From: a virus
Reading direction: 5' to 3' (one strand)
Length of the DNA stretch: 25,899 nt
Virus record (IMG/VR): IMGVR_UViG_3300036840_000029
Location: 1-25,899 of that record
The number at the start of each line of letters is the position of its first letter. Position 1 is the first letter of the stretch. This document shows, piece after piece, positions 1 through 25,899 of this stretch. The notes beneath the pieces are model-generated. The model was not told where the DNA came from. It did no database searches and saw only the letters and a list, made by a program, of their open reading frames with translations. The position numbers and the translations under genes were made by a program.

Positions 1-87
1 CCGCTGCACATAGTTCGTGTACCAGATCCCGGCCACGGCGAGCAGCAGCATCGACGCGACGAACGCGACCGGCCGCCACCTGGTCAC
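1..87 (-). CDS. Small membrane protein, partial (lysis cassette)
   Basis: Only the first 29 codons are inside the window; the gene runs off the left edge. It starts at GTG (87-85), overlapping the TGA stop of the upstream holin-like gene in a GTGA arrangement, which fixes the reading frame of both. The visible N-terminus is two basic residues, then a hydrophobic stretch (about residues 7-22, AFVASMLLLAVAGIWY), so one N-terminal membrane anchor or uncleaved signal is likely. Its place directly after endolysin and holin-like genes suggests a lysis or envelope role (spanin- or Rz-like accessory), but that is inference from position. The function cannot be read from this fragment. Confidence 0.6.
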   Translation of the reverse strand, partial: MTRWRPVAFVASMLLLAVAGIWYTNYVQR

Positions 88-344
88 GGCTCACCCGCCC
101 CGGGTGGCGATGGTGACGGCGATGGCCGCGGCTGCGGCTGCTGCGGAGACGGCGGCGATGACCCACTGGCCGGCGTACTCCCGGCCAGCGGCCACGCCGC
201 CATCACGGCCGGGCCGCCCAGCACCAGAATGCAGCCGGTCATCAGCACCAACTCGGCGCCGTGGGTCACCTGCCATATGAACCCGAAACTCCCCAGTCCC
301 AGGCACACGATGTCGCGGATCGCGGGGATCAGCTTGGCGGTCAC
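84..344 (-). CDS. Holin-like two-span membrane protein with Pro/Ser-rich tail
   Basis: An 86-residue protein starting at GTG, with an AAGGGCAGG-type ribosome binding site upstream. Residues about 12-28 and 31-50 are hydrophobic and can form two closely spaced membrane spans; residues 54-86 are almost entirely Pro, Ser, Gln and Gly. Small size, two spans and a position straight after an endolysin fit a phage holin, and Pro/Ser-rich tails are frequent in actinophage membrane proteins of this kind. The GTGA overlap with the next gene supports this frame over the neighbouring one, which would read the distal half as an Ala-rich third span. Holin activity is inferred from size, topology and context only. 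Confidence 0.65.
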   Translation of the reverse strand: MTAKLIPAIRDIVCLGLGSFGFIWQVTHGAELVLMTGCILVLGGPAVMAAWPLAGSTPASGSSPPSPQQPQPRPSPSPSPPGAGEP

Positions 345-380
345 GCACTGGCCTGCCCTTCCGGTACTACAGTCTGGTAA

Positions 381-396
381 CCCCGTAGCACCGGGG
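381..396 (-). terminator. Small hairpin between endolysin and holin-like genes
   Basis: CCCCG and CGGGG form a 5-bp GC stem with a 6-base loop in the 53-bp gap after the endolysin stop. There is no U-tract. It may be a weak attenuator or an RNA-processing site, or chance in GC-rich DNA. Confidence 0.25.
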
Positions 397-397
397 A

Positions 398-1153
398 TCA
401 GTCCTGCGGGCCGCGGACCTTCACGGATCCGCCCTCGCCCAGATCGGCGACAGCGTCGCGCACATCTGAGGCGATTTCGGCGGTCTGCTCGTTGAGCATG
501 TTCTGGATGGCCACCAGATCGGTGTCACCTTCGGTGGCGGTCAGAGCGGCCAGGACCTGCGTGAGCTGGGTTTCGATGTTGGGCACCTTGGCCTTAAGCA
601 TCGTGTACAGGGACAACAGGTTGTACGCCGGGTCGCTGGTCATCATGTAGGAGACGACCTCGCGCCGTAGACGCGCCTGCACGGTGGCGTTCTCCAGGGA
701 GTTGGCGAAGAACGTGTTGAAGTTCTCCTGCGTGAACTCGGCCATGTCGTCCTCGATCCCCCAAGGCTTGGTGGAGTCCTCATACTCCGAACGGGTGTTC
801 CAGTGCACGTGCTTGTCGTGCGGGTTCGAGCCGGTGTAGTTCTCCCGGCGCCAGCCCGTGGATCGGCTGCAGATGATCCGGTTGTGGATCCAGTACCTCG
901 ACGACTCGTGCGCCTGGAACCGCGCCTTGAGGAACTCGATGTCGTCTGACGGGATCCCGTTGCCGGCGCCGTTGAGGTTGACGTCCATGTCCCACGCGTC
1001 GACCGACCCGTCCGGATCCGGGTTGTGGTCCGACGACGTTGACTGGTGGGCTTCGTCGCCGATCGTCCCGTCCGACCCCTTATCGCGGCCAGGCCAGCGT
1101 GCGTTCACCTCGTTACGCATGGTGGTCAGCGCGTTGTTGAGGTACCAGGCCAC
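398..1153 (-). CDS. Endolysin, M15-like zinc peptidase
   Basis: A 251-residue protein starting at GTG after a strong GGGGGAG site, 9 bases past the previous stop. The N-terminal half matches the actinophage peptidase family with a D-Ala-D-Ala carboxypeptidase/L-Ala-D-Glu peptidase (M15-like) fold: SDHNPD around His43, the VDAWDMDV strand with Asp55/Asp57, and HDKHVHW with His115/His117. These are the expected zinc ligands and catalytic surroundings. The family cuts stem peptides of peptidoglycan at host lysis. Residues from about 137 lack these motifs; they look helical and acidic and could form a cell-wall-binding or oligomerisation tail. No SH3 or LysM repeat is recognisable. The gene lies between minor tail and holin-like genes, as expected for a lysis gene, although a tail-associated lysin cannot be excluded. 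Confidence 0.85.
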   Translation of the reverse strand: MAWYLNNALTTMRNEVNARWPGRDKGSDGTIGDEAHQSTSSDHNPDPDGSVDAWDMDVNLNGAGNGIPSDDIEFLKARFQAHESSRYWIHNRIICSRSTGWRRENYTGSNPHDKHVHWNTRSEYEDSTKPWGIEDDMAEFTQENFNTFFANSLENATVQARLRREVVSYMMTSDPAYNLLSLYTMLKAKVPNIETQLTQVLAALTATEGDTDLVAIQNMLNEQTAEIASDVRDAVADLGEGGSVKVRGPQD

Positions 1154-1162
1154 AGCTCCCCC

Positions 1163-2806
1163 TTAAAGCTTGCGGCGGCCGAGCTTGCCGGTCTTGGCCT
1201 GCCGCTTGCCGGTCGCCAGGGCGCGTGAGGTGGCTCGGGTGTACTCGTCCAGCTCGAGGATCGCCTGGGCGGTGGTGGCGTCGTACTCCATGGACACGAT
1301 CCGGAACACGCTCTTGCCGTCCCGGCCAGTGGCGGTGATGGCCTGCGGCGCCGCCGACAGCGGACGGACGCGGATCAGCTCGCCGGCTTTGATCTCCCAC
1401 GGGTGGACCATCCGGCCCGCGGTGAGGTCCTGGATGGGGCGGGCGATCGTCAGCCGGCCCTGTGCGGGCGGTCGGGCGTGCTCGGCAAGGAACTCATCGC
1501 CGGCCTGCTGCGCGTCCGTGGCGTCGGCTGACGCGTCCAGGTCGAGCTTCGTTTCCCGCGTCAGTCCGGCGTCGTCGAGCTCGGTGACCGTCGAGGTGCG
1601 GTGGACGTACACCTTCTGGCCCAGCCCGTCGGTGTAGGAGACGAGCACACCGTTCCACACCTCGTTCGAGCTCGACGGGGCGGAGTATCCGTCGTCGACG
1701 TCGGCTTCGTACCGGACCGTAGTCGGACGTTGCACCCACCGGAACCGGTACTTGCCGTCGGCGTTGGACTCCAGGACCTCCCACCGGAAACCGGGCTCCA
1801 GCTCAGCCATCGCGTCGAAGATGCCGCGGGCGTCGATGCCGTCCGGCCACGCCAGCTCGTTGATCTGGTAGGTGGTGGTTTCGATGACAGCGTTGTCGCC
1901 GTCGAACTCCGGGCACAACCGGCCCACCGCGTCGGCGACCACGACGGAGGCCAGGATCTGCTTGTCCGCCGACGAATATCCGGAGGACTGCTCCGTCCCG
2001 CCCGCGGTGTATGTGGTGGTGCGCATGACGATGTCCTTGAACGACGCCCACACGATGTCGCTGGTGCCCGTTCCCGAAGCGGCGCCCGTCCAGCGGAACT
2101 GAAGGATGGGCCGCGAGTCTCCGAACGCGAACGCGCCGGTGCCGACGATCGCCGTGGACGTGCCACCGCCGCCGGTGCTGGCGGATTGGGTGCGGACCAC
2201 GTTGGTGCCGCTGGAGAACCCGCGTAGCTCCCACGACGCGGAGGTGAGCCCGGCGTCCCAGCTGTAGTCGAAGACGGCCAGGTTCTGGTCGGCGTTCTCG
2301 ATCCCCAGGAAGTACGCGGTGCACGCCCCGTTCGTCGGCACAGTCATCCCGGTCGGGAAGGAGCAGACCAGCGACTGCGACCCCGAGCCGCCCGGATCCT
2401 CACCGGCGGACACCTGCGTGTTCTGCTGCTCGCCCGAGGCTGAGCGGGCTTTGATGAACCCGTCCGGACCGCGGACGATGTGGTACAGCGGGATCGTGCG
2501 GTCGGAGGCATGCGCCATCCCGCCGACGGCGGCGATGCGCCACACCTGCCCGTCGTTGGAGTTCTCGATGCCCAGGTCCTCGACCCGGCCTTCCCACTCG
2601 GCGATGTGGGACAGGCCGTAGATGTAGACCCGGGAGAAGTAGTCGATCTCCTCGGGCATCAGACCCAGCGGGCGGGAGATGGTGAACTCCGCCGAAGCGT
2701 TGCCGCCCAGGTCGATGCGCTTGTACCGCAGGTCCCGCAGCTCGTTGGTGACGTGGATGTCGGTGCGGGACGTCTTGAGCCGCACCGACAACGGGACCGG
2801 GATCAT
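1163..2806 (-). CDS. Minor tail protein, baseplate hub/Tal-like
   Basis: 547 residues. I use the ATG at 2806, which overlaps the TGA of the upstream tail gene (ATGA); the frame stays open upstream to 2941, but that extension is low-complexity Arg/Pro sequence, a shadow of the neighbour's end. The N-terminus (about residues 1-80) resembles tail proteins downstream of Dit, with TISRPLGL followed by DYFSRVYIY and EWEGRVEDLGIE. Residues about 95-260 are Ser/Thr/Gly-rich and beta-like, perhaps a lectin-like insertion. The remainder is mixed alpha/beta with WRWVQ-type strands, ending in a Lys/Arg-rich tail (GKRQAKTGKLGRRKL). No peptidase motif is evident. Position between the lectin-bearing tail gene and the endolysin fits a tail-tip hub protein contacting the host; the precise role is inferred. 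Confidence 0.75.
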   Translation of the reverse strand: MIPVPLSVRLKTSRTDIHVTNELRDLRYKRIDLGGNASAEFTISRPLGLMPEEIDYFSRVYIYGLSHIAEWEGRVEDLGIENSNDGQVWRIAAVGGMAHASDRTIPLYHIVRGPDGFIKARSASGEQQNTQVSAGEDPGGSGSQSLVCSFPTGMTVPTNGACTAYFLGIENADQNLAVFDYSWDAGLTSASWELRGFSSGTNVVRTQSASTGGGGTSTAIVGTGAFAFGDSRPILQFRWTGAASGTGTSDIVWASFKDIVMRTTTYTAGGTEQSSGYSSADKQILASVVVADAVGRLCPEFDGDNAVIETTTYQINELAWPDGIDARGIFDAMAELEPGFRWEVLESNADGKYRFRWVQRPTTVRYEADVDDGYSAPSSSNEVWNGVLVSYTDGLGQKVYVHRTSTVTELDDAGLTRETKLDLDASADATDAQQAGDEFLAEHARPPAQGRLTIARPIQDLTAGRMVHPWEIKAGELIRVRPLSAAPQAITATGRDGKSVFRIVSMEYDATTAQAILELDEYTRATSRALATGKRQAKTGKLGRRKL

Positions 2807-4824
2807 GCCGTTCGGTAGGCGTGCCGGTAGCGGGGGAAGTACTGCACGCCCACGTCGAAGGTGGAGGTTTTGTCGTCGGACACGAGCCCTCCGCCGTTGA
2901 GCAGCATGACGATGCGGTGGTCCTGGTCCGGTCGCAGCCACGGGAACTGCCCGGCCACGGGAATCGCTTCCCGGGCGTAGATGGCCCCGTTGACGTCGAG
3001 GTTGTACACCAGCCCGGCGGAGCCATCAACGTACGTGGAGTTCGGGCCGACGGAGGTGGGCCAGTACACCATGCCGGGCCGGTCGCAGGAGGGGACGAAG
3101 ACGAGCACGTCGAAGTCGACGTTGCCCGAGCCGGACAGCCGCTGCGCGGCGATCGTGAAGATGGTGCCGCGGGCGGGAATCTCCTCACCGGAGGGTCCCA
3201 ACGTGACCGGGTCGGCGCCGACGGGGATCTGCACGTTGCCCATGTACGCCCAGCGCCGCTCGGTGGTGGCGGCCAGGATCACCTCGTCATTGGTGATGGT
3301 GGTGGATCCAGTGTCCTGCCCCAGCCGGACGTGGATGTCGTTGCCGGACACGCTCTTGCGGTACCGCAGGTAAACGTCGTACCTGCCGCGGGCATCCACC
3401 GATGGCGAGCTGGGGAACGCCGAGGACGTCAACCGGGTGGTCATCGTCGACGCGACCGTGGCGAACGAGCAGCGGGCGTAGTTGGAGCCGCTTCCGGACA
3501 TGACGGCGTCATTGCCCGGCAGCGTGGTGTCCGTCCCCAGCGTCATGGACTCGCACTGCAGGAACAGCGGAGCCTGCGACGGCGTCCCCCGCCGCCGCAC
3601 GCCGATGGCGGTGGGGCCCTTGTCCTCGATCTGCGAGTAGGTGAACCGCAGGATCGCCGGCGTGTCCAGATCTCCTTTGATCAGCGAGCCGTCGATGTCC
3701 AGGTAGCAGCCGTTCGACCCGGCGGCGGGATCGTTGGTGACCGTGACCGCGGGGATCATCTGCATCGGTCCGTACCCGGCCGAGTCCGCCGGGATCTCGA
3801 TCATGATTTCGCGCAGGTCGCCGTTGCCGACCACCTCGCGGATCTGATCTGGGCCCGCACGTTTGGTGTGGAAGAACACCGGCTCGTGGCCGGCCGGCTG
3901 CCACAGCAGCCAGTTGCGGGGCCGGTCCAGTTCCCGCCACAACGCCTGCAGCTCATCAGCCCCGCCGTCGCTCGAGGTGAGCTGCAGGCCGAGCCGGATC
4001 ACCCGGTCCTCGTAACTTCCGGCCGAGGTGATCGATCCGTCGGACAGCAGCGTCGACGCGGTCGCGTACCGAAGATCCGGCGGTGACAGGTCGGTGTCGC
4101 GGTCCACCAGGTTCCACGGCGCCGTGTTCAGGTCCAGCCGCTTGGCCACCGCGGATGAGGCGGAGTAGTTGTCGAAGGTGAAGATCGGGTTGACGTTGGT
4201 GTTGCCGGCCTCGCGGGTGGCGCGGATCCCGATCGCGTCGACCGTGGCCAGCATCGTCGCGTCGGTGATCAGTCCGTACACGTCCCAGTCGTCCGGCTCC
4301 GCCGACGCGGCGGCCCACGCCTTGGCCCGGTACCACTGCCCGACCACCCGGGCGCGGATCTTCCAACTGGAACTGGCGGTGTACGAGGAGATGGTCGACG
4401 AGTTGGCGATCACCTGCACTCCGCCGGAGGTGGAGGCCTGGACGACGCGGACGATGAAGTTGCCGGCCGTGTCGAACACCAGCTCCGCCCTCAAGTGGTT
4501 GGAGGTGTCCGTGTAGCGGGCCAGCAGACCCGCCGACATCGACCCGCCGGTAGCCACGGCGGGAACGGTCACGGTGACGGTCTGGTCGGAGTCGGCCACT
4601 TCCATCGACGCCAAGTTCGGGCGTCGGGACACCGACACCGACGTCAGGGTCAGCGACCCCACCCCGGAGCCGACGGCGAAATCGGATGCGGCGCCGCCGT
4701 CGGCGGTCCACGCCTGCCCCGTGTCCGTCGAGCCCCAGCCGTTGGAAGTAGTGCGGCCGAACGCGTCGGTGATGTCGTCGTACACGTCGCCGATGCCGGA
4801 CACGAACGTGACCGTGGTTGTCAT
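2803..4824 (-). CDS. Minor tail protein with N-terminal lectin-like domain and Dit-like region
   Basis: 673 residues; the ATG overlaps the tape measure stop (ATGA), so the two are translationally coupled. Residues about 15-225 look like a concanavalin A/LamG-type beta-sandwich: the DAFGRTTSNGWGSTDTGQAW opening, a GLLARYTDTSNHLRAEL strand pair and a FTFDNYSAS ending are typical of such modules in actinobacterial proteins. From about residue 230 (LDLNTAPWNLVDRD) the protein reads as a distal-tail type scaffold, with SAGSYEDRVIRLGLQL and a WQPAGHEPVFF segment, then further beta domains. The gene immediately after the tape measure normally encodes Dit, the ring that starts the tail tip. A fused carbohydrate-binding module would help contact host wall sugars. 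Domain limits are estimates by eye. Confidence 0.75.
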   Translation of the reverse strand: MTTTVTFVSGIGDVYDDITDAFGRTTSNGWGSTDTGQAWTADGGAASDFAVGSGVGSLTLTSVSVSRRPNLASMEVADSDQTVTVTVPAVATGGSMSAGLLARYTDTSNHLRAELVFDTAGNFIVRVVQASTSGGVQVIANSSTISSYTASSSWKIRARVVGQWYRAKAWAAASAEPDDWDVYGLITDATMLATVDAIGIRATREAGNTNVNPIFTFDNYSASSAVAKRLDLNTAPWNLVDRDTDLSPPDLRYATASTLLSDGSITSAGSYEDRVIRLGLQLTSSDGGADELQALWRELDRPRNWLLWQPAGHEPVFFHTKRAGPDQIREVVGNGDLREIMIEIPADSAGYGPMQMIPAVTVTNDPAAGSNGCYLDIDGSLIKGDLDTPAILRFTYSQIEDKGPTAIGVRRRGTPSQAPLFLQCESMTLGTDTTLPGNDAVMSGSGSNYARCSFATVASTMTTRLTSSAFPSSPSVDARGRYDVYLRYRKSVSGNDIHVRLGQDTGSTTITNDEVILAATTERRWAYMGNVQIPVGADPVTLGPSGEEIPARGTIFTIAAQRLSGSGNVDFDVLVFVPSCDRPGMVYWPTSVGPNSTYVDGSAGLVYNLDVNGAIYAREAIPVAGQFPWLRPDQDHRIVMLLNGGGLVSDDKTSTFDVGVQYFPRYRHAYRTA

Positions 4825-6923
4825 CCGGTGCGCTCCATCAGGTCGGCCCGGCGGGCGGTCATTTCCTCGATCTGCCGCACCACCTCACGGCCGATGCGGT
4901 GCGGGGACTTGCTCGCCCCTTCGACGCGGACGCCGCCGACGTTGACCACGGTGGTGCGCGGAGCCGAAGAGCTCATGCCGAGCCACTTCTGCCCGACGTA
5001 GTCCCAGATGGCCCTGGATCTGCCCATGTCGCCGCGCTTGGGGATGAAAGCTTCGCCGCCGGTGGCCGGCTCGGCGAACGCGTAGCGGGCGGGCGACCTG
5101 GGGCTGACAACGGCGGCTTCCCTCAACAGCCCCGTCTGGGCGTGCTCGTACACCCCGCCGTAGCGGTTGAACTCCGTGAATCCACCCGACGTGCCGGTCA
5201 CGGATCCGTCCGGAGACGACACCGAGATGCGGATGTGCTTCCGCGACGGAATCCTGGCCAGGGCTTCCCGCACCTGATTGGCGCGCGCGACCGCGGACTG
5301 CGCGCCCTTCACATCCACGGTGGTGTTCACCTTGGCGGGGATCGCCTGGTACTTGCCGATCAGCCGGTCGATCTCCTCGGCGGTGAAGCCAGCCTGCAGC
5401 ATCGTCTTGCGCAGCCCCGCGATGTCCTTGGAGTACTTGGCGTTCGCCGAGTCGATCGACTCGCCGTGCTCGATCCGGGCGTCGCGCAGCGACTTGAACT
5501 TGTCGATCTGATCCAGCACGGCGGAGGCGTTCTCCCGCCCCGCCGCGGTGTTCAGGTTCAAGGTACGGCGGCCCTCGGTGAGTTCTTCCTTCAGCTCCTT
5601 CATGCCGTCCTTGGCGGCGATGGTCGCCCGGTCCAGGCCCATCTCAGCGGCGAACAGCTCGTCGAATGCCGTATTCAGGCGTTCGACCTCTTCGGCGGTT
5701 TCCGCGGCGGACCTGCCGAGGTCGTCGAATCCGCCCGCGGTGTCGTCGCTGGCTTCGTGGACGCCGTTGAGAATCTGCGTCAGGTGGTCCAGGCGCTGCC
5801 GTCCCTCTTCGAGCCGGCCGGAGAACAGCGGGTTCCAACCCATCACGGATTCGGTGAAGGAGTGCGCGGCGTCGGCCGCGTTGACCAGCCACCGGAACAT
5901 GTCGACGAAGAATGCGACGACGTCGCCGCCGATGCGGATGATCCCGGCCAGTCCCTCGAGGATGAGGTCCACGCCGGCGGCGGCGGAGTTCGCGTCGCCG
6001 GAGATGTTCTCCAGCATCTCGGTGATCGCGTCGCCGATGTCCGGCAGCCGGTCGGACAGCACGTCGATGACCGGGCGGGCCCGGTCGAGCAGGGCCACCA
6101 CGCCGGGTAGCGCGTTCCTGGCCAGCCCGATGAATCCGCGGGTCAACGGCTCCACCAGGTCAGCGGAGTCCGCGAAGATCTCGTCGAGTTCGGGTTTCAC
6201 GGCCCGCAGTTCCTTGCGCAGCACGCCGACGGTCTGGATGGCGATCGGCACGAACTGCTTCGCCGAGTCGCCCAGCACCGCCATCGCTTCGGTGCCAAGC
6301 CCCGCCAGGGCTTCCTTGACGCGGGCGTCGCGGGCAGCCAGCGTGAACCCGCCGACCACGCCGCCGACACCGGCGCCGCCGAGCACCGCCCCGGCGACGG
6401 CGGACCCGACGATCGACGCCACGCTCGCCGCGATCGGCGCGCCGATCGCGGCGCCCACCGCGCCGGCCGCGCCGGACGGCATGGGCAGCTTGGCCATCAC
6501 CGGGCCCAGCCTGGTCATCAGCGACGCGCCCGCGCCCTCGGCCAGTTGTTCGCCGACGGTTTCGCCGAAGTCGCGGTCGAACAGCTCCTTGGCCTTCAAC
6601 TGCCCTTTGAGCTTCACCAACTGCCGGTTGAGGTCGCCGAACAGGGTGACGTCGCCGGTGTCCCGGAACGCCCGGTCGAGCCGTTTGATCTCCCGCGCGG
6701 TCTCGGCGATCTCGTTGTTCAGCTTCTCCGCGGCGCGCTCGCTGACGCCGAACGATTTCTCCGCGCTCGGGCCTATCTCGGCGATCGCCTGAGCGGTCAG
6801 GTCGCCGTTGCGGGCCGCGTCCTGCAGCTCGCCGACAAGGTCCTTGGCTTCGCTCTTGGTGTCGCGCAATTCCTTCTTGGCCTGCGACGCCTCAACGGTG
6901 AGCTTGGTGCCGACGGTGCGCAC
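4821..6923 (-). CDS. Tape measure protein
   Basis: 700 residues, starting at GTG shortly after the GT stop. The N-terminal ~130 residues are charged and heptad-like (coiled coil). Residues about 147-205 are extremely Gly/Ala/Val-rich and hydrophobic (for example GAPIAASVASIVGSAVAGAV), with a second hydrophobic stretch around 320-355 (IIRIGGDVVAFFVDMFRWLV). More coiled coil follows at about 405-500, then a basic C-terminus. This composition, plus the place right after the frameshifted chaperone pair, is diagnostic. It sets tail length and is ejected into the cell envelope; by the usual rule of about 0.15 nm per residue the tail would be near 105 nm. No lysozyme or peptidase domain is visible, unlike many actinophage tape measures. 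Confidence 0.92.
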   Translation of the reverse strand: MRTVGTKLTVEASQAKKELRDTKSEAKDLVGELQDAARNGDLTAQAIAEIGPSAEKSFGVSERAAEKLNNEIAETAREIKRLDRAFRDTGDVTLFGDLNRQLVKLKGQLKAKELFDRDFGETVGEQLAEGAGASLMTRLGPVMAKLPMPSGAAGAVGAAIGAPIAASVASIVGSAVAGAVLGGAGVGGVVGGFTLAARDARVKEALAGLGTEAMAVLGDSAKQFVPIAIQTVGVLRKELRAVKPELDEIFADSADLVEPLTRGFIGLARNALPGVVALLDRARPVIDVLSDRLPDIGDAITEMLENISGDANSAAAGVDLILEGLAGIIRIGGDVVAFFVDMFRWLVNAADAAHSFTESVMGWNPLFSGRLEEGRQRLDHLTQILNGVHEASDDTAGGFDDLGRSAAETAEEVERLNTAFDELFAAEMGLDRATIAAKDGMKELKEELTEGRRTLNLNTAAGRENASAVLDQIDKFKSLRDARIEHGESIDSANAKYSKDIAGLRKTMLQAGFTAEEIDRLIGKYQAIPAKVNTTVDVKGAQSAVARANQVREALARIPSRKHIRISVSSPDGSVTGTSGGFTEFNRYGGVYEHAQTGLLREAAVVSPRSPARYAFAEPATGGEAFIPKRGDMGRSRAIWDYVGQKWLGMSSSAPRTTVVNVGGVRVEGASKSPHRIGREVVRQIEEMTARRADLMERTG

Positions 6924-6926
6924 AGC

Positions 6927-7810
6927 TCACCGCCTTTCCGCCTGGAACATCAGAGCTTCCGACTGCGGGGAGTCGTCGTATGGCTTGCGGGCGACGGCCA
7001 CGGCCGTGGCGGCGTGGCAGCGCACCGGCAGGGGGACCCGGTATTCACTGGCCGTGCATTCGGCGATGTCGCGCCCGCACAGCGGGCAGCGGCTGTCGCG
7101 CCACAGCCGAAGGGCGAGCATCCAGCCCCGCTCGGTGGAGTCCCATTCCGACTCGGTCCACGAGCTGACCAGGCGGCTGCCGTCGTGTTCGTGGAAGGTC
7201 CGGGGCACCCAGCCGTCGAACCGCTTCAAGCTGATCCCGAGCGTTTCGGCCGCCTCTACTCGGGCTCGGAGTTCAGGATCTTCGAGGCGGCGTACGAGAA
7301 AGGGATGTCCACGTCCCGCCGGTTCAGCCGCCACGCAGCTGTGTGCAGTTGGTCCTTCTGCCGATGGGTGAGCTTGCCTTCCTCCTCGCCTTCGCCGAGC
7401 AGGACCGCCCAGTCCTCGGCATCCAGTTCCGGCTCGAAGGTCGATGCCTTCACCAGCGCCGGGAAGAAGGTTTCGCTGTTCACCCCGAGGAGCTTGTCGC
7501 GGTCGTGGACGTCGCCGTCCTCGGTGCGGCGGGGAGGGTGCTGCGCCGTCAGCGCCTGCCACCGCTTGTCCGGCATCCCCCGCATGTGGAAGACGACCGT
7601 CGAGGCTTCCATCTCCTCGCGCAGGGCCTCGATCTCCTGCGCGAGTTGGCGGGTGCCTGCGCCGGCCAGGGAGTTGGCCGACTTGCGCTGCGCCTTGTCC
7701 AGGTCGCGTTCCAGCTTTTCGAACTGGGCGACCAGGTCGCCGCGCAGGCAGATCGGCACCGTCTCCTCCGGGAGCCGGGCTTGCTCGTGGATCAGCTTCT
7801 TGGCGTCCAT
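6927..7810 (-). CDS. Tail assembly chaperone GT, -1 frameshift fusion product
   Basis: Made by reading the G frame from 7810 to the slippery heptamer at 7304-7298, slipping back one base and continuing to the TGA at 6929-6927. The product is 294 residues: 171 from G and 123 from the second frame. The second frame has no convincing start of its own, and its upstream part is Arg/Pro-rich nonsense, so the fusion explains it better than a separate gene. The T part holds CPLCGRD, a third Cys and a final RCH (fusion residues about 242, 245, 252, 265-266), likely a zinc-binding knot; it also contains a WVPRTFHEHD stretch. In lambda-type phages G and GT chaperone the tape measure and recruit tail tube subunits. 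The gene sits exactly between the tube and tape measure genes. Confidence 0.88.
7256..7810 (-). CDS. Tail assembly chaperone G
   Basis: 184 residues; ATG at 7810 with a GGAAGGGGC site. It contains a charged coiled-coil region (about residues 28-70, LERDLDKAQRKSA and EIEALREEMEAS), then FHMRGMPDKRW and a largely acidic helical C-terminal half ending KILNSEPE before TAG. Unrecognisable primary sequence with long helices is normal for these chaperones. Identification rests on position (downstream of the major tail protein, upstream of the tape measure) and on the frameshift site 13 codons before its stop. It is the more abundant, unshifted product and is not expected in mature virions. Confidence 0.87.
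   Translation of the reverse strand: MDAKKLIHEQARLPEETVPICLRGDLVAQFEKLERDLDKAQRKSANSLAGAGTRQLAQEIEALREEMEASTVVFHMRGMPDKRWQALTAQHPPRRTEDGDVHDRDKLLGVNSETFFPALVKASTFEPELDAEDWAVLLGEGEEEGKLTHRQKDQLHTAAWRLNRRDVDIPFSYAASKILNSEPE
7298..7304 (-). promoter_or_regulatory. Programmed -1 ribosomal frameshift site (C CCT TTC)
   Basis: On the minus strand the heptamer CCCTTTC is in the canonical X XXY YYZ phase: G-frame codons ATC CCT TTC become CCC TTT after a one-base backward slip. The new frame is open from here to 6927. It lies 13 codons upstream of the G stop, as in the lambda G/GT system. Confidence 0.88.
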
Positions 7811-7837
7811 TCCAGCCCCTTCCAGCCCTGACGGTGG

Positions 7838-7871
7838 ACGCCGGCGGGCCGGGCTGGTGGCCCGCCGGCGT
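7838..7871 (-). terminator. Strong hairpin between major tail protein and chaperone genes
   Basis: A perfect 13-bp inverted repeat (ACGCCGGCGGGCC paired with its complement) around an 8-base loop fills most of the 68-bp gap after the major tail protein stop. No U-tract follows, as is common for terminators in GC-rich actinobacteria. It could act as a partial terminator, or as a 3' stabiliser of the tube-protein message, so that the tube protein is made in excess over downstream tail genes. Confidence 0.7.
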
Positions 7872-7878
7872 GCCTGGT

Positions 7879-8361
7879 TTATGCGACGACCGCGTCAGGC
7901 TCCGGCGCCGACGTGATCGGGGTGGGGACCTCGTACCGCATGACCGTGTTGGCCTCCGGCGACAGCTCCTTACGCCGGCCGCAGATGATCGGGTACACCT
8001 CGACCTGCTGGCTGGAAGCCCACGCCGTGGTTTCGGCGATGCCGCGGCGGATCACGACGTAACCGGTGGTGCCTCGGGCGAGCAGGGTGCGGACCGGGTC
8101 GGAGCCGACGGTTTGCTTCTTCAAGCGCAGCAGCGTGCCGGAGTACTCGTCACGGCCGATGTTCTTCGTCGAGAACGTCGACGCCAGAGACGTGGTGTCG
8201 ACTTCGGCGGTGGTGGCCTCAAACCCCACCAGCCCGTCGGCGGTTAGTGTGGACTGGAGCAGGGTGCCGGCGTTCAGTTCCGTGGTCGTGGGCGCGGCGA
8301 TGTTGGAAATCGCCGGCACGAACGCGACGCGGACCTGGCCGTCACTGAAGACGTCGGCCAT
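7879..8361 (-). CDS. Major tail (tube) protein
   Basis: 160 residues. The ATG overlaps the previous stop by one base (TGATG). The sequence is beta-rich and typical of short actinophage tube proteins: an N-terminal DGQVRVAFVPAISN strand, then TTTELNAGTLLQ, a G(F/L)xxTTAEVDTTSLAS segment, and RDEYSGTLLRLKKQ. It ends in a Pro/Ala-rich tail. Many copies stack as hexameric rings to form the tail tube around the tape measure. A tail terminator gene lies nearby on one side and the chaperone pair on the other, which fixes the assignment. The hairpin right after the stop suggests its mRNA end is specially treated. Confidence 0.88.
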   Translation of the reverse strand: MADVFSDGQVRVAFVPAISNIAAPTTTELNAGTLLQSTLTADGLVGFEATTAEVDTTSLASTFSTKNIGRDEYSGTLLRLKKQTVGSDPVRTLLARGTTGYVVIRRGIAETTAWASSQQVEVYPIICGRRKELSPEANTVMRYEVPTPITSAPEPDAVVA

Positions 8362-8582
8362 CAGTGATCACTCTCTTTCGGAGATGAGCCGCGTCGCGGC
8401 TTGGTGGTTTCCGCCTGCTGCTGCTCCCGCCACGCGAGCTGCTCCGCGATGGCCGGATTCACCTCCGGCGGCGGAGGATCGGAGGGCTCCCAGCCCTTGG
8501 CCCGCATCTCGTCCACCGCATCCACGGGGCAGTGGAAGTAGCCGCCGGTCTCTTCGTGCCGAAGCCACTGACGCTCAACCAT
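8361..8582 (-). CDS. Small conserved-type structural-region protein, unknown role
   Basis: 73 residues. ATG at 8582 is preceded by an AGGAGG site that overlaps the upstream stop; the frame is open further upstream but that part is Gly/Arg/His nonsense antisense to nothing recognisable. The N-terminal half (WLRHEETGGYFHCPVDAVDEMRAKGWEPSD) looks like a small folded domain in which a substrate or partner could bind through the HETGGYFHCP strand. The C-terminal half is polar and probably disordered (QQQAETTKPRRGSSPKESDH). Proteins of this shape are common beside the major tail protein in actinophages, but I know of no assigned function. One base of overlap couples it to the tube protein gene. Confidence 0.75.
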   Translation of the reverse strand: MVERQWLRHEETGGYFHCPVDAVDEMRAKGWEPSDPPPPEVNPAIAEQLAWREQQQAETTKPRRGSSPKESDH

Positions 8583-8593
8583 GAGTGGCCTCC

Positions 8594-8929
8594 TCAGACC
8601 GGCAGGAGGACGTAGGTGACCGACGTGGTGAACGAATGCGTCACCGTCACCACACCAGTGGCCGTGTTCACCTTGGCCGGGCTGATGTAGATGGCCTTCG
8701 TCGTGCCGTTCGCCACCGCCACCGCCGCCGTCGTGGCCGGGTTCCCGCCCGGGGTGAGACTGGAGTCGGAGACGGTCACGTTGTCCGACGAGCCGCCGCC
8801 GTTGATGACCACCAGCACGGCGCCGCGGGTGCCGAGGATCGCCGAGGAGATGGTGTCGGACGCCGCCACCGCCGCGGGTGTCCATGTGGTGCCCGTGGCG
8901 GTAGGTGTGGTTGCAGTAAGCGCCGCCAT
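8594..8929 (-). CDS. Putative virion surface/decoration-type beta protein
   Basis: 111 residues, using ATG 8929 with GGGAGG seven bases upstream; an in-frame TTG at 8944 would overlap that site and is less likely. The sequence is rich in Thr, Ala, Val and Ser with almost no charged residues: an N-terminal TPTATGTTWTPAAVAASD, then GAVLVVINGGGSSDNVTVSD and TTKAIYISPAKVN. That alternation suggests an all-beta Ig-like or jelly-roll fold. Similar uncharged beta proteins serve as capsid or tail decorations. It resembles in style the decoration-type protein next to the capsid gene (14537-14944), though I see no clear alignment. Location between the tail terminator and tube genes suggests a tail-tube adornment; this is inference. 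Confidence 0.65.
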   Translation of the reverse strand: MAALTATTPTATGTTWTPAAVAASDTISSAILGTRGAVLVVINGGGSSDNVTVSDSSLTPGGNPATTAAVAVANGTTKAIYISPAKVNTATGVVTVTHSFTTSVTYVLLPV

Positions 8930-8971
8930 CGGCGCACCTCCCAAGATGGGTTAGCCCGCCGATGAGCGGGA

Positions 8972-9373
8972 TCAGGCAGGAACCGACTCAAGTCGGTAGG
9001 TGGAAACGGAGTCGAAGAAGCTGGCGCCGGTGGTTTCGTCGCGGATCGTCGGCTGCCCGTCTTCGCGCCGGATCGGCAGACACCGCCGGCCGGTTACCGT
9101 CGGGACGATGTCGAGGAGCTGGGTGCGGGCGAACTGCTGCATCGCCCTCGCGGAAGAGCCGGTGACCCCGACGCCGTGGACGATGCAGCGGGTGACATGC
9201 CGCTCCGACGCGCCCTTCAACGGCCGCGAATCGGCCTCCTCCGGGTCGCCGTCGTCGAAGTACACAAGCAGGTACGGGGTTACTGCGCCCTGCGGCACTT
9301 TCCCGTCGTGCACCGGCGGCCCGCCTCCGGGCTGCAGCAGCGCGAGGAACGCGTTCGCATGCAGTTGGATCAT
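8972..9373 (-). CDS. Tail terminator/completion protein
   Basis: 133 residues; the ATG overlaps the stop of the gp10-like gene (ATGA). The sequence has the look of phage tail terminators: an N-terminal helix after MIQLHANAFLALLQ, a YLLVYFDDGDPEEAD strand-turn, an IVHGVGVTGSSARAMQQFARTQ strand-helix, and a final FDSVSTYRLESVP strand. Such proteins form a ring capping the tail tube and join it to the head connector. The gene order stopper, gp10-like, terminator, tube protein is the usual one in long-tailed phages and is the strongest evidence. It contains two Cys (about 62 and 98) with no obvious metal site. Confidence 0.75.
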   Translation of the reverse strand: MIQLHANAFLALLQPGGGPPVHDGKVPQGAVTPYLLVYFDDGDPEEADSRPLKGASERHVTRCIVHGVGVTGSSARAMQQFARTQLLDIVPTVTGRRCLPIRREDGQPTIRDETTGASFFDSVSTYRLESVPA

Positions 9374-9747
9374 TCGAGGGCCTCGGGGATCAGATCACCC
9401 AGGTACTTGGCGACCCTCGGCAGTTCCTTGTCCGTGGCTGGCGCCATGTGCGGGATCGGCGAGTTGTTGATCGACCCGAATTCGAGCAGGTTCCCGAGCG
9501 CGCCTTGGCGGCGGTTCTTATCCGGGCCGACTTCGAGCTCGACTGAGTCGCCGAACGTTCGGATGTCGTCGGTGATCGACGCCGGGTAGTACGGCGCCGC
9601 CCGCAGTCCGGACACTCGGCGTTTCGCGTCCCGTTTGATGTTGATCGCCGCCCGGACGAGGACCTTACGAACGTCGGGGATCAGGTCGTCGGCGGTCTCA
9701 CCGAGGTCGAACGCCCACTCGTTCAGTTCGCCGACATCAACACTCAT
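9370..9747 (-). CDS. HK97 gp10-like head-tail protein
   Basis: 125 residues; ATGA overlaps at both ends. Hallmarks of the HK97 gp10 family are visible: an N-terminal helix leading to VRKVLVRAAINIKRDAKRRV, then YYPASITDDI, a beta section ELEVGPDK, a GALGNLLEFGS motif and PHMAPATDKELPRVAKYLGDL at the end. The GxLxxLLEFGS...P(H)xP pattern is characteristic. In virions such proteins are head-tail joining or neck components. It sits between the DUF6093-like stopper and the tail terminator, matching the normal order. Confidence 0.88.
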   Translation of the reverse strand: MSVDVGELNEWAFDLGETADDLIPDVRKVLVRAAINIKRDAKRRVSGLRAAPYYPASITDDIRTFGDSVELEVGPDKNRRQGALGNLLEFGSINNSPIPHMAPATDKELPRVAKYLGDLIPEALE

Positions 9748-10136
9748 GAGGTGCGCTCCACGACACCGACCCGCCTCGCCGTTGCATGGGTCTTGTGGGC
9801 CAGCGCCCGGATGACGAACACCCGGTCCACCAGGTCCGGGTCGAGGGATTCGGTGATGACGATCTCGTCTTCGGTGCGCAGCCCGGTTACGGACATGGGG
9901 AGTTGGACTTCGAGGGCGAGCATCAGCGCGTACGCCTCACCGGCCTCAGCCGGGGAAGCGTTGGCGACCCGCTGCTGCACTCGGCACCTTCCGTTGTACA
10001 ACTGGGTGTACGTGGGTGTGACCTCGCCGGTGTTCTCGTCGGTGGTTTCACCGCTGCGCCGCCGGATGACGCAGGTGTCCTGCATGAGGGCTTCGGCGCG
10101 GGCGCGGCCCTGCAGCATCACCGAGGTAGCCGACAT
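9744..10136 (-). CDS. Head-tail stopper-like protein (DUF6093-type)
   Basis: 130 residues starting at ATG 10136 with a good GGGAGG site. An N-terminal helix (GRARAEALMQDTCVIRRRSG) precedes a small beta barrel with YNGRCRVQQR, MLALEVQLPMSVTGLRTEDEIVIT and DRVFVIRALAHKT. This matches the DUF6093-like actinophage proteins that occupy the head-tail stopper position. Stoppers close the channel after packaging and connect the adaptor ring to the tail. Unusually, the adaptor gene that should be next door (13606-14217) lies 3.5 kb away because of the inserted cassette. Confidence 0.78.
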   Translation of the reverse strand: MSATSVMLQGRARAEALMQDTCVIRRRSGETTDENTGEVTPTYTQLYNGRCRVQQRVANASPAEAGEAYALMLALEVQLPMSVTGLRTEDEIVITESLDPDLVDRVFVIRALAHKTHATARRVGVVERTS

Positions 10137-10145
10137 CGCACCTCC

Positions 10146-12080
10146 CTACGGCCGTGTGGTGACCCCTGCGAACGGACGCGTGGTGACAGCGGACCCGGGG
10201 CGGGCAGTGGTCGCGCCTGACGGTCGGGCTGTCGTTCCGACGCTTGGGCGTGTGGTGGTGCCGGTGTCGGGTCGCGGAACGAGGTCGCCGAACGACGACC
10301 CGACCGCCGAGGCGGTCAGCACGAACACCGCGGCTGCGGAGCCGGCGACAGGGCTCACGCCGATTGCCGTGGCGGTGAGCGTCAGGATTGCGGCTGCGGC
10401 ACCGGGCGTTGCGCGGGTCCCGACGGCGGTCGCCGTCAGCGTCAGGGCTGCTGCCGCTGTACCGGCAGCGGTGCGAGCGCCGGCAGCGGCGGACGTCAGC
10501 GTGAAGGTCGCGACGGCTGCGCCGGAGGTGGCGCGCGTCCCAACCGCGGCGGCGGTGAGCGCGTTCTGGGCGACCGCAGAACCCGAGGTGGTTCGGGCGC
10601 CGGACGCCGTAGCAGTGAACGCCAACCCAGCTGCGGCCGCACCGGGTGTGGTCCTGCTACCAACAGATGTTGCGGTGAGCGCGAACGCCGCCGCGGCGGT
10701 GCCATTGACGGTGGCGCCGGCGGGCGGGTTGTTGACGTCGTCGTACTCGGCGAAGTTGTCCGTGCCCGACGTTCTGTGCGCTTCGAGGATCAGGGCCAGA
10801 TTCTGGTCCGACACCCATGCTGGGGACGTCTCCGAGCGCAGCTGCGTCCAACTGGCGCCGTTGGGGGATGCCTCCCAGTACAGCGTCCCGGCGGTTTCGC
10901 GTAGCCGCAGCCACGCATGGTCCGTCGCCGAATACGACGGGAACAACGCCCCGCCGTCGCTGAATCCGACCCGCAGGTACACGCCGATAACTCCGGCGCC
11001 GGAATCGATAAGGAACCCTGCGTCCGTTCCCGCCGTGCTCGAGGTGACGAGCAGGGAGCAGTACGCCCCGTCCGACGCCCCACCCGACGGTGGGTAGATG
11101 CGCGCCAACGCGTGCGAGCCAGCCAGGTGGTAGACGGAGCCGGACTTGTAGGCGGACCACTGGCCGGTGTCGCAGTCGACGCGGGCCCGCCCGCCCGTCT
11201 CCGCCACCGAGCCGTAGTTGGCGGGCCATTTCGTTGTGTCGATCGAATCGTCGTCGAAGTCGTCGACCAGGGCGGCCATCGGCGACGACACCGTCCCCGA
11301 CCCTGTAGCTGTCAGGGTGAACGACGCCGACCCGGTACCGCTCGTTGTTCTGGTGCCGGCTGCGGTGGAGGTGAGCGCGAACGCCGCCGCACCGGAGCCG
11401 GTGACCGTTGCCGCCGCCGACAGGAGCTCGGCGTGCAACGCCACGATGCTCGAGGTGATGCTGTTGGTGACGGTGAACGTGTCCCCGCCGTAATTCCCCG
11501 CGCTCGAGATGAGACGGTAGGCGGCGGCCATCCGCACGTTCTGGTTGCCGGTGGTCCGGTTCGTCGCGTGATCCCCGGACGTCGGCTCCGTGTACGTGCC
11601 CGGCGGTGTCCACCCGTTCGGGATGGTGCCTGAAGCGACCCGGCCGTGCAGGTGCACGACAAGCGCTGAGCCGTTCAGCACCCCGGTCAGCGACGAGATG
11701 TTGACTGAGGTGGCGGATGCTGACGCTACGCCCGATTGGCCGATCGGATCACCCGAGGCGACACCGCGGTGGATGGTCATCGTCCATCCGCCGGTGATCG
11801 ACCCGGAGTAGCCGATCGTCGGCGCGCCGTCGCCGCCTTGCAGGACCCGGAACCAGAAGTTCGCCCTGCTAGCGGTGCCCTGGGTTTGCGGGTTGGTGAC
11901 GCCGTCGATGGCGGTCCAGTCGCCCATCCCGGAGTTGACGGTGATTGAGTTGCCGCCGTAGTGGGTCGACAGGATCGCTACGTCGCCGGCCGCCCACGAC
12001 CCGTGGAAGCTCGTGGCAAGTGAGGTGGCGGTGGCTGATCCGGTGCTGCCGTTGGTGGCGCCGACGAACGTGACCGCCAC
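10146..12080 (-). CDS. Repeat-containing virion fibre protein with lectin-like domain and Arg-Pro tail
   Basis: 644 residues; GTG start with a near-perfect GGAGGTGA site. Residues 1-222 form a beta-rich domain (SWAAGDVAILSTHYGG, GGWTMTIHRGVASGDP). Two 20-residue Ala/Thr repeats follow (227-266, pattern GxAxAxFxLTATAxGTRTT). Then comes a concanavalin A/LamG-like domain (about 270-450, opening DDFDDDSIDTTKW) and seven more 20-residue repeats (459-598). The last 44 residues are six 8-residue units carrying Arg-Pro at 603, 611, 619, 627, 635 and 643, so the protein ends on a repeat. This looks like a surface fibre with sugar-binding module and elastic linkers. The position between head adaptor and stopper genes suggests a head or neck attachment rather than tail tip. 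I know no protein with this exact layout. Confidence 0.8.
   Translation of the reverse strand: MAVTFVGATNGSTGSATATSLATSFHGSWAAGDVAILSTHYGGNSITVNSGMGDWTAIDGVTNPQTQGTASRANFWFRVLQGGDGAPTIGYSGSITGGWTMTIHRGVASGDPIGQSGVASASATSVNISSLTGVLNGSALVVHLHGRVASGTIPNGWTPPGTYTEPTSGDHATNRTTGNQNVRMAAAYRLISSAGNYGGDTFTVTNSITSSIVALHAELLSAAATVTGSGAAAFALTSTAAGTRTTSGTGSASFTLTATGSGTVSSPMAALVDDFDDDSIDTTKWPANYGSVAETGGRARVDCDTGQWSAYKSGSVYHLAGSHALARIYPPSGGASDGAYCSLLVTSSTAGTDAGFLIDSGAGVIGVYLRVGFSDGGALFPSYSATDHAWLRLRETAGTLYWEASPNGASWTQLRSETSPAWVSDQNLALILEAHRTSGTDNFAEYDDVNNPPAGATVNGTAAAAFALTATSVGSRTTPGAAAAGLAFTATASGARTTSGSAVAQNALTAAAVGTRATSGAAVATFTLTSAAAGARTAAGTAAAALTLTATAVGTRATPGAAAAILTLTATAIGVSPVAGSAAAVFVLTASAVGSSFGDLVPRPDTGTTTRPSVGTTARPSGATTARPGSAVTTRPFAGVTTRP
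10149..10280 (-). repeat. 24-bp tandem repeats encoding TTxRPxxx units
   Basis: Six in-phase degenerate 24-bp units encode an 8-residue period with Arg-Pro at fixed positions, up to the last two residues of the 644-residue protein. The DNA copies have diverged, so protein spacing rather than sequence identity seems selected. Confidence 0.85.
10287..10706 (-). repeat. Seven 60-bp repeats encoding 20-residue Ala/Thr units
   Basis: Seven consecutive, gap-free 60-bp units encode residues 459-598 of the fibre protein. Each contains a short Ala-rich strand, an LTAT/LTSA core and a G(T/A/S)R(T/A)T turn. Two further units of the same type lie at 11283-11402, before the lectin-like domain. Confidence 0.88.
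11283..11402 (-). repeat. Two 60-bp repeats of the same family, upstream of the lectin-like domain
   Basis: These encode residues 227-266 (TGSGAAAFALTSTAAGTRTT and the unit after it). They match the seven-unit array at 10287-10706, so the lectin-like domain interrupts a repeat array. Confidence 0.8.
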
Positions 12081-12093
12081 GGGTCACCTCCGT

Positions 12094-12483
12094 CTAGCTG
12101 GCGACGCCGAGTGAGACGTCCAAATCCCCGATAGCCCAGGTGGCCGTATCACCGGAGACGAGTGCGTTTTGGGTGACGGTGCCGGAGAACAGGAAGTTCC
12201 CCGACGTGGAGGCGTCCCAGGCGGAGAAGTGGGTCCAGTCCTCGCTGCCCGACACGCCCGTCCAGGTCAGCGCGACGGTGTTGGCGATGGCCCCACCGGA
12301 TGCGGCGGAGCCGAAGGTGGCCTGCTTGCGGGTGGTTTCCGCCGCCGCGTTCGAGGTGCCGGCGGCGCCGGGGTCACCTACGTGCGGTTTGATCCACACT
12401 TCTGCGGGTTCGGACCATGCGACGGAGCGGCACAGCGCGTCGAGGATCGCGTTAGCGGTCGCCGCGGCGAACCCTACAGCCAT
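12094..12483 (-). CDS. Fibre-like virion protein
   Basis: 129 residues; ATG 12483 follows the glycosidase-like stop after a GGAGG site. The sequence matches a common actinophage structural family: an N-terminal helix (ANAILDALCRSV), then EVWIKPHVGDPGAAGTSNAAAETTRKQATFG, and a Trp-containing beta half (VALTWTGVSGSEDWTHFSAWD, ATWAIGDLDVSLG). The xVWIKLHxGDPGxxGTxNxAxExTR pattern is often annotated as phage tail-fibre or structural protein. It probably forms a trimeric or surface-exposed beta structure that presents or anchors the next protein. Its location between the glycosidase-like and repeat-protein genes suggests all three form one virion appendage. Confidence 0.75.
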   Translation of the reverse strand: MAVGFAAATANAILDALCRSVAWSEPAEVWIKPHVGDPGAAGTSNAAAETTRKQATFGSAASGGAIANTVALTWTGVSGSEDWTHFSAWDASTSGNFLFSGTVTQNALVSGDTATWAIGDLDVSLGVAS

Positions 12484-12484
12484 G

Positions 12485-13333
12485 TCAGCCTCCGTACTGC
12501 GCGATGAGGTCCGTCAGCGCCTTCTTCTCCGGCGCCCGGGTGTCGAGGTTGTCGCCGCCCCGGTAGAACCAAGCCAGCGCGCGGGCTTCCGGCTGTGCGG
12601 CGAAGTAGGTGGCGTGTTCGCGCATGCGTTGCGCGCACAGCGAGCCCGTGTCGTCCGACGCGATCCGCTCAATGCCCCACTCGGCCACCACCAGCGGTTT
12701 GCCGTGCTGCCGTGCATGCGCGAGGGCGAAGCCGAACATGTTCGACGCGGTCCGGTACGCCTGGGTGGAGTTGTTGTAGATGTCAAACCCGACCGTGTCC
12801 ACACCGTCGAACCCGGACACGACACCGAAGTCGCCGTACCAGCTCGCAGCCCGAGATCCGCGGGTCGCCGCGTACTCGGTGTACACCGGCGTCAGCATGA
12901 CCTCACCGCGACGCGGATGGCCTGCCAGCGCGGCGGTCAGTTCCCGCCACTCGGCCCGGTACTCCGCCGGGGCGGGGTCTCCGGAGTCCTGCTGTTCCGG
13001 TTCGTGATCCAACGTCAGGTAGAACGGAGTCCGCCGGTTCGTCGGTCTCGAGGTGAGCCATCCAGCGACGTTGACCGGCCACGTTTTGAACGAGACGTGC
13101 AACGTCACATCAGCACCGACCATCGGCAGGATCCCTGACGTCCACGACGGAAGGGTCGTCTTGGAGTACAGCCGTACCAGCTTCGTGCCGGGAAACTTGG
13201 CCAGCATGGGACCGAGCTGCGCAACGGTCGAGTCGGGCGGACACCAGCCGACTAGCAGTTTCGCAGGGGCTTGCGCCGAGTAGCTGACCTGCCGGCCGTC
13301 CGCCAACCGGAGACGGCCGGTGAACGTGGTCAT
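12485..13333 (-). CDS. TIM-barrel glycoside-hydrolase-like protein (GH26/clan A style)
   Basis: 282 residues; I use ATG 13333, overlapping the upstream TGA (ATGA), rather than the open extension to 13399. After an N-terminal leader, strand LLVGWCPPD begins a barrel. The rest shows barrel strands with FYLTLDHEPEQ, placing Glu111 after His110 like the acid/base position of clan A enzymes, and PLVVAEWGIER, placing Glu218 like the nucleophile. Between them lie GEVMLTPVY and VDTVGFDIYN. The two Glu at strand ends are what one expects from mannanase/cellulase-like retaining enzymes. No signal peptide is visible, so the enzyme would reach the outside as part of the virion or after lysis. Substrate is unknown; host wall or capsule polysaccharide is a guess. 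Confidence 0.75.
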   Translation of the reverse strand: MTTFTGRLRLADGRQVSYSAQAPAKLLVGWCPPDSTVAQLGPMLAKFPGTKLVRLYSKTTLPSWTSGILPMVGADVTLHVSFKTWPVNVAGWLTSRPTNRRTPFYLTLDHEPEQQDSGDPAPAEYRAEWRELTAALAGHPRRGEVMLTPVYTEYAATRGSRAASWYGDFGVVSGFDGVDTVGFDIYNNSTQAYRTASNMFGFALAHARQHGKPLVVAEWGIERIASDDTGSLCAQRMREHATYFAAQPEARALAWFYRGGDNLDTRAPEKKALTDLIAQYGG

Positions 13334-13596
13334 TCCGGCCGGGCGATGTACCGGGCCGTACCGGCCACGTAGTCGGCCGACACCAGCTCGACCTCCCACC
13401 CGTCAGCTTCGGGCATACCGAAGTCGCCGCGTCGCTCCGGACCGGTGCCGGCGAACGTGAACGGGATCATCCCGGCGAGTTTCCCGGCGCCGCTGAACGA
13501 CGGGCCGGATTCGCGCATCGGCCCGTCGTCCACGGCCAGGGTCATGCCCAGCGAGCCGTCCGGGCCGTACTCGTCATCGATGTGCAGGACTGCCAT
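13330..13596 (-). CDS. Unknown small protein of virion cassette
   Basis: 88 residues; ATG 13596 with GAGGAGC site just after the adaptor stop; the stop overlaps the glycosidase-like start (ATGA), so the two are probably co-translated. It contains strands VLHIDDEYGPDGSLGMTLAVDD, an FAGTG turn and a C-terminal EVELVSADYVAGTARYIARPE. The composition is acidic with Gly-rich turns, suggesting a small beta domain. I do not recognise a family. Coupling to the glycosidase-like gene suggests a partner or attachment subunit for it, which is inference only. Confidence 0.7.
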   Translation of the reverse strand: MAVLHIDDEYGPDGSLGMTLAVDDGPMRESGPSFSGAGKLAGMIPFTFAGTGPERRGDFGMPEADGWEVELVSADYVAGTARYIARPE

Positions 13597-13605
13597 CGGC
13601 GCTCC

Positions 13606-14217
13606 TCACGGGACGGGCACGCTGTACGCGCGGGACACGACCAGCGGGACGGAGCCCGGTGGCCGGCCGTACTGCTTGCGCAGCGCCTTGGACATGAACT
13701 CGGTGACCTGCGAGGCCATCGCCTCGTACGCCACCTGGTAGTCGTCGATCGCCTCGCGCACCGCGCCGGACGGGTTGGCGTAGAAACCCTTCGCCAACGA
13801 CAGGCACATGCTGCGGGCGAGCTGCAGCTTCTGATGCCCGACCGGGTAGCCGTGGGTGTTGGTGACAGTGACGGTGGATGGCTGGTCGAAGTAGCCGACC
13901 AGCGTCGAACGCCACCCGTCGGCCCGCCACAGGCTTCCCCGAGACAGTTGCGCCGAGTAGTCCGTGACCGCGGTGGCGCCGATCAGCACCGAATCCACCG
14001 CGGTCACGGGACGTTCCGGCAGGTACAGGTACGGACCCGCGTCGTACCCGTCCAGGTCCAGCTCGATCTCGTCGTCCACGACCTGGACGATCCGCTGACC
14101 GACCTCGGCCTGGATGATGGCGGTGGCCATCTCCAGCACCAGGTTGGCGGTGGACGCGTCGAGGTCCTGCTGCAGCAGGGATGCGAGGTCCTCCGGTTCG
14201 GCGAACTTGTCGGCCAT
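13606..14217 (-). CDS. Head-tail adaptor (connector) protein, HK97 gp6-like
   Basis: 203 residues; ATG 14217, GAAGGCGAGG site. Signs of the adaptor family: an N-terminal helix pair (FAEPEDLASLLQQDLDASTA, NLVLEMATAIIQAEVGQ), the strand EIELDLDGYDAGPYLYLPERPV followed by TAVDSVLIG, and the NTHGYP turn followed by QLARSMCLSLAKGFYANP helices. Residue order (helices, LPERPVT, V-x-TNTHGYP, helices) is characteristic. Twelve copies would bind the portal and form the landing ring for the stopper. Here the downstream neighbour is a foreign-looking cassette rather than the stopper. Confidence 0.88.
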   Translation of the reverse strand: MADKFAEPEDLASLLQQDLDASTANLVLEMATAIIQAEVGQRIVQVVDDEIELDLDGYDAGPYLYLPERPVTAVDSVLIGATAVTDYSAQLSRGSLWRADGWRSTLVGYFDQPSTVTVTNTHGYPVGHQKLQLARSMCLSLAKGFYANPSGAVREAIDDYQVAYEAMASQVTEFMSKALRKQYGRPPGSVPLVVSRAYSVPVP

Positions 14218-14235
14218 TGGACCTCGCCTTCCGTG

Positions 14236-14526
14236 TTACTTCTTGGCGACGCCGGCCGCCTTGCGGGCGGTGTCGGCCTGCGCCTTGCGGGCCTGCTCGG
14301 CGGCGTCGTCGTCGGTTTCCGGCGTCGGCGCACCCGAGGTCACACCCTGAACGGTGTAGTTCTCGTTGGGCGTCGGGTCCACCTCGACGCCACGGAAGCC
14401 CTGCTCCTGCTCGCGGTCGACGCGCTCCTGCACCTCGGCCGTGGACCGGTCAGCGTTCGTGGCGTCCTGCCGGGCCTTCTGCCCCTGCGGGCTGTTCTCC
14501 GGGTGGTCCCTGGTGGTGCTCACCAT
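14236..14526 (-). CDS. Small charged protein of head region, unknown
   Basis: 96 residues; ATG 14526 with AGGAGG just upstream; GTG 14523 is a possible alternative. The sequence is hydrophilic and likely disordered: Asp/Glu/Gln-rich N-terminus, then DPTPNENYTVQGVTSGAPTPETD, ending in an Ala/Lys helix (EQARKAQADTARKAAGVAKK). Proteins with this PTPNENYTVxGV stretch recur between capsid and adaptor genes of Streptomyces-type phages, but function is not known to me. No catalytic motif is visible. Confidence 0.75.
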   Translation of the reverse strand: MVSTTRDHPENSPQGQKARQDATNADRSTAEVQERVDREQEQGFRGVEVDPTPNENYTVQGVTSGAPTPETDDDAAEQARKAQADTARKAAGVAKK

Positions 14527-14536
14527 CGGTTGCCTC

Positions 14537-14944
14537 CTAGGCGTACGTGGCGGCGATGGTCACGTTGACCAGACCGCCTGGGTCGGCGATACCAGTACCC
14601 ACGGCGGTGGACTGCCACTGCAGAACGTCCCCGGCGGCCACGACGAGATCCGCGGCCGTCCCCGACAAGGTGATGGTCTTCTCGTCGCTGGCCGTGGTGT
14701 TCACGCCGGAGTTGAACTGCAGCGTGGCGATGGTGGTGGTGCCGGCGCCGGCCTGGCCCTTGTTGACCAGCGACACCGAACGGGTGTTTGTGTTCGCGCC
14801 GGTGATCGCGGTGACCGTCGAGTAGGTGACGGCGGACACTGTGCCGGCGGACTGCACGACGTGGATGTTGGTGTTGCGGCTGTTGCCCACCGTCGACTCG
14901 GGAGCAACGGCCATCTGGACGGACTTGCCGAATGGCGCGGTCAT
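14537..14944 (-). CDS. Putative capsid decoration protein
   Basis: 135 residues; ATG 14944 with a CGGGAGAA site right after the major capsid stop. The protein is Thr/Ala/Val-rich and nearly free of charged residues after the first 30: TVSAVTYSTVTAITGANTNT, then SVSLVNKGQAGAGTTTIATLQF and KTITLSGTAADLVVAAGDVLQWQS. This suggests a beta-sandwich. Uncharged beta proteins encoded directly next to the capsid gene usually cement or decorate the capsid. No Ig-domain Cys pair or known motif is present. Confidence 0.72.
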   Translation of the reverse strand: MTAPFGKSVQMAVAPESTVGNSRNTNIHVVQSAGTVSAVTYSTVTAITGANTNTRSVSLVNKGQAGAGTTTIATLQFNSGVNTTASDEKTITLSGTAADLVVAAGDVLQWQSTAVGTGIADPGGLVNVTIAATYA

Positions 14945-14960
14945 CTGTCAGTTCTCCCGA

Positions 14961-15905
14961 TCAGGCGAGGTTCAGGCGGGCGACGGGGTACCGGTTGGCT
15001 TCGGTGGCCTGGTCGTAGTTGAGCAGGTTGCTGACCTGCCAGCCGACCCGGAACGTCAGCCGCAGCGCCGTCATGTCCTGCTGTGCAAGGTTGTAGATGA
15101 TCGTGCCGGTGTTGTCCTGGATGACGGCCTCGGTGAGGACCTTCATGGTGATGTCCTGGCGGACACCGACCACGAAGTTCGTCCAGTCGCCGACGAACAG
15201 CCGCGGCGCACCCGAACCGGTGGGCCACAGTCCGCGCATCGGGTAGACGATCGGCGTGCCGTCCAGGGAGGTGAGGTCGCCGGAGAGCCGCCCGGCGTCG
15301 AGGGCCTGCCCGGTGGAGTCGCGGGCTGCGCGCAGCGCGCCGCGGGCGGTGCGGTTGGCGACGATGCCGGTGGCGTCGAACCCGTCGGCCTCGAGCAGGG
15401 CGAGGGTTTCGTCGATGTCGCCGAAGTAGCCGCCCTGCGCGGCGGTGTTGCCTTCGGTGTTCACGTTGCCGGCGGCGGTCGCCGCGGCGGCGATGTTGGT
15501 CGGCCACGACGCCGGGGCGTTGGTGCCGAAGAACACGGCCGCGTCGAACGCCCGGTAGAACGCCTCCACGAGGTACGGCATCATTTCGTCCCAGATGTCC
15601 ATCTCAACGTCGGCGACGACGTTGTCGGGCACTGGGACGATCGCGGCGATCTCCTCGATGTTGAGGTACTTGTTCGTCCAGTTGACCTCGGTGGTCTGCT
15701 TCAGACCGGTGTCGCCGGTGACGAAGTACGCGACGGGCAGCGCCGACAGGACCGGGAACCGGACCTGCGCACGGCCGACGGGCACGCGGCGGAACAGCCG
15801 CAGCGTCGCCGAGTCATCGGTGGCCCGGCGGATCATGTCCCGGGAAACTTCCTCCGGGATGAGTGCGCTCGCATCCGTGCGGGACACGAGGTTGTTGTAG
15901 GCCAT
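14961..15905 (-). CDS. Major capsid protein, HK97 fold
   Basis: 314 residues; ATG 15905 with an AAGGAGTGATCC site. Typical sequence of short actinophage HK97-fold capsid proteins: N-terminal arm with ALIPEEVSRDMIRRATDDSATL, then RVPVGRAQVRFPVLSALPVAYFVTGDTG, the strand KYLNIEEIAAIVPVPDNVVAD, and the A-domain helices DIWDEMMPYLVEAFYRAFDAAVFFG. The C-terminal part contains PIVYPMRGLWP, LFVGDWTNFVVGVRQDITMKVL and LRLTFRVGWQV. No long N-terminal delta domain is present; instead a separate scaffold gene lies just upstream. I see no separate head protease gene. Confidence 0.95.
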   Translation of the reverse strand: MAYNNLVSRTDASALIPEEVSRDMIRRATDDSATLRLFRRVPVGRAQVRFPVLSALPVAYFVTGDTGLKQTTEVNWTNKYLNIEEIAAIVPVPDNVVADVEMDIWDEMMPYLVEAFYRAFDAAVFFGTNAPASWPTNIAAAATAAGNVNTEGNTAAQGGYFGDIDETLALLEADGFDATGIVANRTARGALRAARDSTGQALDAGRLSGDLTSLDGTPIVYPMRGLWPTGSGAPRLFVGDWTNFVVGVRQDITMKVLTEAVIQDNTGTIIYNLAQQDMTALRLTFRVGWQVSNLLNYDQATEANRYPVARLNLA

Positions 15906-15925
15906 GGATCACTCCTTGGTTCTCG

Positions 15926-15954
15926 GCAGCGGTCCCCGGCCTACGGGGTGCTGC
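15926..15954 (-). terminator. Hairpin between scaffold and capsid genes
   Basis: GCAGC and CCCCG pair with CGGGG and GCTGC around a 5-base loop, with an unequal internal bulge (1 and 3 bases). It occupies the short gap before the capsid gene's ribosome binding site. It may adjust capsid versus scaffold expression or block RNA decay. No U-tract. Confidence 0.4.
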
Positions 15955-15957
15955 TGG

Positions 15958-16446
15958 TCAGCCCACACCCGCCGCACGGCGGATGAGGTCGTTCATGTTC
16001 GGCGTCTTCGCCGCCGGGGTTCGGGCTCCGCCGTCGAAATCGGTGCGCCGCTCGGCGCCGCCGAGCTTGGCGATGCGTGACTCGATCGCCTTCAGGTCCG
16101 GTTCGCCGTCCTCGCCCACGAACCGGGACAGGTCGACGTCCTCGAGGTAGGCGTTGAGGGCTTCCTTGTCGACGCGTCCGGCGGCGGCGGCGCGGAACTC
16201 GGCGCGTACGAGCCGCTTGCCGCTTTCCGTTTGGCCGGCGGCACGGCCGCGGGCTTCCGCTTCGGCGACGGCCTTCTCGGTTTCGGTCATCTGGGACGCC
16301 TTGAGCCGTTCCAGTTCCTTGACGGCGCTGGCGTTGCTCTTTGCCCGCTCTTCGTTCTTGCGGGCCTGCGCCTTCCACTTCTCGGTTTCGGCCTTCCAGT
16401 CGACCGTTTCGGTCTCCTCGACGACCTCGGGCTCTTCCTCGGACAT
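15958..16446 (-). CDS. Capsid scaffolding protein
   Basis: 162 residues; ATG 16446 with GGGAGA. The first ~15 residues are almost all acidic, followed by a long charged helix (about 16-75, including AETEKWKAQARKNEERAKSN and KELERLKASQMTETEKAVAEAE) that should form coiled coil. It ends in TPNMNDLIRRAAGV, a capsid-binding C-terminal helix typical of scaffolds in these phages. It guides assembly of the capsid protein encoded next and is absent from mature virions. The LIRRAAG ending and place directly before the capsid gene make this a firm call. Confidence 0.9.
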   Translation of the reverse strand: MSEEEPEVVEETETVDWKAETEKWKAQARKNEERAKSNASAVKELERLKASQMTETEKAVAEAEARGRAAGQTESGKRLVRAEFRAAAAGRVDKEALNAYLEDVDLSRFVGEDGEPDLKAIESRIAKLGGAERRTDFDGGARTPAAKTPNMNDLIRRAAGVG

Positions 16447-16459
16447 GCGGTCTCCCGTT

Positions 16460-16493
16460 GCGGGACAGGTCCCGCTCCCGTTGCGGCAGCGGG
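16460..16493 (-). terminator. Paired GC hairpins between MuF-like and scaffold genes
   Basis: Two overlapping structures fill the 51-bp gap. One is GCGGGAC-AG-GTCCCGC (16460-16475). The other, 16471-16493, has a 6-bp CCCGCT/AGCGGG stem and an inner CCG-TTG-CGG stem with one mismatch. They share bases, so only one can form at a time, which would suit attenuation. Role unproven. Confidence 0.4.
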
Positions 16494-16497
16494 TGGA

Positions 16498-17406
16498 TCA
16501 GGTGAGGTAGCCGTGCAACCTCAGGAGCCGGATAGCCTCTTCGCGGTCGGACGTCTCGCGGTAGATCTGCTCCGGCATCAGCCGCGGCCCGCGGGTCTGG
16601 CCCGGGAGTCGGCCGCGGCGGGTGGTTGCCTCGGTGGTGAAGCGTTTCCCGGCGGCGGTGTACATGCCGCGCCGGGTGTTGACCACCCGGTTGATGTCGG
16701 CGCCGTCGCGGATCGCCTGCGCACCGGCCTTGGTGAACGTCTTGTCCTGATCAGCTTCGGACAGGCTGTCGAAGTAGGCGTTCGGGTCGGTGGCCAGGTC
16801 GGGCGCGTTCTCGGTGGCGGGGATGTGCCGGCAGTCGCACCGCGGATGCCGTTGGAAGCCCTGATTCCAGCGGTACGTACGGCCGACGAGGATCACACAC
16901 CTCGAGCAGGAGGGTGGGACGAGCAGCCGGGTGTAGCCGGTGAACTCCCGGTTGGCGGTGACCGCGACACCGTCGGCGACGCGGCCGGCGTCGGCGACCT
17001 GCGTCCGAACGATCATGTCGAGTTCGAGCATCCCGGCGGACATCGCCCTGCGGATCTCCGCCCCGGAGCCGATCTTCCGTAGTGCGGTGATCGCCGGCTG
17101 GTAGAGCAGCGTTTCCAACGGCCGACCGTCGGACGCGGCGCCGGCGAACGCCTCTGGACGCACCCTGAGCCCGCTGTCGACGTCCAGTTCTTCGGCGATG
17201 GCGTCGACATACGGGCTGGCGGTGGTGGCCGCAATCCGCTGCGCACCCGACACCAGCGCGAACACCTGTGGGATCAGTGACCGCCACGACGGGCCGATGT
17301 TGGTCCGGTCGACCTGCCGCCACAACCTCGCGCACTGCTCGGCCGCACGTCTAGCGAGCGATGTCTGCCGCCGGTAGTGGGTCTGCGCGACCCGCAGCAC
17401 CGACAT
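16498..17406 (-). CDS. MuF-like minor head protein
   Basis: 302 residues. ATG 17406 follows the portal TAA without a gap (TAAATG), so translation probably continues from the portal. The N-terminal two thirds are helical (RRAAEQCARLWRQVDR). The core motif is PPSCSRCVILVGRTYRWNQG, then RHPRCDCRHIP, giving Cys167, Cys170, Cys190, Cys192 and nearby His, likely a zinc site typical of actinophage MuF-like/head morphogenesis proteins. The C-terminus has RDGADINRVVNTRRGMY, then a charged helix. Family members bind inside the portal or are packaged in the head. A protease role, sometimes annotated for this gene position, has no visible catalytic signature here. Confidence 0.85.
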   Translation of the reverse strand: MSVLRVAQTHYRRQTSLARRAAEQCARLWRQVDRTNIGPSWRSLIPQVFALVSGAQRIAATTASPYVDAIAEELDVDSGLRVRPEAFAGAASDGRPLETLLYQPAITALRKIGSGAEIRRAMSAGMLELDMIVRTQVADAGRVADGVAVTANREFTGYTRLLVPPSCSRCVILVGRTYRWNQGFQRHPRCDCRHIPATENAPDLATDPNAYFDSLSEADQDKTFTKAGAQAIRDGADINRVVNTRRGMYTAAGKRFTTEATTRRGRLPGQTRGPRLMPEQIYRETSDREEAIRLLRLHGYLT

Positions 17407-18756
17407 TTACTGCTGCCCGACAGCCCTGGATATCGCGCCGATCGGGTCGGCCTCGTCGCGTTCGGCGCGCATCGTCTTCCACCGGCCGATCTCCACCTGC
17501 GTAGCGCCCCACCGCTCCCACAGAGCCTCTTCCGGGACGCCGAGGGTGGACATCTTCGTCAACGCGTCGACCAGCTCCCCCTCTGTGCGGAACTCCGGGT
17601 TGCGCCAGATCGTCTCCATCGACTCGTCCGCCCCGCCGAGGTTCGCGGCCTGACGGGCCAGACGCATGGCGTCTTCAATGCCTTCACCGGATGTGCGTTG
17701 CCGCTGCCGCACCTTCGACACCAGCCCCGACTCCGACGCCTTCAGGGTTTCGCCGTTGACGTTGGACATCTCACCCAGCAGATACTGCGCCGGGGTCCTG
17801 GTGCGGGAGGCGATGTCTTTGACGTCTTCCCGTTTGGCCATCGAGTACGGGTCCAGGGGCGCGGCGTCCCACTGCCCGAACTCGGTTTCCGCGGCGTCGG
17901 AGGTGACCATCCGGTTGCGGCCGATGTCGACCCGGTTCTTGTTGCCCTGCGCGTCCTCGTCCGGGTAGCCGATGGCCCACTTCTGCGGGAACGCGCCGAA
18001 GTCCTGCGTCATCAGCCGGTCGGCGAGAGTCTTGTGGATGCGGTCCTGCACATCGGTCACATCAGCGATCTCGGACACGCCGCCGGTCAACAGGCGCGGG
18101 TTGTTGGAGATCTCCACCAGCGGCACCGCACCCAGCGGGTTCGGCGCCGGCCACCGTTCCCCGCGGACCTGACGCGGCTCCCAGCGCGGTTTGGTTACCT
18201 GCCCCTGCACCGGCTTGGGCGCCTGGAACTTGTACACCTGCGTCGGCAGGTAGAGGGTGGCCATCGTCTTGGACGTCCAGTCGTCCTGCCACACCTTCAA
18301 CCCCGCCGCGCGCACACGACGGGAACCGGGCTCGTACTCGACCACGGCCTGGGTCGGGTGTTCGGCGAAGACCTGCACCGCATCGCCCGGGGCGACGAGC
18401 AGGTAGGAGCTGCCGCCGATCGCCGACTCCAACAGCACCTGATCCGACAGCGAGTCCAGGTTGTTGGCCTGCCAGATCTGCCACGTCGGCTTGTCGGCCT
18501 CCATGGAATCGCCGACACGGAAGCCTTCGACCTGCATCCGCTCCACCATCGAGTCGACGACCAGGCCCATGTAGTTGGCCTTCGTCAACGACAGCAGCCG
18601 GGTGAACTCGTCGCGGGCCTGCTCAGGCAGCCACGGAATTTTCGGCGGGGCGCCGCGGTAGTAGGCGTCGTAGAACTCGAAGCATTCCCGCTGCCGCAGC
18701 AGCCTGTCGTAGAGCCGCTTCAACCACCACTCGGGGCTCAGGGGTTCAGGCTGCAC
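17407..18756 (-). CDS. Portal protein
   Basis: 449 residues from GTG 18756, preceded by AGGGGGAA; the longer open frame to 18837 overlaps the terminase end and is not needed. Portal features: N-terminal WWLKRLYDRLLRQRECFEFYDAYYRG, then LLSLTKANYMGLVVDSMVERMQVEGFR, a wing with PVPLVEISNNPR-like strands (GAVPLVEISNNP), the stem helix VTDVQDRIHKTLADRLMTQDFG, and the clip/crown region with RTRTPAQYLLGEMSNVNGETLKASE. Twelve copies form the DNA entry vertex. It lies between large terminase and MuF-like genes as usual. Confidence 0.93.
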   Translation of the reverse strand: MQPEPLSPEWWLKRLYDRLLRQRECFEFYDAYYRGAPPKIPWLPEQARDEFTRLLSLTKANYMGLVVDSMVERMQVEGFRVGDSMEADKPTWQIWQANNLDSLSDQVLLESAIGGSSYLLVAPGDAVQVFAEHPTQAVVEYEPGSRRVRAAGLKVWQDDWTSKTMATLYLPTQVYKFQAPKPVQGQVTKPRWEPRQVRGERWPAPNPLGAVPLVEISNNPRLLTGGVSEIADVTDVQDRIHKTLADRLMTQDFGAFPQKWAIGYPDEDAQGNKNRVDIGRNRMVTSDAAETEFGQWDAAPLDPYSMAKREDVKDIASRTRTPAQYLLGEMSNVNGETLKASESGLVSKVRQRQRTSGEGIEDAMRLARQAANLGGADESMETIWRNPEFRTEGELVDALTKMSTLGVPEEALWERWGATQVEIGRWKTMRAERDEADPIGAISRAVGQQ

Positions 18757-18767
18757 CGTTCCCCCTG

Positions 18768-20477
18768 TCAGTAGCCGGACACCTTGCCGACGACCCGTCG
18801 ATAGCGCTGCTGGTTGCCCTTGCCGCGGACCGCCCACGCCCCGACGGCCAGTGATGCGGCGGGAACCGCGTCGATCCGCTTACCGGTCGCCCCGCGCTCC
18901 GGCTTGGCCGGCCGGATCAGGTCCGGGTTGTCGCGCGGGTGCGCGACCTCGACGTTGTCGAAGCACCACTGCGCCACCGGGTTGCCGTGGTGGTGGAACC
19001 GCTCTTCCTTGACGAGCCCCATCAGCGCGGTCATGCCCGGAGTCATGTCGGCGTAGCTGTTCTGCCGCGGGATCAGGCTCTGCTCTTCGCGCAGCCCGGT
19101 CCGCTTGGCGATCTCCTGGATCACCGGGTACATCGACCACTTGTCGCAGTCCCCGCCGACGATCCGGTACCGCTGGGCGTCGGCGGCGACGTCCTCGTAG
19201 ACGGTGTCGTAGTCGATGACCTCGCCCTCGGTGGCCCGGATCCACCCTTCAGACACCCAGCGCGAGACCTTGCCGTCGTTGTGCTTGTCCAGGTGCACCA
19301 GGGCGGATTCCGGCAGCCAGAACCGCCACAGCACATCGAGTGGTTCGCCGTCCGCGCCCGGGAAGATCAGGCACCAGGCGCAGAGGTCCATCTTGGCGGC
19401 CAGGTCGAACCCGGCCCACGCTGGCCGGCCCTTGAGGGCGTTTCGACCGACTTCCGGGTTCAGCCACAGGTCGCCCGAGGTCGCCTTGTACAGGTGCATC
19501 GGCATCCATCGGGTGGCCTGGTTCACCCACTGGTTGAGTCGGAACTGTCGAAACCCGTTCTCGGCGGCCGGGTCGTTGCGGGCCTCAAGGGCCTCCTTGC
19601 GCATCGCCTCGACTGACAGGAAGTCGCCGAGTGCCGGATTGGCGAACGGCCAGTTCCGCTCGTCGAACGGGTCCGCCTCGCGCGGCGTGTTGCGCATGTA
19701 CACGAAGACGTGCGGCGTGCGGTCGGGGTCGTCAGCGATCCGCTGCATCTCCGCGTGCATCGCCGCGGCGAACCCAGCCGGGTCATTGCCGGCGGTCGTC
19801 GCGGCGGCCAGCAGTGGCTGACGGCGGGCGCCCGAGCCCATGCCGGTCCGCTGCGCGTCCCACATCCCGCGGTCCCGCCAGGCCAGGATCTCGTCGGCCG
19901 CCACGCCCGAAGGGTTCGACCCGAGCGCGCCCGCCGCGTCGGCGGCGATCACCTGGTAAAAGCTGTTCGACTTCGTGTCGATGATGCGCTTCAGGTGGGC
20001 CCGGATGGTGAGCCGACGATTCAGCAGCGGCGACAGCTGGACCATCCGCATCGCCACGTCGAAGACCAGCGATGCCTGCTCGCGGTCCCGGGCGCAGCCA
20101 TACAACTCAGCCGACTCCTCGCCATCGGCGACGAGCAGGTAGAGCATGATCCCGGCCAGGAGTTCGCTCTTGCCATTCTTGCGGGCCAGCTCGATCCAGA
20201 CGATCAGGTAGCGCCGGACGTACTCGTTGAACTCGGGTGACCACACGACCGTGCCGAACACCGGACGGATGATCTGGTCGCGCTGCCAAGGGGCCAGCAC
20301 GAACGGGCGCCGGGCGTAGCGGCCCTTCGTGTGGACGAGGATCTCCTCGAAGAACTTCTGCGCGTGGTCGGCCCTCGGTGCGCAGAAGTGATCACCGCGC
20401 TTGCGGCAGGTCTTCCCATCCAGGGTGTACCCGCAGGCAGGGTCACCCGAGGAGGCGTTCCGCGCCCTTCCCGCCAT
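18768..20477 (-). CDS. terL: Terminase large subunit
   Basis: 569 residues; ATG 20477 lies 35 bases inside the small terminase gene and directly abuts an AGGAGG, which is too close for an ideal start, but an upstream in-frame stop excludes an earlier one. N-terminal Cys15, Cys24, His30, Cys32 suggest a small zinc knob seen in many actinophage terminases. ATPase: Walker A-like ARKNGKSE (98-105), Walker B GVAADEILAW with Asp195/Glu196, then the AAATTAG coupling motif. RNase H-like nuclease: Asp358 (WAGFDLA), Asp443 (GGDCDKW) and Asp536 (GKRIDAV) are the candidate metal ligands. It packages and cuts the genome at the portal. Full length, no defect seen. Confidence 0.95.
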   Translation of the reverse strand: MAGRARNASSGDPACGYTLDGKTCRKRGDHFCAPRADHAQKFFEEILVHTKGRYARRPFVLAPWQRDQIIRPVFGTVVWSPEFNEYVRRYLIVWIELARKNGKSELLAGIMLYLLVADGEESAELYGCARDREQASLVFDVAMRMVQLSPLLNRRLTIRAHLKRIIDTKSNSFYQVIAADAAGALGSNPSGVAADEILAWRDRGMWDAQRTGMGSGARRQPLLAAATTAGNDPAGFAAAMHAEMQRIADDPDRTPHVFVYMRNTPREADPFDERNWPFANPALGDFLSVEAMRKEALEARNDPAAENGFRQFRLNQWVNQATRWMPMHLYKATSGDLWLNPEVGRNALKGRPAWAGFDLAAKMDLCAWCLIFPGADGEPLDVLWRFWLPESALVHLDKHNDGKVSRWVSEGWIRATEGEVIDYDTVYEDVAADAQRYRIVGGDCDKWSMYPVIQEIAKRTGLREEQSLIPRQNSYADMTPGMTALMGLVKEERFHHHGNPVAQWCFDNVEVAHPRDNPDLIRPAKPERGATGKRIDAVPAASLAVGAWAVRGKGNQQRYRRVVGKVSGY

Positions 20478-20928
20478 CCTCCTCGCCCTTCACCTTCAGT
20501 TGGGACCGGTCGGACGGGTTGAGCCCGAACCTGCCGCCGAGGGTGGTAATGAGCGCGGTGGACTCCTTGGCGACCTGCCACGACGGGTTCTTCGTCAGCC
20601 GGTAGATGATCGTGCCGTCGGACAGCTCGCGGTCCACGACGGTGCAGTTGGTCCCGTTCTTGTCCAGGTCCAGCAGTGCGTTCCGGTTGATCACGACCAG
20701 GCAGCACAGGTCGGCGAACGCGTCCACATCCCACGGCGTCAGCACGCCCTTGGCCATCAGGTCCGGGGCCAGCCGATCCCAGACCCCCCGCGCCTCCGCT
20801 GGCAGCCACGAGGGCGCAGACACCTGACCCTCCGCCGGCAGCGGCTCGTCGCGATTGACACGCGACTCTCGGTCGCCGCGGATCAGCTTCAGTGCGGTGG
20901 GCGCCGGGGCCGGGCCTCGCTTACCCAT
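20443..20928 (-). CDS. terS: Terminase small subunit, P27 family
   Basis: 161 residues from ATG 20928. The opening GKRGPAPAPTALKLIRGDRE, then SRVNRDEPLPAEG and PSWLPAEARGVWDRLAPDL, is characteristic of P27-type small terminases. A helical DNA-binding/oligomer core (DVDAFADLCCLVVINRNAL) and a final GRFGLNPSDRSQLKVKGEE follow. It recognises the packaging start site and hands DNA to the large subunit. The ribosome binding site before this ATG is weak, whereas a strong GGGGAGGGAGG lies about 50 bases upstream before overlapping mini-ORFs, so translation may be coupled. P27 terminases with an adjacent HNH gene usually belong to cohesive-end phages. Confidence 0.92.
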   Translation of the reverse strand: MGKRGPAPAPTALKLIRGDRESRVNRDEPLPAEGQVSAPSWLPAEARGVWDRLAPDLMAKGVLTPWDVDAFADLCCLVVINRNALLDLDKNGTNCTVVDRELSDGTIIYRLTKNPSWQVAKESTALITTLGGRFGLNPSDRSQLKVKGEEDGGKGAERLLG

Positions 20929-20975
20929 CGTTGCCAGCCCGCCGGGGAGAGGTCGGAAAACTTGGCATGAGCCAC
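20889..20975 (-). CDS. Possible 28-residue ORF overlapping terS start
   Basis: GTG at 20975 has a strong GGGGAGGGAGG site; the frame reads MAHAKFSDLSPAGWQRWV, then SEARPRRPPH and stop, ending 40 bases inside terS. A second ORF (ATG 20968, 15 residues) ends with a TAA that overlaps the terS ATG. Either could serve translational coupling to terS rather than make a functional peptide. No homology is claimed. Confidence 0.25.
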   Translation of the reverse strand: MAHAKFSDLSPAGWQRWVSEARPRRPPH

Positions 20976-20992
20976 GCCTCCCTCCCCGGCGG
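20939..20992. other. Inverted repeat upstream of terS, candidate cos/packaging region
   Basis: CCGCCGGGGAG at 20939-20949 is perfectly repeated in inverse at 20982-20992, separated by 32 bases that include an A-rich spot. It lies in the ~120-bp non-coding gap between the small gene at 21052 and terS. In HNH/P27-type phages cos normally lies in exactly this place. The same repeat could instead be a terminator hairpin in the message. Confidence 0.45.
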
Positions 20993-21011
20993 TCCGCCTT
21001 TGTTGTGATCA

Positions 21012-21025
21012 GGGGGTCATCCCCC
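21012..21025 (-). terminator. Short GC hairpin after small gene
   Basis: GGGGG-TCAT-CCCCC forms a compact 5-bp stem with tetraloop 27 bases past the stop of the gene at 21052. Read on the minus strand it is followed by TGATCACAACAAAG, with no U-tract. Together with the larger inverted repeat at 20939-20992 it forms a structured gap before terS. Confidence 0.35.
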
Positions 21026-21051
21026 CGGGTTGTGGTGACGCTGGGTGATGG

Positions 21052-21294
21052 TCAGTCGTCGCCGGTCAGGTACTGGCGTTGCATGTGCAGTCGTCCTGCT
21101 TCGACTATGCCTAGGGCTGTGTGCCAGGGCTGTTCGCCGCCTGGGTAGATGGTGACGATGCCGGAGACGACGTCTTCACCGTCGTGGTCTACGACTGCGG
21201 CTAGCACTACCCATCCTGCGAGGACGCCTCGGTAGTCGAGGGCTTTGGCGTGGGCGGTGATGGCGTTGTCGATGGCGTCTTCGGTTGCGCTCAC
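21052..21294 (-). CDS. Small unknown protein (DUF7213-like)
   Basis: 80 residues from GTG 21294, whose bases overlap the HNH stop (GTGA). The frame is open upstream, but that part is a shadow of the HNH gene. A helix (EDAIDNAITAHAKALD) precedes paired strands VLAGWVVLAAVVDHDGEDVV and SGIVTIYPGGEQPWH, then a final helix ALGIVEAGRLHMQRQYL. This helix, GWVVxAxxxDxDGE strand, helix pattern fits small actinobacterial/phage proteins of the DUF7213 type, whose role is unknown. Coupling to HNH and place before terS put it among packaging-region genes. Confidence 0.7.
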   Translation of the reverse strand: MSATEDAIDNAITAHAKALDYRGVLAGWVVLAAVVDHDGEDVVSGIVTIYPGGEQPWHTALGIVEAGRLHMQRQYLTGDD

Positions 21295-21668
21295 CTGTTC
21301 CACCCTCCGGGTTGCAGGTCGGCGGTGGAGCGGTTGTGGCAGGGTGCGCACAGTCCGCGCCCATGCTCGGGGTCGTTCGGGTTCAGCCCTGCGTCTACGA
21401 GTTGGCGTCTGGACAGTGGGTGGTGGTCAGCCACTGTGGCCGGCGCCAGACACTGGGGTCCGTGGTCGTGTGAGTCATCGGTGCACACGCACAGCGGGTC
21501 GCGTCGCAGGACTGCGGGTCGGAAGCTGCGTTCGTGTGCTGTGCCGTAGCCACGCTGCCGTGCGCTTCCGCGGCGCTGCTCGGCCGCACCCTTGCACGTG
21601 TCGCACCTGCCGCCCGATGTTAGTTCCGGGCATCCGGGAGTGGGGCAGACACGCAAGGCTCGGGGCAT
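21291..21668 (-). CDS. HNH endonuclease
   Basis: 125 residues; ATG 21668 with GGGAGG 11 bases upstream. N-terminal Cys8, Cys13, Cys22, Cys25 form one likely zinc site; Cys60/Cys73 with Cys107/Cys110 form the structural zinc of the HNH fold. The catalytic motif is VADHHPLSRRQL (His82 or His83), GLNPNDPEHGRG (Asn98) and CAPCHNRST (His111), a complete set. In HK97-type phages the HNH protein next to the terminase genes is needed with them for cos cleavage and packaging. This gene appears intact and is coupled to the next gene by GTGA. Confidence 0.93.
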   Translation of the reverse strand: MPRALRVCPTPGCPELTSGGRCDTCKGAAEQRRGSARQRGYGTAHERSFRPAVLRRDPLCVCTDDSHDHGPQCLAPATVADHHPLSRRQLVDAGLNPNDPEHGRGLCAPCHNRSTADLQPGGWNR

Positions 21669-21712
21669 GAAGAACGCGACCTCCCGTCATCCGGCATGGT
21701 CGCGACAACGGG

Positions 21713-21718
21713 ATCCTA
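21713..21718 (-). promoter_or_regulatory. Candidate -10 element (TAGGAT) for the packaging/structural genes
   Basis: TAGGAT, the favoured actinobacterial -10 form, lies 45 bases before the HNH ATG in the longest non-coding gap of the upstream region. There is no good -35 at 16-18 bases (nearest TGAGAA), so it would need an activator or a phage-altered polymerase. Confidence 0.4.
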
Positions 21719-21746
21719 CAACATTTCTGCCAGCCTTCTCATAACG

Positions 21747-21769
21747 GACACGTCGGCGTGTCACGTGAC
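21747..21769. promoter_or_regulatory. Overlapping palindromes, possible operator
   Basis: GACACG-TCGG-CGTGTC (21747-21762) and the perfect decamer GTCACGTGAC (21760-21769) share three bases. They lie just past the stop of the gene at 21775 and about 30-50 bases upstream of the candidate -10, a place typical of activator sites. The first could equally be a small terminator stem. Confidence 0.45.
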
Positions 21770-21774
21770 GGCGG

Positions 21775-21990
21775 TCATGGTGTCTGTCCCTCCGAAGAAG
21801 CCCGAACGTCGTTGGCTTGGCCCATGTGCGCATCCGCCGCAGCGGCCACGTCGTCGGCGGTGAGCCCCGCGGCGAACATCTCAGCCCCACCGCATTCGGG
21901 GCCGCTGCACAGCATCAGCAGCCCGGCGGTCTTGCCGCGCATCGCAGTGCCGACCACATAGACGGCTTTCAGGTGCTCGTCTCTGGTCAC
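21775..21990 (-). CDS. Small unknown protein with CxxxxC
   Basis: 71 residues from GTG 21990, which overlaps the upstream stop (GTGA). The sequence has VYVVGTAMRGKTAGLLMLCS, then GPECGGAEMFAAGLTADDVAAAADAHM. A Cys pair (CSGPEC) sits between a hydrophobic strand and helices. I do not recognise the family. It is the last gene of the upstream cluster before the ~105-bp regulatory gap. Confidence 0.65.
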   Translation of the reverse strand: MTRDEHLKAVYVVGTAMRGKTAGLLMLCSGPECGGAEMFAAGLTADDVAAAADAHMGQANDVRASSEGQTP

Positions 21991-22301
21991 GTGGAGCGTC
22001 CCAAGAACTCATCGAGATGACGGTGGAGATCCCGCAGCGCCCGCCGTTTCGTCCAGCCGTGACCGCAGCGGGAGCCGATCGCGTGATGCTCGGCCAGGTA
22101 ACCGTTGAGGCTGTTGCGGACTTCGCGCCACTTGCCCGCCCTGGCGCGGCGGACGGTGCACCGCCACTCGTACCGGACCTTGACCAGCGCGAACCGGATC
22201 GCCTTCGGATGGCGGGCACGCAGGCTGCGCCCGAGGGCTAGCAGCACCCATAGCCAGCCGACCGCGTACACGTCGATCTCCTTGGTGCCAGCGTGCTTCA
22301 T
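21987..22301 (-). CDS. Small basic protein, unknown
   Basis: 104 residues from ATG 22301 with AGGTGA seven bases upstream; a GTG at 22310, overlapping the previous stop as GTGA, would give 107 residues and fits the coupling seen elsewhere. A hydrophobic stretch (YAVGWLWVLLALG, about 12-25) could be a membrane anchor or buried helix. After it the protein is very basic (SLRARHPKAIRFALVKVRYE, then WRCTVRRARAGKWREVRNSL), with Cys/His at CGHGW and a helix ending in HRHLDEFLGRST. The basic body with Trp and His could bind nucleic acid. Function not assigned. Confidence 0.65.
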   Translation of the reverse strand: MKHAGTKEIDVYAVGWLWVLLALGRSLRARHPKAIRFALVKVRYEWRCTVRRARAGKWREVRNSLNGYLAEHHAIGSRCGHGWTKRRALRDLHRHLDEFLGRST

Positions 22302-22306
22302 CCCGT

Positions 22307-22768
22307 TCACCTCAGCTTCAACAGATCCGCCGGTGCCCAGCCTGAACCCACCGCAGCATCACGCCACCAACCGGACACCTCGGTCGCCAACCAATCACCG
22401 ATAGAAGGAGCCAGCGTCGGTGCCGCGCCGACGAGCGCGCGCAACATCGCCTTATGCCAGTCCGCGCCGCGTTCGGGTGACGGCAGGCCAAGCTTGACGC
22501 GCCAGAACGAGATCCCCACGTAGATCCCCGACAGCAGGTCCGCCACCTCAACGCGCAACGGTGGTTTCGACTGCGGGATCGGACGACGTTCCTGACCCCT
22601 AACCGTGTTCCCCGGAACCGCCGCCGCCCTTAGCTGGTCGAGGAGTGGGGCGTGGGTGACGATCCGGTTCCGCACCACCAAATGGATCGGCTCACACAAC
22701 TGCCGAACATCAGCGGCCATCCGCGCCAGGACGTCATGAGACGGCGCTCTCGCCGCAACGTTACTCAC
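22307..22768 (-). CDS. Unknown actinophage protein (DUF7341-like)
   Basis: 153 residues from GTG 22768, coupled by GTGA to the previous gene. An N-terminal helix (LARMAADVRQLCEPIHLVVR) leads to PLLDQLRAAAVPG, a polar linker with RGQERRPIPQSKPPLRVEVADLLSGI, and Trp-containing C-terminal helices (SFWRVKLGLP, GDWLATEVSGWWRD). The layout of LLDQLR, flexible linker, PPLR-x-V-x-DLL resembles small actinophage proteins grouped as DUF7341; that link is from memory of the pattern and should be treated as tentative. No enzyme motif is visible. Confidence 0.65.
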   Translation of the reverse strand: MSNVAARAPSHDVLARMAADVRQLCEPIHLVVRNRIVTHAPLLDQLRAAAVPGNTVRGQERRPIPQSKPPLRVEVADLLSGIYVGISFWRVKLGLPSPERGADWHKAMLRALVGAAPTLAPSIGDWLATEVSGWWRDAAVGSGWAPADLLKLR

Positions 22769-23016
22769 CGTGGCACCCCCATCGATGCTGCTATGCGGCG
22801 TATGTCAGCAAACCGGTCCGTCTCAGGCCGGGGATTCGGCGCACTCGTACCGGCCGGTAACCAGTCGGGGCGGTGCTCAGGTTCGACGGAGCGTAAGTAC
22901 TCGACGAGAGGCGGGCGGAACGCGCGCCACACCTCGCACCAGTCGCACTCGCAACGCAGCACCTCGACGCGACCATCGGCGTAAGCCGCTTCGATGCGGT
23001 GCACGCCGTCAGTCAT
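22765..23016 (-). CDS. Small Cys-containing protein, unknown
   Basis: 83 residues from ATG 23016, overlapping the upstream stop by 8 bases (ATGACTGA); the longer open frame upstream is Ser/Thr/Arg nonsense. A strand HRIEAAYADGRVEVLRCECDWCEVWRAF contains CECDWC, a likely zinc or cofactor site. The rest is a Pro-rich loop and helix DRFADIRRIAASMGVPR. The stop overlaps the next gene start (GTGA). No family recognised. Confidence 0.65.
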   Translation of the reverse strand: MTDGVHRIEAAYADGRVEVLRCECDWCEVWRAFRPPLVEYLRSVEPEHRPDWLPAGTSAPNPRPETDRFADIRRIAASMGVPR

Positions 23017-23245
23017 CGGTGGGCTCCAGACCGGAAGCAGCGCCGCATGCGCAGCCGTCGATGCAGCACCGGAACGCGGGTTCGTCGCGCTCGCCGATGT
23101 CGTGGACGTACGCGGTGTGCTGGCACGGCGGGTCATTCGGGCACGCCCAAGCCCACGCTTCGTGGATCTCCCGCTCGTCCTGCGCAATGTCGTCCTGGCG
23201 GTCTAGTGCTTCCACCACCAACCTGTGCCGCTCCGGAGGTGTCAC
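23009..23245 (-). CDS. Small Cys-rich protein, probably zinc-binding
   Basis: 78 residues from GTG 23245 (GTGA overlap). The first half is helical and charged (RHRLVVEALDRQDDIAQDERE); the second has CPNDPPCQHTAYVHD and FRCCIDGCACG, with six Cys and nearby His that could bind one or two metal ions. It ends acidic. Small treble-clef or ribbon proteins like this are common in actinophage early regions; function unknown. Confidence 0.65.
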   Translation of the reverse strand: MTPPERHRLVVEALDRQDDIAQDEREIHEAWAWACPNDPPCQHTAYVHDIGERDEPAFRCCIDGCACGAASGLEPTDD

Positions 23246-23439
23246 GGCTGCTCCAAAATCTCATCGAGTGGAGCCCCGCACGAGCACAACGCCGTCCCGT
23301 CGCGCAGCGACCAGCCGTCGCAGGCTTCATGCGTGGTGCCGCGCTTGGCCTGCTCGATCAGCGGGATCAGCGCCTTGGCCTCTGCGGTGATCCACTCCAT
23401 GGTGCGGTCGGTGGGCTCTTGCGGGTTAGGTCCGTCCAC
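23242..23439 (-). CDS. Small protein with VDGPNP start motif and Cys cluster
   Basis: 65 residues from GTG 23439, with a GGGAGGAG site lying inside the previous gene's last codons. The N-terminus (GPNPQEPT) is encoded by the recurring start-site sequence. A helix (EWITAEAKALIPLIEQAKRG) and HEACDGWSLRDGTALCSCGAP follow, the latter a likely metal knuckle. The start overlaps the previous stop by 14 bases (GTGGACGGACCTAA). No family recognised. Confidence 0.6.
   Translation of the reverse strand: MDGPNPQEPTDRTMEWITAEAKALIPLIEQAKRGTTHEACDGWSLRDGTALCSCGAPLDEILEQP
23421..23438 (-). repeat. Start-site motif, copy A1
   Basis: 18 bases (TGGACGGACCTAACCCGC on the minus strand), identical to copy A2 at 23738-23755. 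It contains codons 2-6 of the gene at 23242 and supplies the TAA stop of the gene at 23426. Confidence 0.8.
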
Positions 23440-23581
23440 GGCGTCTCCTCCCGTACGCGGCGTGCATGCGCGAGATCCGGGGCCAGTTCGGGTAGCCCTG
23501 GATGATCCTGATCTCGGCGATGAGGGCTCTTAGGTCTGCGGCGACAGTCGTCCGGCGTCGGCGCTGCGGGTTAGTCCCCAC
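23426..23581 (-). CDS. 51-residue basic protein with GTNP start motif
   Basis: Begins at GTG 23581 (GTNPQRRRRTTVAADLRALI), overlapping the previous stop by 11 bases (GTGGGGACTAA). It has a central helix AEIRIIQGYPNWPRISRMHA and a C-terminal YGRRRRGRT whose Arg run is encoded by the Shine-Dalgarno sequence for the next gene (GGGAGGAGACGCC). Two Arg clusters make it strongly basic. It may bind nucleic acid or serve mainly to relay translation. Low prior, but the overlaps at both ends support it. Confidence 0.55.
   Translation of the reverse strand: MGTNPQRRRRTTVAADLRALIAEIRIIQGYPNWPRISRMHAAYGRRRRGRT
23566..23581 (-). repeat. Start-site motif, copy C1
   Basis: 16 bases (GTGGGGACTAACCCGC), identical to copy C2 at 25061-25076. 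It carries the GTG start of the gene at 23426 and the TAA stop of the gene at 23571. Confidence 0.8.
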
Positions 23582-23756
23582 TACAAACCCCCCCAATGAC
23601 CTCGTGCATGGCGCGCTTGAACTCGGCATCGAGATGAGCCCGGCAGCGGTCGGTCTTGAGGAAGAAGCGTCGGCCGCACTCGATGCAGCCGAGACCCCAG
23701 CGCTGCGCGAAACGACGCCAGCGAGCGATCAGGGGCCGCGGGTTAGGTCCGTCCAT
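23571..23756 (-). CDS. 61-residue zinc-ribbon-like protein with DGPNP start motif
   Basis: ATG 23756 overlaps the previous stop by one base (TGATG). After MDGPNPRPLIARWRRFAQRWG comes GCIECGRRFFLKTDRCRAHLD, with Cys-x2-Cys, Cys and His as a compact metal site, then a helix ending GGVCSGD. Its TAA stop lies within the next gene's start motif. Probably a small metal-binding, nucleic-acid or protein-contact module; function unknown. Confidence 0.62.
   Translation of the reverse strand: MDGPNPRPLIARWRRFAQRWGLGCIECGRRFFLKTDRCRAHLDAEFKRAMHEVIGGVCSGD
23738..23755 (-). repeat. Start-site motif, copy A2
   Basis: Identical 18 bases to copy A1. It begins right at the start of the gene at 23571 and encodes DGPNP, but here the TAA is not used as a stop by the upstream gene. 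Confidence 0.8.
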
Positions 23757-23920
23757 CAACGCACCGACGACCCGAACGCCGAAATGGTCTTGTCCGGGCC
23801 TTCTTGGGCCTGCTCTTGCAGCTTGCGCACTGCGGCCTCAAGGTGCGGCGGCAGGGCCCGGTCGAGCAACTCGGCCACCGACATGTCGTTGATCTCTTTG
23901 ACGTGCTGCACGACGCTCAC
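23756..23920 (-). CDS. 54-residue helical protein
   Basis: GTG 23920 with GGAAGGAG six bases upstream; stop overlaps the next ATG by one base. The sequence reads SVVQHVKEINDMSVAELLDR, ALPPHLEAAVRKLQEQAQEG and PDKTISAFGSSVR: two amphipathic helices, no Cys. It is too short for default gene finders but has a good ribosome site and coupling at both ends. Function unknown. Confidence 0.6.
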   Translation of the reverse strand: MSVVQHVKEINDMSVAELLDRALPPHLEAAVRKLQEQAQEGPDKTISAFGSSVR

Positions 23921-23970
23921 CGGCGTCTCCTTCCTTTGATCTTCAGGGTGTCGGGGTTAGGTCTGGTCAC
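23917..23970 (-). CDS. 17-residue mini-ORF with TRPNP start motif
   Basis: GTG 23970 shares a base with the previous TAG (TAGTG), and the TGA overlaps the next GTG (GTGA). The peptide would be MTRPNPDTLKIKGRRRR. Its Arg-rich end is encoded by the next gene's Shine-Dalgarno region, so it may be a coupling relay or the remnant of a gene deleted between copies of the start motif rather than a working peptide. Confidence 0.4.
   Translation of the reverse strand: MTRPNPDTLKIKGRRRR
23954..23970 (-). repeat. Start-site motif, copy B1
   Basis: 17 bases (GTGACCAGACCTAACCC), identical to copy B2 at 24196-24212; forms the start of the 17-residue mini-ORF. Confidence 0.8.
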
Positions 23971-24212
23971 TACGAACCTCCCCGATCGTGCTCGGCCAGC
24001 CAAACCTTCCCGGCCAGCGTCAATGCCCAGCGGTCGTCCTGGAGCCGTGTCGGCGGGTAGTGCAGGAACACCAACCCGGCATCGAAGAGCGCGGCGAGAT
24101 GACGGTCGGTCGGGTAGCCCGGCTCGTTCTCGGCGACTGTCCATGTTCGGCTGGCCACTCGCCGCGCGGCTGCGATCAGTTCCGGTGTGGGCTCCGGGTT
24201 AGGTCTGGTCAC
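23970..24212 (-). CDS. 80-residue unknown protein with TRPNP start motif, winged-helix-like
   Basis: GTG 24212 overlaps the previous stop by 14 bases (GTGACCAGACCTAA); the longer open frame upstream is Pro/Ala/Cys nonsense. After the motif come helices (ELIAAARRVASRTWTV) and TDRHLAALFDAGLVFLHYPP, then RWALTLAGKVWLAEH. The LxxLFDAGLV...ALTxAGxxWL pattern resembles the last helix and wing of a winged-helix domain, so DNA binding is possible but unproven. Confidence 0.62.
   Translation of the reverse strand: MTRPNPEPTPELIAAARRVASRTWTVAENEPGYPTDRHLAALFDAGLVFLHYPPTRLQDDRWALTLAGKVWLAEHDRGGS
24196..24212 (-). repeat. Start-site motif, copy B2
   Basis: Identical 17 bases to copy B1. It forms the start of the gene at 23970 and supplies the TAA stop of the gene at 24199. 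Confidence 0.8.
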
Positions 24213-24429
24213 CGGCACCGTCCTTGGCCGCGCATCGGGAACACCGAGGCAACATGCGCTGTGTGCTGCTGAGCCAGCCGGCACCCAACCGGGGGCGGAC
24301 TCCACACGCGGCGCGGTCCCGCCCAGACCACGTGGTGACGGCGTGGGCGAAGCGGCCGCCGGGCAGGCATCGCCAGGACAGCCGGGGCGGCTCAACCGCC
24401 ACGATCAGACGGTGAGGAGCGGCCGTCAT
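24199..24429 (-). CDS. Small Cys-containing protein, probable zinc-binding
   Basis: 76 residues from ATG 24429 (ATGA overlap). The layout is LSWRCLPGGRFAHAVTTWSG, then AACGVRPRLGAGW, and MLPRCSRCAAKDG at the end. A widespread actinophage pattern of an AHA strand, xxCG and a final CxxC fits a small zinc-ribbon-like protein. Its last codons lie in the start motif of the next gene. Function unknown. Confidence 0.65.
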   Translation of the reverse strand: MTAAPHRLIVAVEPPRLSWRCLPGGRFAHAVTTWSGRDRAACGVRPRLGAGWLSSTQRMLPRCSRCAAKDGAGDQT

Positions 24430-25133
24430 GCTGCCCCCTCGATTAGGTCGAGCTGGACGACCTCGTAGATCGGCGCTTCCGGCACCGGATCAGGGACAGG
24501 CTTCGGCTTCGCGTGAGCGTGCTGGTCGAGCACCTTCCCGGCGGCCTTGCGGAGCTGGTCAGCGGTCGCGCTGCGCGCCCACTGGATGTTGTGCAGCGCC
24601 TGCACGAGCCGGCAGCGGGTGGCCTCCAGGGCGTCGCGTTCGGCGTTGAGCCGGGAGTAGTACTCGCCTTGCGCCTTAGCGACCTGTTCCAGATCCGTGT
24701 CGCGTTGGTCGGGTGGGATCAGCGCGAGTGCGGCGTTTTGGAGTCGGAAGCAGTCCGCGCGGGTGTGGTCGAGGTCGATCTGCGCCCTGCGGGCGGTGCG
24801 CTGGTAGTGCTCGATGACGTCGGAGCTGGTCGGGCCCTCCTCACGGCGTACGCCGGGCCATCCTTGGTCGAGCCATCGGGTCAGCCAGTCGACCAGTTCG
24901 CGCACCTGGGTGCGGGACGCCACCACCGACCTTTCGGCATACCCGTTGCGGTGCCCGACCTGGATCACTAGGTCGTCCGTGATCGACGGTCGGTAACGCG
25001 AGCCGATGACCAGGACATTGGTGTTGTCATGCAGCTCGTACTGCGTGACCACGTCCCCACGCGGGTTAGTCCCCACCTTGCGCTGCAGGGCGGCGCTGGC
25101 GGCATGCTTGGCGCAGCAGTCGCCGTCACTCAT
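24426..25133 (-). CDS. 235-residue unknown protein with coiled coil; internal start-motif copy
   Basis: ATG 25133 overlaps the previous stop by 8 bases (ATGAGTGA). Residues 1-19 (MSDGDCCAKHAASAALQRK) look like the front of a small Cys protein. Residue 20 onwards begins with VGTNPRGDVV, the recurring start motif; GTG 25076 is an alternative start (216 residues) but has no Shine-Dalgarno. Then strands (YELHDNTNVLVIGSRYRPSI, DDLVIQVGH), a helix VRELVDWLTRWLDQGW, and a long Arg/Glu/Ala coiled coil from about 120 to 205, followed by a Pro-rich linker and VVQLDLIEGAA. No catalytic motif seen. Confidence 0.68.
   Translation of the reverse strand: MSDGDCCAKHAASAALQRKVGTNPRGDVVTQYELHDNTNVLVIGSRYRPSITDDLVIQVGHRNGYAERSVVASRTQVRELVDWLTRWLDQGWPGVRREEGPTSSDVIEHYQRTARRAQIDLDHTRADCFRLQNAALALIPPDQRDTDLEQVAKAQGEYYSRLNAERDALEATRCRLVQALHNIQWARSATADQLRKAAGKVLDQHAHAKPKPVPDPVPEAPIYEVVQLDLIEGAA
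25061..25076 (-). repeat. Start-site motif, copy C2 (internal)
   Basis: 16 bases identical to copy C1, but here inside the open frame of the 235-residue gene; GTG 25076 is in frame. The same TAACCCGCG region continues as GTGGGG, also found at about 25222-25233 in the upstream gene. Confidence 0.75.
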
Positions 25134-25896
25134 TGGTGATCTCCTTCGGTGCTTCGGGGACAGGAACCCACGAACCCACCCCGGCAGGCGGTTCCAGCAG
25201 GTCACACAGAGCGCTGATCACCCCACGCGGGTCAGGCTCGGAGCATGAGCACGACATCGGCAAGCCGGCGTCGCACGACCCGCAGACTTGAAGCCACCGC
25301 TTCCGAATGTCCGCGACGGTGCCGAAACCGGGAACCCGGCAGGACGCGGAATGCTGGTGTGCACCGATCGGAGCAGTGCACCCCGTGCGGGTGTCTTCTG
25401 GTAGGAGCCGACCCGCCGCAGCCAACGCAGCAAGCACGCGCCGTGCCGCGTGCGGTGCGTCTCCGCCGTCGGTCCACACCTCATCGATGACGTCCTGGGC
25501 GAGCCGCACGTCGTCTTTGGTGTAGCCGACGTTCGCCAAGCTGGTTTCGGCGCTCACAGGAGCGCTCGAAGCGCTTTCCTGGGTCATCTCGTCTCCCGGG
25601 TCGAACTCGCCGTTGCGGGCTCCGGCGACGAACGCGTCCAACTCGGCCTCGGTGAACGACAGCGGGAAGAACCACGCGTCCAGATTCACCGGCTCGCCGT
25701 CTTTGATCTGCTGCATGCGCTGCGCCCAGTCCGACCGGGTGAACGAGATCGGCTCCTGGTCGGGGTTCTTGGGGTCGCGCACCAGGATCTGGTCGCCGGA
25801 CGTGTCGACCTGCACGCAGTCCCCGCCCTCGCATGGGGACCGGAAGCCGACCTCGACGCATTGGCCACCCTCGCAGCGCCGCCACTCGACTTCCAC
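25126..25896 (-). CDS. DUF397-like protein with C-terminal Cys-rich region, possibly 5'-partial
   Basis: 256 residues from GTG 25896, but the frame is open to the window edge, so the true start may lie outside. The N-terminus has WRRCEGGQCVEV, then a fuller unit GGDCVQVDTSGDQILVRDPK with NPDQEPISFTRSDWAQRM, and later FTEAELDAFVAGARNGEFD, which also looks like the end of a DUF397 unit; the first and last pieces may be one copy split by the second. DUF397 proteins in Streptomyces and relatives pair with XRE-type regulators. The C-terminal half has HSASCRVPG, VCGSCDAGLPMSCSCSEPDP and VISALCDLLEPP, a Cys-rich likely metal site. Role in the phage is unknown; host-derived domain suspected. Confidence 0.7.
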   Translation of the reverse strand: MEVEWRRCEGGQCVEVGFRSPCEGGDCVQVDTSGDQILVRDPKNPDQEPISFTRSDWAQRMQQIKDGEPVNLDAWFFPLSFTEAELDAFVAGARNGEFDPGDEMTQESASSAPVSAETSLANVGYTKDDVRLAQDVIDEVWTDGGDAPHAARRVLAALAAAGRLLPEDTRTGCTAPIGAHQHSASCRVPGFGTVADIRKRWLQVCGSCDAGLPMSCSCSEPDPRGVISALCDLLEPPAGVGSWVPVPEAPKEITNE

Positions 25897-25899
25897 ACA

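Follow-up and report, generated by a model that had tools for sequence, protein, structure and literature searches.

A short C-terminal peptide repeat, the RPxxG tag, was found to be tied to one gene slot, the junction between the head-tail adaptor and stopper genes, in an actinobacterial-type siphophage and its relatives. The slot was recognized in an IMG/VR virus record of 25.9 kb, which was analysed over its whole length and is called the window here. The slot of the window holds a four-gene cassette, and the last protein of the cassette ends in the tag. In the loci sampled, filled slots carry the tag and empty slots do not. This association is the solid and surprising part of the analysis, and the mechanism drawn from it is a testable inference. 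In the preferred reading, to which a probability of roughly 0.56 is given, the slot is an accessory appendage locus, and the C-terminal tag docks interchangeable adhesin or depolymerase proteins at the head-tail connector. Neck and head appendage loci are already known, and the slot-specific C-terminal tag defines a variant of them.

The window covers the structural region of the phage, read on the minus strand, with the gene order terminase, portal, protease, scaffold, capsid, adaptor, four-gene cassette and stopper. The order continues to the tail genes (tail completion, major tail protein, tail assembly chaperone and tape measure). The upstream border of the slot is the head-tail adaptor (13606..14217, minus strand; phrog_442, E 3.5e-19), and the downstream border is the DUF6093 head-to-tail stopper (9744..10136, minus strand; PF19586, E 1.8e-35). 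An earlier note on this DNA had placed four genes between these borders, and all four were found where it put them, on the minus strand. The gaps from the adaptor through the stopper are 9, -4, 1, 13 and 9 bases. A GGAGG-like site precedes each of the 129-aa, 644-aa and stopper genes, in agreement with the separate ribosome sites that had been proposed. The statement that adaptor and stopper are normally neighbours was also borne out. The two genes overlap by 4 bases in the cultured relatives Streptomyces phage Dubu, Brevibacterium phage AGM1, and Arthrobacter phages Faja and Hum25 (the Dubu stopper is called by its annotation; the stopper profiles of the window do not match it), and among 35 environmental relatives, 28 have the two genes in contact or overlapping.

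The gene beside the stopper encodes the 644-aa appendage protein (10146..12080, minus strand), which is composed of a head, a lectin-like domain, a repeat stalk and the C-terminal tag. The N-terminal beta domain (residues 1-224; 11409..12080, minus strand) was modelled by AF2 as a block with pLDDT mostly 60-88, and its BFVD matches include minor tail proteins of Mycobacterium phages. A PDB fold search with the model of these residues was uninformative. The lectin-like domain (residues 268-455; 10716..11279, minus strand) shares about 42-46% identity with Streptomyces phage proteins and is present in Hiyaa gp13, Kromp gp22, and Ponzi gp58. The stalk (residues 456-600; 10281..10715, minus strand) is built of 20-residue repeats, with an autocorrelation of 0.52 at period 20. 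In support of its earlier description as a repeat and lectin protein, it has a minor-tail-type beta domain, a lectin-like domain and a repeat stalk. The tag (residues 603-644; 10149..10274, minus strand) consists of five RPxxGxxx-type octapeptides closing with RP (RPDTGTTT-RPSVGTTA-RPSGATTA-RPGSAVTT-RPFAGVTT-RP). Outside residues 1-224 the model is poor, and it gave no confident structure for the lectin-like domain, the stalk or the tag.

The 129-aa protein (12094..12483, minus strand) was assigned to the Gp80 family (PF23140 and phrog_240, E 2.9e-28 and 2.3e-29). The PF23140 match scores 99.2 bits against a cut-off of 27 and covers residues 5-124 of the 129, and the PDB chain 8jou_a was matched with E 3.1e-11. 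This is the family of fibre I of the Ralstonia podophage GP4, which is part of the solved virion structure 8jou, and the proposal of a fibre-like protein was thereby supported. GP4 fibre I is chain-like and is anchored at the neck on the 15-fold adaptor. The membership in the family of a virion fibre, together with the matches of the heads to minor tail proteins, strongly implies that the cassette proteins are structural and belong to the virion.

The first two genes of the cassette encode an 88-aa small protein (13330..13596, minus strand) and a TIM-barrel glycosidase-like protein (12485..13333, minus strand). Their predicted coupling was confirmed, with the glycosidase ATG overlapping the 88-aa stop as ATGA. 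This overlap makes the ATG at 13333 the most likely glycosidase start, which gives a protein of 282 aa; the ORF is open from a GTG at 13399, and the first 19 residues of that longer version are modelled as disordered. The glycosidase-like TIM barrel that had been proposed was recovered as an eight-stranded barrel in the AF2 model (pLDDT 85). The top rows of the comparison with solved structures (VIA-align) are GH26 enzymes, and the nearest is a GH26 lichenase (Z 20.4, rmsd 3.5, 243 aligned). The H-E-P-E motif after strand 4 and the E-W-G motif in strand 7 are invariant in the aligned homologues (n=6). E133/E135 and E240 (304-aa numbering) lie at the expected strands, being matched by strand and not by superposition of catalytic residues. 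The protein is thus like GH26 and clan GH-A enzymes in its eight-strand TIM barrel, and its conserved glutamates at strands 4 and 7 are candidates for the catalytic pair, whereas its identity to solved GH26 enzymes is ~14%, with no sequence-family match above cut-off. No GH26 match was found in Pfam, where the only match, PF11790, scores 17.8 bits and is below the cut-off of 21; for this reason the protein was filed as a GH-A-type fold nearest to GH26 and not as a member. The glycosidase was not matched in a tblastn search of phage records, and in the genome collection it occurs at two loci only, both in Micromonospora rubida. The predicted glycosidase would cut polysaccharide. Homologues of the 88-aa gene immediately precede the glycosidase gene in two loci (L008 and L119), and unrelated small Ig-like genes occupy its place in two others (L116 and L151). 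A hairpin within the 88-aa gene (z -5.0) was discarded as a candidate element; the homologues have no counterpart at that position.

The comparison of synteny that had been suggested as a check was carried out, and the small beta gene, the glycosidase gene and the repeat protein gene were found together in several divergent loci. L116 repeats the full order of small beta gene, glycosidase, Gp80 and tagged repeat protein. The order is 88-aa homologue, glycosidase, another small gene and repeat protein in L119, and small gene, Ig-like gene, glycosidase and repeat protein in L151. In L009 it is small gene, glycosidase and repeat protein, an order also present in a prophage of Micromonospora rubida NEAU-HG-1 (L122). 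The enzyme version of L116 and L119 is clearly diverged. The four-gene unit is real and its parts are swappable, and the idea of a linked set of structural-type genes is supported by both the protein families and the recurrent synteny. The earlier reading of the set as a polysaccharide-degrading neck or head appendage is supported in part.

The junction was then surveyed in environmental relatives that were picked by the major capsid protein (MCP), blind to the junction, and in which both adaptor and stopper were called (n=35). The junction is empty in 28, with the two genes touching or overlapping, and is filled with 1.1-3.2 kb in 7. In the four closest relatives (capsid 83-87% identical) it is filled in all, with different gene content. 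Filled junctions occupy few places on the capsid tree, with 4 changes by parsimony and 1 forced; on the stopper tree there are 4 changes by parsimony and 2 forced. Since the trees force few changes, the slot is mostly inherited filled, with its contents turning over. Many independent insertions were considered and rejected; they are not forced by the trees, and the filled junctions cluster and mainly exchange contents. The adaptor-stopper junction serves generally for exchange and holds differing genes, a point absent from the earlier note.

The feature that is constant among the filled slots is the C-terminal RPxxG tag, which that note had not described. Within the capsid-picked set, the tag is present in 7/7 filled junctions and 0/28 empty ones. 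When loci picked by capsid and by stopper, both blind to the tag, were taken together, 12/12 filled junctions were tagged and 0/31 empty ones. The Fisher p of 6.5e-11 treats the loci as independent, and it overstates that independence because most tagged loci share one stopper clade and have few origins (tree-forced minimum 1-2, parsimony 4).

The association was also recovered from the opposite direction, by two location-blind scans of 2.9 million IMG/VR viral contigs for the tag only (two octapeptides, RP and a stop codon), the counts of which are samples and lower bounds. Among the matches listed, the first scan gave 30 stretches with 21 real ORF ends, 20 of them next to an adaptor or stopper gene; the remaining one, L110, lies at a contig edge and copies the tag of L114. 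Real ORF ends made up 28/30 of the matches listed in the second scan, with 27 beside an adaptor or stopper, and one locus (L160) has only a Gp80 gene and a tape measure. Together, among the matches listed, there are at least 49 tagged ORFs (21 + 28), and in 47/49 the same locus contains a match to the adaptor, the stopper or both. Counted as distinct tagged proteins besides that of the window (at least 49), 48/49 have such a match. The non-coding matches of the first scan served as background, and none of those listed is beside an adaptor or stopper. One of these background matches, L103, has one neck-profile match.

Searches for the tag outside filled slots gave the following results. A tandem tag with 24-base spacing was found in none of the matches listed for the whole records of the empty relatives. 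In 394 bacterial genomes of the class of Micromonospora rubida, the 16 pattern matches include no tag-like ORF end; with chance matches only in these actinomycete-class genomes, a bacterial-chromosome family was rejected as the source of the tag. No tagged phage was found in 50,697 phage records, where a low-complexity filter may mask the tag, and a tblastn search of cultured phages with a synthetic tag peptide gave no match, a result made uninformative by the same masking. No description of the tag or the slot was found in the literature covered, which leaves out most subscription journals.

The sequence of the tag was compared across at least 50 distinct tagged proteins. Each carries 2-5 octapeptides with the consensus RP[FSNYD][TSA]G[TVI][TV]x, and the tag ends in -RP, with L149 (-NRCC after the repeats) and L024 (-WP) as exceptions. 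Stalk repeats of 18-23 residues are present in nearly all of these proteins. Their heads fall into about 27 mostly unrelated clusters, an approximate number because some heads are incomplete. In 22 aligned tagged proteins, invariant or nearly invariant columns are located only in the C-terminal tag, and a shared N-terminal attachment domain of ~180 residues was not found.

At the conserved R/P/G residues of the tag, third codon positions agree at 0.40, compared with 0.37 by chance. Synonymous sites are saturated and the residues are kept, which indicates that selection acts on the tag as protein. Because the third positions are free, it was rejected that the tag acts at the level of DNA or RNA, for instance as a site, a hairpin or a coupling signal. 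The same data bear on the idea that the tag is merely a conserved 3-prime end without special function, travelling with the stopper gene while its repeats recombine to swap the 5-prime part. The concentration of tagged loci in one stopper clade (18/23 rows, support 95/93) is what such hitchhiking would produce, but kept residues at saturated third positions signify purifying selection and not recent hitchhiking, and this explanation is barely credible. The PxTG look of the repeats prompted a comparison with sortase (LPxTG) wall anchoring, which was rejected; the proteins end at -RP with nothing following, and inspection of the sequences for a membrane helix and a basic tail after the tag did not reveal them.

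Related cassettes at another position separate the tag from the rest of the appendage. In L010 and L011, the same glycosidase and repeat-protein family lies upstream of the adaptor, and the repeat protein, with an N-terminal domain clearly homologous to that of the window, has no RP tag. In L008, a related set upstream of the adaptor has a repeat protein that ends differently, again with no RP tag, and the Hiyaa gp12-gp13 pair before the adaptor has none either. These cases are few and all in one direction, and they argue that the tag tracks the slot and not the cassette. The absence of the tag from upstream cassettes suggests that it matches something about the adaptor-stopper junction, most simply a docking surface on the adaptor or the stopper. 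They also weigh against a structural role of the tag as the folding or capping end of the stalk (a trimerisation clamp), with attachment through another part or the small partners. A strand-turn pattern can be read in the octapeptide (GTTxR then PxTG), which directly continues the beta-repeat stalk with its own period, as a cap might. However, the repeat proteins upstream of the adaptor have stalks without the tag, and the diversity of heads and partners is too great for a common attachment part to lie in them; this role is very unlikely.

Head-neck-tail modules tend to have a gene order that mirrors position in the virion. In the preferred connector-docking reading, one group of actinobacterial siphophages would use the junction as a locus for accessory appendages. 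Every filled junction encodes a protein of three parts, namely a presumed outer domain that varies, a beta-repeat stalk with units of 18-23 residues and the constant tag; in most cases one or several small partners, mostly rich in beta structure, are encoded alongside it, and in some a glycosidase. Attachment is expected to lie in whatever is constant, which makes the C-terminal tag the candidate for it, and the tag may dock on a conserved connector surface, most likely that of the adjacently encoded adaptor or stopper. The variable part would face outward and bind host surface polysaccharide, or degrade it with the glycosidase. With attachment residing in the tag, outer domains and partners would be freely exchangeable. 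A broader version, in which the tag is a general virion-docking address on the connector, sufficient for any stalked protein, with the junction as the exchange site, is possible at somewhat less than even odds.

Two other locations of the appendage were weighed against the neck. The tag might bind the major capsid or a decoration protein, so that the same appendage would be a head fibre or decoration. The PHROGs label of the Gp80 family is 'head protein', the cassette genes directly follow the capsid genes, and the analogous pair of Hiyaa lies between capsid and adaptor genes. On the other hand, the tag tracks the adaptor-stopper junction, and many tagged loci have an adaptor and a stopper that are recognized and a capsid that the window profile does not recognize. 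The fibre chain of GP4 is a neck structure. Comparable chain fibres of the Anabaena phage A-1(L) are also at the neck (PMC10966104). Docking on the capsid is thus unlikely. The second location is the tail tip, where tail fibre or minor tail proteins would be assembled from genes that are merely displaced. In its favour, the N-terminal and lectin-like domains are also known from genes of tail modules and from proteins annotated as minor tail proteins. However, genes of the window's own follow its tape measure, one of them for a phosphodiesterase-like tail protein; dozens of loci conserve the same junction as the site while their contents differ; and the tie between tag and stopper would be left unexplained. 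The tail tip is therefore a decidedly unlikely location.

Neck and head appendages are poorly understood and are mostly recognized only through microscopy. A short C-terminal signature makes such appendages countable in metagenomes from raw sequence, predicts which orphan genes encode proteins of the virion surface and supplies a candidate docking peptide that can be tested directly. Docking, if confirmed, would explain how phages exchange adhesins and depolymerases at a place other than the usual tail tip, with no need to evolve attachment anew.

A close parallel in design is the neck passage structure of lactococcal phages of the 936 group and TP901-1, found in 73 of 113 phages of the 936 group and dispensable in TP901-1 (PMC6669499). 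This optional appendage of the connector keeps its attachment part constant and exchanges its carbohydrate-binding groups (PMC6669499), and the cassette is similarly optional and exchangeable (28 empty and 7 filled junctions, ~27 head clusters). In the lactococcal structure, the constant part is the first ~180 residues (a BppU-like ring) and the C-terminal part varies, whereas the constant part in the cassette is the short C-terminal repeat tag. A-1(L) and GP4 have multi-protein neck fibres, and the GP4 fibre-I family (PF23140) is one member of the cassette. The A-1(L) fibres are made of small repeated beads and a terminal carbohydrate module and are attached through the N-terminal domain of gp82 on a 15-fold ring (PMC10966104). 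A distal carbohydrate module of the A-1(L) fibre did not bind the host (PMC10966104), so sugar binding by the cassette proteins is not assured. The A-1(L) fibre genes lie far from the other structural genes, whereas the cassette lies between adaptor and stopper, and the passages covered describe no RPxxG tag in the fibre (PMC10966104). The tag anchor would therefore be at the opposite protein end from those of the lactococcal structure and the A-1(L) and GP4 fibres, and the searches run indicate no relationship to them. The closest cultured analogue is the gp12-gp13 pair of Streptomyces phage Hiyaa, a small protein followed by a 1110-aa protein. Hiyaa gp13 has the same lectin-like domain, a repetitive C-terminal half and a position in the head-neck gene region. 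The pair differs in its place before the adaptor, its lack of a glycosidase and its different short terminal repeat, and it is annotated only as minor tail protein.

Among the cassettes whose repeat protein carries the tag (RPxxGxxx octapeptides closing with -RP at the C-terminal end), the most frequent small partner was the phrog_644 family. These proteins of about 150 residues, with no assigned function, were found at L009:7495-7950 and at 12 other loci. The phrog_644-family protein seems to replace the Gp80-family protein in the tagged cassettes. The contig names of L010 (IMGVR_UViG_2622736592_000004) and L173 (IMGVR_UViG_2622736592_000003) suggest that these are two proviruses of similar kind within a single isolate genome. 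The glycosidase/repeat cassette of L010 lies upstream of the adaptor and has no tag; L173 has a tagged repeat protein in the adaptor-stopper slot.

The lectin-like domain of the 644-residue protein is shared with gp58 of Streptomyces phage Ponzi (L126:4048-6531), a tail-module gene annotated as a glycoside hydrolase.

Within the 88-residue gene of the cassette, a strong imperfect palindrome was identified at 13480-13545 of the window, with an RNA hairpin of -42.2 kcal/mol (z -5.0). At the matching place, the homologues of this gene in L008 and L119 show nothing comparably strong.

The 174-residue gene at 8361-8885, flanked by the terminator and the major tail protein gene, has almost no relatives; in L015, two adjacent ORFs both match it. 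The tail-assembly-chaperone ORFs (7256-7810 and 6927-7562), which together span 6927-7810, overlap in the arrangement typical of a programmed frameshift. Downstream of the tape measure lies a tail gene (2803-4824) whose product, over its N-terminal 200 residues, matches phrog_24476, a family of phage phosphodiesterases, at that family's C-terminal end.

Follow-up and report, generated by a model that had tools for sequence, protein, structure and literature searches.

A recurrent start-site sequence on unrelated small genes of two related phages, a candidate boundary for gene exchange

Background

Recombination at short boundary sequences, located at the junctions between phage genes (Clark et al. 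2001; Susskind and Botstein 1978, cited in PMC3029335), has long been proposed to account for phage mosaicism, and it is an accepted route to it, though one seldom observed, because such sequences cannot be recognized at most mosaic borders (PMC3029335). Gene 68 of mycobacteriophage Island3 provides an example, with a pair of gene ends of ~50 bp as boundary (PMC3029335), and phage annealing proteins are able to recombine diverged DNA (PMC2327257). A second system of interest, in cluster K mycobacteriophages, is the start-associated sequence (SAS), GGGATAGGAGCCC. It precedes the start codon, mostly ATG, by 3-7 nt, with a preference for genes with upstream gaps >50 bp (PMC3203893); its role is still unknown (PMC3203893, PMC12699233, PMC11373665).

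Here we analyse a short sequence that recurs at the starts of small genes in an IMG/VR virus record of 25.9 kb (25,899 nucleotides; the window, that is, the whole stretch of DNA analysed), whose structural and terminase genes resemble those of actinobacterial phages. Boundary sequences are the closest known kind. Like them, the motif is a short piece of DNA at gene borders, with unrelated genes in between whose gain or loss can be explained by recombination, and it is a conserved junction sequence flanking non-homologous genes in related phages. What is new here is a many-copy boundary at the coding start: the Island3 repeat is a pair of gene ends, whereas the present one comprises a gene start and its first codons and is found six times in a single cluster. 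The original prediction had likened it to the mycobacteriophage SAS, and the comparison is apt in idea, both being short, asymmetric repeats found in many copies in the non-structural arm, in a single orientation, at the starts of different gene families and not in hosts (14 genome matches to the motif, about the chance number). Membership of the SAS family was nonetheless rejected on sequence and position, since the motif departs from the SAS consensus, its genes overlap and mostly begin with GTG, and it follows the start instead of preceding it by a few nucleotides: counted from the first base of the start codon, the T of TAACCC comes 8, 11 or 14 nt later.

Other repeats were also considered. 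The PeSL cassettes of T4-type phages combine an intergenic promoter with a stem-loop and have been proposed to drive the shuffling of small unique genes; the motif resembles them as a repeated cassette for which a part in gene shuffling is proposed, but its genes overlap or are almost contiguous, and no stem-loop common to the copies was found. The attC sites of integrons are imperfect palindromes with a GTTRRRY core at the 3' end of each cassette. In reverse complement, types A and B of the motif (defined below) contain GTTAGGT and type C contains GTTAGTC, without that core; moreover, the overlapping genes leave no room for attC and the fold is not unusually stable, and an integron-like cassette was rejected on core and palindrome. 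The stoperators of cluster A mycobacteriophages are repressor-binding transcription sites that are not tied to start codons. Like the motif, they are short directional repeats (PMC3203893), and it is in its association with start codons that the motif differs from them.

Results and discussion

Copies of the motif in the window

The heptamer CTAACCC occurs seven times in the window, always on the minus strand (23423, 23568, 23740, 23954, 24196, 25063 and 8948), against a mean of 0.91 per window in shuffled sequence, and a count of seven was reached in 0 of 100 shuffles. Six of these copies are packed into 1.65 kb at the right end of the window, in a cluster of small overlapping genes (23242..25133, minus strand, as are the other genes examined) that yielded no Pfam match at cut-off and no significant PHROG match. 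The seventh (8948-8954) lies between two structural genes, away from any start codon. In agreement with the original prediction, the six clustered copies constitute three identical 16-18-mer pairs (repeat families D2, D10 and D12): form A, GTGACCAGACCTAACCC, at starts 24212 and 23970; form B, RTGGACGGACCTAACCCGC, at starts 23756 and 23439; and form C, GTGGGGACTAACCCGC, at 25076 and 23581. Read directly from the junction sequences, the motif corresponds to CCTAACCC at codons 3-6, in a single orientation and at a fixed in-frame position.

Five of the six stand at start codons, as had been claimed, four of them opening ORFs of 51-80 codons and one a much shorter ORF. Form A starts the 80-codon gene 23970-24212 (GTGACCAGACCTAACCCGG, 24194..24212, minus strand), form B the 61-codon gene 23571-23756 (ATGGACGGACCTAACCCGC, 23738..23756, minus strand) and the 65-codon gene 23242-23439 (GTGGACGGACCTAACCCGC, 23421..23439, minus strand), and form C the 51-codon gene 23426-23581 (23566..23581, minus strand). 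The second copy of form A (23954..23970, minus strand) opens only a 17-codon ORF (VTRPNPDTLKIKGRRRR, 23917..23970, minus strand), which ends in a 4-nt GTGA overlap with the next gene and looks like a start site that may have lost its gene body. The second copy of form C (25061..25076, minus strand) falls in frame within the ORF 24426-25133; its GTG at 25076, lacking a Shine-Dalgarno sequence, is 19 codons inside this longer ORF, for which the ATG at 25133 is a better start.

The same slot in related phages

A scan for form A identified a related phage, G001 (IMGVR_UViG_3300043331_000707, 40,951 bp), that shares with the window much of the structural region, including a minor tail protein that is 77% identical, as well as an HNH gene and the two genes flanking the cluster: on the left, a gene with a DUF397 domain (25126..25896, minus strand; PF04149, 9e-10) and, on the right, a DUF7341 gene (22307..22768, minus strand; PF24030, 4.9e-7). 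In both phages the DUF397 domain is found inside the phage gene upstream of the cluster. The syntenic slot between the DUF397 and DUF7341 genes of G001 holds a different set of small genes, and five of these (12312, 12746, 13013, 13350 and 13628) have motif starts. All five G001 copies thus lie at start codons, the outcome sought in a check on relatives set beforehand. The cluster genes in the slot gave no strong match between window and G001; the best body similarity across the two phages, weak and local, links 23439 to the C-terminal part of 13013 (E 1.4e-5, two-sequence comparison).

Start sites behave differently from bodies. The two clusters share 30 12-mers (1.1 in shuffles), and of the 10 maximal exact matches of at least 12 nt between them, nine are at gene starts. 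The copy at 24194..24212 is identical over 19 nt to G001 12746-12764, and at other copies the identity amounts to 28 of 29 nt at window 23954-23982 (minus strand; G001 12734-12762) and to 27 of 28 nt at window 23424-23451 (GGAGGAGACGCCGTGG..., minus strand; G001 13001-13028). A second shared start junction, CGGTGAGCGTCGTG (23909..23922, minus strand), at the start of gene 23756-23920, is identical over 14 nt to G001 13617-13630, where it precedes motif gene 13628. A possible degenerate copy, ATGACGGCCGCTCCTCACCGT (24409..24429, minus strand), at the start of gene 24199-24429, matches the form at G001 13350 in 16 of 21 positions, a level of agreement that may be due to chance. One start sequence is seen on unrelated or differently acquired bodies, in two phages and in the same syntenic slot.

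A third relative, G002, shares the DUF7341 gene, and its cluster is without CTAACCC. It carries a junction repeat of its own, GGGAGAGGACAAGAGCAGTGA (L214:5046-5066, 5315-5335, 5908-5928 and 9339-9359), which resembles a start-associated sequence.

Beyond these phages, a viral scan for ribosome-binding site plus motif found no carrier other than G001, and scans for the exact 17-mer and 16-mer otherwise returned unrelated contigs with one copy each; L229 and L008, being fragments identical to G001 and to the window, respectively, were not counted as independent. The motif was absent from relatives identified through the terminase, and named phages gave no tblastn match to the window proteins 24426-25133 and 23970-24212. 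The genome matches mentioned above, obtained with ribosome-binding site plus motif, are scattered, and a host-wide or widespread distribution was rejected. A broader pattern admitting any GGAG start gave mostly low-GC chance matches, and its loci were reused only as background for a survey of 212 viral sequences, a convenience sample of 2.1 Mb in which both motif phages were included. In this survey, in-register start duplicates of at least 14 nt with unrelated downstream sequence were sporadic, amounting to 25 pairs, mostly one per sequence, and no cluster comparable to that of the window was present in any other of the 212 sequences. In all, the motif phages found are two, the window and G001.

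Further shared or repeated sequences lie at junctions in these and other phages. A boundary-like stretch of 32 nt at a gene junction is identical between window 21772-21803 and G001 15613-15644, the upstream proteins being unrelated but for a common ending, ASSEGQTP. Gene ends encoding AASGLxxT are followed by the next start (GCTTCMGGTCTGGRG...) at window 23009-23042 and at G001 14327-14360 and 14533-14558. In Mycobacterium phage MKC-IRE-02 (L231:952-1660), a nearly identical GCAGGGGAGGAAGC precedes several neighbouring start codons.

Conservation at the DNA level

Across the 11 copies (six in the window and five in G001), mean pairwise identity is 0.97 in TAACCC, a value partly built in because copies were collected via the core, 0.72 at positions -5..0 and 0.49 at +6..+10, reaching background (0.26-0.30) from about +10. 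The motif has sharp borders, identity ending abruptly in the test that the original prediction had put forward. A relaxed scan of gene starts, which serves as a check on the built-in identity, recovered the longer form at 0-1 mismatch and none with 2-3 mismatches; there is no decay series. Codon usage at the motif is constant, too. The codon before Asn is Pro in nine copies, always CCT, and Thr in two, always ACT, yet the structural genes of the window phage use CCT for 5.9% of prolines and ACT for 2.8% of threonines. The invariable use of these rare codons indicates conservation at the DNA level, and not a plain protein need.

These data bear on an alternative in which the shared N-terminus has been inherited within one diverged gene family. 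A weak similarity between the bodies of 24212 and 23756 (E 0.009 with the motif removed) fits such an origin, but the 11 motif ORFs range from 17 to 216 codons and their bodies are otherwise not alignable, homologues of two bodies are without the motif, and the conservation of rare codons is a DNA-level trait. Common descent of the genes is very improbable, and full-length paralogy, the subject of another check set beforehand, is not observed.

The two bodies with homologues elsewhere are both from G001. That of 13013 has homologues in Mycobacterium (Cheoctovirus) and several Gordonia phages, which have different starts (e.g. MSEVFVRPTRYEV) without the motif, the homology beginning past it. 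That of 12312 has its homologue in gp79 of Gordonia phage LitninMcQueen. On these sequence comparisons, motif and gene body have separate histories.

The start of LitninMcQueen gp79, ATGCCCAGTGACACCCCAACA, is found also on gp74 of Gordonia phage Apricot, a different protein. Compared with Apricot, LitninMcQueen has an extra gene, gp78, between start-site copies (L233:1466-1524, L234:3719-4021); GATTCCGATGCCYAGT is present at both LitninMcQueen junctions around gp78, and the left side of the Apricot junction corresponds to the junction before gp78 and its right side to the junction after it (26 nt exact). Judging from the aligned junctions, the presence or absence of gp78 looks like gene gain or loss at another start-site repeat, in this case in named phages. 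For the CTAACCC motif, no near-identical pair with and without one gene was found, and no exchange event was seen there.

Translation at the motif

The original prediction had offered three functions for the element, namely recombination boundary, regulator or RNA-element site, and translational coupling device. Coupling was suggested by the TAA of the motif, which, as claimed, is the stop of the upstream gene at 24199, 23571 and 23426, and is so again at G001 12320. Ribosomes that terminate at this TAA might resume on the start codon that lies 8-14 nt before it. However, the stop of the upstream gene is at another place in the remaining copies (seven of 11), a strong Shine-Dalgarno sequence of their own is present in most copies, and coupling does not require CTAACCC. 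It is plausible only as a by-product, and very unlikely as the reason for the motif.

An RNA hairpin hiding the ribosome site was likewise considered, in which CCUAACCC would pair with the Shine-Dalgarno sequence GGGAGG and leave the start codon in the loop. Pairing is predicted with near certainty at three starts (23970 and 23756 in the window, 12746 in G001) and, over most of the core, also at G001 13628, but it is no better than in 70 background genes (p=0.06), 68% of permuted motifs pair as well or better, and swapping the motif between copies costs nothing significant (p=0.26). After folding, comparison with background and permutations, and the swap test, the hairpin is unsupported, and we judge it highly improbable. 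The segment GGACCUAACCC may resemble the complement of a stretch of 16S rRNA.

A broader form of regulation, of a kind that has been proposed for the SAS of cluster K phages, would have the CCUAACC core, just behind the start codon, bound by a protein or RNA of phage or host origin that co-regulates the small genes at translation initiation; we hold this possibility only tentatively. The single orientation and the fixed in-frame distance from the start (8, 11 or 14 nt) are in keeping with it, as are a core that stays constant despite rare codons and the absence of decayed copies. Speaking against it, there is no conserved fold, pairing of core and upstream sequence being predicted in some copies only and with energies not below those of shuffles; an Rfam search returned nothing; G002, with the same flank gene, manages without the motif; and no candidate regulator was identified. 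A more elaborate proposal, that a phage-specific start element within the coding region assigns unrelated small genes to a regulon under one dedicated translational regulator, and is at the same time the landing site where new genes enter this regulon, appears somewhat more doubtful.

A start-site boundary

The explanation that we favour, and regard as moderately likely, is that the motif forms the core of a boundary sequence at gene starts, shared through gene swapping at short start-site homologies. The location of nine out of 10 matches at starts, the lack of strong matches between bodies and the fall of identity to background by +10 all support it, as do the body homologues without the motif, the gp78 case at another start sequence, the 17-codon ORF that looks like a start without a body and the 32-nt identity at a further junction; of the functions proposed originally it is the best supported. 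The boundary would comprise some 20-30 nt, beginning with the ribosome-binding site, including the start codon and ending at codon 5 or 6, and would provide any gene that follows with ribosome site, start codon and first codons. Its TAA would close an upstream gene that is not read in the frame of the start codon, the next gene being opened at the same place; the second non-coding frame often contains a TGA or TAG as well. Homologous or annealing-type recombination between start sites could then insert, delete or replace small genes, and, as every such event would restore the start, the start sequence would become common.

We infer that recombination at start sites is the cause, and that an Erf single-strand annealing protein probably assists in it. 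An Erf family protein is encoded by G001 (PF04404, 8.6e-21) and by G002 (6.5e-19); the recombinase of the window phage itself is not seen because the contig ends before the expected Erf region. The different junction repeat of G002 is to be expected if position counts more than letters. Against a boundary, TAACCC varies less than the adjoining ribosome site, the motif is carried by two phages only, and no exchange at the motif itself was seen. Pure recombination relics should decay, and no decay series was seen, so that either very recent copying or an additional constraint or function, at the RNA or DNA level, is needed.

Conclusions

The core of the original prediction, a junction element conserved where genes that are otherwise unrelated begin, is supported, the bodies being mostly unrelated. 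Two relatives here display a start-site boundary in many copies, and gene bodies behind it can be traced to other phages. The finding also carries a warning for annotation, in that small phage genes may share their first codons without being related, and it suggests, in testable form, how new small genes may gain translation signals.
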